Shown: piece after piece, positions 1 through 56,135 of the stretch | Layout of the letters: every line of letters begins with the position of its first letter | Position numbering within the stretch: position 1 is the stretch's first letter | Source of the DNA: a virus | DNA: 56,135 bases | Virus record (IMG/VR): IMGVR_UViG_3300035698_007134 | Span: 1 to 56,135 of that record | Strand: one strand, 5' to 3' | The notes under the pieces: model-generated | Databases searched by the model: none | Told to the model about the DNA's origin: nothing | Seen by the model: the letters and a program-made list of their open reading frames with translations, nothing else | Position numbers and translations under genes: made by a program

Positions 1-120
1 AATATTGTTGTACAGATTGAAGAGACAAAAAATCAATTATTTGTAAATTTTGCAGATGGTAAATATTTAGATTTATTAGGATCTAGTTATGGAGTATATC
101 GTCCAAGCGTCGTATCAGTA
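1..120. repeat. Terminal direct repeat, left copy
   Basis: Bases 1-120 are identical to 56016-56135. This is the usual signature of a circular or circularly permuted phage contig whose assembly overlaps itself. The reading frame entering at base 1 continues upstream through the right-hand copy without a stop, which supports a real circular join. A true short terminal repeat cannot be excluded. Confidence 0.95.
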
Positions 121-1383
121 AATGATGATGTATATAGACAACTTATTCCTAAAGCAGCCTTTTGTCCCAAGACAATTAGACCACTTATCTATGATATTTT
201 TGATATTTTCTGGGGTAAGACTGCTTCTCGACCAAATATAACGTCAACATTAGCCGAACCGTATAATTTTGGCACGGTACCAATGTATTTAACTCTTATC
301 GCTAATAATCAAGAAGAGAAAACAATTAAATTTGTTGATGCAGATTTTGAATTTAATAATGCTGCGACAGCAGAAGAGATATGTACTAAAATTAATTATA
401 TATATAGTAATTATATAACAGCGCAGGTTTACACGGATGAATTAACCGATAATAATTACATACAAATATATACTAACACTCCAGGTGAAGTAGGTTCTAT
501 TCAAATTACTGGTGGTACAGCTAATGCGCAACTTGCTTTTGAAACAACTAAAATACAGACCGTAGATGTTTGTATTTATGAACTTTATCCCAAACACATT
601 ATTTTAAAAGTTCCAGCTACTATACCACTCCTTTCAAATAATGTGGTATCACATTATTTTCATGCTACTCAAGATATTGTTGATGGTAGACCCAATGTTG
701 ATACTGCTAATCCATGGTGGCCAGGACATTTCTTTTTTCAAGGGCCAGCTTCTACAGATTCTTATACTCCGACTGGTACTAGATGTTTAACTACCACTAC
801 TATCTCGGCTGGTAACATTTATACATCAACATTAGTAAATGATTGTAGTAATTTTCCAGATGAAGAAGGACGCCTAATTGTTGGATTCGGTAGTGACACA
901 GCAGAAGAATTTAAATATTATGGTAGAATGTCTAATAATACCATTGCATTAGACCCATCTTATACATTTGAAAAAACATGGCCTATAGGTACATATATTA
1001 ATCTTATGATTCCAAAAGATGATCCAGCGAATGACGGGTCAGATTTTGCAATTTATATGATTGATACAGAAGTTGGACGTGCTTTAGCTTTATATTTAAT
1101 TGATCTTATTAAAGCAGCTGGTATTATTGTACAATTTGATATTACAGATACAGCTTATCTTTATCAAGATTATTTCTGGAGTCCAACTGGCCCAGCTATT
1201 GGTACTGGTGAAAAATGGTTCGCACCACCAGCTATGGATGATTCACAGCAATCTGATATGGTTACAGGTGTTATTCCCGCTGGTCCAGTATGGGGTCTTA
1301 CTGATGCTGGTAAGATTTGGTTTAATACTACTTATAAACAATTAATGATGTGGGATGGCACAGTACCAGTTATTGTTGGATAA
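1..1383 (+). CDS. Baseplate/tail-type structural protein, 3' part (5' part at 55812-56135)
   Basis: The frame is open from base 1 and joins in frame to the ORF that starts at 55812, giving about 528 residues across the circular join. The first 68 residues form a Cys-rich zinc-ribbon-like head. Then comes a segment with ADGKYLDLLGSSYGVYRP (about residues 86-104), a motif style seen in phage baseplate and DUF2612-like virion proteins. The rest is Thr/Asn/Gly-rich and beta-like. It lies directly upstream of a tail-fibre-like gene, which fits a tail role. The family is not firmly recognised; the structural role is inferred from motif style and neighbour. Confidence 0.6.
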   Translation, partial: NIVVQIEETKNQLFVNFADGKYLDLLGSSYGVYRPSVVSVNDDVYRQLIPKAAFCPKTIRPLIYDIFDIFWGKTASRPNITSTLAEPYNFGTVPMYLTLIANNQEEKTIKFVDADFEFNNAATAEEICTKINYIYSNYITAQVYTDELTDNNYIQIYTNTPGEVGSIQITGGTANAQLAFETTKIQTVDVCIYELYPKHIILKVPATIPLLSNNVVSHYFHATQDIVDGRPNVDTANPWWPGHFFFQGPASTDSYTPTGTRCLTTTTISAGNIYTSTLVNDCSNFPDEEGRLIVGFGSDTAEEFKYYGRMSNNTIALDPSYTFEKTWPIGTYINLMIPKDDPANDGSDFAIYMIDTEVGRALALYLIDLIKAAGIIVQFDITDTAYLYQDYFWSPTGPAIGTGEKWFAPPAMDDSQQSDMVTGVIPAGPVWGLTDAGKIWFNTTYKQLMMWDGTVPVIVG

Positions 1384-1425
1384 TAGACAGTATATAATAA
1401 AATAGTTATATTGGAGGATGTAAAT

Positions 1426-3774
1426 ATGTCTCAAAGTCAAAAAATTAAACTCTGGCCACGAGAACGATACGACTTACCCGATTGGGCGCAAGTACAAGAT
1501 TTTATTGAAGATGATTTTCAATTAATAAATACGCATCTTTTGGGTGGTGGTGCTTATTCATGGGTTACTAAAAATTTTGATACAACTCATGTGGGTGGCG
1601 CTGGTCTTGGTATTTCAGTTGCTGTAGCCAATAGTACAGTATTTAGTCTTACTGATACTTCAGATCTTAGTGGTACTTATTTTATTGGTGACGGTGGACT
1701 GTCTCCATTAACTGCTACTATAACAGATAACTCTACTAATTATATTCATATTAGATTATCTAGAGCGACTTCTTCAGCTGCAGAGCGTGTATTCTGGGAT
1801 CCCTCATTAAATGATGGTGAAGGTGGAGAATATAAACAGATTGTTGATACAGCTGAGATTAAAGAGGCTGAATTATACATTATTACTACTGGTTGGTCTA
1901 CTGATGTACAAGACATTCCTATTGCACGCGCAGTTACACTTGCTGGAACAATTACTGAACTTTATGATGAACGCAATTTATTTTTTAGACTTGGTAAAGG
2001 AGCGACATTTTCATCTGGATATATAAGTACTCCAGTTTATACACAAGGTGGGGGCGCCGCACACAATGATTTAACAGCTAGCGGTGCGTACTCTGGGTCT
2101 GTTAGTGTTTCTTATATTGTTGAAGTCACTAATATAGGTACACCAGATCTTTTTAGATGGTCAGATGATGGTGGGGGTACTTGGACCTCAACTGTTTCAA
2201 TGACTGGTTCACCACAACTTTTAAATAACAATGTATATATTGATTTTAGTAGTATTCTCAGCCATGAAGTTGGAGATCAATGGGATTGGGATGCTACCGC
2301 TAATCTTGGTGCAGGATATAGATATAACTTGGCGTCCTCCTCTGAACCAGACCCCGATGTAAAGGTAGATTCAAACGCTTTTACAGGTGGTGATAAAGAG
2401 CTCGATAATTATAAGGAATGGATGGATCTTGTGATGACCACCATCGCAGAGATCAAATTCGGTGGCGCCGTCAATAAGTATTGGTATGAAGCTGCACCAA
2501 CTAATCTGTCTAATACTGGTGTTATTATGACTGGTGGTGGTGACATTTCGTGGAATTTGGGCGCTACGCAATTATCTTTTACTGCTAATTTTACGTTCTT
2601 AATTCCTGGAACTCCTTATACTAATTATATTGCTCAAGCCACTTGGAATCCGATTACTCCTATTGTTGATGGAGATGTTTATTATATAGATATTGATAAA
2701 ACATCTAGCGCTTCATTGACTCCGATTCGTGCAACTTCAGCTACTTATGTAGCAGCAGCAGAGCGCAAAATAATTTTACGACGTGTTGGCAACGCTGTTT
2801 ATATTGGCAACGGTGCATTGCGATTAGATGACGGTGAGACGGGCCAATTAATTCGTCCACTTACTAATGAAATGATTGATTATGTTGGCGCTCCAAATGA
2901 AGCTACCAATACTCCAGATTATTCAGCTGAGGGTTATACAGTACACGATATTGGTAATGCAGACAATTTAACTCTTGCAATAGCAAAACTTGGTGAGTGG
3001 TTTACTAATCGTACTGGTGACGATATTACTGGAATTATAACTTGGTCAGCTATAGCTAGTGCAATTTTTGCTAATGGTGCTGCGGCGACCTTTTCAGATG
3101 GTGCCATAGTTAATTTCAATAATAGTATCGGCACTGCACCATTTACAGTTGTTTCAACAGACAAAGTTATCAATCTTAACGCTGATAAACTTGATGGATT
3201 TACCATTTATGATGGGATGGTCCCTGTAGCAGATAGAATCCTTGTTACGCAAGCAAATGGATGGCTTTATACACCCAATAGTGCCCCAACTACTAATTAT
3301 CATGTAGCGAACAAAAAATATGTAGATGATAGTGTGCCAGCCGTAGTTACTGATCACGGAGCGTTAACTGGTCTTGGGGATTATGATCACCCACAATATG
3401 CAAAACTTTCACATGTTCATAACTCCCCCAGTTTACAATATTATAGAACACTTACTACTAATAACAATACAGTTACGTACTCCGCTTCCATAGCCCTTGG
3501 GGGATATGGATTGAGTACAGCTTTTTTTGATCTAGTCGCCTTCACATGTGGTGTATCGTGGAATAATGGTCAATTTGGTGATCATAATAATCTGTTTGTA
3601 GTTGGTGGTACTGCGGTTTATTTAGTTAATGTCGGTGGCGTTAATATATATCAAGCCGATCCACCATATATTGCAGGAACTACAGCGTATTATGTAGCAA
3701 CTCTTAGTGCAATTTCGGATGTTGCTGTTTTTGAATATGCATATGGCCTACGCTGTCGCAGAAATTATACATAA
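1426..3774 (+). CDS. Tail fibre-like / receptor-binding protein
   Basis: The start is ATG 1426, with GGAGG eight bases upstream; the TTG at 1411 lies before the binding site and is not used. The product is 782 residues, rich in Thr, Ser, Gly and Asn. About residues 618-633 show the fibre-type motif PTTNYHVANKKYVDD, and about 643-660 show DHGALTGLGDYDHPQYAK. Both motif styles recur in phage tail fibres near trimerisation or tip regions. The N-terminus (WPRERYDLPDWAQVQDF) may be the virion-anchoring part. It follows the baseplate-like gene after 42 bases and is probably co-transcribed with it. Host-receptor binding is inferred, not shown. Confidence 0.75.
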   Translation: MSQSQKIKLWPRERYDLPDWAQVQDFIEDDFQLINTHLLGGGAYSWVTKNFDTTHVGGAGLGISVAVANSTVFSLTDTSDLSGTYFIGDGGLSPLTATITDNSTNYIHIRLSRATSSAAERVFWDPSLNDGEGGEYKQIVDTAEIKEAELYIITTGWSTDVQDIPIARAVTLAGTITELYDERNLFFRLGKGATFSSGYISTPVYTQGGGAAHNDLTASGAYSGSVSVSYIVEVTNIGTPDLFRWSDDGGGTWTSTVSMTGSPQLLNNNVYIDFSSILSHEVGDQWDWDATANLGAGYRYNLASSSEPDPDVKVDSNAFTGGDKELDNYKEWMDLVMTTIAEIKFGGAVNKYWYEAAPTNLSNTGVIMTGGGDISWNLGATQLSFTANFTFLIPGTPYTNYIAQATWNPITPIVDGDVYYIDIDKTSSASLTPIRATSATYVAAAERKIILRRVGNAVYIGNGALRLDDGETGQLIRPLTNEMIDYVGAPNEATNTPDYSAEGYTVHDIGNADNLTLAIAKLGEWFTNRTGDDITGIITWSAIASAIFANGAAATFSDGAIVNFNNSIGTAPFTVVSTDKVINLNADKLDGFTIYDGMVPVADRILVTQANGWLYTPNSAPTTNYHVANKKYVDDSVPAVVTDHGALTGLGDYDHPQYAKLSHVHNSPSLQYYRTLTTNNNTVTYSASIALGGYGLSTAFFDLVAFTCGVSWNNGQFGDHNNLFVVGGTAVYLVNVGGVNIYQADPPYIAGTTAYYVATLSAISDVAVFEYAYGLRCRRNYT

Positions 3775-3783
3775 GGAGATAGA

Positions 3784-4458
3784 ATGAAAAAAAGACAAGT
3801 CATGTTTTCTTATAATAAAGACACGGGCAAAATTGAGAACACCCATATACATTTTGCCATGGGACCAGACGGTAAAGTCACTCCCGCCGATATAACTGAA
3901 GATGTAATCGCAGAAGTTAAAAAACAACATGACGGAGAAATATTTATAGAAGAGATTGACGATGACGACGGGCTCTCTCCACAAAAGAGAGAATCGAGAA
4001 TGGATAAAATATTATGCGACCGTGTAGACAGAAAAATGATATCTATAAAAAACAAAAAAGTAATTCCTATTAATAAACCACAATTAAAATTGGAATTATT
4101 AAATACAGGTAATTATCTTAAAAAAGACACAGAAAATAACACTTTATATGTAATACCAGAAAATAACAAAAAAGTTATTTCTTTTAAGATATCTCGTGTA
4201 AAACAAGAAGACGGGACGAAATGGGGAGCTTTTATTAATGACAAAGTATCTTTGGTTATAATTGGTATTCCATTGGGTACTTATATAAGAAAACCTGTAA
4301 AAGTGGATTTAAATAGTGGAACAGCTACAATAGACATTGAATTGCCTCTTTCTGATGGGTATGATATAAAAATAATCGCACATTGTGGTAAACAAATGAT
4401 GAGAAGTTCTAACCCAATTATTATTTCCTATGATGATACAATAAATGAAGAAAAATAA
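3784..4458 (+). CDS. Unknown protein downstream of tail fibre
   Basis: 224 residues, start ATG with AAGGAG upstream. The N-terminal 75 residues are charged, with an acidic run (EEIDDDDG). The C-terminal half (about 95-215) alternates hydrophobic and polar residues like a beta-sandwich or Ig-like fold, ending before IIISYDDT. No catalytic motif was seen. Its position right after the tail fibre suggests a virion accessory or fibre-assembly role, but this is guilt by association only. Confidence 0.6.
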   Translation: MKKRQVMFSYNKDTGKIENTHIHFAMGPDGKVTPADITEDVIAEVKKQHDGEIFIEEIDDDDGLSPQKRESRMDKILCDRVDRKMISIKNKKVIPINKPQLKLELLNTGNYLKKDTENNTLYVIPENNKKVISFKISRVKQEDGTKWGAFINDKVSLVIIGIPLGTYIRKPVKVDLNSGTATIDIELPLSDGYDIKIIAHCGKQMMRSSNPIIISYDDTINEEK

Positions 4459-4684
4459 AAGTAAATCATATAGATTAGCCATATTTAGCTTTATTTTTGC
4501 TGTTATTGTCATATCTATAGGTATTGTTGAAGAGATTACTATCGGTGAATATACGTTAAGATTTCGCCTTATTGATTCATTTCTAGCTCTAGCACTCATT
4601 GGCCCTGCATTTGGGCTTTATGGTTTTCGACGATATACAGAAGCTAAATATTATAGATCAGAACTTGATGATCGTATCGATTAA
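4445..4684 (+). CDS. Small two-helix membrane protein
   Basis: 79 residues. Two hydrophobic stretches (about 10-27 and 43-60) are separated by a short charged loop, with a basic N-terminus (MKKNKSKSYR) and a charged tail (RSELDDRID). The start overlaps the preceding gene by 14 bases, so translation is probably coupled. The topology would suit a holin or a small inner-membrane protein. No sequence hallmark distinguishes these, and the lytic peptidase candidate lies far away at 28.8 kb. Confidence 0.55.
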   Translation: MKKNKSKSYRLAIFSFIFAVIVISIGIVEEITIGEYTLRFRLIDSFLALALIGPAFGLYGFRRYTEAKYYRSELDDRID

Positions 4685-4685
4685 A

Positions 4686-6086
4686 CTATATATAATGTAT
4701 GTCAGACCCATAAACATCTCTATAAATTTTTTGACGAGCTAATGAGTGTTTGGCATTAAATTTAGTATTATCATGAGAAAAATCTACAATATAAACATTC
4801 TTTTTTCCTTTATGCGGCCTTAATAGTCGACCAACATTTTGCATTACCATTCCCTTGGCCTTTCCAGCCCCAGCAAAAATACCACAATCTACAGATAAAA
4901 TATCAACACCCTCTCCGATAACTGATGTACCTATTAATATATTAAATTTTTTATTTTCAAAATCTTTTATAATTTGTTCACTATCAGCAGGTTTTTCTAG
5001 TCCTGTTATGAGTACAGACCCTGGTAAATATTCTCTTAATAATTCTCCTTGTGCTATCTGTTTAACAAATACTAATATTTGTCTCCCTCTTTTCGCGAAT
5101 TGTTTAGTCATATTAGCTACATATTGGTTATATTCCTTATTATCTACTATAAAATATTTATACTCCTTTAAATAATCCATCTTTTTACGACTTGTCGGAG
5201 GAGGATTATGGGCATATTCACAAACAAAAAATTCGGGACGTACAAGATAACCTTCATCATATGCTTTCTTAAAGGGATATTTATATATAGTTCTATTACC
5301 AATTACACCTTCTAAAGCGATATCAGCTCCATCATTTCTAAAAGGCGTTGCGGAGAAATAATACCTATAATACATTGATGCCCATTTCTCTTTGTTAAGA
5401 TTCTGAATCGTCTCCGCTGCTGCGTGGTGGTTTTCATCTAGAAGGAGCATTTTATATTGTTGAAACCACTCAATTGGTTTATCTGAAAGTGATTGATAAG
5501 TAGCGATTACAATAGGTTTAGTAGTAGTTTTCTTTCCACCACCAAGCATGCCCACCATTTTCGGTGAATAAACATGATCAAGAAGTGTATGAAATTGTTT
5601 TAAAATATTGAGTGAGGGGACTACTACTAGGGTCGGCTGGGCTATCTCATGAATCAATTTGGCCATTACTAAACTTTTTCCTGTTCCAGTTGCAGCTTCA
5701 ATTACTCCAGTAGGATATTTTTTACATTCTTCAATCATTTCTTCTTGATAATATCTAGGTTTATGAGTCTTGCCGTACCGTCTAAATGTAGTTTCAATAG
5801 ACGGTTTTTTTCTTTTGTCATCTATAGTAGTTGGACGATCAAGAATATCTAAAAGTCTTTGAGTCTTAGCCAGTAAACCTGTAGGAAAAATTATGGCAGT
5901 CTTAGCATCAGTAACATATTCTGCTAAATACTTTCTAATTTCTTTATATTTACCTGTTCTTTTTTTATGAGCAAAAGTTTTATTTTTATCAACATAAGAA
6001 AGCAAACCTCTTATTTTTTGTATAGCATATTTATCTCCCATAAGAATAGTCAAATGGTTGTTCACTATTAAATTGCAACTATCCAT
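4686..6086 (-). CDS. uvsW: UvsW-like DEAD/H-box helicase
   Basis: 466 residues, from the ATG at 6086 with GGAGG five bases upstream (an upstream in-frame TTG precedes the binding site). Superfamily 2 motifs appear in order: Q-like RYYQEEM, Walker A AATGTGKS (about 133-138), the Walker B variant LLLDENHH, SATPF (motif III), and QNVGRLLRPHKGK (motif VI). A short N-terminal domain of about 100 residues precedes the helicase core, as in T4 UvsW. Such enzymes rewind DNA, branch-migrate forks and unwind R-loops. It is transcribed away from the replication block, from the divergent region at 6.1-6.5 kb. Confidence 0.88.
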   Translation of the reverse strand: MDSCNLIVNNHLTILMGDKYAIQKIRGLLSYVDKNKTFAHKKRTGKYKEIRKYLAEYVTDAKTAIIFPTGLLAKTQRLLDILDRPTTIDDKRKKPSIETTFRRYGKTHKPRYYQEEMIEECKKYPTGVIEAATGTGKSLVMAKLIHEIAQPTLVVVPSLNILKQFHTLLDHVYSPKMVGMLGGGKKTTTKPIVIATYQSLSDKPIEWFQQYKMLLLDENHHAAAETIQNLNKEKWASMYYRYYFSATPFRNDGADIALEGVIGNRTIYKYPFKKAYDEGYLVRPEFFVCEYAHNPPPTSRKKMDYLKEYKYFIVDNKEYNQYVANMTKQFAKRGRQILVFVKQIAQGELLREYLPGSVLITGLEKPADSEQIIKDFENKKFNILIGTSVIGEGVDILSVDCGIFAGAGKAKGMVMQNVGRLLRPHKGKKNVYIVDFSHDNTKFNAKHSLARQKIYRDVYGSDIHYI

Positions 6087-6532
6087 ACCTACCTCCAAAT
6101 TAAAATGTTAGCCAGCTCCTCTAACTTTTTTATACTACTATTCATTATGATGCAAGATAGATTCTTTATTACTTTTCGTTTTTGACGTGCCCGCTTAACA
6201 TCAGAAGTTGGGTTGTTGTTGGCTGGCTTATTCAGAATCTTCGGCGGGAGTTGGCGGGACTGAAGCTTTAGTGCGGAGTTGACGCTGTGCGTGTTTCAGA
6301 CGGTTTCAGAATTCAGTCTAACATTTTCCGAATACGCCATAAAGTAATTACACACTCATCTAACTGTAGATAATTTTTGTAACCTAATAGGTTTATGATA
6401 TAAATCTTTTTATGGATGACCGAACAAAAATTTTGTTTTATATTAAGCATTATGTAGAGCGAGAGAGAATTTTAGAGTATTTACAAGATCGTTTAGTACA
6501 AATAAAAACGACCACTGAAAGGAGTATGACAC
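6087..6532. other. Divergent intergenic region, 446 bases
   Basis: This region separates the leftward helicase gene from the rightward GroEL and replication operon. It holds a sigma-70-like promoter (6377-6404), the palindromic AACCTAATAGGTT just inside that promoter, the inverted repeat AACAAAAATTTTGTT after it, and a copy of the 11-mer TGTAGATAATT also found twice in the other divergent region near 53 kb. A 52-codon ORF (6412-6570) starts where the transcript should start, but it has no ribosome site and is not called. The GroEL leader would be about 120 bases. Confidence 0.6.
6377..6404 (+). promoter_or_regulatory. Putative sigma-70-type promoter for groEL/replication operon
   Basis: TTGTAA (6377-6382), a 16-base spacer, and TATAAA (6399-6404) with an upstream TG, giving an extended -10. 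The palindrome AACCTAATAGGTT lies in the spacer and may be an operator. The predicted transcript start is near 6411. Confidence 0.5.
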
Positions 6533-8248
6533 ATGTTGAAACCGAGGACTGTGAAAAAGATCGGGACTAAAGCGGATTTTACTAAGGAAATTCTCGAAGC
6601 AGTTAGAATTATTGCTGAACCAGTAAAAGCAACCTTAGGACCCGATGGATGTCCTATTATTCTTGATAGAGGTAAATATTCTCCACTAATTACAAAAGAT
6701 GGTGTAACTGTTGCTAAGTCTATTTTTGTATCTGACGTGGTTAAGGATCTTATGATTAGGGCTATTAAGGAAGCGTCGGAGAAGACCAATGCAGAAGTGG
6801 GTGACGGTACTACAACGGCGATTGTGTTGGTTGAAGCACTTTTAAATGAAGGAATGAAATTTATTAAATCTGGGCTTATCACTCCGCAAGCCCTTGTTAG
6901 GGAGATAAAAGCTTGTATTCCTAGTATTAAGACGAATTTAACTAGTATGTGTAAAAAGGTTGTTAGTGAACAGGATATTAAATATGTAGCTAATATTTCT
7001 GCTAATAATGATCCAGAGATCGCTAGTGCTGTAGTGGAAGCTGTGATGAGGTCTGGTGCAGATGGTGTTACTTCTATTGAAGAAGGAACGAGTACGGATA
7101 TTAAGGTTTGTCCAGTCGATGGATTCCAAATAGGTAAGGGTTGGAGCACTCATAAAGAATACTCTATCAAGTTGATGCAGTCGGCTACACGCCAAGAGTT
7201 TTCTTATGCAACACCTGCGGTGCTTTGTTATAATGGTGATGTTACAGATGTGAGTGAATTTTCTGATTTCATTATAGCTTTTCATGAGATTAATGTTGGG
7301 GCGCAGGTGCCAAAAGCTGCTCTTAGTGCGCCAATTATTATTGTAGCCCATATGTTTAGTGGTGCAATTCGTCAGTTTATGGTTGATAATATGATTCAGA
7401 ATGGCATTCAGATTATGCTTGTTGAGACAGAACTTTGGGGTACTGAACACAGTCGTGTTTATCAAATTAATGATTTGGCTGAATATACTGGTGGAAAAGT
7501 TGTTACTCATGGTAATCTTAGGACGATTATTAGTAAGAAAGAAGATGGTACTCCATGTGTTGATGATTCTTACCTTGGATGTTGTGAGAAGGCCATTCAA
7601 ACTAAGGGTAATACAACATTCTATGGTGGTGAAAAGAACGAAGAGAAATTGCAGGAATATATTGAAGAAGTACGGGCCACCAAAGATAATGCAGAGCATG
7701 CTTGGGATATGGAGATTCATCAGAAACGAATCGCTCGTCTACTAGATGGCATTACTGTTATTGAATGTGGTGGTACTACCACTCTTGAAATTAAAGAACG
7801 TATGGATCGAGTTATTGATGCCGTGTCCGCAACACGGGCTGCACTTAAAGGTGGTATTGTTCCAGGTGGTGGTATCGCTTTATATGATTGTGCTCAGACA
7901 TTTGAAATTGGGACTAGTTGTGGTGAGAATGTTTTGGCTCGTGCTCTTCAAGCTCCATTACGTCAGATTATTAGTAATACGGGTAAGCCTCCCGATGGTA
8001 TTATTGAAAATATTAATAGTATAGATCCCTTGCTTGGTGGCGGTTATGTAGGCTATGATGCTTTGCTTCATAAAATTAGTGATGACATGTTTGGTGATGG
8101 TATCGTAGATCCATTAATGGTAGTGGAGATAGCGGTTATGAATGCATTGTCTATTGGTTGTGAATTGTTGCGTGGTGGCGGCTATGTGGTCATTAAGAGT
8201 GAGGCAGCAGATCCAGATGATGAGATGATGGGCAACCCTACTGAATAA
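6533..8248 (+). CDS. groEL: GroEL-like chaperonin (phage-encoded)
   Basis: 571 residues against about 548 for E. coli GroEL. The start has AAAGGAG upstream. The ATP-binding motif GDGTTTA is at about 90-96, ATLGPDG at about 33-39, and the equatorial motif GGIVPGGGIAL at about 439-449. The C-terminus (DPDDEMMGNPTE) lacks the GGM repeat typical of bacterial GroEL. Chaperonins of this kind fold viral or host proteins, often capsid subunits, in the cytoplasm; some large phages encode their own. No GroES-like gene was seen in the window, so it either uses host GroES or works alone. It is the first gene of the long rightward operon, so it is probably expressed early. Confidence 0.93.
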   Translation: MLKPRTVKKIGTKADFTKEILEAVRIIAEPVKATLGPDGCPIILDRGKYSPLITKDGVTVAKSIFVSDVVKDLMIRAIKEASEKTNAEVGDGTTTAIVLVEALLNEGMKFIKSGLITPQALVREIKACIPSIKTNLTSMCKKVVSEQDIKYVANISANNDPEIASAVVEAVMRSGADGVTSIEEGTSTDIKVCPVDGFQIGKGWSTHKEYSIKLMQSATRQEFSYATPAVLCYNGDVTDVSEFSDFIIAFHEINVGAQVPKAALSAPIIIVAHMFSGAIRQFMVDNMIQNGIQIMLVETELWGTEHSRVYQINDLAEYTGGKVVTHGNLRTIISKKEDGTPCVDDSYLGCCEKAIQTKGNTTFYGGEKNEEKLQEYIEEVRATKDNAEHAWDMEIHQKRIARLLDGITVIECGGTTTLEIKERMDRVIDAVSATRAALKGGIVPGGGIALYDCAQTFEIGTSCGENVLARALQAPLRQIISNTGKPPDGIIENINSIDPLLGGGYVGYDALLHKISDDMFGDGIVDPLMVVEIAVMNALSIGCELLRGGGYVVIKSEAADPDDEMMGNPTE

Positions 8249-8256
8249 GGCATAAT

Positions 8257-9615
8257 ATGGATGAGATAAAATTTCCCTTTACTCTTGATTACCAACACTC
8301 TATTATTAAGTGGATGTTAAAAGACGAGGGATTTGGTATTAATTGTGTTCTTTATCTTAAACCGGAGTATTTTGGTACTACTGAACTTTTTTGGGCATTT
8401 AAATTTATTAATCGGTATTATACTGATTACAGGATAGTACCAAATTTTACTACATTAAAAAATGAAGTTTTAAAATTTGATGATAAGCAACGTCCAGCAT
8501 ATGATTTATTTATAAAGAGGCTTGAAGAACTTGAGGATCATGATAGGTCGTATATTCATGACAATCTAACAAAATTTGTAAAGCGCTCTGTGCTTATAAA
8601 ACGTGGGAAGGATATGGCCAATGCGTTTAATTCTGGGGATGAAGAGGGTACATATAAAGTAGTTGATGATTTACAAAAAGAATTAAATGAAGTTGGATTT
8701 GAAGATGATCAGGTTATTAAACCAGAAGATATTTGGGGTGCAATGGAGCGCACTCACCAGCTTACTAAGAATAAATTGAAGCTTGGAATTGAGCCTTTAG
8801 ATCAGGCTATGATTACTGGTATTCCTATGAATCAGCTTACGATCTTTTTGGGTACAACAAATTGCGGCAAATCTATCATTTTAATAAATAGCGCTTATAA
8901 TTTTGCTATGCAGGGTAAGAAGGTTTTGTATATTGATCTTGAGAATGATGTCGATGAAATGACGCTGCGAATGCATTCACGTATTACTGGTATTATGTAT
9001 TCAAAATTTGGTCGTCCTTTATCTAGTTTTTCTGAGGAAGAGATTGCTAAGATTAAAAAGAGTGAAGAATTCCTTAGAAAATATATGATTCTGAAGCCTT
9101 GGCACGATAAGTCGGTTAATGTTGAAGATGTATGGGCGTATTGTTCAAGAGTTAAACATCAATTTGATTATGACGTGTGTTTAATTGATTACGGTCAGTT
9201 ATTGAGGTCACGATATAATTATGAGAAGCAATATCAAGAGCAGGGTGAAGTTCATAAATTGTTAAACTTAATGGCTGTAACATTAAAGATTGCAGTTGTT
9301 ACGGTGGTGCAATCTACTAGAGGAGCACAAGTTAAGACTCATCTCGCCAAGAGGAATCAAGAGATGTTGCGCATGACCGATGTATCTGATTCATTTGAAA
9401 TTTGTCGTAAAGCTGGTATTGTCATTACACTTACTCGTACTGATCATGATGTTAAAAATAATACTATGAAATATTTGTTAGATAAAAATAGACGTGGTGA
9501 CAAGATGATATCCGCTGTCTGTCATACGGATTTTAGTACAATGAAGTTATTTGGTCCAGATGTGGAGTGTCAATTATATAGGCCAGGGGTGGATGATGAC
9601 GCGTTGGACACCTAA
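8257..9615 (+). CDS. DnaB-like replicative helicase (T4 gp41 type)
   Basis: 452 residues. The N-terminal domain (about 1-130) resembles the DnaB N-terminal fold. The RecA-type motor has the Walker A GTTNCGKS at about 198-205, the DnaB-like segment VLYIDLENDVDE, and Walker B DVCLIDYGQ at about 305. It would unwind the fork 5' to 3' and work with the primase encoded next, whose start overlaps its 3' end. Gene order helicase-primase-polymerase supports the call. Confidence 0.92.
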   Translation: MDEIKFPFTLDYQHSIIKWMLKDEGFGINCVLYLKPEYFGTTELFWAFKFINRYYTDYRIVPNFTTLKNEVLKFDDKQRPAYDLFIKRLEELEDHDRSYIHDNLTKFVKRSVLIKRGKDMANAFNSGDEEGTYKVVDDLQKELNEVGFEDDQVIKPEDIWGAMERTHQLTKNKLKLGIEPLDQAMITGIPMNQLTIFLGTTNCGKSIILINSAYNFAMQGKKVLYIDLENDVDEMTLRMHSRITGIMYSKFGRPLSSFSEEEIAKIKKSEEFLRKYMILKPWHDKSVNVEDVWAYCSRVKHQFDYDVCLIDYGQLLRSRYNYEKQYQEQGEVHKLLNLMAVTLKIAVVTVVQSTRGAQVKTHLAKRNQEMLRMTDVSDSFEICRKAGIVITLTRTDHDVKNNTMKYLLDKNRRGDKMISAVCHTDFSTMKLFGPDVECQLYRPGVDDDALDT

Positions 9616-10627
9616 AAAAGTAGCCAGATGGAGAGTAAAGGCTGCGACCAAGAAATTTGATTTATTCAATTTTTTAGAAACCAATGGGGTTGAATTTAAG
9701 ATCATGTCGAGTGGTGCATATTACTATTTAACTTGTTGGGAATGCGGTAAAAAGAAGCTTTATATACATAGTGATGAAGATGATGATTTTAGGGGGTATT
9801 ATAAATGTTGGGTATGTGGCAATAAGGGTGATATTTTTGATTTAATGGCTCAAGTGGAGATGATATCTAGGTCCCAAGCATTTGCTAGGATTATGGGTCA
9901 ATCGGTTCCTGTTGGTGATATTGAACAATGTGAAGATTTTCTTAAATTTAGGTTTAATCAGTGGGAGAATACAGTAGATAAGCCCGAACCAAAACGTTAT
10001 GACATGCCACTAAATATTAAACCTTTATTAAGTACTCCAGATAGTAAGTGTTATACCTACGCCAAGTGTCGTGGTATTACAGAGGAAATGATGAAAAAGT
10101 TTAATATTATGGGGTCTGATAATCTTAAACGTGTTGTCTTTCCCATAACATATAAAAAAGTGATGGTAGGCTGGCAGGGTCGTGCTATTCTTCCGCATAT
10201 AGAACCAAAAATTTTAAGTACGAAGGGCTTTCGTAGGGTTGAATATATGTATAATTATGATGCAGTTAAAAATGCAGCTTCTATCGTGCTTACTGAAGGT
10301 CCAATAGATGCTATAAAGGCCCACAAACATAATAGCATAGCTTTGTTTGGTAAGGCGTTGTCTCCGCAACATTTAGATTTATTAATGTCAATGAAACGTT
10401 TGAAACGTATATATATTGCTTTAGATCCTGATGCGATGTCGGTTGCATATAGTCTAGCTGCTCAGTTGTCTTCTACTTGGGAGATTTATATGATAAGATT
10501 TCCAGGTAATACCGATATGGGTGAATGTAATGAAGAAGAAGTTGATTATTATGTAGATATTTCTAAACCCTATAGCAATGCTAACGTCGAGGATTTTGGT
10601 GACATTCTAAACTTAGGAACATTATGA
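9596..10627 (+). CDS. DnaG-like primase with zinc ribbon and TOPRIM domain
   Basis: About 343 residues. The ATG pair at 9593/9596 follows AGGGG and overlaps the helicase gene by about 20 bases. A CHC2-type zinc ribbon (CWEC at about 46, CWVC at about 71) is followed by the catalytic TOPRIM core: LTEGPIDA at about 231 supplies the Glu and IALDPDA at about 274 the Asp pair. It makes RNA primers at the fork with the helicase. Its TGA stop overlaps the original polymerase start (ATGA at 10624). Confidence 0.9.
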   Translation: MTRWTPKKVARWRVKAATKKFDLFNFLETNGVEFKIMSSGAYYYLTCWECGKKKLYIHSDEDDDFRGYYKCWVCGNKGDIFDLMAQVEMISRSQAFARIMGQSVPVGDIEQCEDFLKFRFNQWENTVDKPEPKRYDMPLNIKPLLSTPDSKCYTYAKCRGITEEMMKKFNIMGSDNLKRVVFPITYKKVMVGWQGRAILPHIEPKILSTKGFRRVEYMYNYDAVKNAASIVLTEGPIDAIKAHKHNSIALFGKALSPQHLDLLMSMKRLKRIYIALDPDAMSVAYSLAAQLSSTWEIYMIRFPGNTDMGECNEEEVDYYVDISKPYSNANVEDFGDILNLGTL

Positions 10628-10662
10628 AATCATATGCAGCACTGCATTGTCATTCAATGTAA
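10624..10662 (+). pseudogene. Orphaned 5' end of the DNA polymerase gene
   Basis: A 12-codon ORF (MKSYAALHCHSM then TAA) begins in an ATGA overlap with the primase gene. It encodes the same PHP-domain opening (YAALHCHSM) that reappears at 11416-11442 in front of the polymerase. The two copies differ only at three third-codon positions in the shared stretch (TAT/TAC, CAT/CAC, TCA/TCC). This is the original polymerase start, cut off by insertion of the HNH endonuclease gene. Confidence 0.85.
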
Positions 10663-10700
10663 ATATTTATGAATGTTAATGAAAATGATAAGATGTGGGT

Positions 10701-11414
10701 ATGACACAAATATTACAAAAAGTTTGTTCAAAGTGTAGAAAATTAAAACCTTACAACAGTTTCAATGTTTGTAATAGGAATAAGGTAACTGGGTTACATT
10801 CTATTTGTAAACAATGTTATAAAGAGTATCGTGCCATGAAAACTAGGTATGACATTAATAATAAAATTGTAAGTAAGAAGTGTTCAAAATGTGGCATTTT
10901 ATTGCCTGCTTGTTTGTTTGGGAGGGACTCTAAAAATACAGACGGATTGGATCGTTGGTGCAAGAAATGCAAAAATGCTTCTACCAGAGAGTGGAGAAAG
11001 AACAATGTAAATAAAGATTCTGAATATAGTAGGAAATACAGGTTAACTGCTGCTGGGGTATATCAATCATTAAGATGCTCGGCCAGGAAGAGGGGGTGGT
11101 CTTATCCCGACAAAGAAGAATTTATACAGTGGTTTGATAACAGTGTTAAGGAGTGTCATTATTGTGGATTGCCACAAGAAAGTTTGACGTTTATGACTTA
11201 TATAATAGAGAAACATCGCTTTAGGTTAACAATAGATAGAAAAGACAATTTATTAGGGTATGATATAGATAATATTGTACTCTGTTGTCCGGCGTGCAAT
11301 AAAATAAAATGTGATGTATTAAATGAGTCTGAAATGCTTGACATAGGCAAAAGACATATAAAACCAAAATGGACAAAGATAATTGAAGAGAGAGGAGGTA
11401 ACCATGGGCGTTAA
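10701..11414 (+). CDS. HNH homing endonuclease inserted at the 5' end of the polymerase gene
   Basis: About 237 residues. Several CxxC pairs form zinc-ribbon-like DNA-binding modules (VCSKC, CKQC, KKCSKCG, CKKC), followed by an HNH nuclease domain: CHYCG, then TIDRKDN, GYDIDNIVLCC and CPACNKIK. The last motifs match the HNH endonucleases common in phage genomes. ATG 10701 is preferred over GTG 10695; neither has a strong ribosome site. The TAA stop overlaps the new polymerase start by 11 bases. The element carried a diverged copy of the polymerase 5' end, as expected for a homing gene moved from a relative. Confidence 0.88.
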   Translation: MTQILQKVCSKCRKLKPYNSFNVCNRNKVTGLHSICKQCYKEYRAMKTRYDINNKIVSKKCSKCGILLPACLFGRDSKNTDGLDRWCKKCKNASTREWRKNNVNKDSEYSRKYRLTAAGVYQSLRCSARKRGWSYPDKEEFIQWFDNSVKECHYCGLPQESLTFMTYIIEKHRFRLTIDRKDNLLGYDIDNIVLCCPACNKIKCDVLNESEMLDIGKRHIKPKWTKIIEERGGNHGR

Positions 11415-14400
11415 TTACGCAGCACTGCACTGTCATTCCATGTATTCACTTTGACGGTGTGGGTACTATATCTCAATGGGTAACCATGGCTAAGGAGAAG
11501 GGGCTATATGGGTTAGGTCTTACTGACCATGGCAATATGTCTGCGGCATTGGAATTGTATTTTAAGGGTAAATCTGAGGGGTTTCCAGTAGTGCTTGGTT
11601 CAGAGTTTTATGTTGTTGATGATTTTACTAAAAAAGAATATTACCATATGACTGTATGGTGTAAGAATGCTGTGGGATATCGTAATCTTTGTACTTTATC
11701 AACTATGTCGTATGGTACTCAAAAGGGCGATCCGCATTTCTATAAAAAGCCTCGCATTAATTATGATGAATTGATTGCTCATAAAGAGGGATTGATAGTT
11801 GGCAGTGGTTGTTATATTGGTGAAATTAATCATTGTGTGTGTCATGGCAAAATAGATCAAGCTAGTTATTTATTAACGAAGCTTACTAAGGCTTTTGGTG
11901 ATGATTTCTATCTTGAAATTATGCCTGCTATGGTTACTACTGATAAAAGAATGGGTATACTGGAGCCAGGTGATAATTTACAAGAGAAGATGAATGCTAA
12001 ATTATTGGATATTTCTAAAACGACAGGTATTAAATATATTTGTTCATCTGATGCTCATATGCCAGATAAGAGTCTAGAGATTGTACAAAAGATTAAGATG
12101 GCGAATTTTGCTAAGAGTAAAAAGGAACGTTGGGAGTTTGATTATATTTATTATCTTCATGATAATAAGGAGTTTACTAAGCAGTGGACTGAAGAATTTG
12201 GTCTATCAATGGAGGATTTTGAGGTTGGATGTGCTAATACTCGTGAGATAGTAGATAAATGTCAAGGTCTTAAATTGGAGTTTGAGGATAGATTCCCTGT
12301 TATTGATCATTCTCGTTATCCTACCTACAAAGAGGGTGCGACTGATCTTTCTTTGACCTTGTCGTTATGTCGTTATCATGGTAGATTATCTAATGATTCT
12401 ATTTATTTAGAGAGACTTGAACGAGAAATTGAAGTATTACATAATAATGGTAAATCATCATTTTTAAGTTATTTTTTGCTTTTAGAGGATGTGTGTAGAT
12501 ATTGCAAGAAAGTTGGAGCTATTAAGGGTCCCGCTCGTGGTTCGGCTGGTGGTAGTTTGCTTGCTTATTTATTATGTATTACTGATATTGATCCGATTAA
12601 GCATGATCTTTCATTTGAGCGATTTATTAATCTGACTCGTATTGAGAAGGGAACGTTACCAGATATTGATTTGGATTTTGGTAATCGTGATGTGGTTCTA
12701 GATTATTTGGGAGAGGTTTATGGTCGAGAGAAGGTGTCTAGTGTTGGTCTTATTCAAACGCTTAAGCCTAAGATGGCTGCTAAAGATGCATTTCGTATCT
12801 TGCGTCCGGATATGCCTACTGGACAAGTTGATTCGTTCGCGGCGGCCATTCCGTGGGCTGATTCTGAAACTGATATTTCAGAGAAGAAAGTTAAGGCCGC
12901 TATTAAGGAATCTTGTGATTTGTATCACTATCTTAAAGACAATAAGGATGTAGAGGCTGGTATTTTAAATTCAATTGGTCAGATGCGACATTTTGGTACG
13001 CATGCTGCTGCTGTGGTTATTAGTCCAGAAGATTTACGAAATTTTGTACCCTTAATGCGTAAGGCGTCAGATAATAAGTACTATACACAATATTCTAAAG
13101 ATTGGTGCGCTAAGGCGGGTCTAATTAAGTATGATATCTTAGGGCTAAATACATTGAATGTTATTGAAGAATGTATGATACTTATAAAGGAGCGTCATGG
13201 GTTAGTGTTTGATCCGTGGGCTGATTTACCTTTAGATGATAAGGCAACATTGGAGGCATTTAATGATTCGGATACTAGCACGATCTTCCAGTTCAATACG
13301 GACGCATTCAAAGATTTATTACGTATTGGTGTTGTTAGTGAATTTAATGACCTTGTCGTTATCAATACTCTTGGTCGTCCTGGGACTCTTGATATGGGGA
13401 TGCATCTTGAGTGGGTTGAGCGTCGTAAGGGTAATAAAAAGATTGAATACCCACATCAATCGCTTGCACCAGTACTAAAAGATACCTTAGGAATCATTCT
13501 CTATCAAGAGCAAGTGATGAAATCTTTGCAAGTGTTAGCTGACTTTACTGACGCAGAGGCAGATGATATTAGACGCGCCATTGGTAAAAAGAAGACTGAA
13601 GTATTGGAGCGTTATAAGCCTGTTTTTTTAGATAGATCTGTTAAGAAATGGGATGATCTTACTGATGATAAATCATTAGAGATATGGGGGCTAATGGAGG
13701 CGTTTGGTCGATATAGTTTTAATTTATCACATGCTCTTGCTTACTCACTTATTTCATATGCTCAGCAATATATGAAGATTCATTATCCAGTTGAGTATTG
13801 GTGTGCTGTGTTGCGCAATGAAGATGATGCTGATAAAAATCGCCTACTTTATAAAAGTATTAAACAATGGATAGCCCCCTATGACATTAATAAATCAAGT
13901 GATAGATTTCAGATTGTTGATGATATGGTTGTCCCTCCCATTAATTCTATTAAGTTCATCGGGCCAATAGTTTCTCAGACATTGGAGAAAATGCGTCCAA
14001 TTTCTTCTCTTAAGCAGTTTTTAGATGGTATGAATAATTCTAAAGGTAAGATGATTTTTAAAAAGCATGTGGTAATTAATATGATTTTGGGTGGTTTATT
14101 TGATGATGTGGAACCAGATATGACGCCCATTGAGATGATTAAAGAATATTATTTACAGGTGGCTGGTGCAAAAATTAAGCGAGATGGGAAACCAAATAAA
14201 ATTCTATTGGAATTTGAACAACGCCATAACACTAAGACCCAAGAAGATTTGAAGCGTGAGCGTATGATGCTTTTACCATTTAATGATATAGATCTAATGG
14301 GGTTATTACCTAGTGATAAACGAGATAGATTTAGTCAATATCCGGATGTTTTAAAATATGCAGATGGGTCACAGGTATGTTTAATAGGGGTAGTTTTAGA

Positions 14401-14617
14401 TATATATTCTATTAAAGATAAGCGTGGGCGTCCTATGTTTTTTGTTAATTTGATGAATGCGGGAGAGACTATTAACTTAACGGTGTGGCATGAAAATGCT
14501 ATAACTTATCGTGGGATGTTTCAGCGTGGTAAAATTGTTGCATTAATAGGTAATATTAACAGGTATAGGGGTAAGTTTTCCGTTATACTAAAGAAAGCAC
14601 AGGAGGTTTCAGGATGA
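11404..14617 (+). CDS. dnaE: C-family (DnaE/Pol III alpha-like) DNA polymerase, +1 frameshift needed
   Basis: About 1,068 residues if the ribosome shifts +1 at CTT TGA C (11449-11455), skipping T11452. The start is ATG 11404 with AGGAGG upstream. PHP domain: LHCHS lies before the shift; LTDHGNM, GSEF and SSDAHM lie after it. The palm holds GPARGSAGGS (about 374) and the catalytic-Asp motif PDIDLDF (about 418). A C-terminal OB fold (about 984-1065) binds DNA. Without the shift, translation could begin at GTG 11459, but this loses the first His pair of the PHP metal site. It is the main replicase, in an operon with helicase and primase. A C-family enzyme replaces the A- or B-family polymerases of most phages. 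Confidence 0.9.
11449..11455 (+). promoter_or_regulatory. Putative +1 frameshift site (CTT TGA C)
   Basis: The heptamer CTTTGAC, in frame as CTT TGA C, is identical to the slippery core of the bacterial prfB (RF2) +1 frameshift. Slippage of the Leu tRNA from CUU to UUU would place GAC next and restore the D-G of the PHP motif. The internal AGGGGG stimulator of prfB is not seen just upstream; the nearest purine-rich site is the start-codon AGGAGG about 50 bases away. Confidence 0.55.
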
Positions 14618-15582
14618 GTAACATGAATGATAGGGTGATTAAGAAGGGCAAGAAGATAATTATTGCAGTAGCTGGTCCAAAGGGTAGTGGTAAGACATCA
14701 TTGTGTAATAATCTTAAGAAATATTATGGTGGTGATGTTCATTCTTTTGCTTCTGAATTAAAGGATATAGTTCAGAAGGCTTTTGAATTGCCCAGTGCAT
14801 ATATCTATGGAGATAAGAAGGAGGATTCGCTGCCTAGTAGGATTAAGGGTGAAATTCCAATGACGTCTAAGTATTATAGGCGTATTCTTATTGATATGGA
14901 GCGTAGACTTAAATCGATTGGACTTATTGATTTTGATTGGCGTAAGATCGCTGTTAATTTATATGGTAATCCAGTATTTACTAGTGGAAGAAACATTTTA
15001 CAGTGGGTGGGTACTAATTTGATGCATAAGGTCTATAAAGATTTTCATTGTGTTATGTTAAATTCGAAGTTTAAAAATCCAGGTATTTATTATATAGATG
15101 ATTTAAGGTTTGAATCTGAACATGAATATTTAATTAATAACGCTCCTGGTAATTATGAATACTATTCAATGGTTATTCGTGGTCGTAATGAGGTAGAGGA
15201 TGATAAAATTGAGCATATATCTGAAGCAGAGTGGCGCAGGTGTAGTAATATAGAAGTTGTTAATAATGATACTATTGTAAAATTCTATGATAGAGGCAAG
15301 AAGTTTTTTAATGCATTCGCTGATAATGCTTTGAATGATGTAGATTTTCCTTCTTTTGAGGAGAAAACCAATGAAAAGAAGTCAGAAGAGTCGAAGAAAG
15401 ACGAAAAGAAGAAAGATTCGGATAAGTCGAAGGAAACTTCTGTTATCACGGCTCCCTCGGCTGGCGGTGAAGACGTGAGTAACGATGAAGAAAAATCAAT
15501 AGAAAAAGACAATGGAATACAGAATAAAAATGATGAAAAGAAAGGGTGGAAATCAGTCCTTGGGCGTCTTACGAAAGATTAG
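14614..15582 (+). CDS. Deoxynucleoside monophosphate kinase (T4 gp1-like)
   Basis: 322 residues, starting in an ATGA overlap with the polymerase stop. The P-loop AGPKGSGKTS lies at about 19-28, and the phage dNMP-kinase signature GRNILQWVGT at about 125-134. The kinase core ends near residue 230. A low-complexity Lys/Glu/Ser tail follows (about 245-310) and has no counterpart I know in the family. The enzyme phosphorylates dNMPs from degraded host DNA. In this genome it is a candidate for dZMP phosphorylation if 2-aminoadenine is made. Confidence 0.8.
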   Translation: MSNMNDRVIKKGKKIIIAVAGPKGSGKTSLCNNLKKYYGGDVHSFASELKDIVQKAFELPSAYIYGDKKEDSLPSRIKGEIPMTSKYYRRILIDMERRLKSIGLIDFDWRKIAVNLYGNPVFTSGRNILQWVGTNLMHKVYKDFHCVMLNSKFKNPGIYYIDDLRFESEHEYLINNAPGNYEYYSMVIRGRNEVEDDKIEHISEAEWRRCSNIEVVNNDTIVKFYDRGKKFFNAFADNALNDVDFPSFEEKTNEKKSEESKKDEKKKDSDKSKETSVITAPSAGGEDVSNDEEKSIEKDNGIQNKNDEKKGWKSVLGRLTKD

Positions 15583-16165
15583 TACTATTATAGTGATTGG
15601 TCTAATAGTTTTTGGCTTGTGGACTATTCGTGATTGTATGAAGTCTACTACTGAACTTGTGCATGGCCCCGAAATTAAGAAGGCGATAGATAATGTAGTA
15701 GCTTCTGTTACAGTTGTGGATAGAATAAAATCAGTTGGTAAGCGGTTAATTGGTAAGAAGGAGTTAAAAGGTGACAATACCAGTATTTCCAAAGACGATG
15801 TGTTTACAAGAGCGCAAGAAGAGCAGGAAAAAATTAAAATCGGTTTTAGGTTTGATCCTGCTATTGATTTTGCTATCTACACTTATTTATATCCTTTTGG
15901 GAGTTCTTGGGCTCACACTCCTAAAGTGGGAATTGGTTTTATTCCCTTCGTTTATGGTTCTTATTATCATCATGATTGGCGATTCATTAGGATAGGTATT
16001 GGTGGTATGGTTAAATCTGGATTAGATGTGACTTTGTCACCTTTTATGTATAATTTAGGAAAATGTAGTAAATGGTTAAGAAATAGCTATGTACATCCAT
16101 TCATAGGATATAATGTGACTAAGCAAACACCCGCAGTGGGCGTAATGTTTTCATTATCCTTTTAA
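15512..16165 (+). CDS. Membrane-anchored protein with beta-barrel-like C-terminus
   Basis: 217 residues from ATG 15512; in-frame ATGs at 15530 and 15533 are alternatives. It overlaps the kinase tail by 71 bases in another frame. One transmembrane helix (about 24-42) follows a basic start. A linker of about 70 residues leads to a stretch of alternating hydrophobic and aromatic residues (GIGFIPFVYGSYYHH, HPFIGYNV) that ends in VGVMFSLSF, like the C-terminal signal of outer-membrane barrels. The function is unknown; such a protein inside a replication operon is unexpected. Confidence 0.65.
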   Translation: MEYRIKMMKRKGGNQSLGVLRKISTIIVIGLIVFGLWTIRDCMKSTTELVHGPEIKKAIDNVVASVTVVDRIKSVGKRLIGKKELKGDNTSISKDDVFTRAQEEQEKIKIGFRFDPAIDFAIYTYLYPFGSSWAHTPKVGIGFIPFVYGSYYHHDWRFIRIGIGGMVKSGLDVTLSPFMYNLGKCSKWLRNSYVHPFIGYNVTKQTPAVGVMFSLSF

Positions 16166-16184
16166 CCCTTTAAGGAGGTACCAG

Positions 16185-17057
16185 ATGGAATTGTTCGAAA
16201 CAACGAGTGATGTAGGAGAAGAATTAAAGAGATGTAAGGAAGAAACTGCAGAGAGTGGTGGCGGTGGGGATCGATCGTATTATAAGATTGAAGAAGGTGA
16301 AGCGGCCAATAATAAAGTACGAATTTTGCCGCCGCTTAAAGGTCAAAAGACTCCGTGGTATCATGTAAAATTGCATTTTGGCATTATCACAAGTGAGGGC
16401 AAGAATTCTGTAGTATTGTGTGGTAAGCAAAATTTTGATGACTGTCCGTTCTGCCGTGAGGCTGCTTTGCTCCGTGAAGCTGGAGATAAGATGAAATCAT
16501 GGAATGCAATGGCTAAAGATCAGTATATGTATAATGTAGTTGATGCTGATGGTAATGTTTTTCTTCTTAGTGCAGATAAGAAATTGCAAGCCAAGATAAT
16601 TTCTCAAGTTGAATTTGCTGTCTCTGATGATGGTGCAGAAGCTGGTCAGGGCGATTATCCATGGGATATAGAGAAGGGCTGCTGGCTTAAGATTGTTAAG
16701 ACCAAGGGTCAGAAGAGTGGCAAGCAAAAGTATCCGCCAAATATTTGGAATGTTCATTTGTTGGCTAAGAAGCCGCTTGAAGAAGACAAACGTGTTAATT
16801 TAGAATCAGTATCTGATCTTACTAAGATTTATAAGGAATTTAATCCAGATGATTTGCAATTGATTCTTGATGGTAAGATGGACCCCTACCCTAAGGATGA
16901 TGAAGAAAAAGAAGAGAAAACTGGAACGGCGTCAGAAACTGCAGGGGCAGAAGAAGTTCCAGAGAATGAAGTAGCAGAAGGTAGTGATGACGAGGCTATC
17001 GATCAGTCTAAGTTAGATAGTACTCTTAAGGGTATTGAAGATAAATATAAAAAATAG
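16185..17057 (+). CDS. Single-stranded DNA-binding protein (T4 gp32-like)
   Basis: 290 residues, start ATG with AAGGAGG. The core (about 25-215) has the gp32 layout: NNKVRILPP, a His/Cys zinc site (WYHVKLHFG and later DCPFC at about 85), and KIYKEFNPDDLQ near the core end. The last 60 residues are strongly acidic, like the protein-interaction tail of gp32. It coats unwound DNA and organises replication and recombination proteins, consistent with UvsX encoded next. Confidence 0.85.
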   Translation: MELFETTSDVGEELKRCKEETAESGGGGDRSYYKIEEGEAANNKVRILPPLKGQKTPWYHVKLHFGIITSEGKNSVVLCGKQNFDDCPFCREAALLREAGDKMKSWNAMAKDQYMYNVVDADGNVFLLSADKKLQAKIISQVEFAVSDDGAEAGQGDYPWDIEKGCWLKIVKTKGQKSGKQKYPPNIWNVHLLAKKPLEEDKRVNLESVSDLTKIYKEFNPDDLQLILDGKMDPYPKDDEEKEEKTGTASETAGAEEVPENEVAEGSDDEAIDQSKLDSTLKGIEDKYKK

Positions 17058-17067
17058 GGGGTAGATT

Positions 17068-18150
17068 GTGGCGATGTCTATAGAAGATATGAGAGCGAAG
17101 CTGTTTAAGAGTGATAGTTCTTTAATAACAGCATCACAAGTTGTGTCCCCCGTTCCGATTGCTACACCTTCACCGTCCGTTAATTGGGCGGTGGGGGGTG
17201 GCATTTACCCTGGACTTCTATATTGTTTTGATGGCCCTGAGTCTAGTGGTAAATCGTTCTTTGCTTTAGAATGTGTTAAAGAAATTTTAAAGAAGGATAA
17301 AGATGGAGTAGTTATATGGTTTGATTCTGAATTTGCTTTTAGTACTCACTGGCGTGATATACTTATTCCGCCTGATGACCATGATCGAATTTGGATTAAA
17401 CAAGAGAATAAGGTAGAAGCTATTTTTGATTGGTTTGATAAGGATGTGATGGATCTTATCGAGAACGATGGATTAAAAGTGTCAGCTATTGTATTAGATA
17501 GTTTGACAGCTATTATCGCTCCCAAAGAAGCTGTGATGACGTCTACTGCCAAACATATTATTGGTGATTTGGCTAGTTATATGCCAAAAGCTTTACGTTT
17601 AATTCTTAAATCTTCACGCCATCATAATATACCATGGATATTTATTTCTCAGGTGCGTGTGGATATGGACCCGATGGCTAAATATAAGGGTCGTACGCTT
17701 GTTGGTACTGGTGGATATGCATTTAGACATCATACTGACGTAGAACTTTTCTTTGATAAAATTCTTGCTAGTGCTAGTAAAGTGTATGGTGAAACTAAGA
17801 ATATGAATGACAAAGCAGAGCAAGTGGGTCATACAGTACGTGTGAAGGTGTTTAAATCTAAAACGTCTGCCCCGCATCGTGTTGCTGAATTTATGATGCA
17901 TTATAAGAAAGGTATTATTAATGTTGAGAAAGAGATGGTGCGTTTAGCAATTAATACTGGCGTTATTACTCGGCAGGGTGGTAATTATTATTTTAAGGAA
18001 CAAAAGCTTGGTGTTGGTAAAGAAAAAGTTTATGAAATAGTTAACACTTCTCCAGAATTACAAGCTGCTATTTTAAAAGAAGTTGATTCTGTGTGTTATG
18101 ATGCTGTTATAACTAGTGATGAAGCGATGATAATGGATGAAGACGAATGA
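17068..18150 (+). CDS. uvsX: UvsX/RecA-like recombinase
   Basis: About 360 residues. GTG 17068 fits the GGGGG ribosome site best; ATG 17074 is the alternative. Walker A GPESSGKS is at about 55-62, the Walker B-type stretch AIVLDSLTAI at about 145, and the L1-region segment FISQVRVD at about 191. It forms filaments on ssDNA and performs strand exchange for recombination-dependent replication, with the gp32-like, UvsY-like and SbcCD-like proteins of this genome. Confidence 0.9.
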   Translation: MAMSIEDMRAKLFKSDSSLITASQVVSPVPIATPSPSVNWAVGGGIYPGLLYCFDGPESSGKSFFALECVKEILKKDKDGVVIWFDSEFAFSTHWRDILIPPDDHDRIWIKQENKVEAIFDWFDKDVMDLIENDGLKVSAIVLDSLTAIIAPKEAVMTSTAKHIIGDLASYMPKALRLILKSSRHHNIPWIFISQVRVDMDPMAKYKGRTLVGTGGYAFRHHTDVELFFDKILASASKVYGETKNMNDKAEQVGHTVRVKVFKSKTSAPHRVAEFMMHYKKGIINVEKEMVRLAINTGVITRQGGNYYFKEQKLGVGKEKVYEIVNTSPELQAAILKEVDSVCYDAVITSDEAMIMDEDE

Positions 18151-18181
18151 ATGTTTTTAAATATTGTAAAGGAGATTTACA

Positions 18182-19213
18182 TTGAGGACGCTTGTCGTTG
18201 GTGATATACATCTCAAATTAGCCAACGAAGAACTGGTTAAGAGTCTTTTTAATGGTATAGGCGAATGCGTGGTGGATAATAAAGTGTCTCGCGTTGTGTT
18301 TCTTGGAGATATGTATAATCAGCGAGCCCTTATCCACACATCGCTTCAACGTACTCTAATTGAATGTCTAGAAGTTCTTCTTAGTAAGAACTCAGACTTA
18401 ACAATTGACATACTTGTTGGTAACCATGATTTAGATGCCCTTCAATCGGGTGCTGGTAACTCTTTAGAGGTTCTGCCGCTATTGTTCGGTGCCAGACTTA
18501 GATTGCATTCCAAACCATACTACTCCACAATCACTAAGGAAATGTTTCTTCCATATCAGAAAGACTATGCTCCTCTACAGAAATTTATAAGTGATAATAA
18601 ACCAGAAATCGTATTTACCCATCTCCCGATCCGTGGATTTATATTGGCGCCTAATGTGTTTGATAAAGATGGGGTGCCGCAGACTTGGTTTAATAAGGCT
18701 ATAAAAGTTTTTGCTGGTCATTTTCATGCTCATCAAGAGCGTGGTAATATTTTATTTACAGGGTCCCCCTTAGTCCATTCATTTGCTGAGGCGGGGGTGA
18801 AGCCAATCATGACTCTATGGGATGGGCAACAAACTCAGAATATATCGGTATCGGCTTTAGTACCTGAAATTCCATTGTATTATATCATTACGATTAAAGA
18901 TGTCGATCTTATTGAAATTATTCCTAAGAAAGTTGGTCATTATAAGTTTATTATAGAGAGGCCGACTTTGAGTGAATGTATTGATGCTAAAAGATTAGTT
19001 GATATACATATGGATGGTACACATACTATGAGTTTGAGGTATCAGTATATTACTGAAAAGGTTGATAAAGAACGATTGCCAGAAAATACGTCTTTAGAAG
19101 ATATGCTTACGCAATATATAAGCAATTATGCGACATACATTAAGAAGGGTAGAAAAGAGAGCGTGCTTCAAAAAGGTATGCAATACTTGAGAGATCATCA
19201 TGCCAAATTATGA
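18182..19213 (+). CDS. sbcD: SbcD/Mre11-like nuclease (T4 gp47-like)
   Basis: 343 residues, starting at a TTG seven bases after GGAG. Metallophosphoesterase motifs are in order: GDIHLK (about 7), GDMYNQ, GNHDLD (about 79-84), THLPIRG, GHFHAH (about 178-183). These bind two Mn ions. It pairs with the SbcC-like ATPase encoded two genes on, to resect DNA ends. It overlaps the next gene by 14 bases. Confidence 0.9.
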   Translation: MRTLVVGDIHLKLANEELVKSLFNGIGECVVDNKVSRVVFLGDMYNQRALIHTSLQRTLIECLEVLLSKNSDLTIDILVGNHDLDALQSGAGNSLEVLPLLFGARLRLHSKPYYSTITKEMFLPYQKDYAPLQKFISDNKPEIVFTHLPIRGFILAPNVFDKDGVPQTWFNKAIKVFAGHFHAHQERGNILFTGSPLVHSFAEAGVKPIMTLWDGQQTQNISVSALVPEIPLYYIITIKDVDLIEIIPKKVGHYKFIIERPTLSECIDAKRLVDIHMDGTHTMSLRYQYITEKVDKERLPENTSLEDMLTQYISNYATYIKKGRKESVLQKGMQYLRDHHAKL

Positions 19214-19547
19214 TTATATATGTACTAAATGCAGTCATAAGTTTCGTAAATTAACTTCATACGAGCAGCGTGATGCTATTCCGTGTCCGAAATGTGGTAC
19301 AATAGCTAGCATTCAATTTAATAGTATGGGGTCGGATAATAATGAAGTTTATGATATTGTTGTGCCGCTTACTAATAAAAAATGTAGGCGTGGCGTGCAA
19401 GATATGCTTAAAGATAGATGGCGTCGGCATAAAACTGACTCCACCGATGAGATTGAGGGTGTGGTTGAAGAGCATGGTTTAGATAGTGCTAAGGCTATGG
19501 GATATATAACTGAAGATAATAAGAAGAAGAAAGCTATAGATCAATAA
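19200..19547 (+). CDS. FmdB-type zinc-ribbon protein
   Basis: 115 residues. The N-terminus MPNYDYICTKCSHKF with CPKCG about 20 residues later is the classic FmdB-family zinc ribbon. The rest is charged and helical. It sits between the sbcD and sbcC homologues and overlaps sbcD, so it may be a regulatory or accessory protein of that nuclease; this is inferred from position alone. Confidence 0.75.
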   Translation: MPNYDYICTKCSHKFRKLTSYEQRDAIPCPKCGTIASIQFNSMGSDNNEVYDIVVPLTNKKCRRGVQDMLKDRWRRHKTDSTDEIEGVVEEHGLDSAKAMGYITEDNKKKKAIDQ

Positions 19548-19548
19548 T

Positions 19549-21405
19549 ATGCATTTGTTTTTTAGAGAAATTGAAGCTGTAAATTTTTTGAGTTTTGAGA
19601 AGCTTTGTGTAAAGCCTCAGACTGGCATAACTATTATTGATGGCTGGAATGATGATGCTCAAACTAGTAATGGTAGTGGTAAAACTAGTATTTTTGAGTC
19701 TATTGCGTGGTGTCTTTATGGTGTGTGCTCTAAAAGACTTCAGCAGAGTGAGATTATTAGGAATGGTGAGACATCTACATCTGTTGTTGTGAAGCTTGAG
19801 GATAAGCAAGGACGTTTAATAACAATTAAGCGCACTCTTAATCCGAATAGTTTAGTAGTTACAGATCATATGGGTGACTGGGAAACGGACAGTCAGCGTA
19901 CTACTCAAGCACGACTTAATAAGTATCTGGGATATAATTATGATACTTTTTCACGTACTGTTTATTTTCCTCAGACTGATACTGATAGATTTTTAACTTT
20001 GGCTCCAGAAGAAAGAAAAGATTTATTATTTAGGCTTCAGAATCTTGATCAGTTTGATGATCTTAAAGATATCGTTGCTAATGATTTAAATGAATGTGAT
20101 AAACAGATTGAATTAATGACTACGCGTATGACGTCTTTGCTTACACAAGCCAAGGATTATCATGACCAACTCAAGTTATATAAAGAGAAGTCAAATAATT
20201 TTGTGCATGAACGTAATAAAGAATTAGGTGAGTTAGATAATGAAATAGATTCTATTGAGCATCAGCTTAATGCAAAGATGGCAGAGCGTAGAGCCCTTGA
20301 AGTTTTAAAAGATGATGCTGCTCCACATATAGTTGAGCGCAATGAATTATTGAAAAAGCTTGAGGATATTCAGGATCTTTATCCAGCTAGGGCATCATTA
20401 AAAGAAAAACAGAAAGCGTTAATTGATGATATACAGCGGTATGAAGGACAGCTTTCGTCTATTAATGCTGATGGGTCTCCGTGTCCATATTGTACAAAAC
20501 CTCTTGATGAGGTATTCGCTGAGGCCAAAGCAAAAGAAGTTAATCTGGTGGTAGTGGGGAAAAAGAAATCTTTAAAAGCTTTGAAAGTGAATTTAGTTAA
20601 GATTGAAAAAGTTATTGTAGAAATGAAACCACAACTAACAAAGCAAGCTGATACATTAAAAGAAACTATTCAGGACATACAAAATCGAGATAATAATCTT
20701 GATGAAGTTATTAAATTTATGGGTATGATGCAGGAACGTCGTATTGAAAAACAGAAGTATCGTGGTCGTTTAATGGCAAAAGCCAATGAGTATGCTGAAT
20801 TGGTGAAGGACATAAAAGAGCGGTTGCGTAATGGTGTCGCAGAATGTGAAAAATTAGATAAAAATATTAATGATACAATAGAAGAGCGACAAGTATTATT
20901 TGATCTTAAAACGGTATTTGGTCCGCATGGTCTTAAATCAGTTATTTTAGAGGGGTTGATTACTGAACTTAATCAGACGGTTAGAGAATATATGTCTATT
21001 TTGTATGATCATGCTATAGATATAATATTTAGGATTGTAGAGAAACAATCAGCAAAAACCATTCGTCAGAAATTAGAAGTTGTGTGTATGGTTAATGGGC
21101 AAGAATGGACGTTAAATGCTCTGTCTGGTGGTGAGAAGAGAAAAGCTGTGCTGGCGGCAGACATGGCTCTGTCGCAGATTATTGCTAAGCGTTCTGGTCA
21201 TAGTTTTAATATAATGATGTTGGATGAAGTGACTTCTGATCTTGACTCGTATTCGCGAGCTAGATTTTATGAATTATTACAAGGATTTAGTGCTGATAAG
21301 GCTATTTATTTAGTAGAGCATGCTTTTGATCGGCATAGTATTAAAGATGTTGATGTTTTAATGGTACAGAAATCCCAAGGCATTAGTAGAATAAAAGAGG
21401 CGTGA
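19549..21405 (+). CDS. sbcC: SbcC/Rad50-like ATPase (T4 gp46-like)
   Basis: 618 residues. Walker A NGSGKTS is at about 41-47. Two long coiled-coil arms flank a zinc hook with SPCPYC at about 309-314. The signature motif LSGGEKRK is at about 524-531 and Walker B plus D-loop LDEVTSDLD at about 559-567. With the SbcD-like subunit it forms an end-processing complex that feeds UvsX-driven recombination. Its TGA stop overlaps the next small gene (TGATG). Confidence 0.92.
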   Translation: MHLFFREIEAVNFLSFEKLCVKPQTGITIIDGWNDDAQTSNGSGKTSIFESIAWCLYGVCSKRLQQSEIIRNGETSTSVVVKLEDKQGRLITIKRTLNPNSLVVTDHMGDWETDSQRTTQARLNKYLGYNYDTFSRTVYFPQTDTDRFLTLAPEERKDLLFRLQNLDQFDDLKDIVANDLNECDKQIELMTTRMTSLLTQAKDYHDQLKLYKEKSNNFVHERNKELGELDNEIDSIEHQLNAKMAERRALEVLKDDAAPHIVERNELLKKLEDIQDLYPARASLKEKQKALIDDIQRYEGQLSSINADGSPCPYCTKPLDEVFAEAKAKEVNLVVVGKKKSLKALKVNLVKIEKVIVEMKPQLTKQADTLKETIQDIQNRDNNLDEVIKFMGMMQERRIEKQKYRGRLMAKANEYAELVKDIKERLRNGVAECEKLDKNINDTIEERQVLFDLKTVFGPHGLKSVILEGLITELNQTVREYMSILYDHAIDIIFRIVEKQSAKTIRQKLEVVCMVNGQEWTLNALSGGEKRKAVLAADMALSQIIAKRSGHSFNIMMLDEVTSDLDSYSRARFYELLQGFSADKAIYLVEHAFDRHSIKDVDVLMVQKSQGISRIKEA

Positions 21406-21515
21406 TGAGCATATATAATTTAAGTGTCGGGGGATGGATAGTAGGTTTATTCTTAATAGGGGTGATCGGGATTCTAATTGTGGTCATTAAGAAGGCATTC
21501 AGGGGGGGACGATGA
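21405..21515 (+). CDS. Single-span membrane micropeptide
   Basis: A 36-residue ORF (MSIYNLSVGGWIVGLFLIGV, then IGILIVVIKKAFRGGR) fits exactly between its neighbours: its start overlaps the SbcC stop as TGATG and its stop overlaps the resolvase start as ATGA. It has one transmembrane helix and a basic C-terminus. The tight coupling on both sides argues it is translated. The function is unknown; no lysis or toxin motif was recognised. Confidence 0.65.
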   Translation: MSIYNLSVGGWIVGLFLIGVIGILIVVIKKAFRGGR

Positions 21516-22063
21516 TAGTTGCTGGGATTGATCCAGGCACTAAAACCAGTGCGACAGGTGTATCAATATATAAAGATGGTGTGTTATTAGAAGTTAGGGG
21601 ATTTGGTCCCCCACCTCCAAAATTAGATTTGATTGAACGTATTAGTTGGTTAATGAGTAGTATAATAGCTTATATAATTCATTGGCGGGTTGAGAAGGCT
21701 TGTATAGAAGAATCTGTATATAGGGGAAAAGCTAATCATGCATTGCAAAGATTTTTAGGAATTTTAGAGTATATGTTGCGTTGTAATGGCACTAAGATTC
21801 AAACCGTTAATCCATCGACCTTGAAATTGTATTATGGAAAAGGCAATTTGGACAAAGAAGAGATCGCTAGAAGGATGATAGCGGATAAGTTATTTACACC
21901 CGCAGAGCGTGATATACTTCAGACGGTAATTAATAACGAAGAATGGGATCTTACTGATGCTATAGCTATCGGATATTATGGGGTAAAAAATGCAGAAACA
22001 AGAATTGTCAAGAAGCCCAAAAGGAAGAGTAAAAGAAAACTTAAAACAGCCGACCGCAGCTAG
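21512..22063 (+). CDS. RuvC-like Holliday junction resolvase
   Basis: 183 residues. The RNase H-like fold shows the first catalytic Asp in AGIDPGTKTS (about 4-13), a Glu pair in CIEES (about 65-69), and a late acidic site in LTDAIAIGYYG (about 149). The C-terminus is very basic (KKPKRKSKRKLK). It would cut branched DNA before packaging, which suits its place just ahead of the terminase genes. Confidence 0.85.
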   Translation: MIVAGIDPGTKTSATGVSIYKDGVLLEVRGFGPPPPKLDLIERISWLMSSIIAYIIHWRVEKACIEESVYRGKANHALQRFLGILEYMLRCNGTKIQTVNPSTLKLYYGKGNLDKEEIARRMIADKLFTPAERDILQTVINNEEWDLTDAIAIGYYGVKNAETRIVKKPKRKSKRKLKTADRS

Positions 22064-22502
22064 TCAAGATTTTGATGGTCAATTACAATCTGTATTAGAT
22101 CAACCGCCAGCAGATCTTGAGAAGATGATGCCAATGATGCAACAGTGGGCTGGGGTTAATGGTGTATTTAGTGATTGGCATAAGAATTGTATTATTATCG
22201 ATCTTTTATCGTCTATTTATTATACACGTAATGTACAGATTGAATTAAATATGGAAGCGCGATATTTTAAATGTATTATATATATTAGTAGATGGCGAGT
22301 GATTTTTCCATTTTTAAAATATTGGATGTCTAAACAGAGTTTATTTACTAAATTATTGAATGTACCGACATGGCCTGTGCGATATATATGGGATTTGCTT
22401 ACTTATAAAAAACAAATGGTTACAAGGGTTACGGAAGTTATTCATTCGTATGTTCCCAATTATAATTCTGATCTAGAAATAAGGTACGGTAAAAATGAGT
22501 GA
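21990..22502 (+). CDS. Unknown protein between resolvase and terminase
   Basis: 170 residues, overlapping the resolvase gene by 74 bases in another frame; GGGG precedes the ATG. The N-terminal 60 residues are polar (Gln, Pro and Met runs), and about 95-145 hold amphipathic aromatic stretches (FKCIIYISRWRVIFPFLKYW). It overlaps the terminase small subunit by 8 bases. No family recognised; a packaging-related role is possible by location. Confidence 0.6.
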   Translation: MQKQELSRSPKGRVKENLKQPTAASQDFDGQLQSVLDQPPADLEKMMPMMQQWAGVNGVFSDWHKNCIIIDLLSSIYYTRNVQIELNMEARYFKCIIYISRWRVIFPFLKYWMSKQSLFTKLLNVPTWPVRYIWDLLTYKKQMVTRVTEVIHSYVPNYNSDLEIRYGKNE

Positions 22503-23142
22503 AATATTGTCTACGCAAGATAGTACGAGAGTTATTCCTTTAGAATTAGAGGATACGCTTTTTTTCATGTATTTTAGTGGTTTGTCCTATTCGGACATAG
22601 CTAAGCAATATACAAATACTGAGACCCCTTTCTCTGGGCAACAATTAAAACAATTCTCTTATAAACGCAAGTGGAATAGTCGTAAGCAAGAGATAATGAA
22701 TGGTATTAGTAAAGATTTTGATGAAATATTTAAGCATTCTAAAGCTAAACGAGTTAGTGCTATTACGATGGCTGTAGATACAGTATCTGAAATGATTATT
22801 AAAGATGTGGTTGATTTTAGAGAGAATCCAAAGAATTTTTGGGAGCAGGTTAAGAATAAGATACGTCCGAAACCGTTTTGGATGGCTAAGAATGTTGATG
22901 ATTTAGTTAATCTCTTTAAATTACAATCGATGCTTGAGGGTCGTGATGAAGAAGGCGATGATAGTCTTGATAAGTTTGATAGTAATCAAAAAAATAAGCT
23001 TCTTAATGTATTGGTGGAATTGAGGCATAGTCAGATGCCAGAGGCCAAACCTGAGCTTATTGAGAATTATAATGATAAGATTGTAGATGCAGAAGTAACG
23101 GTAATAGAAGAGGATAAGAATGGCAAGACTGACAAAGAGTGA
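22495..23142 (+). CDS. terS: Probable terminase small subunit
   Basis: 215 residues. A helix-turn-helix-like stretch (LSYSDIAKQY, about 31-40) near the N-terminus would bind DNA. A long helical middle and an acidic C-terminus fit small terminases. It overlaps the large subunit start by 23 bases. The identity rests on this layout and on position. Confidence 0.65.
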   Translation: MSEILSTQDSTRVIPLELEDTLFFMYFSGLSYSDIAKQYTNTETPFSGQQLKQFSYKRKWNSRKQEIMNGISKDFDEIFKHSKAKRVSAITMAVDTVSEMIIKDVVDFRENPKNFWEQVKNKIRPKPFWMAKNVDDLVNLFKLQSMLEGRDEEGDDSLDKFDSNQKNKLLNVLVELRHSQMPEAKPELIENYNDKIVDAEVTVIEEDKNGKTDKE

Positions 23143-25018
23143 TGAAAGATTATTAAGGAAACTGCGCGATGCTCCTCTTGAAACTAGAGAGGAATTGCAG
23201 CAATTTATTGTAAGTTTTTTAGACGTACATTTGGCAAGTGTCCCTCTTAGTCCGGGACATTCATCTCCTATGGATTTTATCTGGGATGTCTATCGTACAG
23301 CTATGTTGGATGATACTGGTGGCAAGCCAACAACATTTTTGGGTCTAGCTAATCGTGGTGGTCAGAAAACTTTAACATGTTCTGTGCTTATTATGTTATT
23401 GCTACATCATGACGCCTTTAGAGACATTATCCATATGGCGTCTATTGCTCCGCAGTCTGAACTTTTGCATAATGTTTGGCTTAATAGACATATTGGTATG
23501 CCTTATATGGGAGAGATTTTTAAAGATTTCTCAATGAAGCGGACCACTACAACTAGAGGGCCCAGGCTTACGATTACATGGGGTACGATGGATGCTGTGA
23601 ATGCTCATCATGGTGGATTTCTTATTCAGGATGAGGTTGATCTTACCGATCCCACAGTATTTGATGAGTCGAAGGGTATGTTGATTTCTCAGCGTGGGCA
23701 TTCACCAATTAATGTTATGATTTCATCTCGTAAATATGCGGTTGGTAACATTCAAAATATTTTAGATAAGATTGAAGAAGATCCAGATTATGGTAAGACC
23801 ATTAGTGTCCATAAATGGGGGCAATTAGAGACTACTAGAAAATGTTATCCACAACGGTCGGGCACTACAAAGACTCCAATAATGGTTAATACTAATGATT
23901 TAATAGCCTTATCTGTGGCTGATTATAACAATTTACACGCTGCTGAGAAGGTAAAATATCAAGTACACCAAGGGTATGAGAATTGTTTAAAATGTGGGAT
24001 TTTTTCATTTTGTCTTACTAGATTACAAAAACAGTGCGATAATATTCATCTTACGCCCATTAATGATACTGTAAAATTTTTCTCATCTGAGAATAGAGAA
24101 TTTTTTAGATCTCAGCGACTTAATTATAAGCCATCTACAAAGGGATTGATTTATCCTACTTATGATCCGCATGTTCATGATAAGTCAACTGTTGAGATGT
24201 ATAAGATTTTAGATCCTACCATTAAGGAACGTGATGAAAAGACTATTATGTTTAATGATTTAATTAAATTATTTACAGATTTAAAAATTCCTATTTGTAT
24301 GGGTGTTGATTTTGGATTTAATAACATGGCTTCTGAACTTATTGCCATAGCACAAAATCGTGATGGGTTGCCGACTGGATTTGTTATAGATGAGCTTTGC
24401 GCGACAGGATTAAGTGATCGTGAATTTGCTCTTGAGACTTATAATAGATGGCATAAGATAACTATTACATCTATATTTCCTGATATTGCCACTCCTGGTG
24501 GAATTAAGGAATTTAAAAAGATATGGGGATCAGATATAGGTGTTTGTACTAATACTAATAAAGATATTGATTATGGTTTGAATTTGGTTCGTAATATGTT
24601 GTTATGGCCTGGAACTAATCAGCCGCATTTATTTTTACATAAAATTAATTGCCCTCATTTGCGACATTCAATGAGGCATTATAGATATAAGATTGATCAA
24701 AAGACGGCAGAACCGATGGATAAGATTTATAAGCATGAAGATCATCCTAATGACGCTATTCGATATCCTTTGGCTACTTTATTGGGTAAGAGTCCATTTA
24801 CTATGTCTTTTGGTGCAGAATATAATGGGACCCAGTCGATAGATCAGACAATAATAACTGGAGATAGTCGAGAACCTTTAGTAAGGGCACCTACTGGAGA
24901 AGAATTACTTTCTATATTGGGTACTCACGCTCCCCATGGTGGTGCTCAAGATCGCCCTCGTACCACAGAAGAAGAAGCGGCTGATAAAAAGAAATTTTGG
25001 TGGGGATTTGGTGGATAA
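23120..25018 (+). CDS. terL: Terminase large subunit
   Basis: 632 residues. The ATPase domain has the Walker A-like loop LANRGGQKT (about 75-83), where Gln replaces the usual Gly before Lys, and Walker B LIQDEVD (about 167-173). The RNase H-like nuclease domain has GVDFGFNN (about 393-400) and the late acidic motif PNDAIRYP (about 542). It pumps DNA into the prohead and cuts concatemers. The C-terminus is Lys/Gly/Trp-rich. The gap of 41 bases to the next gene has a good ribosome site. Confidence 0.92.
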   Translation: MARLTKSDERLLRKLRDAPLETREELQQFIVSFLDVHLASVPLSPGHSSPMDFIWDVYRTAMLDDTGGKPTTFLGLANRGGQKTLTCSVLIMLLLHHDAFRDIIHMASIAPQSELLHNVWLNRHIGMPYMGEIFKDFSMKRTTTTRGPRLTITWGTMDAVNAHHGGFLIQDEVDLTDPTVFDESKGMLISQRGHSPINVMISSRKYAVGNIQNILDKIEEDPDYGKTISVHKWGQLETTRKCYPQRSGTTKTPIMVNTNDLIALSVADYNNLHAAEKVKYQVHQGYENCLKCGIFSFCLTRLQKQCDNIHLTPINDTVKFFSSENREFFRSQRLNYKPSTKGLIYPTYDPHVHDKSTVEMYKILDPTIKERDEKTIMFNDLIKLFTDLKIPICMGVDFGFNNMASELIAIAQNRDGLPTGFVIDELCATGLSDREFALETYNRWHKITITSIFPDIATPGGIKEFKKIWGSDIGVCTNTNKDIDYGLNLVRNMLLWPGTNQPHLFLHKINCPHLRHSMRHYRYKIDQKTAEPMDKIYKHEDHPNDAIRYPLATLLGKSPFTMSFGAEYNGTQSIDQTIITGDSREPLVRAPTGEELLSILGTHAPHGGAQDRPRTTEEEAADKKKFWWGFGG

Positions 25019-25059
25019 TGCTTTATAATATAAAATAATATATAGGTAAGGAGATATAT

Positions 25060-25440
25060 ATGGCACAGGGAACAATAATTACTAGTCTTTTGGTATATAC
25101 AGATGAGAGTGAAAGTAATGATCCATCTCAAAGAATTTTTGATTGGAAATTAACTGATGAAATTGTGAGTATGTCGTATCCTACGGTATTAAGTATGGCA
25201 TTCGCTGCTGGTATTAATGTTGTTACAATGCCATCTTCTCCAATGCAATGGTTATATATTGTAACGGATCAGACTATTGAATTAAGATTTAATGGTGAGA
25301 CAGCAAATAATATAGTAGTTAGTCCAAGTGCAGCTGGGACTGCAGATGGTGTCTTTTTAAAGCGTGGGGCTTTTACTTCTTTAAGTGTCAATGTACCAGG
25401 GGTTGTAGCTGCTAATACTACAATCTTCATGGGCTATTAA
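25060..25440 (+). CDS. Small beta-rich virion-type protein
   Basis: 126 residues, with AAGGAG upstream. Alternating short hydrophobic strands (QWLYIVTDQTIELRFNGE) and a Thr/Ala/Gly-rich C-terminus (SLSVNVPGVVAANTTIFMGY) suggest a small structural protein such as a head or tail decoration. It lies between terminase and portal, where such genes are common. No family is firmly recognised. Confidence 0.55.
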   Translation: MAQGTIITSLLVYTDESESNDPSQRIFDWKLTDEIVSMSYPTVLSMAFAAGINVVTMPSSPMQWLYIVTDQTIELRFNGETANNIVVSPSAAGTADGVFLKRGAFTSLSVNVPGVVAANTTIFMGY

Positions 25441-25454
25441 TAAGGTGAATATAT

Positions 25455-27110
25455 ATGGCTGAGAATACTATTAATAAGGGCTTTTTTAAGAGTGTATATG
25501 AATTAGCAACCAATACGGCTAGCTTACTTAATGATCGTGTTGCGGATACTATGGAAAAAGCACGGTCTGGCGGCACATATCCTATTCAGCGGATTTCTGT
25601 TACAGATAATCTTGAAATGTCTCAGCAACAAGAAGAGTACATTGAGAGGTTTACTTATTTGAATTTTGATACACTTTCCTTAATGGCTAAGCGCGATGCT
25701 ATTGTTGCAGCTATTATAGCTAGACGTGTTAACCAGATTGCTAAATTTGCTCGTCCTGCCCATAATAAGTATAAAACAGGATATAAGATTCAATTAAAAG
25801 GCGGTGTCCAGCCCACTACTAAGCAAGAAGAACAGATTATATTTATAGAAGAGTTTATGTTAAATACGGGTGTCCTTGAGGATCGTCCTTTAGAGACATG
25901 GATGAATTTTGAAGAGTTTTTACGTAGGGAAACCTATGATGCTATGGTGTTTGATCAGATATCTGTTGAACGTATTCCAGCTGCTAATGATACATTACAC
26001 TCATTCTATCCCATTGATTCTTCAACCATTAGATTCGCTAAGACTCCTCGTAGTAAGGATTTGGCGGATTTGAATTCTATTGGAACAACTACCACTTCTA
26101 TTGATTATAATAAAGAGCAAGAAAGACTTGCTGAGATGGAAAAACGTCATGAAGATGACGAGGTTGAAGATATTAAATATGTACAAGTTGTTAATGGTAA
26201 GATTATTACTCAGTATGATGCTAAGGATCTTGTTTTTAAGATGTTTAACCCCACCAATGACATTAAATTAAATGGTTATTCGATGGGTCCTTTGGAGAAA
26301 TTGGTAAATATTATTACTTCTCATATGTTTGCAGAAGCCCATAATAGGTTCTATTTCACACAAGGTTTTTCTACTCGTGGTATTCTGGTTATTAAAGGCA
26401 ATCCTCCGCAGCATGAGATTGATGCTTTTAAACGACAGTGGTATGCACAGGTTAGTGGGGCCCCTAATAGTTGGCGTACACCGATTATTGGTGGTGATGA
26501 GATTGATATTAATTGGGTTCCTCTTCAGGTGAGTAACAGAGATATGGAATGGCAAGCTTGGATGCAATATCTGGTTAAGGTTATTTGTGCACTTTATCTC
26601 ATCGCTCCGACAGAAATTGGTTGGGGTAGTGAGGCTGGCGAAGGTATGATTAGTAGTGATAGTGGTCGTCGTAATGAGGTAATGCTTACAGAATCTAAAG
26701 ACGTTGGATTGCATCCAATTCTTCGATTCTTTGAAGATACAATTAATCGTGAGGTTGTGCCATTTATACATCCAGAATTTGGTGAGCTTTTTGAATTTAA
26801 ATTTGTTGGTCTGGATGAAGATAGCCCGATAGAAGAAACGGATTTATTTGTTCGTCAACTTGGTAATTATAAAACTCTTGATGAGATTCGTATTGAGGCT
26901 AAATTGAAACCGTTAGGCGAACCATTTGGTATGATGATTCTTAATCCTGTGTTAATGCCGTTTTATGAAGCTATGTTGTTTGGGCCACCGGAAGCTGATG
27001 CCAAAGCGGGTAAAAAGGGAGCTACAGCTAAGGATAAGGCTGGAAAGACCAAGAAAGTTAAAGATAAAGAGAAGGGCGCTAAGAGAAAACCTTCCAAAAA
27101 GAAGCAATAG
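25455..27110 (+). CDS. Portal protein
   Basis: 551 residues. The portal layout is visible: an N-terminal helical clip/wing, YPIDSSTIRFAK (about 182), DLVFKMFNP, GPLEKLVNIITSH, then RFYFTQGFSTRGILVIKG and a long PTEIGWGSEAGEG segment (about 378-390). The C-terminal 40 residues are Lys-rich (KAGKKGATAKDKAGK). The portal forms the dodecameric ring through which terminase packages DNA; it is encoded right after the terminase and one small gene. Confidence 0.88.
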   Translation: MAENTINKGFFKSVYELATNTASLLNDRVADTMEKARSGGTYPIQRISVTDNLEMSQQQEEYIERFTYLNFDTLSLMAKRDAIVAAIIARRVNQIAKFARPAHNKYKTGYKIQLKGGVQPTTKQEEQIIFIEEFMLNTGVLEDRPLETWMNFEEFLRRETYDAMVFDQISVERIPAANDTLHSFYPIDSSTIRFAKTPRSKDLADLNSIGTTTTSIDYNKEQERLAEMEKRHEDDEVEDIKYVQVVNGKIITQYDAKDLVFKMFNPTNDIKLNGYSMGPLEKLVNIITSHMFAEAHNRFYFTQGFSTRGILVIKGNPPQHEIDAFKRQWYAQVSGAPNSWRTPIIGGDEIDINWVPLQVSNRDMEWQAWMQYLVKVICALYLIAPTEIGWGSEAGEGMISSDSGRRNEVMLTESKDVGLHPILRFFEDTINREVVPFIHPEFGELFEFKFVGLDEDSPIEETDLFVRQLGNYKTLDEIRIEAKLKPLGEPFGMMILNPVLMPFYEAMLFGPPEADAKAGKKGATAKDKAGKTKKVKDKEKGAKRKPSKKKQ

Positions 27111-27141
27111 AATATAAAATTAGAACGATCAGGAGAAAAAT

Positions 27142-27687
27142 ATGAGTAAAATAAAGCCTAATGTTAGTAAAACTACTAAATTACTTGAAGATTTGAAGCA
27201 ACAACATGATTGGATTGCATATCTAGATAAATTGGGTAATTGTGTTGTGCCTCCATTTAATGCAAAATCTAAGCCGCCCAAAGCATTAGAAGCGCGTTTT
27301 CATGAACATTATAGGCAATGGATATCTCAATTGTTGTCTGGAGCGGCGGTAAAAGAGGCTGTTGTTAAGGATGGTATTACTTCTTCTAAACAATTCTCAT
27401 CAGAAGACATGCAGATTCTTCGTAAGATTATTTCACAAGTTAAAAATAATTTGGGGTCTCAGAAACCTTTAGTTAAACCTCAATCATCTATTCCTAAGAC
27501 AGTTGTTGGTGGGACATTCTTTTTATTAGATCCTTCGCAAATAAATCATCCAGATGTAACCTCTTCTACTAAAGTAAAGGTTGTACGACAGGATGATGAG
27601 CATAATGTAACTATAATGCCAATCGGCAATCCGATGGTACAATTTCCAACAACATTGCAGAATTTATCAAGAGAGGAGATCAAGTAA
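27142..27687 (+). CDS. Unknown protein downstream of portal
   Basis: 181 residues with AGGAG ribosome site. The N-terminal 110 residues are helical and basic; the C-terminal 60 carry a beta-like segment (VGGTFFLLDPSQ, then VKVVRQDDEHNVTIMPIGN). The stop overlaps the next start (TAATG). In many phages this slot holds a head protease or scaffold, but no protease triad or scaffold pattern was seen. Confidence 0.55.
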   Translation: MSKIKPNVSKTTKLLEDLKQQHDWIAYLDKLGNCVVPPFNAKSKPPKALEARFHEHYRQWISQLLSGAAVKEAVVKDGITSSKQFSSEDMQILRKIISQVKNNLGSQKPLVKPQSSIPKTVVGGTFFLLDPSQINHPDVTSSTKVKVVRQDDEHNVTIMPIGNPMVQFPTTLQNLSREEIK

Positions 27688-28316
27688 TGGTAGACGATAA
27701 GAAAAAGAAATTTAGAGAAATACAAGGTGGTAAACCGGAGGCGTCTCTGCCCCCGATGATGGATGCAAAAGCGTTAGAACAAGCTACTGGTCAAATGAAG
27801 GCCATGCTTGGTGTTACAGAGCTTGAAGGAATGGTTCGTTCATTTGCAGAAACCATTAATGCTACGGCTGTTCGTGTAACGGCTATGTCTCAGTTTATAA
27901 TTAAAGCTGGTATCGTGTCTGAAGAAGATTTGAATAAGCGTGTTGATGAGATTGGTGAAGATATGCATAAGCAGCTTGAAGAGGCCATGGATAAGCAGAA
28001 TGGCATGCAATTGGTTGATCGTGAAGTACAGATAGGTGATGTGGCATATGTTTTATTTGATGCTGCTTGTGCAGGTAAGAATATCATTAATAAGTCGTTG
28101 ATGCCACTTAATACTAATACACCTCCTTCTAATACTCAATCGCGTATTATGTTAGAAAATGTTATGGGTATGAAGGCTGGTCAGGAGAAGGCATTTATTG
28201 TTGATGTTCCTATTGATGAAGAGGGTAATGCTTTTGCTGGTAAGAAAATTGATGTTGTAATGTCTGTTCAGAAAGTTAAGGCAATTATTGCTGTTAAAAC
28301 AGATGCTAGTAAATAG
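27687..28316 (+). CDS. FKBP/trigger-factor-like protein
   Basis: 209 residues. The C-terminal half (about 113-205) follows the FKBP-type peptidyl-prolyl isomerase pattern of trigger factor: VQIGDVAYVLFDA, then GMKAGQEKAFIVDVP, then FAGKKIDVVMSVQKVKAI. The last two segments match the conserved end of that domain. A helical N-terminal region (about 30-110) takes the place of the ribosome-binding domain. It probably chaperones or isomerises a virion protein; it lies two genes after portal, and a GroEL-like gene is also present. Confidence 0.6.
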   Translation: MVDDKKKKFREIQGGKPEASLPPMMDAKALEQATGQMKAMLGVTELEGMVRSFAETINATAVRVTAMSQFIIKAGIVSEEDLNKRVDEIGEDMHKQLEEAMDKQNGMQLVDREVQIGDVAYVLFDAACAGKNIINKSLMPLNTNTPPSNTQSRIMLENVMGMKAGQEKAFIVDVPIDEEGNAFAGKKIDVVMSVQKVKAIIAVKTDASK

Positions 28317-28345
28317 TGTATAAATATGTGAAGGGGGTCTGTTTA

Positions 28346-28861
28346 GTGACTCATGATATATTGACAACTAAAATACATGCCATGCAGAGTAGTAAAATTA
28401 CAACTGTTGAAGTTGTTAATAAAGTTTGCACTTGTAAGAAGGACAAGCTTAAAAAGTTTAGTGCGAATCTTATTGATGTAGAACTTTTAAGGTTTTTGCG
28501 TATGTTTGCAAAGAAATTAGTTAAACAGTTTGAAATTAAAAATTATAAAGACATAGCTTTAATGCATCCGAAAGATGAAGAGTATGGTACGTGTTGGGGA
28601 TATTGTAGGGATAAATATATTGTTATAGATATAAAAAAGGGCCGTGCATTTATGGCCATTGAAGAGATTGTAGATACATTAATTCATGAACTTGCTCATC
28701 TTGATGATGAAGACGATGAAATAGTATTGTCTGAGGATGGCATTAAGAATCATCATAATATAGGGTGGCAGAAAAGATATGAGAGGTATTACAAATGGCT
28801 CAAAAAAGATCTAATAAAACAGGAAAAAAATCGATTAGTACCAAAAGAATTGCGAGATTAA
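28346..28861 (+). CDS. SprT/WLM-like zinc metalloprotease
   Basis: About 171 residues from GTG 28346, which has AGGGGG eight bases upstream (the GTG at 28316 has none). The zincin motif TLIHELAHLDD lies at about 109-119, with a downstream HNIGWQKRY that supplies the third ligand pattern of SprT/WLM proteases. A CxCKK and a GTCWGYC pair may bind zinc. The substrate is unknown; a capsid-maturation or DNA-protein crosslink role is possible. It overlaps the next gene by 67 bases. Confidence 0.65.
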   Translation: MTHDILTTKIHAMQSSKITTVEVVNKVCTCKKDKLKKFSANLIDVELLRFLRMFAKKLVKQFEIKNYKDIALMHPKDEEYGTCWGYCRDKYIVIDIKKGRAFMAIEEIVDTLIHELAHLDDEDDEIVLSEDGIKNHHNIGWQKRYERYYKWLKKDLIKQEKNRLVPKELRD

Positions 28862-29202
28862 GTGCTCTTAAACAGCCATTTCGTGATTTGGTTAAGGAGA
28901 TTCAAGTAGAGCTTGATAAAGCGTGTCTTCCGTTTCGTGTGTTTGAAACGTTGCGTACTTCAAAACGTCAGGATTTATTATATGGTAGGGGTGCTAGTGG
29001 TACACGGAAATCACGTCATCTTGTAGGTTATGCTTGTGATTTTGTTATTTATGAGAATGGTGGTTGGTCATGGGATTTGGATGAATATCTTGATGATTAT
29101 CAAGAATTGGGTAGGATAATTAAAGCTATGAGTAATAAACATTTAGTATGGGGCGGTAAGTGGAGACGTAGAGATTACGTACACGTCGAATATAGGGAAT
29201 AG
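28795..29202 (+). CDS. M15-family peptidase (endolysin-like, L-alanyl-D-glutamate type)
   Basis: 135 residues. The zinc ligands follow the M15 pattern: SRHLVGYACDFV (about 72-83, His and Asp) and YVHVEY (about 127-132, last His, catalytic Glu). The N-terminus is basic with no signal peptide, so release would need a holin or membrane damage. T5-like phages use this fold to cut peptidoglycan cross-links at lysis; here it is the best endolysin candidate. Confidence 0.82.
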   Translation: MAQKRSNKTGKKSISTKRIARLSALKQPFRDLVKEIQVELDKACLPFRVFETLRTSKRQDLLYGRGASGTRKSRHLVGYACDFVIYENGGWSWDLDEYLDDYQELGRIIKAMSNKHLVWGGKWRRRDYVHVEYRE

Positions 29203-29204
29203 AT

Positions 29205-29708
29205 ATGTTAAAAAAATATTTAAAACAAATAATTGTTGAAGCTCTTACTAGTATGGCTCAGAGTGGTATAGATCAGAATGGATTGAGTGGTTCTGTAAGG
29301 GTAGAAAATCTAGGTCTTCCATTTCCAGGAACCCCCCAAGATGGAGATGGTGGGTTCAAGGGCAAGGAAAGTACCAAGAAGGCAGCCAAAACCCCCCCTC
29401 CTGAGGGCCATAAAGATGTGTCTAATAGTCCTTTTGAATCTTTAGTAGGTATTGAAGCTATTGCTGGTTTGGCTGTTTGGAAAGAGATTAATGAAGCATA
29501 CCTTAGTTTACTTAATCAAATTCTAGGACAAGCGCAGGTAATAAATTATCAGTATCGCCGTCTTGCTCAAGTTGAGGGGTTTATTAAAGCGCTTAAAGAG
29601 CGTCTTAGTACAGATGCGGAACAATTAGAGGATCTAGAGTTGTTAGTTACAGACTATGGACTAGATGCTCAATTATTTTCGGAGAGTTATGACCCATTCA
29701 AACAATGA
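29205..29708 (+). CDS. Unknown protein following endolysin
   Basis: 167 residues. An N-terminal amphipathic helix is followed by a Gly/Pro/Lys-rich linker (about 25-75) and a helical C-terminal domain (about 80-165) ending in an acidic stretch. No motif recognised. It starts two bases after the endolysin stop and could be a lysis accessory or virion protein. Confidence 0.5.
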   Translation: MLKKYLKQIIVEALTSMAQSGIDQNGLSGSVRVENLGLPFPGTPQDGDGGFKGKESTKKAAKTPPPEGHKDVSNSPFESLVGIEAIAGLAVWKEINEAYLSLLNQILGQAQVINYQYRRLAQVEGFIKALKERLSTDAEQLEDLELLVTDYGLDAQLFSESYDPFKQ

Positions 29709-30060
29709 TAATACTGAGCGAAAATTAGTTCAGATGATGGTTAAATTTAATTATGACGATCCTATCGACTTGTCTGCAGAAGGTGAAAAGATGGCCGAGG
29801 AGAAGAAGATGCGTGATAAGTATCCATCAAAATATACCAAAACTTTAACCCAATTTGTTCGTGAGAATGATAAGGTGGGGCATGTGCGTGCGATGGTTGG
29901 TAAATTAAAAGAGGCCATCGCTCGTGGTGAAGTTGTAACGCCTAAACATATGGGTGATGCTTATCTGGCTAAATTGGTGAGATATTATAGATTTAGATTG
30001 CGTGCTGCAGAGAAGAAACGCAAGAAAAAGAAGAGTAAGAATGAATTTTTTGCAGATTAA
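29689..30060 (+). CDS. Unknown basic protein
   Basis: About 123 residues from ATG 29689 (GGAG four bases upstream), overlapping the previous stop by 20 bases. Charged throughout, with a very basic C-terminus (RAAEKKRKKKKSKNEFF). It resembles small nucleic-acid-binding proteins, but no family is evident. It converges with the minus-strand gene ending at 30057. Confidence 0.55.
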   Translation: MTHSNNDNTERKLVQMMVKFNYDDPIDLSAEGEKMAEEKKMRDKYPSKYTKTLTQFVRENDKVGHVRAMVGKLKEAIARGEVVTPKHMGDAYLAKLVRYYRFRLRAAEKKRKKKKSKNEFFAD

Positions 30061-30257
30061 TTTAGAGAACGTATAATATTCTTATAATCCTTTAATTCTT
30101 CATTAAAATCTCTATATAGTTCTTCTAATCGAGCATAAAAGGCTTTGGTATCTTGAAAGTATGTACCTCTTAAGGCGATTACAAGGTCTTTTTTTGCTTT
30201 AGTAATAGCCATCCATTCAGTTAATTTCATCAATTGATTACAATTGTCTTTGCTCAT
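30057..30257 (-). CDS. Small helical protein downstream of purZ
   Basis: 66 residues with AAGGA upstream, 11 bases after the PurZ-like gene on the same strand, so probably in the same transcript. It is predicted all-helical and charged (YARLEELYRDFNEELKDYK). Function unknown. Confidence 0.6.
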   Translation of the reverse strand: MSKDNCNQLMKLTEWMAITKAKKDLVIALRGTYFQDTKAFYARLEELYRDFNEELKDYKNIIRSLN

Positions 30258-30268
30258 ATTATTCCTTA

Positions 30269-31381
30269 TTATTCGAGATCGATAATGTCATCATTATCGG
30301 GGCCAGTGCCAATGAGGACTACTGGTAATCCAGTTTTTCTTTCAATATGATGGATAAATGCTTGTGTCTGATGGGTAAGTCCTGACCAATTTTTGGCCTT
30401 ATAACTACCCCAGTCTATATATTGTACGAAATTTATCATTAATTTAGTGGCTGATGATATTCTCACTGAGTCCATGAGACCTTTCCAAGAGAATGTAAAG
30501 ACCCGTCGTAGTCTTTTTGTGACTGTGGTTAACTGTTGGGAATATAATTTGTCGATTTCTTCTTGTGGCATCTGGGCATTTTCTCCCACTTCTTGCCATG
30601 TTAATTCTTTCTGATCTGGATAACCAGGGCCAGAGTTGCCGATTTCATTGCCATTCTCTATAATATTACCAACTCTAATAGGAGTAGAATGAATATTTAA
30701 ATAGATGTCACCGATTTTATTTAAGGGTGGTGCCATGTCAGAAATAGCTTGTAATGAATTAGTAGATCGAGATGTACAATATGGATATTCAATACCATGA
30801 TTAATGTCTAATCCAATTCCTTGTGATACTTCATGAAATGCAGTCTTACCTTCTTTTAGATGTTCATGTAATTGGTATACCATATTTGGATTAATATGTG
30901 AGGCCAATTCGTCATAATCTCGTGCTAGACGAAGATTTGGTTTGCGAAGGATTTTATCTGATAAGAATGTGCCGCTTCCTTGGCAAGTTGATGCGATAGA
31001 CTTGGGTCCATTAAGATCAGTTTCTTCTCTGAGTTTATGTGCTTTGGTAACTACACCCGCTCTGGGGTGGATATGTATTGGTGTAGTAATATTACATTGA
31101 TCTAATTCTTTTGCGAATTGTTCTAAGGTGAAGATGGCTGTTGGTCCAATTTGAATTATTGGGCTATAGTTTTTATGTAATTTACTCATATAAGCGCCAG
31201 ATGGTAGGATTTTGGCGATAAAAATATCGTTTCCTTGTCTATAAGTATGTCCGGCGTTGGGTGTATTGGTTGAACAGAGAATCTCTGGGCGATATTTTTC
31301 AGTAAGATAACAATACATTTTTGCTTTGCCTGAACTTCCTGCGAATGCATCTACTAACATGTTGAATTTGCCACGTTCCAT
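30269..31381 (-). CDS. purZ: PurZ-like 2-aminoadenylosuccinate synthetase (PurA family)
   Basis: 370 residues, shorter than PurA (about 430). The PurA loop GDEGKGK appears as GSSGKAK (15-21): Ser replaces the catalytic Asp, the hallmark reported for PurZ. Other PurZ-style signatures follow: PNAGHTY (41-47), LPSG (59-62), YPYCTSR (199-205), TPIRVGN (233-239), YPDQKELTW (254-262) and TTVTKRLRRVFTFS (285-298). PurZ joins dGMP and aspartate; host PurB then gives 2-amino-dAMP (dZMP), which ends up replacing dA. AAAGGAG precedes the start. A MazZ-like gene at 36.1 kb and a dNMP kinase at 14.6 kb could complete the route. Confidence 0.87.
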   Translation of the reverse strand: MERGKFNMLVDAFAGSSGKAKMYCYLTEKYRPEILCSTNTPNAGHTYRQGNDIFIAKILPSGAYMSKLHKNYSPIIQIGPTAIFTLEQFAKELDQCNITTPIHIHPRAGVVTKAHKLREETDLNGPKSIASTCQGSGTFLSDKILRKPNLRLARDYDELASHINPNMVYQLHEHLKEGKTAFHEVSQGIGLDINHGIEYPYCTSRSTNSLQAISDMAPPLNKIGDIYLNIHSTPIRVGNIIENGNEIGNSGPGYPDQKELTWQEVGENAQMPQEEIDKLYSQQLTTVTKRLRRVFTFSWKGLMDSVRISSATKLMINFVQYIDWGSYKAKNWSGLTHQTQAFIHHIERKTGLPVVLIGTGPDNDDIIDLE

Positions 31382-31401
31382 AATTTTTTCTCCTTTACAG
31401 C

Positions 31402-31410
31402 ATTATAACA
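31402..31410 (-). promoter_or_regulatory. Putative extended -10 promoter for purZ
   Basis: On the minus strand TGTTATAAT forms an extended -10 (TATAAT at 31407-31402). No good -35 hexamer is found at 16-18 bases. The transcript would begin about 14 bases before the purZ start, just keeping the ribosome site. Confidence 0.4.
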
Positions 31411-31442
31411 TAAAGAAACGCTGATAATAAGTAGGGAGATAA

Positions 31443-31471
31443 TTTATAGCAGACACAAGGCAGGTTATAAT
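31443..31471 (+). promoter_or_regulatory. Putative promoter for the homing endonuclease gene
   Basis: TTTATA (31443-31448), 17 bases, TATAAT (31466-31471). The ATG follows at 31478, so a transcript from this promoter would be nearly leaderless. It is divergent from the purZ promoter. Confidence 0.4.
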
Positions 31472-31477
31472 GGGAGT

Positions 31478-32869
31478 ATGGCACATTCTAGAGATAAAAT
31501 TAAAAAGACTCCATGTCCAGCATGTGGTATAGAAACTAATAGATGGGCGCGTGTTGAAGGATGGGGTAGAATTTGTGAAATTTGTAAGCGGAGGCTTAAG
31601 CGTGGCGCTTCTATCGCTTGCCCCCTTTATAGTCAGGGGGGTGGTAGATTTTATGGACGAAAATATTGGATTGGGAAGAAGATAGGGAGGTTTGAAGTTA
31701 TTGATGTTCCTATTGAGCCGTTATGTGATGGCCCCCATACTGAGACTCTAATTACTTTGAGGTGTTCGCTTGGACATGAATTTAAACGTCCAGCTGGAGC
31801 CGTGTGGACTAGATGCCCCGTGTGTGTGGACACTAACGCCGCTAATAAGGCGAGATATGTAGTAACGCCGCTTCCAGAAGGAGCCTTAAATTTTGATGAC
31901 TGGTATGACTTTATATTTAAGAACACCGGGATTAAGCTCATAGATGTGCCGTCAAACGCTTGGACTAAGGGCCAGCATCTTAAGGTTGAAGCCGAGTGTT
32001 GGTGTGGAAAGAAGTGGGAACCCAACTGGACTGATTTGACAATGAAACGCGTCACGTCCTGTGGTTGTGTTAGCCGCGTCTCTCAGGCGACAGAAGAAAT
32101 TTATGACTTTTTGAAAGAGCTTGGCTATCACGCCGAGAGCGAATACTCAATTGATGAATATAAGGTTGACATCTACGTTCCGGCTCACAGTTTTGCTGTA
32201 GAATTTAATGGTTTGAGATGGCATAGAGAGGACCAAGATACGAAGAAGTATAATAAGTACCAACAGTACAATATCGTCTATCACGGCATCTATGAAGACG
32301 AGTGGCTCCGCAACAAGCAAGCTATTTTAAATGACATAGCCGTTAGGATTAGAGACAAAGAGCCTCAGTTTGATAATAACCCTATTATTAAAGAGTGTGA
32401 ATATGGAGATGTAAAAGGCTTCCTGCAGACGTATGATAAGGACTCAGTAAAAAAGGGTTCACGTTATATCGGCGTATGGTTAAAAAGCGTTGTGGTTGCC
32501 GCCATGGTGCTCAGGGGCGAAGAAGAGTTAGATATTGTTCGTATGACGGCCCGCCCCAGCGTTGATTGTAGGACATTTTGGGATTTAGTTATTCGATGGA
32601 TTGACGATAACCTTGAATTTAAAGAGTTGTGGGCCTGTAGTGAGAATAGGTATGACGATGGTAAAGTGCTTCAATACTGTGAATTCGATCTTCATAAAGA
32701 AGTGGAATCAACTTATTATTGGATTAGGGGTCGTACTCGCGTGCCTGGTCATGCTATGAAAGATCCTCCTGAGGGTGTTGATGAACGTGAATATTGGGAA
32801 GGAAAGGGGTGGCATAGGTTGTTTGATTGTGGTAAAAAGATTTGGTTATATACTTCTAAACGAACATAA
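31478..32869 (+). CDS. Vsr-fold (EDxHD-type) homing endonuclease
   Basis: 463 residues. The N-terminal 200 carry several zinc-ribbon Cys clusters (PCPACG, CEICKR, RCPVC, CWCGKKW, SCGC). The nuclease core (about 205-290) follows the Vsr-like homing endonuclease pattern: DIYVPAHSFAVEFNGLRWHR, then IYEDEWLRNKQ. A C-terminal domain (about 320-460) of the type often fused to these enzymes follows. The codon third positions look more GC-rich than in neighbours, suggesting recent arrival. It sits between purZ and the GDP-mannose genes and is a free-standing mobile gene. Confidence 0.75.
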   Translation: MAHSRDKIKKTPCPACGIETNRWARVEGWGRICEICKRRLKRGASIACPLYSQGGGRFYGRKYWIGKKIGRFEVIDVPIEPLCDGPHTETLITLRCSLGHEFKRPAGAVWTRCPVCVDTNAANKARYVVTPLPEGALNFDDWYDFIFKNTGIKLIDVPSNAWTKGQHLKVEAECWCGKKWEPNWTDLTMKRVTSCGCVSRVSQATEEIYDFLKELGYHAESEYSIDEYKVDIYVPAHSFAVEFNGLRWHREDQDTKKYNKYQQYNIVYHGIYEDEWLRNKQAILNDIAVRIRDKEPQFDNNPIIKECEYGDVKGFLQTYDKDSVKKGSRYIGVWLKSVVVAAMVLRGEEELDIVRMTARPSVDCRTFWDLVIRWIDDNLEFKELWACSENRYDDGKVLQYCEFDLHKEVESTYYWIRGRTRVPGHAMKDPPEGVDEREYWEGKGWHRLFDCGKKIWLYTSKRT

Positions 32870-32895
32870 TCTGTTATAAAATGTATTTTGAAAGG

Positions 32896-32922
32896 AGACA
32901 AATTTTTCTCGACTAGTAGGTC
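32896..32922. repeat. 27-bp inverted repeat, left arm
   Basis: Perfect inverted partner of 33310-33336 (begins AGACAAATTTTTCTCG, ends AGTAGGTC). The arms bracket one 113-codon gene. No recombinase or transposase lies nearby. Confidence 0.95.
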
Positions 32923-32955
32923 GATCATAGATGATGGAAAAGGAGAGTTAAGAAT

Positions 32956-33297
32956 ATGACAAGAATTAGTTATAAAACAATTTGTGAGAAGAGAGATGAA
33001 ACGATTAAAGAATTAAAGCGACAGTTAAAAGATACTAAGCATGATCTTAAACATGCTGTTGCCGCATCAGAATGTGATGGACGTGAACAACATTATGGGC
33101 GCGAACGTTATGAATTGGCTCCCCTGATGTTTACTGCAGTAGCCGCTCAGACGCCGTTGGCGTGGGGGCTTAAATTTCACATGTATCAAGACGATTTGGA
33201 ATGGTTTCCAAAGAGTCAGTGCGTATTAATTAATGAAGACAAAATTCTTGTTCCTCGTTGGATGATAGAGGAAAAAGGTTTATTAGTCAATAATTAA
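32956..33297 (+). CDS. Unknown protein enclosed by inverted repeats
   Basis: 113 residues with AAAAGGAG upstream. The N-terminal 40 residues form a charged coiled-coil-like helix (DETIKELKRQLKDTKHDLK); the C-terminal half is compact with Trp and aromatic residues. It lies wholly between the two arms of a perfect 27-bp inverted repeat, directly after the homing endonuclease gene. No function recognised. Confidence 0.6.
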   Translation: MTRISYKTICEKRDETIKELKRQLKDTKHDLKHAVAASECDGREQHYGRERYELAPLMFTAVAAQTPLAWGLKFHMYQDDLEWFPKSQCVLINEDKILVPRWMIEEKGLLVNN

Positions 33298-33309
33298 TTA
33301 ATAACATTT

Positions 33310-33336
33310 GACCTACTAGTCGAGAAAAATTTGTCT
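33310..33336. repeat. 27-bp inverted repeat, right arm
   Basis: Perfect reverse complement of 32896-32922. It ends 16 bases before the start codon of the guanylyltransferase gene, so it lies in that gene's leader. Confidence 0.95.
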
Positions 33337-33351
33337 TTAAGAAAGGATTTT

Positions 33352-34224
33352 ATGGAAAATAGCGCTCTTATTATGGCTGGTGGTGATGGTACTAGACTTC
33401 GTGTTGGTGATAAGCCTAAACAATTTATTCCTTTTTTTTCTGATGGATCATCACTTACTAATTTAACATACTGGCGTTTACGTACATGGGGGTTTCTTCC
33501 TCGTAATATTTATATTTCTACCAATGTTAAGTATAAAAATGAGATAAAGAATCATGTTGATTCAGAATTTCCATTAGAAAATATTATTGTGGAGCCAGAG
33601 AAGAAAAATACAGCTTCGTCATTATTTTGGTCAATGTTTGAAATCTCTAAGCGTTTAGAAGAGAAACATAGTCCTATTTTTTGTGTACCAGCAGATCATT
33701 ATGTTGGTAATTCTTTGGTTATGAATCATGCTATTGTTAAAGCTATGATGCATGCTAATGATGACAAATTAGTTATATTTGGTATTATACCAAGATTTCC
33801 TTCAACTGATTATGGTTATATTAATAAGCATTGGGGGACTAATTATGTAAAGAAGTTTATTGAGAAGCCAGATAGTGTAAAAGCTCAAGAATATATGGAG
33901 AAGGGCTATTATTGGAATAGTGGTATGTTTTTGTGGTCTTCAGAAACATTTTTTAAAGAAATATTGAAGGTTAATAGTGATTTTGCTTGGTTATATGCTC
34001 GTATTCATGATAATAAAGATCCATATGATTGTAAGCGATTTTTTGCTGAAGCTCCTTCTATATCTATTGATTATGCGCTTTTAGAGAAGACTGATGAGGC
34101 ATATTGTGTGCCAGTTGGTTTAGATTGGTGTGATCTTGGTACTTTAAAATCGTTGCGTGAGCGTCATTTATATTATTCTGATGAAGTTAAACAATACTTG
34201 GAGGACCATAAAGATGAAAAATAA
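33352..34224 (+). CDS. Mannose-1-phosphate guanylyltransferase-like enzyme
   Basis: About 290 residues from ATG 33352 (AAAGGA upstream; TTG 33331 lies before the binding site). The nucleotidyltransferase signature AGGDGTRLR is at 9-17, with KPKQF soon after, VPADHYV (about 113-119) and KKFIEKPD (about 172-179). These match GDP-mannose pyrophosphorylases, which make GDP-mannose from mannose-1-phosphate and GTP. It overlaps a cupin isomerase-like gene by 11 bases. Together they resemble a split form of bifunctional ManC/ManA and may serve surface glycan changes or glycosylation. Confidence 0.82.
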   Translation: MENSALIMAGGDGTRLRVGDKPKQFIPFFSDGSSLTNLTYWRLRTWGFLPRNIYISTNVKYKNEIKNHVDSEFPLENIIVEPEKKNTASSLFWSMFEISKRLEEKHSPIFCVPADHYVGNSLVMNHAIVKAMMHANDDKLVIFGIIPRFPSTDYGYINKHWGTNYVKKFIEKPDSVKAQEYMEKGYYWNSGMFLWSSETFFKEILKVNSDFAWLYARIHDNKDPYDCKRFFAEAPSISIDYALLEKTDEAYCVPVGLDWCDLGTLKSLRERHLYYSDEVKQYLEDHKDEK

Positions 34225-34582
34225 AGACGTTTATCATGTAGATAAACCATGGGGATGGGAAAAAATCTGGGCTAAGACTCCGTTTTATGTTGGTAAGATG
34301 ATTTATATTAGGAAGGGTTGTCGTTTGTCATTTCAATATCATGAACGTAAGACAGAAACTATTTATATTGTTGAAGGACAAATGACATTGGTAATAGGAG
34401 ATGAGAAAGAGCAAATAGAGATGTCTTTTTGTGATTCATACCATATCCCCTCTGGTCTTAAACATCGTTTTTGGGCACCTGATATGGATTGTTTGGTAAT
34501 GGAAGTCTCCACATCCCAATTAGATGACGTGCAGAGACTTGAAGATGATTTTGATAGAATCAATTCGGACAAAAATCCTTAA
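34214..34582 (+). CDS. Cupin, mannose-6-phosphate isomerase type II-like
   Basis: 122 residues from ATG 34214 with GGAGG nine bases upstream. Typical opening HVDKPWGWEKIWA, then cupin motif 1 (LSFQYHERKTETIYIVEG, His and Glu metal ligands) and motif 2 (IPSGLKHRF). This matches the C-terminal isomerase domain of GMP-type enzymes, which interconverts fructose-6-P and mannose-6-P. Coupled to the guanylyltransferase gene. Its 3' end overlaps the opposing sigma factor gene by 23 bases. Confidence 0.78.
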   Translation: MKNKDVYHVDKPWGWEKIWAKTPFYVGKMIYIRKGCRLSFQYHERKTETIYIVEGQMTLVIGDEKEQIEMSFCDSYHIPSGLKHRFWAPDMDCLVMEVSTSQLDDVQRLEDDFDRINSDKNP

Positions 34583-35786
34583 AAGCCGGATGATTAAGAA
34601 TTTTCTTAATACATTTCTTATTTTGTTGAGTGATCCTTTCAGTTGAAACTTTCATTTTTTCAGCTATTAAACGGCATGGTAAGCCATCTGGTGGACTGTC
34701 TGATATATATTCATTACCAGAAACTTGTGCGCCTTGAGCGGGATCTATAGTGTACACTGGGAAGATTCCATATCGTAATCTTAGTACCTTTTCTTGACGA
34801 GGAGTAAGACATGTAATTGCTTCTTGTAATTTGTTTTTAAATGAGTCCATATCCATCTTGTTAATTATGTCCTCTTCCACACAAGCTTGTTTGTCAGCTA
34901 GTTCGTCTAAATATGAGCTTGGTTGGCCGTCATCGTCATTATGAAATGGGTTAGAATCATTAATAATATATGTGACTCTTTGTGATGCTTCAATGACTCT
35001 ACAGATCTTGGCTTCTGACCAATCTAATGCCTTTCCCAACTCTTCGGGAGTGGGTTCCTTTCCTGCTGCGGTTGTTAATTTGACAATGGTTTTATTAATT
35101 TTGTTCATATTATTGTTGACGTGAACAGGTACTCTGACGGTTTTACTACTGTTGGCTACCGCACGTTGTGCACATAATTTAATCCAGTATATAGCCATAG
35201 TGGTGAATTTGGTTTTTCTATGATAATCGTATTTATCTACCGCTAGTAATAGACCAATGTTGCCTTCTTGTATTAAGTCATTAAACTCGACGCCTTTATC
35301 TTTATATCTTTTAGTAGCATGAATAACTAAACGTAGGTTAGCTTCAACCATCTGGTTACGAGTATATAGATATTCATTAGCAATCATCTTTTCATTAACG
35401 TCGTCTAATAATTCCAATATTACGGAGCTTTTTAATTTCACTTTATATAGTATGTCATATCGTTCGTCTAACGAGTTGGTTTCTTTTAATGAGTATATAT
35501 TATCTCTTAGTACATTTTTAGTTGCTTTCATCGATACTGATGAGATACCTTCTACGTTCGGTAAATCGCAATCGCAGATCATTGTGCCAAGGGGTTTACC
35601 TGATTTAATTAATCGGTCATAAAAATTACAGATCGATGTGATCCCCTTTTTCGTAGCACAAAGAATTTTAAGGGCTTTGTCTTTTGCGTGCTCAAAGCCC
35701 TTAACTTTCTTATTTATTTCTGTTTGTGGATATACTGGTATTGAATTAAAATATGTAGATGGCATGCGATTATTAACAGCAGTCAT
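34560..35786 (-). CDS. Sigma-70-family RNA polymerase sigma factor
   Basis: 408 residues. Region 2 is clear: NLRLVIHATKRYKDKG, FNDLIQEGNIGLLLAVDKYD, KFTTMAIYWIK. Region 3 (AGKEPTPEELGKALDW) and region 4 (LTPRQEKVLRLRYGI, then LIAEKMKVSTERITQQ) follow. Region 4 carries an insertion of about 25 residues before the recognition helix, and the helix has Thr where sigma-70 has Arg584 and Arg588. The -10-reading residues in region 2.4 also differ (WIKLCAQ against WIRQAIT). It probably redirects host RNA polymerase to phage promoters. It ends a minus-strand transcript with the MazZ-like gene. Confidence 0.88.
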   Translation of the reverse strand: MTAVNNRMPSTYFNSIPVYPQTEINKKVKGFEHAKDKALKILCATKKGITSICNFYDRLIKSGKPLGTMICDCDLPNVEGISSVSMKATKNVLRDNIYSLKETNSLDERYDILYKVKLKSSVILELLDDVNEKMIANEYLYTRNQMVEANLRLVIHATKRYKDKGVEFNDLIQEGNIGLLLAVDKYDYHRKTKFTTMAIYWIKLCAQRAVANSSKTVRVPVHVNNNMNKINKTIVKLTTAAGKEPTPEELGKALDWSEAKICRVIEASQRVTYIINDSNPFHNDDDGQPSSYLDELADKQACVEEDIINKMDMDSFKNKLQEAITCLTPRQEKVLRLRYGIFPVYTIDPAQGAQVSGNEYISDSPPDGLPCRLIAEKMKVSTERITQQNKKCIKKILNHPAFKDFCPN

Positions 35787-35800
35787 TGTTCCCCCGTTCT

Positions 35801-36115
35801 CTATTTTTTGTTGATTATTTGTAATACCTCTTCATATATTCCAAAGTACATATTATTAACAATTTTTGTTTCTCCATTGTCTAATGAAATATTATAGGCC
35901 CTCCTCCCCTTTATTAGAGGTCCATTTTTACTAATTAATGTTGATTTATTTGAGTGGTTGATGTAGTATGTTTTATCACCTACTACAGCTTCTTCATAAC
36001 CTGATGGATTTACTATTTTAGATTTTGTAATTTGTTTTTTAGATGCTGTCTTCTTTTTTTTATCTTGTGCGATTGCTTTTTCTAGTCTTTTCGATTTTTT
36101 ATTGGGCTGTGGCAT
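35801..36115 (-). CDS. Small basic protein
   Basis: 104 residues. The N-terminal 35 are Lys-rich (KAIAQDKKKKTASKKQITK); the rest looks like a small beta domain (DKTYYINHSNKSTLIS, RAYNISLDNGETKIV). It starts directly after the MazZ-like stop and precedes the sigma factor. It may bind nucleic acid; not recognised. Confidence 0.55.
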   Translation of the reverse strand: MPQPNKKSKRLEKAIAQDKKKKTASKKQITKSKIVNPSGYEEAVVGDKTYYINHSNKSTLISKNGPLIKGRRAYNISLDNGETKIVNNMYFGIYEEVLQIINKK

Positions 36116-36475
36116 TTAGAATTCCTTCCCGTGTTTAAAAGGTCTATTACGATTAAAAAACATCTTTTGTAGTAGATTGGCATGCCAAGAATTAGGAAAA
36201 TGTTCCTCAGCATATGCAAAGATTCTAACTATGATGTCTACTACTTCTTCAATTTCATTCGCCCTATCATTTTTTCGGATAGCTTCTGCCCATTCGCCAA
36301 CTTCACTTATGAAGGCTACTAATTGTGGTAATTTGTCATGTAATAGAAAACCTGAGTCAATAGCGCATGCTCGGCATTCTTTTGCGACGTCATTGATGTT
36401 GTGTGGGTCTCCGTTGCCAATGGCACTTACAAATGGAGGCAGTCCTAAAGTCTTGTCATATTTATAATTACTCAT
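36116..36475 (-). CDS. MazG-like all-alpha NTP pyrophosphatase, MazZ candidate
   Basis: 119 residues with AAGGA upstream. The MazG metal-binding pattern is present: E58-V-G-E61 in ISEVGEWAEA and E77-V-V-D80 in IEEVVDIIVR. The C-terminal NRNRPFKHGKEF matches the tail of phage DUF550/MazG-like proteins. Such enzymes cut NTPs or dNTPs to monophosphate and pyrophosphate. In Z-genome phages the MazZ member turns (d)GTP into (d)GMP, the PurZ substrate. Presence with purZ makes that role attractive; a housekeeping MazG role is the alternative. Confidence 0.8.
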   Translation of the reverse strand: MSNYKYDKTLGLPPFVSAIGNGDPHNINDVAKECRACAIDSGFLLHDKLPQLVAFISEVGEWAEAIRKNDRANEIEEVVDIIVRIFAYAEEHFPNSWHANLLQKMFFNRNRPFKHGKEF

Positions 36476-36479
36476 AGTA

Positions 36480-36899
36480 TTATTCCTTTGATTTTGGTGT
36501 TTTTGGTTGTGGTGTTATTTTTACTGGAGTAGGAATTTTTGTAGCGTTTTGAATCTCTTCATACTTCATAAGTAGTTGTTGATATTTACTACCCAATTCT
36601 TTAACGTCATTGTAAATTTGTGTATGTAATTTAACTGTTAACTCTTGAATTGTTACCATGCCTCCACCTAATCCTGAAATAGAGTCAAGATAGGCTCTGG
36701 TGGAGTTAATCTCTTGGATTAGTTTGGTTACTATTGCATTCTGTACTGGCATCGTTTTTCCCCCCTGGTTATGATGTTTAATAGCTTCTTTGATTATATT
36801 GTCAAAATTAGTACCTTTATACATTAAGGATTGTGCATTGTTAAGGATTTTGTGTAAAAGAGCAGTTATAGTAAATTTTTTATTTTTTAATTTTGTCAT
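36480..36899 (-). CDS. Unknown protein, two possible starts
   Basis: 139 residues from ATG 36899, which has no ribosome site; an in-frame ATG at 36752 has AGGGGGG upstream and would give 90 residues. Helical, with a GLGGG turn and a Pro/Lys-rich tail (KIPTPVKITPQPKTPK). It is the first gene after the promoter at 37031-37059. Function unknown. Confidence 0.55.
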   Translation of the reverse strand: MTKLKNKKFTITALLHKILNNAQSLMYKGTNFDNIIKEAIKHHNQGGKTMPVQNAIVTKLIQEINSTRAYLDSISGLGGGMVTIQELTVKLHTQIYNDVKELGSKYQQLLMKYEEIQNATKIPTPVKITPQPKTPKSKE

Positions 36900-37030
36900 A
36901 ATATTTTAACTTTTTATTAAATGAGGTGCCAAGGGGGATGGAGTCAAGAGAATCCCCACCCCCCCCAACAGCTCACATAACGGAGGAAGACAAGCAATAA
37001 ATATTACACTTTCTCAAAGAACTCACATGC

Positions 37031-37059
37031 ATTATAGCACAACTGATAACTTTTGTAAA
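37031..37059 (-). promoter_or_regulatory. Strong sigma-70-type promoter
   Basis: On the minus strand: TTTACA (37059-37054), 17-base spacer, TATAAT (37036-37031) with TG one base upstream. This is close to the bacterial consensus. It would drive the minus-strand genes from 36899 to 34560, including the MazZ-like and sigma factor genes, using host RNA polymerase. Confidence 0.7.
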
Positions 37060-37065
37060 GGTACC

Positions 37066-37581
37066 CTATGATTTAGTCATCTGGGACATTTTCATTTCAA
37101 TAATTCTACGATACCAGATGTGTCTATCTCGGAAATCATCGTGAAGGGTAGAGAAATATTTAGATAATACATTCCACATATCTTCTATTTCTACCCATTT
37201 AATAGATTCTTCATCTATATCTACATATGCTGATTTAGCTTTATCGGTACTCTTAATTTCTTTCTCAGTGAAATAGGTAGTTGACCTCTCCAATAGTGCA
37301 AGGGCTTGTTCAGATTTGCGTCTTTTGCGTGCAGCTAGATAGAATGATTGTGTTACTTGTGAATATACATTACATAAATCTACTAATTCATTGCATTTGG
37401 CTGCGAGGGCTGGAGCATTAATGTCGTCGATTACTCCACAAGTTGGGATTTCATCTTTTAATGTTTCGAATTTTTTTAAATTGACATGATGTGGTTGTAT
37501 TTGACGATCTTTGATGATCTCATTAGATGATGCAATCATCCATGTTTTTAAGCTTATTATTTTTTCTTCTTCTTCTTTCAT
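37066..37581 (-). CDS. UvsY-like recombination mediator (tentative)
   Basis: 171 residues with AAGGAG. The pattern resembles T4 UvsY: a helix with AARKRRKSEQA, an acidic/aromatic turn, KSAYVDIDEESIKW, then a final helix pair with WNVLSKYFSTLHDDFRDRH and IIEMKMSQM. UvsY loads UvsX on gp32-coated DNA, and homologues of both partners are encoded here. Similarity is by eye and weak, so the name is tentative. Confidence 0.4.
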   Translation of the reverse strand: MKEEEEKIISLKTWMIASSNEIIKDRQIQPHHVNLKKFETLKDEIPTCGVIDDINAPALAAKCNELVDLCNVYSQVTQSFYLAARKRRKSEQALALLERSTTYFTEKEIKSTDKAKSAYVDIDEESIKWVEIEDMWNVLSKYFSTLHDDFRDRHIWYRRIIEMKMSQMTKS

Positions 37582-37621
37582 AGCTTCTCCTTATTTTGGT
37601 TGCATTAATTTTAAAACATCA

Positions 37622-37762
37622 GACGGTGGCAGGAATCGAACCTGCTAGGGTTTTAGATGTAAGGGCCTTTTTGGCTATTATCCTTACGACAGTTCCCCTT
37701 GAAACTGGTATTTTCTATGTATGTCCAAGTTATTCGCTTTCGCTCTACCATCGCTCCCCACC
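37622..37762 (-). other. tRNA-like sequence, degenerate or interrupted
   Basis: The minus strand has a perfect T-arm (GCAGG TTCGATT CCTGC) and, about 100 bases upstream, a D-loop-like GGTAGAGCG after GGTGGGG. GGTGGGG can pair with CACCGTC after the T-arm (six of seven with two wobbles). The span (about 140 bases) is too long for a tRNA. The middle holds two perfect hairpins (CAGTT/AACTG and GTAAGG/CCTTAC) instead of a clear anticodon arm. No coding ORF explains it. Confidence 0.4.
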
Positions 37763-37798
37763 TTTCTTTAACTCGGTATACATATACATTATGTTCAT

Positions 37799-38506
37799 TT
37801 AATTTCCATAAAATTGTTGTTGTTTGGTACGAGTTTTATGTTCAATATCATAAAGTATGGCTTTCATGTCCTTGACATGTTTTGTGATCTCTTTCATAAT
37901 CCCCGCACGCTCTTCTGCTGGACGTGTTTCTAGGTATAGTATGTAATTTCGTACTGGGTCGTTGTCTCCACGCATGAAATAATCGTACACGATTTCCAGA
38001 TCCTCGCTATTGAGATTCTCGTGGTGCGGATATTTGGGGTCAAATGACTTATTAGTGGATGAGTCCATGACTTGTTTGAGTTTCTCATTGTATCTATCAA
38101 CCCACTCTTTGGCAGGTGGTGGGATACGTGAGGCTATTTGCTGATTCACATACTCTGCGCGTACGAAGGCTTCTCGCAACATCTTCTCTGTGTTCTTGGC
38201 TGTTCTGTTCCTTAGATAGACTCTATAACCAGCATAAATACCGATTATAAGACCTATGGTGCTGACAAGACTTGGTGCGAACGCTAGCAAAGGGTGGATG
38301 CGCTCGATGTTATTTATAAACATATAGGGGCCATAAGCTAGGCACCCCCATAACGCGAGCAACAGCATTGGTACGATCGGTACTAATATCATTATCGCCG
38401 CTACTGAAAAAAATGTTGTTGCGGCTCCACCAACTGTATTCGCCCCTACCTTTTCTCCTACTGCATAACCTAGCGCCGCTCCTGCGATTGGTAGTTTTGT
38501 ACTCAT
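37799..38506 (-). CDS. Membrane protein with Gly-rich N-terminus
   Basis: 235 residues, AAAGGAGG upstream. The N-terminus (GAALGYAVGEKVGANTVGGA) is a Gly/Ala-rich helix, followed by two or three transmembrane helices (about 30-60 and 72-93). The C-terminal 130 residues are cytoplasmic-like and helical, with RIPPPAKEWVDRYNEK. The start overlaps the preceding stop (ATGA). Function unknown; a host-membrane early protein is possible. Confidence 0.6.
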   Translation of the reverse strand: MSTKLPIAGAALGYAVGEKVGANTVGGAATTFFSVAAIMILVPIVPMLLLALWGCLAYGPYMFINNIERIHPLLAFAPSLVSTIGLIIGIYAGYRVYLRNRTAKNTEKMLREAFVRAEYVNQQIASRIPPPAKEWVDRYNEKLKQVMDSSTNKSFDPKYPHHENLNSEDLEIVYDYFMRGDNDPVRNYILYLETRPAEERAGIMKEITKHVKDMKAILYDIEHKTRTKQQQFYGN

Positions 38507-38928
38507 ATTTCCTCCTTTGCTTGTCTATTATCAATAATCTCTACAAATTCAGATAAGTCAAGTGGTCTTTTTTCTCCATAAAATACATTATATTCTTGTA
38601 CAGCTTGAATCATTAGATTTAGCCAGTTTTCACTTGGAGACATGAAAGCGCGCCAATCACTACCTAAATAGCATCCTCTTACATTCATACCAAAATCTTC
38701 GTCATGTATACTAGGACCTACTGGGTCACTACATAATATGAAGCTTCTACTTGACCAGAAGCAATTATGCATGCTATGGTTGCTACTACCGTTATTAAAT
38801 TCTGCTCCCCTGTGGGATTGTGACATAATGCGTATTAGTTTTACTTCGCACGGAGGAACAAAAGGCATGCGGTCTATGTGCAATATTTGCACTTTAAGAT
38901 GTTTTCCTTCTAGTCTGTCCGTGTTCAT
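38503..38928 (-). CDS. Unknown protein
   Basis: 141 residues, GAGG upstream. Contains SHRGAEFNNGSSNHS and a DPVGPSIHDEDFGMNV stretch, then a helical C-terminus. No family recognised. It sits between the membrane protein and a zinc-ribbon gene. Confidence 0.5.
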   Translation of the reverse strand: MNTDRLEGKHLKVQILHIDRMPFVPPCEVKLIRIMSQSHRGAEFNNGSSNHSMHNCFWSSRSFILCSDPVGPSIHDEDFGMNVRGCYLGSDWRAFMSPSENWLNLMIQAVQEYNVFYGEKRPLDLSEFVEIIDNRQAKEEI

Positions 38929-38934
38929 AAAACC

Positions 38935-39153
38935 TCACTGTGGTAAAGTTTCAAACTCCATTACATCAGATTGTAGGCATTGGTGTATGGCACCGCAGCG
39001 GTTGCATTTAAACATGCAGTACCATTCACCATTATGCCCTTTCTTAACTGCCTTTTGAAGTTTGAAAATATCATGACTACACTTCCTACAGGTGGCCCTA
39101 GTACCATTAATCTCAATAGGTTGATCAAACTTTGTAGTTTGTTGTTCTAACAC
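38935..39153 (-). CDS. Small zinc-ribbon protein
   Basis: About 72 residues from GTG 39153, which follows GAGAGG. Two CxxC pairs (CRKC and CNRC) about 30 residues apart form a zinc ribbon. It starts one base after the stop of the preceding gene. Function unknown. Confidence 0.55.
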   Translation of the reverse strand: MLEQQTTKFDQPIEINGTRATCRKCSHDIFKLQKAVKKGHNGEWYCMFKCNRCGAIHQCLQSDVMEFETLPQ

Positions 39154-39154
39154 A

Positions 39155-39547
39155 TTACCTCTCTTTCGGTGCGAATTTAAATTTTCTTTGCCATGGTATT
39201 TTAGTACCAATAAGTTCTAGATTATCTCTACCAAATTTTCGTTCTGCTACAGCTAGTTCTACTTGTAAACAATCTTGGTATGCTTCTGGATAAGCATTCT
39301 TTAAAGCTTCTACTTGTACCATCAGCCGCTCATTCTGTTCTAGTGTGACTGATACTGTGTAACCATTTACTGTTTCACCGACTTTCATCATACCTTTAAG
39401 CTCGTCGTTGAGTTCGTTGTACCGCTTAGTAATCTCTTTTTTCTTATCTTTGACTTTGTAAAGTTCTTCTACCAAGTCACTAGCAGTACAGGTGTAGGTT
39501 TCGTTTGAAAAAGCTAATGCTGTTTTTTTCTTTGTTACTTTGCTCAT
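39155..39547 (-). CDS. Unknown coiled-coil protein
   Basis: 130 residues from ATG 39547 with AGGAGG. Residues about 30-60 form a charged coiled coil (LVEELYKVKDKKKEITKR), followed by a small beta region (VGETVNGYTVSVTLEQN) and a helix. The gene follows a copy of the intergenic repeat. No family recognised. Confidence 0.55.
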   Translation of the reverse strand: MSKVTKKKTALAFSNETYTCTASDLVEELYKVKDKKKEITKRYNELNDELKGMMKVGETVNGYTVSVTLEQNERLMVQVEALKNAYPEAYQDCLQVELAVAERKFGRDNLELIGTKIPWQRKFKFAPKER

Positions 39548-39594
39548 GGTCGTCCTCCTAGTCAATTATCGATTGTCGTTCTCCATTATCAATT

Positions 39595-39621
39595 AGCAGA
39601 TCCCTGGTGGGGATAAATGGG
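39595..39621 (-). repeat. Intergenic repeat copy 1
   Basis: Minus strand reads CCCATTTATCCCCACCAGGG then ATCTGCT. It begins one base after the stop codon of the gene ending at 39623 and precedes the gene starting at 39547. Confidence 0.75.
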
Positions 39622-39622
39622 C

Positions 39623-40048
39623 TTACTCTTCATCTACTGGTGATGCCTCTGCCTTACGATATACATTGATGTTAAGACACAATCCATTGTCCAACTTCAT
39701 CTCACCACTAGTTGTAGCAACGATTAAGTTTTTGCCACTTTTTGATGCGCCAAAATCCTGTGTTTGGTCGATCTTGAGTACGAGGATATCATCACCCTCT
39801 TTTTCTAACACGATATTCTTTGATTCTTTAGCCATGGTATTTCTCCTTTTTCTTTTGGTTGATTTCGGTGACTCTATTGTAGGGTCACTCAATCCCAACC
39901 GTTCCATTGTTGGTCTTCTATCCCAAGAGGGTATTATTGTGTCTCCTTTCCATCTTTGCCCGCACCATTTGCATGTGTATGACCCATCGCATCTGGGTAG
40001 TGGCGTTCTTTTTGAAGTACATCTTGGACACATTGATTTTTCAGTCAT
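39623..40048 (-). CDS. Zinc-ribbon protein with strong internal start
   Basis: 141 residues from ATG 40048. The N-terminal part holds a zinc ribbon (CPRC, CKWCG). A second in-frame ATG at 39835 has AAGGAG seven bases upstream and would give a separate 70-residue protein (MAKESKNIVLEKEGDD). Two products, or a fusion of two genes, are possible. Function unknown. Confidence 0.55.
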   Translation of the reverse strand: MTEKSMCPRCTSKRTPLPRCDGSYTCKWCGQRWKGDTIIPSWDRRPTMERLGLSDPTIESPKSTKRKRRNTMAKESKNIVLEKEGDDILVLKIDQTQDFGASKSGKNLIVATTSGEMKLDNGLCLNINVYRKAEASPVDEE

Positions 40049-40049
40049 A

Positions 40050-40406
40050 TTATTTATCTATATCATTTAGGGGTTCAGTATCAAGATATATAGTACCTCC
40101 CTTATTACAACTTGATACGTGAGCCGCGTATTGGAAAGCCCTTCTAATAGTTATATCATCTGGTATTGACGATGGTTTAACCCAGTTTATATTCTTAAGG
40201 TGGTATGGGTGTATTAATTTCACCGCGTCTTCAAGTGACAGACCAGTATTAGATATAGTTATTTCTTTTGCATGTGCCCATGTCATAATTGATCTGTCAT
40301 ATAATAGATTATCTAGTTTCTCTACTATCCATTTTTGATTTTTAATCAGACCACTTGGGTTAGACAAATCATCATACCTATGTTTCTTTAACTTCTTTGT
40401 CTTCAC
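40050..40406 (-). CDS. Unknown protein
   Basis: About 118 residues from GTG 40406 (AGGGGGG five bases upstream; GTG 40412 is the alternative). Basic N-terminus and a helix with MTWAHAKEI. It overlaps the upstream zinc-ribbon gene, and its stop abuts the next start. No family recognised. Confidence 0.5.
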   Translation of the reverse strand: MKTKKLKKHRYDDLSNPSGLIKNQKWIVEKLDNLLYDRSIMTWAHAKEITISNTGLSLEDAVKLIHPYHLKNINWVKPSSIPDDITIRRAFQYAAHVSSCNKGGTIYLDTEPLNDIDK

Positions 40407-40623
40407 TCTCACCCCCCTTCTGAGTTGGTGTATTTATGGCTTCTGTTGAATAAGTAATACTAACATGACGAAACCATTTGAAATCTTTAGAGCACATTCC
40501 ACATTTTGTGATTCCACTACCGTCAATACCAGCTTCATCAGTTCGCCACTCCCATGCGTCGTTGTCTTCATATCCACAATATGGACACTTTGGATCTAGA
40601 TTGTGTTTAAGTTCATAAGCCAT
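40378..40623 (-). CDS. Small zinc-ribbon protein
   Basis: 81 residues, AAAAGGAG upstream. A CPYCG and a CGMC pair about 26 residues apart bracket DAWEWRTDEAGIDGSG, as in many phage zinc ribbons that may modulate host proteins. Function not known. Confidence 0.6.
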   Translation of the reverse strand: MAYELKHNLDPKCPYCGYEDNDAWEWRTDEAGIDGSGITKCGMCSKDFKWFRHVSITYSTEAINTPTQKGGESEDKEVKET

Positions 40624-40637
40624 TGTCCTTCTCCTTT

Positions 40638-40850
40638 TTATGTTTTATAAATCAAATCATTTGGTTCTGTGGCTTCTGCTGTATACTCTTGAAATTTGTC
40701 CCAGTTATCATTGCAGCTATAAACTACAAAAATAAATATATCATTCCATGATTTAATCTTACCGATCTCACCTTCTAATCCAGCCTTATAAATAACCCAC
40801 CTCCCAATATCTGATTCTGTAAGTGTTGATATTTCTATTATGTCACCCAT
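40638..40850 (-). CDS. Small beta-type protein
   Basis: 70 residues, AAGGA upstream. ESDIGRWVIYKAG and GEIGKIKSWND look like a small SH3-like barrel. Function unknown. Confidence 0.5.
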   Translation of the reverse strand: MGDIIEISTLTESDIGRWVIYKAGLEGEIGKIKSWNDIFIFVVYSCNDNWDKFQEYTAEATEPNDLIYKT

Positions 40851-40860
40851 TTTTTCCTTT

Positions 40861-42066
40861 CTATGCGTTTATTACTTTTCCAAATGGTGGTTTCGCATGG
40901 TCGTGATTTTTATTAGTATTGACCCAAACTACTTTGTAGGGTGGTTTCTTATCAGGAAAATCTGTATACATATCAGTAAAGAAGATTAATAGGGCTGGAT
41001 TATATTTATTCTCTTCTATCCATTTAAAAACTGGTTTGGAGCTTGTACCACCTCTACCTTTGAGTTCTATTAATGATTTCATTTTACTCATGTCCATCAC
41101 TCCCGTTACCGCCGCGTCACATTGTAGGAGTTTTCCTTCATATCCTTGTTTTTTAATCCAGTTGATAATACTATATGCATCTTCTAATTCTTTCTGTGAC
41201 ATTGAGCCTGAAGTATCTACAGCTATTATAAATTTGGGTCCATACATACATCGGCTTCCTGCATAATTGGGGAATCTTCTGTTTCTTCGCCTCCAATAAG
41301 AAGACTCTTGTACGCTTGATGAAATTGATTTACCTACTACGCGTCTAAGTATTTTAACTAAATCACGTTTTCTTTTCCATTTGGCTCTAATTTTTTCTAT
41401 AATCGCTTCTGGTACGTTTCCTTTTTCTTTGGCTTGTTCAACTGCCATACTTATTCGTTCTCTCCAGATCTCTTCTATTGCTTGGCTATTGTTGTTCTCA
41501 CCCCATGAATCATGATCATCGATGGGTTTCATACTCTTTGATGTATTACTTTTTCCTTTTTCTTGATCTTGTTTTCCTTTTTGATTTTGTTCTCCTTCTT
41601 TTTGTTCTTCTCCTTGTTCAGATTCTCCCCCTGTTTGTTGGAGCATTTTGTTGGATTTGGATTGTAGATGTTTATAATAAATCTCTTTACTTTCACTAAT
41701 AGGTAATTTAAATAGCTTATAAGTTAATACGTTATCTGCAAGACTCGCTGGTGGTTTAGTAAAAGGGTCTTGATTAATCTCAATGTCTGCTGCCATGTTG
41801 TCTAGTGTGCGGTCTTTTAATCTACAAAATACGTGGGCAAGAATTACATGCCATAATTCATGTTTGACTATAAACATGCATGCTTCGTCGTCTAGACTTT
41901 CAATCCACTCTTTATTATATCCTATATTAATATTACTATGATCCATTGTTACACCTGCTGTGGGCTTCTTTGGTCTCTCTTGAAATTTCACATAGTCCGT
42001 AAACTCTTGGAGTAACGGGTCTGTGAATACCAGCTTAACCAAACAATTTTGTAATCTGGTACGCAT
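40861..42066 (-). CDS. VWA-domain protein with N-terminal metallopeptidase domain (DUF2201-like)
   Basis: 401 residues, AAGGAGG upstream. The N-terminal domain has a zincin motif HELWHVILAH (69-78) with DNMAADIEIN after it. A Gln/Glu/Lys-rich linker follows (about 140-180). The C-terminal VWA domain carries the metal-site motif DTSGSMS (284-290), GRGGTS and FTDMYTD. This matches the DUF2201 metallopeptidase/VWA family. Such proteins pair with MoxR AAA ATPases, and one is encoded directly upstream, so they probably act as a remodelling complex. The target is unknown. Confidence 0.78.
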   Translation of the reverse strand: MRTRLQNCLVKLVFTDPLLQEFTDYVKFQERPKKPTAGVTMDHSNINIGYNKEWIESLDDEACMFIVKHELWHVILAHVFCRLKDRTLDNMAADIEINQDPFTKPPASLADNVLTYKLFKLPISESKEIYYKHLQSKSNKMLQQTGGESEQGEEQKEGEQNQKGKQDQEKGKSNTSKSMKPIDDHDSWGENNNSQAIEEIWRERISMAVEQAKEKGNVPEAIIEKIRAKWKRKRDLVKILRRVVGKSISSSVQESSYWRRRNRRFPNYAGSRCMYGPKFIIAVDTSGSMSQKELEDAYSIINWIKKQGYEGKLLQCDAAVTGVMDMSKMKSLIELKGRGGTSSKPVFKWIEENKYNPALLIFFTDMYTDFPDKKPPYKVVWVNTNKNHDHAKPPFGKVINA

Positions 42067-42097
42067 ATTACCTCCTTTGTTTTTTTCTCCCCCCCTT

Positions 42098-42125
42098 AGC
42101 TGATCACTGTTGGGGCTGAATGGGG
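42098..42125 (-). repeat. Intergenic repeat copy 2
   Basis: Minus strand reads CCCCATTCAGCCCCAACAG then TGATCAGCT. It abuts the stop codon of the MoxR-like gene and precedes the VWA gene. Confidence 0.75.
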
Positions 42126-43136
42126 TTAATTGCTGATAAGATCGATGATATCTTTCATCATTTCAGCACACTTATCATTGGCTTTATTAAGACGTTTGTT
42201 GATGTTAGGCATGTATCTCATGATATGACCAATCTGTGCCTTGCCGAATCTTAACATTGTTTCTGTAAAATTATTAGAATTTTTGGGTTTATTATTACCT
42301 ACCCAATTATTAATACGAAGGAGTAAGACTCGTTTAGCGAGTGGGTCCATACTTTCTACTTGGTGCTGGTCTGGTGCAGATAGAAATAATGAGGCTGTAG
42401 GGATTGTCTTTAAGATTGACCTGTTCTTCCATGTTGCTGCGCCTTGTGGACCAACACAAGAATTAATGAGTTCTAAACCAATATCTTCACTCACATTGTC
42501 AACCACAGGTAAGATCATTCTTAATTGATTAAGTCCTCGTGGTGTGAAATCTTTAATGGGTAATGTACAATCAGTAGAGCATTTAACATTGTGATCTCCA
42601 AGAATTGCAAGCTCTGCGATTCTGTCGTCGTATCCGCGTGATGAAAAGTAATTTGCCACTTCTGGGACTTCATTATTTACTTTAATAAAGAGACAACGAT
42701 CAATAACTGCTTTGTCCATCTCGGTCACACTATAATCATCTGTATCGGGGTTCATGGCCCCAATAATTGAGCAGTGTGATAGATCATAATTCGCCAATTT
42801 TTTCTGATCTAAAATCTGCATAATAGAGTCCATGAGTACTGGCTTACATCTATTAACTTCATCTAAGAAAAGTACGCCCCCATCTTCAAGACGTTTAAAC
42901 ATCTCTACCTCTGTAAACGTTGTTACTCCATCAATAATTTCTGGTAAACCTAGTAAATCTCCTGGGCTATCCAACGAGCCAACACGGATGATCTCTAGAT
43001 ATTTTTCGTTGTCATGACATGAATCTGTTACTGTTTGTGTCTTGCCTACTCCTGCTCCGCCTACCATAATGAGTGGTGGTAAATCAGATGTGTTAATCCA
43101 TAAATCTGTTAACATTCTTGCTTCGCTTGCTTTCAT
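42126..43136 (-). CDS. MoxR-like AAA ATPase
   Basis: 336 residues, AAGGAGG upstream. Walker A GGAGVGKT (26-33), Walker B VLFLDEVNR (about 89-97), the sensor-1-like segment IIGAMNPD (about 125-132), and DRCLFIKV. This is the MoxR/RavA layout. It lies upstream of the VWA/metallopeptidase gene in the same direction, the standard MoxR-VWA pairing that inserts metals or remodels protein complexes. Its role in a phage is not established. Confidence 0.82.
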   Translation of the reverse strand: MKASEARMLTDLWINTSDLPPLIMVGGAGVGKTQTVTDSCHDNEKYLEIIRVGSLDSPGDLLGLPEIIDGVTTFTEVEMFKRLEDGGVLFLDEVNRCKPVLMDSIMQILDQKKLANYDLSHCSIIGAMNPDTDDYSVTEMDKAVIDRCLFIKVNNEVPEVANYFSSRGYDDRIAELAILGDHNVKCSTDCTLPIKDFTPRGLNQLRMILPVVDNVSEDIGLELINSCVGPQGAATWKNRSILKTIPTASLFLSAPDQHQVESMDPLAKRVLLLRINNWVGNNKPKNSNNFTETMLRFGKAQIGHIMRYMPNINKRLNKANDKCAEMMKDIIDLISN

Positions 43137-43156
43137 GCTTACCTCCTTGTAAAGGG

Positions 43157-43573
43157 TTAATTAAATGTTTGATTTAGAAAATTAATTGTCTTGTCGATAG
43201 CCTCTCCCATGCTCACCGATGTTGTCTCCTCTTTTGCTTGTACGCCGCACGTCATTTTATGACCAAAACTTGCTCTGGTATCTGCCTTAATCTTGCCGAT
43301 GTCCTCTGAATCTCTCTGTAATTTAAGAGTTATAGAATAATCCAGCGTTTTCAAGTGATACGTTAGCCCAATAGAAAAATCAATAGTATTGGGTTCATGT
43401 TCTTCTTGTATATTAAGATGTAAATTGCCGATTGAGATCGAATTTGGTAAAACTTTTGTTGGTAGCAGGCGATTAAGATCTTCCTTCAATTTTTTGTAAT
43501 TGACGCAAGATCCTGTAAATCCGTCTACTACGGTGTTTACCTGGCCCATTAGATCAATATTATTGGCTGTCAT
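43157..43573 (-). CDS. Unknown protein upstream of MoxR
   Basis: 138 residues, AAGGAGG upstream and an ATGA overlap with the preceding gene. Alternating strands (TIDFSIGLTYHLKTLDYSI) and a helix at each end. It may belong to the MoxR-VWA operon. No family recognised. Confidence 0.55.
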   Translation of the reverse strand: MTANNIDLMGQVNTVVDGFTGSCVNYKKLKEDLNRLLPTKVLPNSISIGNLHLNIQEEHEPNTIDFSIGLTYHLKTLDYSITLKLQRDSEDIGKIKADTRASFGHKMTCGVQAKEETTSVSMGEAIDKTINFLNQTFN

Positions 43574-44190
43574 TTGACCTCCTTCGTCATTAGATTCTGT
43601 AATGATTGGGTTAACAACATGTTAAGATATGCGGTTTCTTCTATCCCAAACTTGCCCTTGATAAATTTTCGTAGGCTGTTCTTAGAAATGTACTTTAAAT
43701 TCTTCTTTGCTCCTCCCAAGATTCTTAATCCTCTTCGTATTACATCTAGTCCTTCTGTGTTGTCTTTCATGTTTATCGTAATGTGATTAATTGTCCCTCT
43801 GCTGCTGATGCCGTATGAGGTTGTTCTGTAAACCTTAAATTCTAGACGTCCATCTTCTGCTCGGTAGTCATAGCTATGCGGTGTATAAGTTAGCTGTAGC
43901 ATACTGTGTGATATATTGCCATTTGGAATGTTGTAATCTTTGGCATATTTGAAGAATCTGCACATGTCTGTTATATATGTGTTATATTTCAGTATCTCGT
44001 TTGGGTCGTCGACTTCTCTGTAAGCTTGGTCTTCTTTGATCTCTATGTTTCTATACCCATAATTTCGTGATCCTAGTTTTATGTAAATTTTATGCATTTG
44101 TACTTGGAAATTGATGATTTCTTTGGCTGGTATGCCGCCTATTCGATAATCTCCTATCTCTTTTAGAAACTTTGGTACGTCGTCGAACAT
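43570..44190 (-). CDS. Unknown protein
   Basis: 206 residues from ATG 44190, which has AAAGGAGG (the upstream ATG at 44271 has none). Rich in Tyr and Asn, with ISSRGTINHITINMKD and a helical, basic C-terminus (KKNLKYISKNSLRKFIKGK). Operon-linked to the MoxR genes. Function unknown. Confidence 0.55.
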   Translation of the reverse strand: MFDDVPKFLKEIGDYRIGGIPAKEIINFQVQMHKIYIKLGSRNYGYRNIEIKEDQAYREVDDPNEILKYNTYITDMCRFFKYAKDYNIPNGNISHSMLQLTYTPHSYDYRAEDGRLEFKVYRTTSYGISSRGTINHITINMKDNTEGLDVIRRGLRILGGAKKNLKYISKNSLRKFIKGKFGIEETAYLNMLLTQSLQNLMTKEVK

Positions 44191-44323
44191 GTTGTACCTC
44201 CTTTGTGCGCTCGCCTTGTTAAGATGAGCCGATTTTAGCACAGCCAAAACGCGCTGTCTAGAAAACACCATAATCCTAGATCTCTCTAGCTAGATTATTG
44301 GCTCCTTTTTTATTTAAATAAGT

Positions 44324-44347
44324 AGAGCAGAGTTGGGGTTAAATGGG
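44324..44347 (-). repeat. Intergenic repeat copy 3
   Basis: Minus strand reads CCCATTTAACCCCAACTCTG then CTCT. It abuts the stop codon of the gene ending at 44348. Confidence 0.7.
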
Positions 44348-45247
44348 TTATTCTTGAATGCTGTTTTGTACGGCTTTGGTATGCAAGCGATTCATTCGTG
44401 CAGTTTTAAGTGGGCCTTCTGGTGTATTTATGTATTTGTGTATGTCGGTTGCGCTTACATGTCTAAATAATGAATCTAAGCTTTTTATTGCTGTAAAAAG
44501 ATTTTGTGCTTGTATCCATTCACATGAGACAACTGGATGATATCGATGTCTAATGTATTCAAGTGGTATTTCTGGGTTATCTGGATCTGATCCTATTAAT
44601 ACATAATCTAAAAATTGTATTTGTTCATGGAATCGTACTTTATCCCATTCTCTTTTAAAAGAAAGCATAAGAGTTGGGTGACCTTCGGAATGATGATTAT
44701 ATACTATATTATTCATTCGCCATCTAATTGGATCAATATTATTTAATAGTTCTGGTAATTTTTGTATGGTCTGATTAATTGCTTTAATAATCCATTTGTC
44801 CCATCGTTTAAAGGGGCATTCCATTTTTGTAATTCTTGAGGAGGTGTATTGTGTTAATTTTTCAGAATCAGCTTTTCTAAATCCATGACGTATAAGTGAG
44901 CCTTTTTGATTGGCTGGTACATATGCTTGTATACTTGATGTCGTGCCATAAGAAGATTTAACAGCTTTCCCACTAAAAAGTGCGCTTTGATACCTTGCGG
45001 TTGAGTATTTATTCCATTCTATTTCTAAATGAGATATTTTTGGTAAATTAGTTGAATACCAACTAGCGTCACTTTTAATATGAAAGTGAACAATACTAAA
45101 TTTATCTGATAAAATTTTGTGTGCATTTAATAAACTTTGTTTTGTATTATGTAGATTGGTTTTTATTGTATTTGTGTTTTGATCTGGTATTATGTACGGC
45201 ACTAAAATCTCTGTAAGTTCTATATATTTTTCTATTACATTGCTCAT
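44348..45247 (-). CDS. Unknown protein
   Basis: 299 residues, AAGGAG upstream. Mixed alpha/beta, with SSYGTTSSIQAYVPANQKGS and RYHPVVSCEWIQAQN; no metal-binding or P-loop motif. Largest unrecognised gene of the leftward region. Function unknown. Confidence 0.6.
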   Translation of the reverse strand: MSNVIEKYIELTEILVPYIIPDQNTNTIKTNLHNTKQSLLNAHKILSDKFSIVHFHIKSDASWYSTNLPKISHLEIEWNKYSTARYQSALFSGKAVKSSYGTTSSIQAYVPANQKGSLIRHGFRKADSEKLTQYTSSRITKMECPFKRWDKWIIKAINQTIQKLPELLNNIDPIRWRMNNIVYNHHSEGHPTLMLSFKREWDKVRFHEQIQFLDYVLIGSDPDNPEIPLEYIRHRYHPVVSCEWIQAQNLFTAIKSLDSLFRHVSATDIHKYINTPEGPLKTARMNRLHTKAVQNSIQE

Positions 45248-45272
45248 TTTATCTCCTTATATGTTATGTCTT

Positions 45273-45527
45273 TTAGATATAACAGACATCTTTAGCGTCT
45301 GCCATCATTTTAATTATTTGATCATAAAGGAATTCTCCTTTTGAATACCAAAGATGATGTCTGTTATACCTACAGGTTGGTGTTTCCCAATATTGTCCTT
45401 TGGGACCCCATGAAGGTATAACAGTTTCTGTATAAAATACAGGTACTAGTTTTTTATTCTTCCATTCACACCCTCCATCACGAACAATTGATAAAATTTC
45501 ACCTTTTTTCTTCCATATACGAATCAC
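45273..45527 (-). CDS. Small protein, GTG start
   Basis: 84 residues from GTG 45527 with AAGGA upstream. Contains YWETPTCRYNRHHLW and a C-terminal helix. No family recognised. It follows an intergenic repeat copy. Confidence 0.5.
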   Translation of the reverse strand: MIRIWKKKGEILSIVRDGGCEWKNKKLVPVFYTETVIPSWGPKGQYWETPTCRYNRHHLWYSKGEFLYDQIIKMMADAKDVCYI

Positions 45528-45544
45528 ATTGTTTTCCTTGTGTG

Positions 45545-45570
45545 TATGAACCCTGATTGGTTAAAGTGGG
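45545..45570 (-). repeat. Intergenic repeat copy 4
   Basis: Minus strand reads CCCACTTTAACCAATCAGGG then TTCATA. A diverged copy lying three bases after the stop of the gene ending at 45574. Confidence 0.6.
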
Positions 45571-45573
45571 AGA

Positions 45574-45795
45574 CTAATTCATACAATGCGGGTTCTCTTC
45601 TTTATACTCATGATAAGCCGACGCGAAGGATTCATAGATCGTTTTGGCCTTCATCGACCTTGGTGTGCAATCGATTATCTCTTTTATTATAATGCGTATG
45701 CCTTGTTCTGTAAGGGCTGCCCTGCTTATGTACCTCCAGACTTCTGGATTCCTGCTGCTAAGTGGTGCTCTTGGATGATTTGGATGATTTGCCAT
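45574..45795 (-). CDS. Small protein
   Basis: 73 residues, AAGGAG upstream. Pro- and His-rich start (MANHPNHPRAPLSSRNPEVW), then a helix. Its leader contains the structured element at 45840-45925. Function unknown. Confidence 0.5.
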   Translation of the reverse strand: MANHPNHPRAPLSSRNPEVWRYISRAALTEQGIRIIIKEIIDCTPRSMKAKTIYESFASAYHEYKEENPHCMN

Positions 45796-45839
45796 AATTG
45801 GTCTCCTTCTATATTTTTACTGCGTTAAAGTTGAAAGGA

Positions 45840-45926
45840 CACCCAAGAAGATTTCTCACAGAGTCGCGAACCCCCGTTATACTAGAGTACTGTCTGATCT
45901 TCTTAGGTGCGCGCTGTTATCAGCGC
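45840..45926 (-). ncRNA. Structured leader or small RNA candidate
   Basis: In the minus-strand transcript CACCUAAGAAGAU (45909-45897) pairs over 13 positions with AUCUUCUUGGGUG (45852-45840), one pair being U-G; the plus strand would have a C-A mismatch there. The 44-base interior has UUCGCGA and GGGGG runs. Just upstream GCGCTG-ATAA-CAGCGC (45926-45911) is a perfect hairpin. The gap from 45796 to 46000 has no other feature. It may control the 73-residue gene or be a separate RNA. Confidence 0.4.
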
Positions 45927-46000
45927 TGGTAAAAATGAGTAAAACGCAATGCGCCAAAATCATATCACAGCTTGATCTTTTTGTGTAGATAGCACCAGTA

Positions 46001-46570
46001 CTATACGTGGCAATCTAGGCCGACAACCTGATGATCTGGATATTTTTCCATAATAATTTTAAGTTCTGCTAATCGTTTTGATTTGTCTACTATATTGTAT
46101 GATTTGTTATCATTCTCAATCCATTCTCCTTCTGGTGTTAGTACGGCAAAAGCTGTGATCTCATCTATAATGAATTTTTCTGTAGTTGTGACGTTGTTTA
46201 CTAGTTGTTGATGGTCATCATTAAAATTAAACCCTCTATCTTCAGATAATCTTTCAATTTTCTGTATAACGCCATCCCATCTGCCGCCGATTCTATACCA
46301 ATCCCACGTAGAATCTGGATTATAGGTGTTCATACAATAAAGCTTTTCATCTTCAATAAATCCTTCATTTCCATTCCAATCTTTTACCTTTTTTACTAAT
46401 TCCTTAATGTTGTGTACTTTATAAAATTCAATCATAGGTACATGATCTACTTCTTCTTTATATGGCTCGATTTCCTTGTTCTCGTCGTATCTACTCATAT
46501 TGTTAGTAATAAAATCTTCTATGTTCTCTGTTCCACTCGGCACGATTGCCGCTACAAAAAAATGACTCAT
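46001..46570 (-). CDS. Conserved phage/bacterial hypothetical with WDWYRIGGRW motif
   Basis: 189 residues, AAAGGAGG upstream. Opening SHFFVAAIVP and the segment YNPDSTWDWYRIGGRWDG (about 90-107) belong to a widely spread hypothetical family of phages and bacteria. No catalytic function is known to me. Confidence 0.65.
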   Translation of the reverse strand: MSHFFVAAIVPSGTENIEDFITNNMSRYDENKEIEPYKEEVDHVPMIEFYKVHNIKELVKKVKDWNGNEGFIEDEKLYCMNTYNPDSTWDWYRIGGRWDGVIQKIERLSEDRGFNFNDDHQQLVNNVTTTEKFIIDEITAFAVLTPEGEWIENDNKSYNIVDKSKRLAELKIIMEKYPDHQVVGLDCHV

Positions 46571-46583
46571 GATTCTACCTCCT

Positions 46584-46817
46584 TTAAGGTTTAAATAATA
46601 ACTCTAATTTATGATAATAGACTGCCCCTTTGGTCTTGAAAAGTTCGTCTGGTAAATATAAACGCCCATAACACAAGCCATTCTTTTTGTCGTAGTGCTT
46701 CCACACATACTCTTCATAGGGTGGCTTGCAGCCTAGGCACACAAAAAGTGCCTTTTTGGGTCTTTTGTGTTTTGTGGACGGCCAACATCAGAATTCTTCT
46801 ATGTCTTTATAAGCCAT
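46584..46817 (-). pseudogene. Small Cys-containing gene interrupted by an in-frame TGA
   Basis: ATG 46817 (GGAGG four bases upstream, TGATG overlap with the preceding stop) opens nine codons (MAYKDIEEF), then TGA at 46790-46788. The same frame stays open for 67 more codons with protein-like content: ALFVCLGCKPPYEEYVWK, GLCYGRLYLPDELFKTK, ending at TAA 46586-46584. No start codon with a ribosome site lies after the TGA. Either a recent nonsense mutation or UGA read-through. TGA is used as a normal stop elsewhere here. Confidence 0.6.
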
Positions 46818-47215
46818 CACACCTCCTTTTTGGGTTCTACGTCTATGACGGCAAAGTATGGCATACCACCAGGGAGAGAACTCCATATCTCTCTTGGTAA
46901 GCAATAAGCAGCCTGCCCTGTGCCCAGCCCCAATAACATTAGCTGCTCCATGTTTCGATGCTCGCCCCATTGACGATCCTCTTTTGTATTACAAGCATAT
47001 AAGAATGTGTGCCCACCCCCGCCTGATGTTTTAAAAGCGTCTGGCAATTCCATCAGCATCTCTATAATTTCTTGCTTGTGCTGTTCTAGCTTCTTGGGAT
47101 TAAATCCGATGTCCATCATAATTCCCTCTACTTTTACGTGGTCTGCCGTGTCTTCGCCATCTTTGTATAAGCAATCTTCAAATACCGTAGACACATTCTC
47201 TGCTGTTAATTCCAT
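46817..47215 (-). CDS. Conserved phage hypothetical
   Basis: About 132 residues from ATG 47215 with GGAGG. Contains GGGGHTFLYACNTKED and a Gly/Leu-rich stretch (LMLLGLGTGQAAYCLP), ending in GGMPYFAVIDVEP. No function recognised. It starts two bases after the preceding stop. Confidence 0.55.
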   Translation of the reverse strand: MELTAENVSTVFEDCLYKDGEDTADHVKVEGIMMDIGFNPKKLEQHKQEIIEMLMELPDAFKTSGGGGHTFLYACNTKEDRQWGEHRNMEQLMLLGLGTGQAAYCLPREIWSSLPGGMPYFAVIDVEPKKEV

Positions 47216-47217
47216 AA

Positions 47218-47406
47218 TCAAACCTCCTTGACGACGATCACGGGATTGTAACCGTCATGCCTAACTAGTTTCGCTTTGACTTCTGATGCTTCAATAATTT
47301 CCCCACCGCCATAATAAACGGTATCGAGATGGATGTACTTACCGTTGCCGTTAGGCAACAGCACTGCGAATGATTTAGTGGTTTTTATCTTTTGCGTCTC
47401 GCACAT
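47218..47406 (-). CDS. Small beta-type protein
   Basis: About 62 residues from ATG 47406 (GGAGG eight bases upstream). KSFAVLLPNGNGKYIHLDTV suggests a small beta barrel. It overlaps the upstream zinc-ribbon gene by 32 bases. Function unknown. Confidence 0.5.
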   Translation of the reverse strand: MCETQKIKTTKSFAVLLPNGNGKYIHLDTVYYGGGEIIEASEVKAKLVRHDGYNPVIVVKEV

Positions 47407-47635
47407 AATGGTGTCCTCCATTGTTAATAAATTTGTTAGTAGCTTTAATGTGGTCGTCTATTCTCTTCTGTCCTTCTGCGCTTGCTTTCTCATAACATTT
47501 AGGACATGCCATTTTGCCAGTACCTTCGATCATGCACCAATCGATGTGATCTCTTGAACACGCACCGATTGTAAACGTTACTTCCTTCTTTTCTGCACCG
47601 CAAAATTCGCATACTAGTTTCTTAGGATTTGCCAT
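47375..47635 (-). CDS. Small double zinc-ribbon protein
   Basis: 86 residues, AAGGAGG upstream. Cys pairs CEFCG and CPKC, with further Cys between (GACSRDHIDWC), suggest one or two zinc sites. It follows an intergenic repeat copy. Function unknown. Confidence 0.6.
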   Translation of the reverse strand: MANPKKLVCEFCGAEKKEVTFTIGACSRDHIDWCMIEGTGKMACPKCYEKASAEGQKRIDDHIKATNKFINNGGHHYVRDAKDKNH

Positions 47636-47660
47636 TTAAACCTCCTTATTCCCCCACCCC

Positions 47661-47687
47661 AGCAGATTAATGTTGGGATTAAATGGG
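47661..47687 (-). repeat. Intergenic repeat copy 5
   Basis: Minus strand reads CCCATTTAATCCCAACATTA then ATCTGCT. It begins four bases after the stop at 47692. Confidence 0.75.
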
Positions 47688-47691
47688 ACGA

Positions 47692-47937
47692 TTATTCATT
47701 ATGATTGTTTAAAATGTATTCATCAATTTTGGCTTCTAATTTTTCTAAAGTGGCTTTATCTGTTACGGCTCCACCTTGGCTTGCTACGGCGTCAAATAAA
47801 TCATACTCAATAAAAGTGACTGGTACCCCCCTATTTCCATCAGCGTCGGCTCCGTATGCGTCGTCATTAATCACACTATAATCAACCATGACGTTATAGC
47901 TTACCCCATTAAGCTTCACTTCATGCTTGTTCTTCAT
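47692..47937 (-). CDS. Small acidic protein
   Basis: 81 residues, AAGGAGG upstream. GVSYNVMVDYSVINDDAYG and a helical acidic C-terminus. No family recognised. Confidence 0.55.
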   Translation of the reverse strand: MKNKHEVKLNGVSYNVMVDYSVINDDAYGADADGNRGVPVTFIEYDLFDAVASQGGAVTDKATLEKLEAKIDEYILNNHNE

Positions 47938-47993
47938 AGGTATTCCTCCTTTTCATTTCTATTATCATTGAAAATACCATAATATTTTTCCTT

Positions 47994-48275
47994 TTATAGG
48001 GCCAAGTTGTGTGCGTAAGCTGTTTCTGTTCCATCTTTTTCGTGAATAATAACCTCTACTTCTGACGTGTTTAAATAAAATGAACGCTTTAAGTATCCTA
48101 AAGCTTCGAGCTTAGCTTCTTCGACGCTTTTATAATAGGCATTTACCCACGACGAGCTAACGTATTCTCGTATTATATAACCACTAAAAATCCAGCGTTT
48201 AATTTTTTCTTCTAAGTGCCAAAAGTACCCTTTGTCATTTTGTCTGACTGTTAATTGAAATAATCTTCTTTTCAT
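47994..48275 (-). CDS. Small protein
   Basis: 93 residues, AAGGAG upstream. Aromatic and basic (KGYFWHLEEKIKRWIFSGY), then SVEEAKLEALGYLKRSF and a beta end. It follows an intergenic repeat copy. Function unknown. Confidence 0.5.
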   Translation of the reverse strand: MKRRLFQLTVRQNDKGYFWHLEEKIKRWIFSGYIIREYVSSSWVNAYYKSVEEAKLEALGYLKRSFYLNTSEVEVIIHEKDGTETAYAHNLAL

Positions 48276-48286
48276 ATGTCTCCTTG

Positions 48287-48315
48287 TTGCTGATCCCTGT
48301 TGGGTTCAAGCGGGG
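48287..48315 (-). repeat. Intergenic repeat copy 6
   Basis: Minus strand reads CCCCGCTTGAACCCAACAGG then GATCAGCAA. Starts three bases after the stop at 48319. Confidence 0.7.
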
Positions 48316-48318
48316 TGG

Positions 48319-48666
48319 TTAAAGGTTAAAGATAGCTGTGATATACATTCTAATCTTCATTTGAAAGCTACTGTATTTTTTTACGTATTTTTTGTGTCCT
48401 GCCATAGCTTCGTCGTATGTGCTGTATCTTTCCTGTTCGTCTTCACTATTGGAATCGTAAAATACCATAGTCTCAAAGATAAGAGGAGGGCCATCATTAG
48501 TGAAGTTATGATCTATGCCCAAAAATACAGTAGAAATCAGGGCCCCGTTAATTATGTCTTTACCTAGAGTTCTCTTGTCGGTTTTATATGTATCATCTAA
48601 TTCTTTAATTAATTCTTCAGTCGTACATTTAGTTACGCTGTGATCGTCGTTCAGTTTATAATTCAT
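48319..48666 (-). CDS. Conserved phage hypothetical (STVFLGIDHNF family)
   Basis: 115 residues, AAGGGGG upstream and an ATGA overlap with the preceding gene. The central segment ALISTVFLGIDHNF, then PPLIFETMVFYD and ERYSTYDEAMAGHKK, is a recurrent pattern in small phage early proteins. Function unknown. Confidence 0.65.
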   Translation of the reverse strand: MNYKLNDDHSVTKCTTEELIKELDDTYKTDKRTLGKDIINGALISTVFLGIDHNFTNDGPPLIFETMVFYDSNSEDEQERYSTYDEAMAGHKKYVKKYSSFQMKIRMYITAIFNL

Positions 48667-49055
48667 TTAAATGCCCCCTTCTTTAAGGATGTTGGTTGAG
48701 TCTCCATCATAAGCTCATCGATAGCGTTATTAATGCTTCGATCTAATACCCTCCTTCCATATTTTTTGACGTTATTATTGTCTAATAAAGCGTCTATGTC
48801 ATTTAACATAATCTGACTTAAAATCCGTTTTTTCCAATCACCATTTATATGGGGGAAGCAATCGTTGGTGATGAGCTTTACACAAGCAGTCATAACGGGG
48901 TCTTTTTTAATTACAATAGTTATTTCTTCTCTGATCGCTTCACAGACAGCTGTGAATACCCCCCTAATTCTTTTTTGTACAAGCTCGTCATATGTGTTGG
49001 CTTGCTCTTTTTTTCTCTTTTCTTCTTCTTCTTCTGTCCTATTTATTTTTACCAT
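48663..49055 (-). CDS. Unknown helical protein
   Basis: 130 residues, AGGA upstream. Very charged N-terminus (EEEEEKRKKEQ), then long helices (GVFTAVCEAIREEITIV). Its stop overlaps the next start (ATGA). Function unknown. Confidence 0.5.
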   Translation of the reverse strand: MVKINRTEEEEEKRKKEQANTYDELVQKRIRGVFTAVCEAIREEITIVIKKDPVMTACVKLITNDCFPHINGDWKKRILSQIMLNDIDALLDNNNVKKYGRRVLDRSINNAIDELMMETQPTSLKKGAFK

Positions 49056-49064
49056 AGTCTTTTC

Positions 49065-49316
49065 CTATTTAGTGTCGTGTATTTTACTTCCAAGCTTTTT
49101 AAATGCATAATTATAAAGATCTAATATAACTGGATTGTGGATTATGGCCCCGATTCCTTTGTTAGTTGTGTCTTTTGCTATTACTACTTCAATCTTATGT
49201 GAATTAGCTTCTTCAGTTTGTTTTGCAATGATTCTCGCTTCTTTTAGATCATTACAAATACAATCTTGTAACCATACATAATTATTATTAATTTTCTGTA
49301 ACAAGCTAAGCTTCAT
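49065..49316 (-). CDS. Small protein
   Basis: 83 residues, GGAGGG upstream. CICNDLKEARIIAKQTEEAN then AIIHNPVILDLYN. Helical. Function unknown. Confidence 0.5.
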   Translation of the reverse strand: MKLSLLQKINNNYVWLQDCICNDLKEARIIAKQTEEANSHKIEVVIAKDTTNKGIGAIIHNPVILDLYNYAFKKLGSKIHDTK

Positions 49317-49328
49317 GTTCCCTCCATA

Positions 49329-49544
49329 TCAGTTTGGACACTCTACTATCTCAGCCATGCCGCATGTAACTTCTATTTTTACTTTCTTCTTCTTTTTATT
49401 TATAGTATTTATAGTATTTACATACTTCCCTAATTTATCTATCCAGCCGATGGTCTTGCCACTTATAATAATTTCTCCATTCGGCATTACAATACATTCA
49501 ATCGTACACAATGTCATATCTTTTGGTGCTTTCTCCATTACCAT
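49329..49544 (-). CDS. Small protein
   Basis: 71 residues, GGAGG upstream. TIECIVMPNGEIIISGKTIG looks like a beta hairpin unit, followed by a Lys/Asn run (NTINKKKKKVKIEV). Function unknown. Confidence 0.5.
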   Translation of the reverse strand: MVMEKAPKDMTLCTIECIVMPNGEIIISGKTIGWIDKLGKYVNTINTINKKKKKVKIEVTCGMAEIVECPN

Positions 49545-49554
49545 AACTTCCTCC

Positions 49555-49782
49555 TTAGTATTTACATCCTCTACGTAAAGGACACCAATCAGGGATAATT
49601 CCCTTTTTATATTCTTTCAGCACTCTATACTTCCAATGGAAGTTGTCGTCCCCTACTGATTTTCTTGAAGGAACGGCTCCTTTGTGACCACAGATCATTT
49701 TCGCTTCATCTTCTGTGTGCCCCCCGCTGTGGTCGAGGTGTCTACAATCTTGACATCTGTTTATGTGTACTACGACGTCCAT
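49555..49782 (-). CDS. Small Cys-rich zinc-binding protein
   Basis: 75 residues, GAGGAGG upstream. RCQDCRHLDHSGG, MICGHKG and WCPLRRGC give a Cys/His pattern seen in small phage zinc proteins. It follows an intergenic repeat copy. Confidence 0.6.
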   Translation of the reverse strand: MDVVVHINRCQDCRHLDHSGGHTEDEAKMICGHKGAVPSRKSVGDDNFHWKYRVLKEYKKGIIPDWCPLRRGCKY

Positions 49783-49798
49783 ATTAGCCTCCTCGCTG

Positions 49799-49831
49799 CC
49801 CTGTTGATGATGCCTGATCGGTTTAGGCGGG
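49799..49831 (-). repeat. Intergenic repeat copy 7
   Basis: Minus strand reads CCCGCCTAAACCGATCAGGC then ATCATCAACAGGG. A diverged copy upstream of the gene starting at 49782. The remaining gap to 49884 shows nothing else. Confidence 0.5.
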
Positions 49832-49884
49832 TAAAAACTTCTCTTTTAGTGTAAGCATGGTTAAACAGCTCTATGATAATGTCT

Positions 49885-50157
49885 TTATCGTAAGTCTTCT
49901 CTTTTCTGTTGTTCTTTTACAGCAGCGTCTGCGTACTCTCCGTTACGCTCTGCTATAAGTTCCATTTTTGATTTTTCATGGTAGTGACTATCGCTCTTCA
50001 TCATACCGTTTTCTCTTCGCCTCATCATATCAATATGTTCTTCATCTGTCTTTGGGGCGTGAGCAAAATAATAACTCCACATAGACATTCCATCGTGTGA
50101 TTTATGACTGTTTGGATTTGGGAATACACTCCCCCCCCCTATTTCTAATGTCATCAT
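49885..50157 (-). CDS. Small His/Met-rich protein
   Basis: 90 residues; GGGGGA precedes the ATG pair, which overlaps the upstream stop (ATGA). SHKSHDGMSMWSYYFAHAP and DMMRRRENGMM. Function unknown. Confidence 0.5.
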   Translation of the reverse strand: MMTLEIGGGSVFPNPNSHKSHDGMSMWSYYFAHAPKTDEEHIDMMRRRENGMMKSDSHYHEKSKMELIAERNGEYADAAVKEQQKREDLR

Positions 50158-50447
50158 AAGTCCCCCTTTATTTTAGATAGCAGCTTTTTAGTGTCATTTA
50201 AAATGTCACCCCTACATTCAGGTAGCTCATTCCACCCATATGAGGTTGCCATAGCAGAAAAACTTTTCAATACTTCGAGCATCTCAGGTGCGGCGGCGAT
50301 CAGTGCGGCATCGCCAAAATCCATGTTTTGTTCTACCGCGCTGCCATATCGTACAAGCTTTGCAATATGTCTCGATGGTGCAGTGATGCGTAAATCTGCC
50401 TTGTTGACCCTTTCTACTTCCCACGGCCCTTCTGTGTGTTTTCTCAT
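50154..50447 (-). CDS. Small phage protein of the ALIAAAPEMLEVL family
   Basis: 97 residues, with an ATGA overlap at its start. DAALIAAAPEMLEVLKSF is the common motif of a very widespread small phage early-protein family. The neighbouring gene at 50444 shares the motif, so the two look like tandem paralogues. Function unknown. Confidence 0.65.
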   Translation of the reverse strand: MRKHTEGPWEVERVNKADLRITAPSRHIAKLVRYGSAVEQNMDFGDAALIAAAPEMLEVLKSFSAMATSYGWNELPECRGDILNDTKKLLSKIKGDL

Positions 50448-50689
50448 TTTGTGCCGCCTTTCGCTTTGTTGATTGCGTTTTGCACTACTTCCCTTGCGTG
50501 GTCATCGTCGGTGTCTGTTAGCGAGTTCTCAAGTACTTCGAGCATCTCAGGTGCGACAGCCATAAGTCTTGCGTTGTAACAGTTCTCTATCGTAAGCTCA
50601 CCTACTTCTACGATCAGCTCGTTTTTTTCTGTTACTATAACTACTTTTCCCCCTATGGTATCTACCTTCCAGCGTTTTAATTTACTCAT
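50444..50689 (-). CDS. Small phage protein, paralogue of the neighbouring gene
   Basis: About 81 residues from ATG 50689 (GGAGG five bases upstream). Contains NARLMAVAPEMLEVLENSL, the same motif as the next gene. Function unknown. Confidence 0.65.
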   Translation of the reverse strand: MSKLKRWKVDTIGGKVVIVTEKNELIVEVGELTIENCYNARLMAVAPEMLEVLENSLTDTDDDHAREVVQNAINKAKGGTK

Positions 50690-50802
50690 ACTATCCTCCA
50701 ATCAAAAAGAAAGAGACTCAACCCAAAAATCCTTAATAGGTGTTCAAGTGGTTTTAGTCCCTTAACCTACCCGCAACCAAGTTAAATTATCAGCAGGCAC
50801 GT

Positions 50803-50931
50803 TTATTTTGGTACGTCATCATCTACTGATTGTAGTATTATTTCTACGTTGCTATCACATACGTCTTCGTCTCCTGCTATTTTCACTTGCCAAATTTCAT
50901 TTTCTTGAGTTAGGTCTTCTACCCTAGTCAT
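50803..50931 (-). CDS. 42-residue acidic protein
   Basis: ATG 50931 with AAAGGAGG upstream, 42 residues (begins MTRVEDLTQENEIWQVK, ends QSVDDDVPK). Too short for most gene callers, but it has a strong ribosome site and fits the gene spacing. Function unknown. Confidence 0.55.
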   Translation of the reverse strand: MTRVEDLTQENEIWQVKIAGDEDVCDSNVEIILQSVDDDVPK

Positions 50932-51007
50932 AACTCCTCCTTTTACGGTTGTCTTTGTTTATTGTAATCTAAGAAAGTCATTAATTACAAGTACTCTCTG
51001 AAATAGT

Positions 51008-51223
51008 TCAGATGGTTAGAAGACCCTTCTTGAGTACTTCTTCTGCATTCTCGCCTTCAAACTCCCTACGTTCTACAATGGGTCCTAATGGTTCTGAAGA
51101 GAAGGAGAAGGACGCCCTCCATGTCTCTCCCTGGTGGTATGACTTGACTGATTGTAGGTAACGGCCTACTGCCATAGCCTTCTTTACCGCGTTCTTCTTA
51201 ACTTTTCCGTCTGTCTTCTTCAT
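51008..51223 (-). CDS. Small basic protein
   Basis: 71 residues, AAAGGAGG upstream. Lys-rich start (KKTDGKVKKNAVKKAM), then YHQGETWRASFSFSSEPLG and a short helix. Function unknown. Confidence 0.55.
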   Translation of the reverse strand: MKKTDGKVKKNAVKKAMAVGRYLQSVKSYHQGETWRASFSFSSEPLGPIVERREFEGENAEEVLKKGLLTI

Positions 51224-51516
51224 AACTACCTCCTTTAGTAGCGCAGCCGTAGCTACGCTGCATGGTTAACTTGCCCGCTCCTTATGAGCCAGCTCATTTT
51301 ACCACGCACGTTTTTGTTTGTCTAGAGGAAACTACTTCTGTAATTCTTAGAGACCTAGGTTACCACCCATTGACGCCATAATCACCTAATTAGGAATTAG
51401 GGGGCTAATTGTCTCTGTTTCAACCAACTGGCGCGTTCACTGTAATTAGTTAGTTGGGGCCTAATTGGTACTAGTGGGAGGGAGAAACTTATAACGTAGC
51501 TAGGTAAAAGCCTATA

Positions 51517-51544
51517 TTTACGCTTTCTCTCTCGATGCTATAAT
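51517..51544 (+). promoter_or_regulatory. Putative plus-strand promoter inside the non-coding region
   Basis: TTTACG (51517-51522), 16 bases, TATAAT (51539-51544) with TG one base upstream. It points against the flanking minus-strand genes, and no plus-strand gene lies downstream. The transcript would begin near 51551, within the first hairpin. Confidence 0.4.
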
Positions 51545-51546
51545 AA

Positions 51547-51660
51547 CCCCGTAAATTGCTCACGGGGGAACCTCCTTCACATTAAGTGCTTCATATAATG
51601 CAATCCCTTTCAGGGACGAAGAAACACTCAAAGACCTATTTAGGTATTAATTCTAAATAG
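51547..51660 (+). ncRNA. Possible antisense/small RNA with serial hairpins
   Basis: Perfect stems CCCCGT/ACGGGG (51547-51567), TCCCT/AGGGA (51604-51616) and CTATTTA/TAAATAG (51636-51660) lie downstream of the promoter-like site. No U-run terminator is obvious. The orientation rests only on that promoter. Confidence 0.3.
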
Positions 51661-51702
51661 TTCTGTGGCTTTCGAGTTAGTTGGGAGATTGCACTTCCCC
51701 CC

Positions 51703-51900
51703 CTACTTATCTTTCAGCGTATCCTCTATAGATTTGTGTTGATTTTTCAGATTTTCTAGTACCTTCTCCAGGTCGTCCTTAGATAAGTCATGGTCGTCCA
51801 CCTGAAAGAGTAGGCATTCAACTATCCTCTGCTGGGCTTCGTTACAGGTGCCGTCCATTATTAGGGACATGTAAGAAGAAGGGGGTGTGTGTTTATTCAT
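51703..51900 (-). CDS. Small acidic helical protein
   Basis: 65 residues, GGGAGG upstream. DDHDLSKDDLEKVLENLKNQ is a charged helix. Function unknown. Confidence 0.55.
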   Translation of the reverse strand: MNKHTPPSSYMSLIMDGTCNEAQQRIVECLLFQVDDHDLSKDDLEKVLENLKNQHKSIEDTLKDK

Positions 51901-51921
51901 AATAACCTCCCTTTAATTCTA

Positions 51922-52017
51922 TTATAAACAGAACATTATGCAAATAAAGCCGTACAAACAGCCAAACAACCCAATTACTGTTATCACATTAAACGCTGTT
52001 TTCAAAATTTTCATCAT
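51922..52017 (-). CDS. 31-residue membrane peptide
   Basis: ATG 52017 (or 52014) to TAA 51922: begins MMKILKTAFNVITVIGLFGC and stays hydrophobic to the end. One transmembrane helix after a basic start. It has a GGGGGA ribosome site and fills the gap between two genes. Function unknown. Confidence 0.45.
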   Translation of the reverse strand: MMKILKTAFNVITVIGLFGCLYGFICIMFCL

Positions 52018-52019
52018 AA

Positions 52020-52181
52020 TTAATCCCCCATTATTATTACTTTTTCGTTGTCAGCCCAAGGATCGAGCCACTTTTGACCATCACAGAATGTAATCACGTG
52101 ACAACCTAAGTTATCCCAAGTTTCTGTTTGCTCTATGGTCTGTTCTACTAGATCGTCAAAGTCCAACCATAACTCTGCCAT
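52020..52181 (-). CDS. Small acidic protein
   Basis: 53 residues from ATG 52181 (GGGGAG upstream; the ATG at 52208 precedes the ribosome site). Trp/Asp-rich (ELWLDFDDLVEQTIEQTETW). Acidic DNA-mimic character is possible but unproven. Confidence 0.5.
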   Translation of the reverse strand: MAELWLDFDDLVEQTIEQTETWDNLGCHVITFCDGQKWLDPWADNEKVIIMGD

Positions 52182-52183
52182 AA

Positions 52184-52447
52184 TTATCTCCCCTCTTTTT
52201 TCCAGCATTTAACTTTATGAGTAGTAGTACACGTTCCCCCCTTTGCTAGAGTTCCCAGCATCCCGAATAGGGTTAATTTCTTCCCCGCTGTTGCTGGTTT
52301 AGGCGTGATTGTAAGATTATAACTCTCCCCATGAGAGTCAGTCATCTCGCACGTTAGTCCGTCAGCCGTATAATGAGAATCCTTAACTTCTAACCCCTCG
52401 ATCTTTCTAATCTTCATTAGTACTGCCAAACAATTAGTCTCTGCCAT
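52184..52447 (-). CDS. Small protein
   Basis: 87 residues, AAAGGAG upstream. YTADGLTCEMTDSHGESYNL followed by a Lys/Gly/Thr-rich end. It follows an intergenic repeat copy. Function unknown. Confidence 0.5.
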   Translation of the reverse strand: MAETNCLAVLMKIRKIEGLEVKDSHYTADGLTCEMTDSHGESYNLTITPKPATAGKKLTLFGMLGTLAKGGTCTTTHKVKCWKKEGR

Positions 52448-52511
52448 TGTATTCTCCTTTCAGGGGGATATATTGAACACACACTTATTGCGCGTTCAGC
52501 CTCCGTCCGTT

Positions 52512-52538
52512 AGTTGGTCCCTGTCGGGGGTAAACGGG
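52512..52538 (-). repeat. Intergenic repeat copy 8
   Basis: Minus strand reads CCCGTTTACCCCCGACAGGG then ACCAACT. It lies in the gap after the first gene of the leftward block. Confidence 0.65.
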
Positions 52539-52544
52539 ACGCTC

Positions 52545-52575
52545 TTACCCCCGACTCCCTAAGCTCGGGGGGGTA
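52545..52575. terminator. GC-rich hairpin with flanking T-run (plus strand)
   Basis: TTACCCCCGA pairs with TCGGGGGGGTAA around a CTCCCTAAGC loop, with TTTTT following on the plus strand. It lies 10 bases after the stop of the minus-strand gene ending at 52585. As a terminator it would act on rightward transcripts; on the minus strand it lacks a U-run. Confidence 0.4.
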
Positions 52576-52584
52576 ATTTTTCGT

Positions 52585-52812
52585 TTAGTTCAGTTCAACG
52601 CTTGCGCCGTAAGGAAGCTTGCACCAGTCTTCTTTGGCTTCCCCAGTTGGTTTCATGCCCTTGGCCCCAGTCATCGGGATGAAGACTAGCGCTAGCCCCT
52701 TAAACTTAAGGGAGAGTTCCCCCTCTTTGAGGCCTTTCTGGACTAACTTCTTCTCCTCGGGGGTACTCTTTTTCCCGTCCCACAGACAGACATCTCTCTT
52801 GATTAATTTCAT
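52585..52812 (-). CDS. Small protein, first gene of the leftward block
   Basis: About 75 residues from ATG 52812 (AAGGAGG upstream; upstream in-frame ATG lacks one). Contains STPEEKKLVQKGLKEGELSL, then LALVFIPMTG and EDWCKLPYGASVEL. It is the first gene left of the divergent region, so probably strongly early. Function unknown. Confidence 0.55.
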   Translation of the reverse strand: MKLIKRDVCLWDGKKSTPEEKKLVQKGLKEGELSLKFKGLALVFIPMTGAKGMKPTGEAKEDWCKLPYGASVELN

Positions 52813-53239
52813 AACTTCCTCCTTTGAATAACCCCTTAAAGAGTCCCCTATGGACACTTATCCGGGGGGTATGTATAGGTCGGGTCCTTCCTCTTTGGTC
52901 ACGAGTCACTTACCGTCCGTTAACCTGCACCCGAGTACTCGTGCGTCTATTTATTCCCAGCGACTACTGTAGATAATTTGGTTTTATCTGAGATACCAAC
53001 CCACCCTTCCGCATAAAACAGAGTTACCCCTGGGTCCTCTCTCTCCGAGAGAGAACCATTGTAGGGGGTATTGTAGATAATTACTTCGTAATTTATCGAT
53101 AACTAGTGTTACAATTACTTGCATTTTCAGCCACTCGGTGTTAAACTGCTCTGTAACTTAAGGAACGAACGCGAACAGTCCCATAATAATAAACAAACAT
53201 TATGGGTAGGACCCGAAAGAGCAAAATTGGAGGTTTAGC
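52813..53239. promoter_or_regulatory. Divergent control region between early blocks, 427 bases
   Basis: No supported gene. It separates the leftward small-gene block from the rightward paralogue array. It contains the 11-mer TGTAGATAATT twice (about 52969 and 53070), a hairpin TCTCTCT-CCG-AGAGAGA (53038-53054), and the inverted repeat CCCATAAT/ATTATGGG (53180-53206) in the leader of the rightward genes. Early promoters and operators are expected here, but I could not place clear -35/-10 pairs. Confidence 0.5.
53180..53206. repeat. Inverted repeat in the leader of the paralogue array
   Basis: CCCATAAT (53180-53187) and ATTATGGG (53199-53206) are perfect 8-base arms with an 11-base loop. It lies 33 bases before the GTG start at 53240; operator or mRNA hairpin. 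Confidence 0.6.
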
Positions 53240-53509
53240 GTGGAACTGAGGATGGTGAAAAGAAAAGGAGAAAAGAAGATTTATGTATTAACGGACCCAG
53301 GTAACGTTACGATGTTGACGAACGTGGACAACGACCTAAAAGCCTTAAACAAAGAGGAAGTAGCGGAAGTGACATTGGACGTGTGGGAAAAAGAAATTAA
53401 TTACTATAAACTTAAAAGCAAAATAGATAAAGATGGCGGCATACTCCGCCTCCGCATCAAAGAAACGAATAAATATGTAATAATATATAACGGAGAGATC
53501 CATGGGTGA
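53240..53509 (+). CDS. Tandem paralogue 1
   Basis: 89 residues from GTG 53240 with GGAGG upstream. The C-terminal domain (about 52-89) reads INYYKLKSKID, then RLRIKETNKYVIIYNGEIHG, and is shared with the next genes. The codons for NGEIHG hold GGAGAGATCC, which serves as the ribosome site of the next gene; the two genes overlap by 8 bases. Function unknown. Confidence 0.65.
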   Translation: MELRMVKRKGEKKIYVLTDPGNVTMLTNVDNDLKALNKEEVAEVTLDVWEKEINYYKLKSKIDKDGGILRLRIKETNKYVIIYNGEIHG

Positions 53510-53870
53510 ATGTTACTTAGAGATGCGACAAGACTCTTTCGTTGTGAAAGAAGAAGGAACGAATGAGCGCATAAGTATAACAAAAGAAGAAGCAGTAAAA
53601 GGTCTGGGTAAATGGGTATGGAAGAATAGAATACATGGAAAGCATCTACCAAAGAAGCCTTATTATACAAATACATATGGTAATTTGAGTGCAGCAATAG
53701 ATAGTGCAAGAAAAATAAGACCATTATTAAATAAAATAATTGGAGACATAAATGAAAAAGCCATTAGTTATTATAGACTTAAAAGTAAAATAGATAATAG
53801 GGGTTATATTTTTCGCATTAAAGAGACAAAAAAACATATAATTATTCAAAATGGAGAGATCCATGAGTAA
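53502..53870 (+). CDS. Tandem paralogue 2
   Basis: 122 residues, start ATG within GGAGAGATCCATG. A middle segment (YGNLSAAIDSARKIRPLLNK) is shared with paralogue 3, and the C-terminus (ISYYRLKSKID, then FRIKETKKHIIIQNGEIHE) with all members. It overlaps the next gene by 8 bases. Function unknown. Confidence 0.65.
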   Translation: MGECYLEMRQDSFVVKEEGTNERISITKEEAVKGLGKWVWKNRIHGKHLPKKPYYTNTYGNLSAAIDSARKIRPLLNKIIGDINEKAISYYRLKSKIDNRGYIFRIKETKKHIIIQNGEIHE

Positions 53871-54291
53871 AATTGAAGTGAGACTAGTGTGCCATGACAA
53901 TTATAACCTAGAGTTATCTGAAATAGAGATAATCAAAAAGGGAAAGAATAAAATAATAATAAATAGAGAGAGATCCATGGGGAAGGAAGTATGGACGAGA
54001 CTGATAGAGAGAAGCTGGTATCCGTGCATAACATTCTGGACGAAAAGATTTCCAAGTTTAAATGAAGCTCTCGAGCATACGAGGAAGAAGATAAGGCACA
54101 GTTTAGATGAAGTGATCCCAGAAATCGACGCGAAAGCGGTAGATTACCATAGGGTAGATTTTAAAATGAAAGAGAAAACTGGCATCTTCCGCATAAAGGG
54201 AACCAAGAAGTATGTGATTATAAAAGACGGGCACATGTGTGATGGAACTGAAACGCCTTGTTCTTGGAGAGGGGAACATGGCCCCATTTAA
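53863..54291 (+). CDS. Tandem paralogue 3, possibly two fused units
   Basis: About 142 residues from ATG 53863. The first 38 residues end in KIIINRERSM, resembling a shortened C-terminal unit. An internal GAGAGATCCATGG at about 53967-53979 offers a second start. The rest matches paralogue 2 (FPSLNEALEHTRKKIRHSLD, then VDYHRVDFK and FRIKGTKKYVIIKDGHM). It looks like a decayed copy fused to an intact one. Confidence 0.6.
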   Translation: MSKIEVRLVCHDNYNLELSEIEIIKKGKNKIIINRERSMGKEVWTRLIERSWYPCITFWTKRFPSLNEALEHTRKKIRHSLDEVIPEIDAKAVDYHRVDFKMKEKTGIFRIKGTKKYVIIKDGHMCDGTETPCSWRGEHGPI

Positions 54292-54790
54292 AAAGAAACC
54301 ACTCAAAGAAATTGCAGACAGCCTGACTAATGAAATGCTGGAAGCCAGTAAATATGTAATGGCAGACATGAGTAGGAACATGTTTAATAAGGGCATACCT
54401 ATAACTATAGGAGGGGTGGAAATGAAGGTCAAAATAGAATCTGATGGAGATTGGGTTAATCGCATGCAGATTGTATTGGACGAAAACAGCCCTTGGGTAG
54501 AGTGCGATTTTACGAAAAATGAAAGTGGAACATGGAATATGGTAGTTAGAGATGTCGAATATTTTGGGGGCGTTCACAATAATTACCACATTACTAATAG
54601 GCCCCTATTGCATCTTATTAAAAGGATAGAGGAAATACATGATACGTCTTTGGGCGAGAAAATTACTGGGAAAGAGATCGATTATTATAAATGCCAATGT
54701 ATAGTAAGGGCCCACCCCGCTACTTATAAAGTGGACGGCAAGCGGTATATACTAATTTGGAGTAATGGAGACATAAACACCTATGAGTAA
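54278..54790 (+). CDS. Tandem paralogue 4
   Basis: About 170 residues from ATG 54278 (GGAG upstream; GTG 54239 is the longer alternative). A new N-terminal domain (about 1-110, KEIADSLTNEMLEASKYVMA and WVECDFTKNESGTWNMVVRD) is joined to the shared C-terminal unit (IDYYKCQCIV, then YKVDGKRYILIWSNGDI). TATGAGTAA couples it to the next start. Confidence 0.6.
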   Translation: MAPFKKKPLKEIADSLTNEMLEASKYVMADMSRNMFNKGIPITIGGVEMKVKIESDGDWVNRMQIVLDENSPWVECDFTKNESGTWNMVVRDVEYFGGVHNNYHITNRPLLHLIKRIEEIHDTSLGEKITGKEIDYYKCQCIVRAHPATYKVDGKRYILIWSNGDINTYE

Positions 54791-54996
54791 AATATACATG
54801 ACAAGAAACGAATTTAATATAATGGTGGGTGATCTGAAAGAAGGAAGAACCGACATGGTGAAAGCCTGGATTACTAATAGGGCGAAGAAATATGAGGGCA
54901 ACCCGCCTCTGATTTACGGCAAGTCTATGGTATGAGATCGATGGACAGAAAATAATAATAGATATAAATGGTAACATTTTTGAAATAGAGGGATAA
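54783..54996 (+). pseudogene. Tandem paralogue 5, frameshifted at GTA TGA
   Basis: ATG 54783 opens 50 codons (ends IYGKSMV) and stops at TGA 54933-54935. Shifting +1 there leads straight into GAGATCGATGG, giving EIDGQKIIIDINGNIFEIEG to TAA 54994-54996, which matches the shared C-terminal unit (compare YKVDGKRYILIWSNGDI). Either one base was inserted or the ribosome shifts +1 at the UGA. Confidence 0.6.
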
Positions 54997-55003
54997 TTGA
55001 ATA

Positions 55004-55534
55004 ATGGAATGGTTTATTAGTGACACACATTTTGGACATAAGAATATAATTAAATATTGTAAGCGTCCATTTGTCAGCGTAATTGAGATGGAGAATCGTC
55101 TTAAAATGAATTGGAATAATCTTATTAAAAAAGATGATGTGGTTTATCATTTAGGTGATTTTGGATTGGCTCCGAAGAGTGTACTTACTAAAATATGTTC
55201 GGAATTAAATGGACACAAGATACTTGTAAGGGGCAATCACGATAAGTCCGAAAAATCAATGTTTGATATAGGTTTTGATGAAGTTTATAAATATATGGAG
55301 ATAGAAAGAGACAGGAAAAAAATATTTATAGGTCATAAACCTATGGTTAGTTATTATCATGATATGGTATTATGTGGTCATGTACATGATTTGTTTCAAA
55401 TAAATGGAAATATAGTAAATATGTCAGTTGATGTTTGGAATTATAAACCAATACCATGGTCAATTTTACGTGATTTAAATTTAAATAGGAATACATTTCA
55501 AAGGTATGGAATAAAAGGAAAAATAGATCTTTGA
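55004..55534 (+). CDS. Calcineurin-like metallophosphoesterase
   Basis: 176 residues. Metal-binding motifs are in order: SDTHFGH (6-12), VVYHLGDFGL (about 46-55), VRGNHDKS (about 75-82), GHKPM, and CGHVHD (about 122-127). This small single-domain type is common in phages. The substrate is unknown: cyclic nucleotides, nucleotide 2',3'-ends or protein phosphate are all possible. It ends the array-bearing rightward block. Confidence 0.82.
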   Translation: MEWFISDTHFGHKNIIKYCKRPFVSVIEMENRLKMNWNNLIKKDDVVYHLGDFGLAPKSVLTKICSELNGHKILVRGNHDKSEKSMFDIGFDEVYKYMEIERDRKKIFIGHKPMVSYYHDMVLCGHVHDLFQINGNIVNMSVDVWNYKPIPWSILRDLNLNRNTFQRYGIKGKIDL

Positions 55535-55811
55535 AAAGAAAGAAAAGGATTGTCTTAACTAGGAGATCAATTCCTAGCTTTTACCTTTAATGAAGGAGCA
55601 AACTAGATTTTTTTAAGTTTACCTTCATACCTACCATGTCCCCAGCCAGCCCAGGGTAGATAGTAGTGTCTTAGAGGGGTTTGCTAACCCTCTTATTCGA
55701 CCATCTCTCATTTCAAAGATCTAATAACCTATTCTATCATACTTTCTTTCGATTCATAATTATGTTATATTCAGAAGGAATGTTAGGACATTACAACAAA
55801 AGAAGCAAACA
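55535..55811 (+). promoter_or_regulatory. Intergenic region with hairpins and an extended -10
   Basis: 277 bases without a gene. Hairpins: CTAGGA-GATCAAT-TCCTAG followed by CTTTT (55559-55577, weak terminator); ATGAAGG/CCTTCAT arms (55590-55628); AGAGGG/CCCTCT (55673-55693). TGTTATATT (55763-55771) is an extended -10 with no good -35, 41 bases before the structural gene start. It probably ends the early block and starts the virion genes. Confidence 0.4.
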
Positions 55812-56135
55812 ATGACAGAAAAAGATAGATGGAAAGATAGAAGCAAAAGTATGAGATGTGGTACTTGTATGTATTGGGTACCAAAAACGCCTTTAGAGAA
55901 AATGGAGAGCGATTCAAATCCCCCTCTGGGCCGTTGCCGTCGTAATGTTCCTACAATGAAGGGTTGGCCAGCATTATATGAAGACGATTGGTGTGGAGAG
56001 CATAAACTTGATGAGAATATTGTTGTACAGATTGAAGAGACAAAAAATCAATTATTTGTAAATTTTGCAGATGGTAAATATTTAGATTTATTAGGATCTA
56101 GTTATGGAGTATATCGTCCAAGCGTCGTATCAGTA
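55812..56135 (+). CDS. Baseplate/tail-type structural protein, 5' part (continues at 1-1383)
   Basis: ATG 55812 opens a frame that crosses the contig end and continues at base 1. The first 68 residues carry a Cys cluster (RCGTCMYWVPK, GRCRRNVPTMKGWPALY, DDWCGEH) like small stand-alone phage zinc proteins. The baseplate-like domain starts directly after KLDEN. AGAAGGAAT upstream is a weak ribosome site. Confidence 0.6.
   Translation, partial: MTEKDRWKDRSKSMRCGTCMYWVPKTPLEKMESDSNPPLGRCRRNVPTMKGWPALYEDDWCGEHKLDENIVVQIEETKNQLFVNFADGKYLDLLGSSYGVYRPSVVSV
56016..56135. repeat. Terminal direct repeat, right copy
   Basis: Identical over 120 bases to positions 1-120. Counting the repeat once gives a circular length of 56,015. 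Confidence 0.95.

What the first reader, a model, noticed from the sequence alone, without database searches (positions are those of the whole stretch)
30269..31381. PurZ-like gene: the phage may carry 2-aminoadenine (Z) DNA
The PurA catalytic loop GDEGKGK reads GSSGKAK, with Ser for the catalytic Asp, and the TTVTKRLRRVFTFS, TPIRVGN, YPYCTSR and YPDQ motifs are those I know from PurZ. PurZ makes the precursor of diaminopurine, which replaces adenine in some phages and blocks many restriction enzymes. Seen: the motifs. Known: PurZ chemistry in S-2L, phiVC8 and relatives. Inferred: Z in this genome.
Basis: partly seen in the sequence, partly recalled or inferred. Interest (0 to 1): 0.85.

Follow-up and report, generated by a model that had tools for sequence, protein, structure and literature searches.

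The report
PurZ-type gene in a DnaE phage
This uncultured bacterial virus carries an enzyme gene whose active site matches the enzymes that make the unusual DNA base 2-aminoadenine (Z), but it pairs that gene with a DNA-copying enzyme of a type not reported in Z viruses and lacks one of their usual helper genes, so its DNA may be partly or fully Z-containing and this can be tested.

Summary
The ORF at 30269-31381(-), 370 aa, is a PurZ-type enzyme: Ser16 replaces the catalytic Asp of PurA, and nearly all dGMP- and ATP-contact residues described for S-2L PurZ are present. Tree and AU tests separate it from PurA (p=0.0002) and PurZ0 (p=5e-5). It lies in a 36-row clade of uncultured viral contigs, many 95-436 kb, sister to the characterised PurZ clade; no isolate in the phage collection is closer than 35.5%.

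What is new is the setting. The genome (120-bp terminal repeat, so probably complete) has a family-C DnaE polymerase and no PolA/DpoZ. Published Z phages use PolA or, in S-2L, PrimPol. Five of seven genomes of a second PurZ lineage, including isolate vB_BpsS-140, also have DnaE without PolA. The window keeps a MazG-like gene but lacks the DatZ-like HD gene that its two nearest relatives carry beside purZ.

Best reading: the phage makes dZTP and its DnaE incorporates it, possibly incompletely. PurZ function is very likely; Z in the genome is plausible but unshown. LC-MS of vB_BpsS-140 (DSM 29700) DNA would test the DnaE case.

The parts
30269..31381 (-). purZ-type gene (370 aa), PurA/PurZ superfamily, Ser-type catalytic loop
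31319..31339 (-). codons for GSSGKAK (residues 15-21); Ser16 at the position of the catalytic Asp of PurA
30665..30685 (-). TPIRVGN (residues 233-239), with Arg236/Val237; a PurZ-type loop insertion follows (the Val loop excludes the 2'-OH in S-2L PurZ)
   Evidence: PMC8342488
30488..30529 (-). TTVTKRLRRVFTFS (residues 285-298), aspartate loop; TTVT tip as in S-2L and phiVC8 PurZ
30422..30433 (-). NFVQ (residues 317-320): same N-F-x-Q as S-2L PurZ ATP-base contacts; the PurA sequences here have Thr...Asp
36116..36475 (-). MazG-like all-alpha NTP pyrophosphohydrolase (119 aa); ExxE...ExxD motif (EVGE...EVVD); candidate MazZ analogue
   Evidence: Pfam MazG E=3e-4, just under cut-off; PHROG pyrophosphatase 1.6e-9; 61-64% identical in the two nearest purZ phages; AlphaFold model uninformative, pLDDT 44
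14614..15582 (+). deoxynucleoside monophosphate kinase-like; possible dZMP kinase (inference; not PurZ-specific)
   Evidence: phrog_139, 4.6e-26; conserved in both nearest relatives
11459..14617 (+). family-C DNA polymerase III alpha (DnaE type, PHP domain, catalytic PDIDLD at residue 401); no PolA found in the genome
29202..29205 (.). syntenic point where the two nearest relatives carry a DatZ/YfbR-like HD gene; absent here

Best explanation
The gene encodes a PurZ-type 2-amino-deoxyadenylosuccinate synthetase. It joins dGMP to aspartate using ATP or dATP, giving dSMP. Host PurB would then release fumarate to give dZMP, and the phage dNMP kinase or host kinases plus NDK would give dZTP. The phage MazG-like enzyme would feed dGMP and drain competing dNTPs. 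The phage's own DnaE-type replicase would insert Z opposite T. With neither DpoZ nor DatZ, exclusion of A rests on pool composition and on PurZ using dATP, so replacement may be incomplete. Shown here: family membership, active-site identity, phylogenetic position, polymerase type, and presence or absence of accessory genes. Inferred: the reaction, the roles of MazG and the kinase, and Z in virion DNA.
For: Of 34 S-2L positions mapped in and next to the active site, the base and donor contacts match, with Gly130 to Ala the main change. All Ser-type enzymes split from PurA at 100/100, and the window clade is sister (94/85) to the characterised PurZ clade. AU tests reject grouping with PurA or PurZ0. 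Structure matches PurZ/PurA at TM about 0.8. Nearest relatives carry purZ, a DatZ-like HD gene (PHROG dATP triphosphohydrolase) and a MazG-like gene together. Four large phages of the clade carry a DatZ profile match, and three of the clade's genomes tested carry a PurB-like lyase. S-2L PurZ accepts dATP as donor, and in E. coli the S-2L Z-cluster replaced 3.9% of chromosomal A with Z (PMC8342488); that the host DnaE made this DNA is my inference.
Against: No DpoZ, DatZ, dUTPase or PurB in the window. MazG and dNMP kinase genes also occur in a phage with no PurZ annotated. The protein scores higher on a short archaeal-type PurA model than on the NCBIfam PurZ model, and is below both cut-offs. 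Published Z phages have PolA or PrimPol (PMC8342488, PMC8599892). Partial S-2L Z-clusters gave lower substitution in E. coli.
Confidence: 0.65

Rival explanations
1. PurZ chemistry without a Z genome: the enzyme makes dSMP/dZMP or burns dATP/dGMP to disturb host or competitor nucleotide pools, and only traces of Z enter phage DNA.
For: No Z-selective polymerase and no dATPase in this genome; in E. coli, parts of the S-2L Z-cluster gave lower substitution (PMC8342488).
Against: A MazG-like gene is kept about as strongly as purZ in the nearest relatives, which also keep a DatZ-like HD gene. S-2L manages Z replacement with a non-selective polymerase (PMC8342488).
Confidence: 0.2
2. A phage PurA working on IMP to boost adenine nucleotides, with the Ser substitution neutral.
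For: Highest NCBIfam score is a short archaeal-type PurA model; top Foldseek hit is P. horikoshii PurA.
Against: All fetched relatives whose catalytic loop was read have Ser there, while the PurA controls have Asp; PurZ-specific Thr285, N-F-x-Q and Val-loop insertion; AU p=0.0002 against grouping with PurA.
Confidence: 0.05
3. The gene is a decaying or recently imported passenger with no present function.
For: It sits among variable cargo-like genes (homing-endonuclease-like, nucleotidyltransferase, cupin) and its orientation differs in L025's contig; the DatZ-like gene is missing.
Against: Intact ORF, intact active site, Shine-Dalgarno sequence, GC equal to the genome (0.37), 75% and 61% identical orthologues in two relatives.
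Confidence: 0.05

Closest known systems
PurZ of phiVC8 / S-2L / SH-Ab 15497 type (ATP-using, with DatZ + MazZ)
   Same: Ser catalytic loop, base- and donor-contact residues, TTVT tip, PurZ loop insertion, TM about 0.8 to 6fm1 and 7odx; the window clade is the sister clade
   Different: About 30-35% identity; keeps an archaeal-PurA-like C-terminus (LIGTGPDNDDIID); DnaE instead of PolA/PrimPol; no DatZ in the window
PurZ0 (Wayne, Ghobes, Archimedes 7vf6)
   Same: Ser catalytic residue, same fold
   Different: Rejected as a clade with the window group (AU p=5e-5); GSEAK loop and Asp at the donor-base position; accompanied by dutZ/dmtZ and PolA DpoZ-1 (PMC12884076)
Bacillus phage vB_BpsS-140 'purA' and its lineage (L003, L045, L046, L048)
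   Same: Ser-type enzyme, DnaE, no PolA, no DatZ profile match
   Different: Separate PurZ lineage (93/90), 35.5% identical to the window; carries a dUTPase and an adenylate kinase
Archaeal-type short PurA (P. horikoshii 5k7x)
   Same: Overall length, C-terminal element, fold
   Different: Asp catalytic residue, GTP-type Thr...Asp donor site, Gly instead of Thr285

Membership tests
PurZ (2-amino-deoxyadenylosuccinate synthetase) | Adenylosuccinate synthetase fold/homology | tested here: met
PurZ (2-amino-deoxyadenylosuccinate synthetase) | Ser (or Gly) in place of catalytic Asp13 | tested here: met
   Ser16
PurZ (2-amino-deoxyadenylosuccinate synthetase) | dGMP-pocket and ATP-site residues of S-2L PurZ | tested here: met
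   against PMC8342488; Gly130 is Ala
PurZ (2-amino-deoxyadenylosuccinate synthetase) | Phylogenetic placement with PurZ, not PurA | tested here: met
PurZ (2-amino-deoxyadenylosuccinate synthetase) | Passes curated NCBIfam PurZ cut-off (300 bits); an annotation threshold rather than a biological feature | tested here: not met
   149.8 bits
PurZ (2-amino-deoxyadenylosuccinate synthetase) | Converts dGMP + Asp + ATP to dSMP | not testable with these tools
   needs an enzyme assay
Z-genome phage (ZTGC DNA) | PolA-family DpoZ or S-2L PrimPol as replicase (all published cases) | tested here: not met
   DnaE instead; no PF00476 match; primase matches DNA primase family phrog_47
Z-genome phage (ZTGC DNA) | DatZ or DutZ dATP-removing enzyme | tested here: not met
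   no DatZ profile, PF12917 or PF00692 match in the window; DatZ-like HD gene in both nearest relatives
Z-genome phage (ZTGC DNA) | MazZ/DUF550/DUF5664 dGTP pyrophosphatase | tested here: inconclusive
   MazG-like ORF 36116-36475 with ExxE..ExxD motif, but no detectable match to the MazZ-1 profile
Z-genome phage (ZTGC DNA) | 2-aminoadenine in virion DNA | not testable with these tools
   needs LC-MS
PurZ0 | Clusters with Wayne/Ghobes enzymes; dutZ/dmtZ partners | tested here: not met

The most novel reading that the evidence does not exclude
A third kind of Z-DNA replication: phages with a DnaE (family C) replicase and no DpoZ build Z-containing genomes. This would hold in two separate PurZ lineages (the window clade, including large phages, and the vB_BpsS-140 lineage), with the Z:A ratio set by the nucleotide pool rather than by the polymerase.
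Probability: 0.55. Interest if true: 0.78.

Novelty: new variant of a known kind. Interest (0 to 1): 0.55.

Why it matters
If true, Z genomes extend to DnaE-replicating phages and probably to large phages, and a polymerase selective for Z is not required. It would make testable how A is excluded when polymerase selectivity and, in this genome, DatZ are both missing. It also turns an isolate already deposited at DSMZ into a ready test case.

Tried and rejected
PurA and PurZ0 assignments: rejected by tree and AU tests. Structure of the MazG-like protein: model too poor to use (pLDDT 44). MazG profile against PDB: weak hits only. Palindrome statistics as an indirect test of Z: in the window CCGG is depleted (12 seen, 38 expected) and A/T-containing palindromes are near expectation, but phiVC8, a known Z phage, strongly avoids GATC, so the test does not discriminate. 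Published restriction digests: vB_BpsS-140 was the only genome DraI did not cut (PMC6483233) although it has 21 DraI sites, but EcoRI (24 sites) is said to have cut it, and the same paper reports EcoRI and PstI cutting vB_BpsS-36, whose first 50 kb holds no site for either, so I give these gels little weight. Rfam and tRNA scans: nothing.

Full report
What was checked. GSSGKAK is residues 15-21, with Ser16 at the position of the catalytic Asp of PurA. Homology is far beyond chance. NCBIfam gives a higher score to a short archaeal-type PurA model than to the PurZ model, and both fall below their cut-offs, so the assignment had to be settled by residues and phylogeny.

Active site. I mapped the S-2L PurZ contacts described in PMC8342488 onto the window protein. 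The base pocket, the ribose-excluding Arg-Val loop with its PurZ-type insertion, the TTVT aspartate loop and the ATP-base contacts N-F-x-Q are all there; Gly130 is Ala. E. coli and P. horikoshii PurA differ at the diagnostic positions. Residue identity therefore predicts a PurZ that uses dGMP and ATP or dATP. The AlphaFold model (45 rows, all from the window or IMG/VR loci) has pLDDT 94.8 and matches PurA and PurZ structures at TM about 0.8; fold alone does not separate the two.

Phylogeny. A 136-row tree puts the window in a fully supported 36-row clade of IMG/VR contigs, many of 95-436 kb; nearest are L024 (75% identity) and L025 (61%). A focused 60-row tree separates all Ser-type enzymes from three PurA rows at 100/100 and makes the window group, with a MaF61-type pair, sister (94/85) to the characterised PurZ clade. 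AU tests reject window+PurA (p=0.0002), the whole group+PurA (p=0.0007) and the group+PurZ0 (p=5e-5). The groups were named after a first tree had been seen, the PurA sample is small, and the P. horikoshii row is a partial sequence read from an alignment. The best isolate hit in the phage collection is vB_BpsS-140 at 35.5%, so this clade has no isolate there.

Genome. The record has an exact 120-bp terminal repeat, so it is probably complete and absences carry some weight. Polymerase: a DnaE-type family-C enzyme with PHP domain and an intact PDIDLD motif; no PolA. The primase matches a DNA primase family. PMC8342488 states that all ZTGC phages but S-2L have PolA, and PMC8599892 names PolA and PrimPol as the usual families. 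The nearest relatives L024 and L025 also have DnaE and no PolA, on contigs that may be incomplete. In the separate vB_BpsS-140 lineage, seven genomes lack PolA and five of them have DnaE; the genome paper of vB_BpsS-140 also lists DnaE for it. In the larger members of the window clade both polymerase types appear, some with split DnaE, some with PolA.

Accessory genes. A DatZ profile finds HD genes near purZ in L024's and L025's contigs and elsewhere in four large phages of the clade, but none in the window; PF12917 agrees for the window and the two relatives. Three-genome synteny shows the HD gene missing at 29202/29205 in the window. These HD proteins are YfbR-like and one matches PHROG 'dATP triphosphohydrolase'; activity is not shown. 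The MazG-like ORF 36116-36475 is shared by all three at 61-64% and was found in IMG/VR only in these relatives, with a pattern search that reaches close homologues only. A dNMP kinase-like gene is also shared. Control: vB_BpsS-36, with no PurZ annotated, has DnaE, a MazG-domain gene and a dNMP kinase, so these do not by themselves indicate Z. Some clade members have a dUTPase, four with it directly beside purZ, and three of the clade's genomes tested have a PurB-like lyase.

Mechanism. dGTP to dGMP (MazG-like, inferred), dGMP to dSMP (PurZ, predicted from residues), dSMP to dZMP (host PurB), dZMP to dZTP (phage or host kinases), insertion by DnaE (inferred). S-2L PurZ can use dATP, which would lower dATP. 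The S-2L cluster in E. coli gave 3.9% chromosomal and 12.1% plasmid substitution, less with partial clusters. Without DatZ and DpoZ I expect replacement to be possible but perhaps incomplete.

Indirect evidence that did not decide. Restriction gels for vB_BpsS-140 and palindrome statistics are recorded under Tried and rejected; neither is used in the verdict.

Verdict. PurZ identity about 0.9; Z present in virion DNA about 0.65; interest 0.55 as a new variant (DnaE-associated PurZ in a clade without isolates). Whether earlier surveys of metagenomic Z phages saw this clade I could not establish: the library holds only open papers and searches there found none.

Noticed in passing
6533-8248 (+): Phage-encoded GroEL-type chaperonin (Cpn60, E=5.6e-43; PHROG chaperonin 1.6e-94), with no homologue found in either nearest relative's contig, which may be incomplete.
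   Followed up: no
40861-43136 (-): Adjacent AAA+ (AAA_5) ATPase and metallopeptidase/VWA-domain protein, conserved at 50-60% in both relatives; a RavA/ViaA-like pair of unknown role in a phage.
   Followed up: no
34560-35786 (-): Phage sigma-70 factor (RpoD-like regions 2-4, 408 aa) in the minus-strand arm; Z in promoters could make a dedicated sigma factor relevant (speculative).
   Followed up: no
50701-52184: About 1.5 kb with no ORF of 80 aa or more and raised GC (0.42); no Rfam, tRNA or tandem-repeat match.
   Followed up: partly
31478-32869 (+): Endonuclease-like protein (REase_MTES_1575, HNH/homing PHROGs) beside purZ, also present near purZ in both relatives; purZ orientation differs in L025's contig.
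   Followed up: partly
L004:885-4492 (MH884512 48.9-52.5 kb): A stretch of vB_BpsS-140 with no CDS in the collection's feature table encodes DnaE in two overlapping ORFs.
   Followed up: yes
L061-L115 (genome contigs): Many Bacillota MAGs carry Ser-type PurZ-like genes related to the vB_BpsS-140 lineage; whether prophage, phage contig or chromosomal was not resolved.
   Followed up: no
L009, L049, L052, L057, L058: A further deep branch of Ser-type enzymes including Flavobacterium phage MaF61 (168 kb), which also carries a PurB-like gene.
   Followed up: partly
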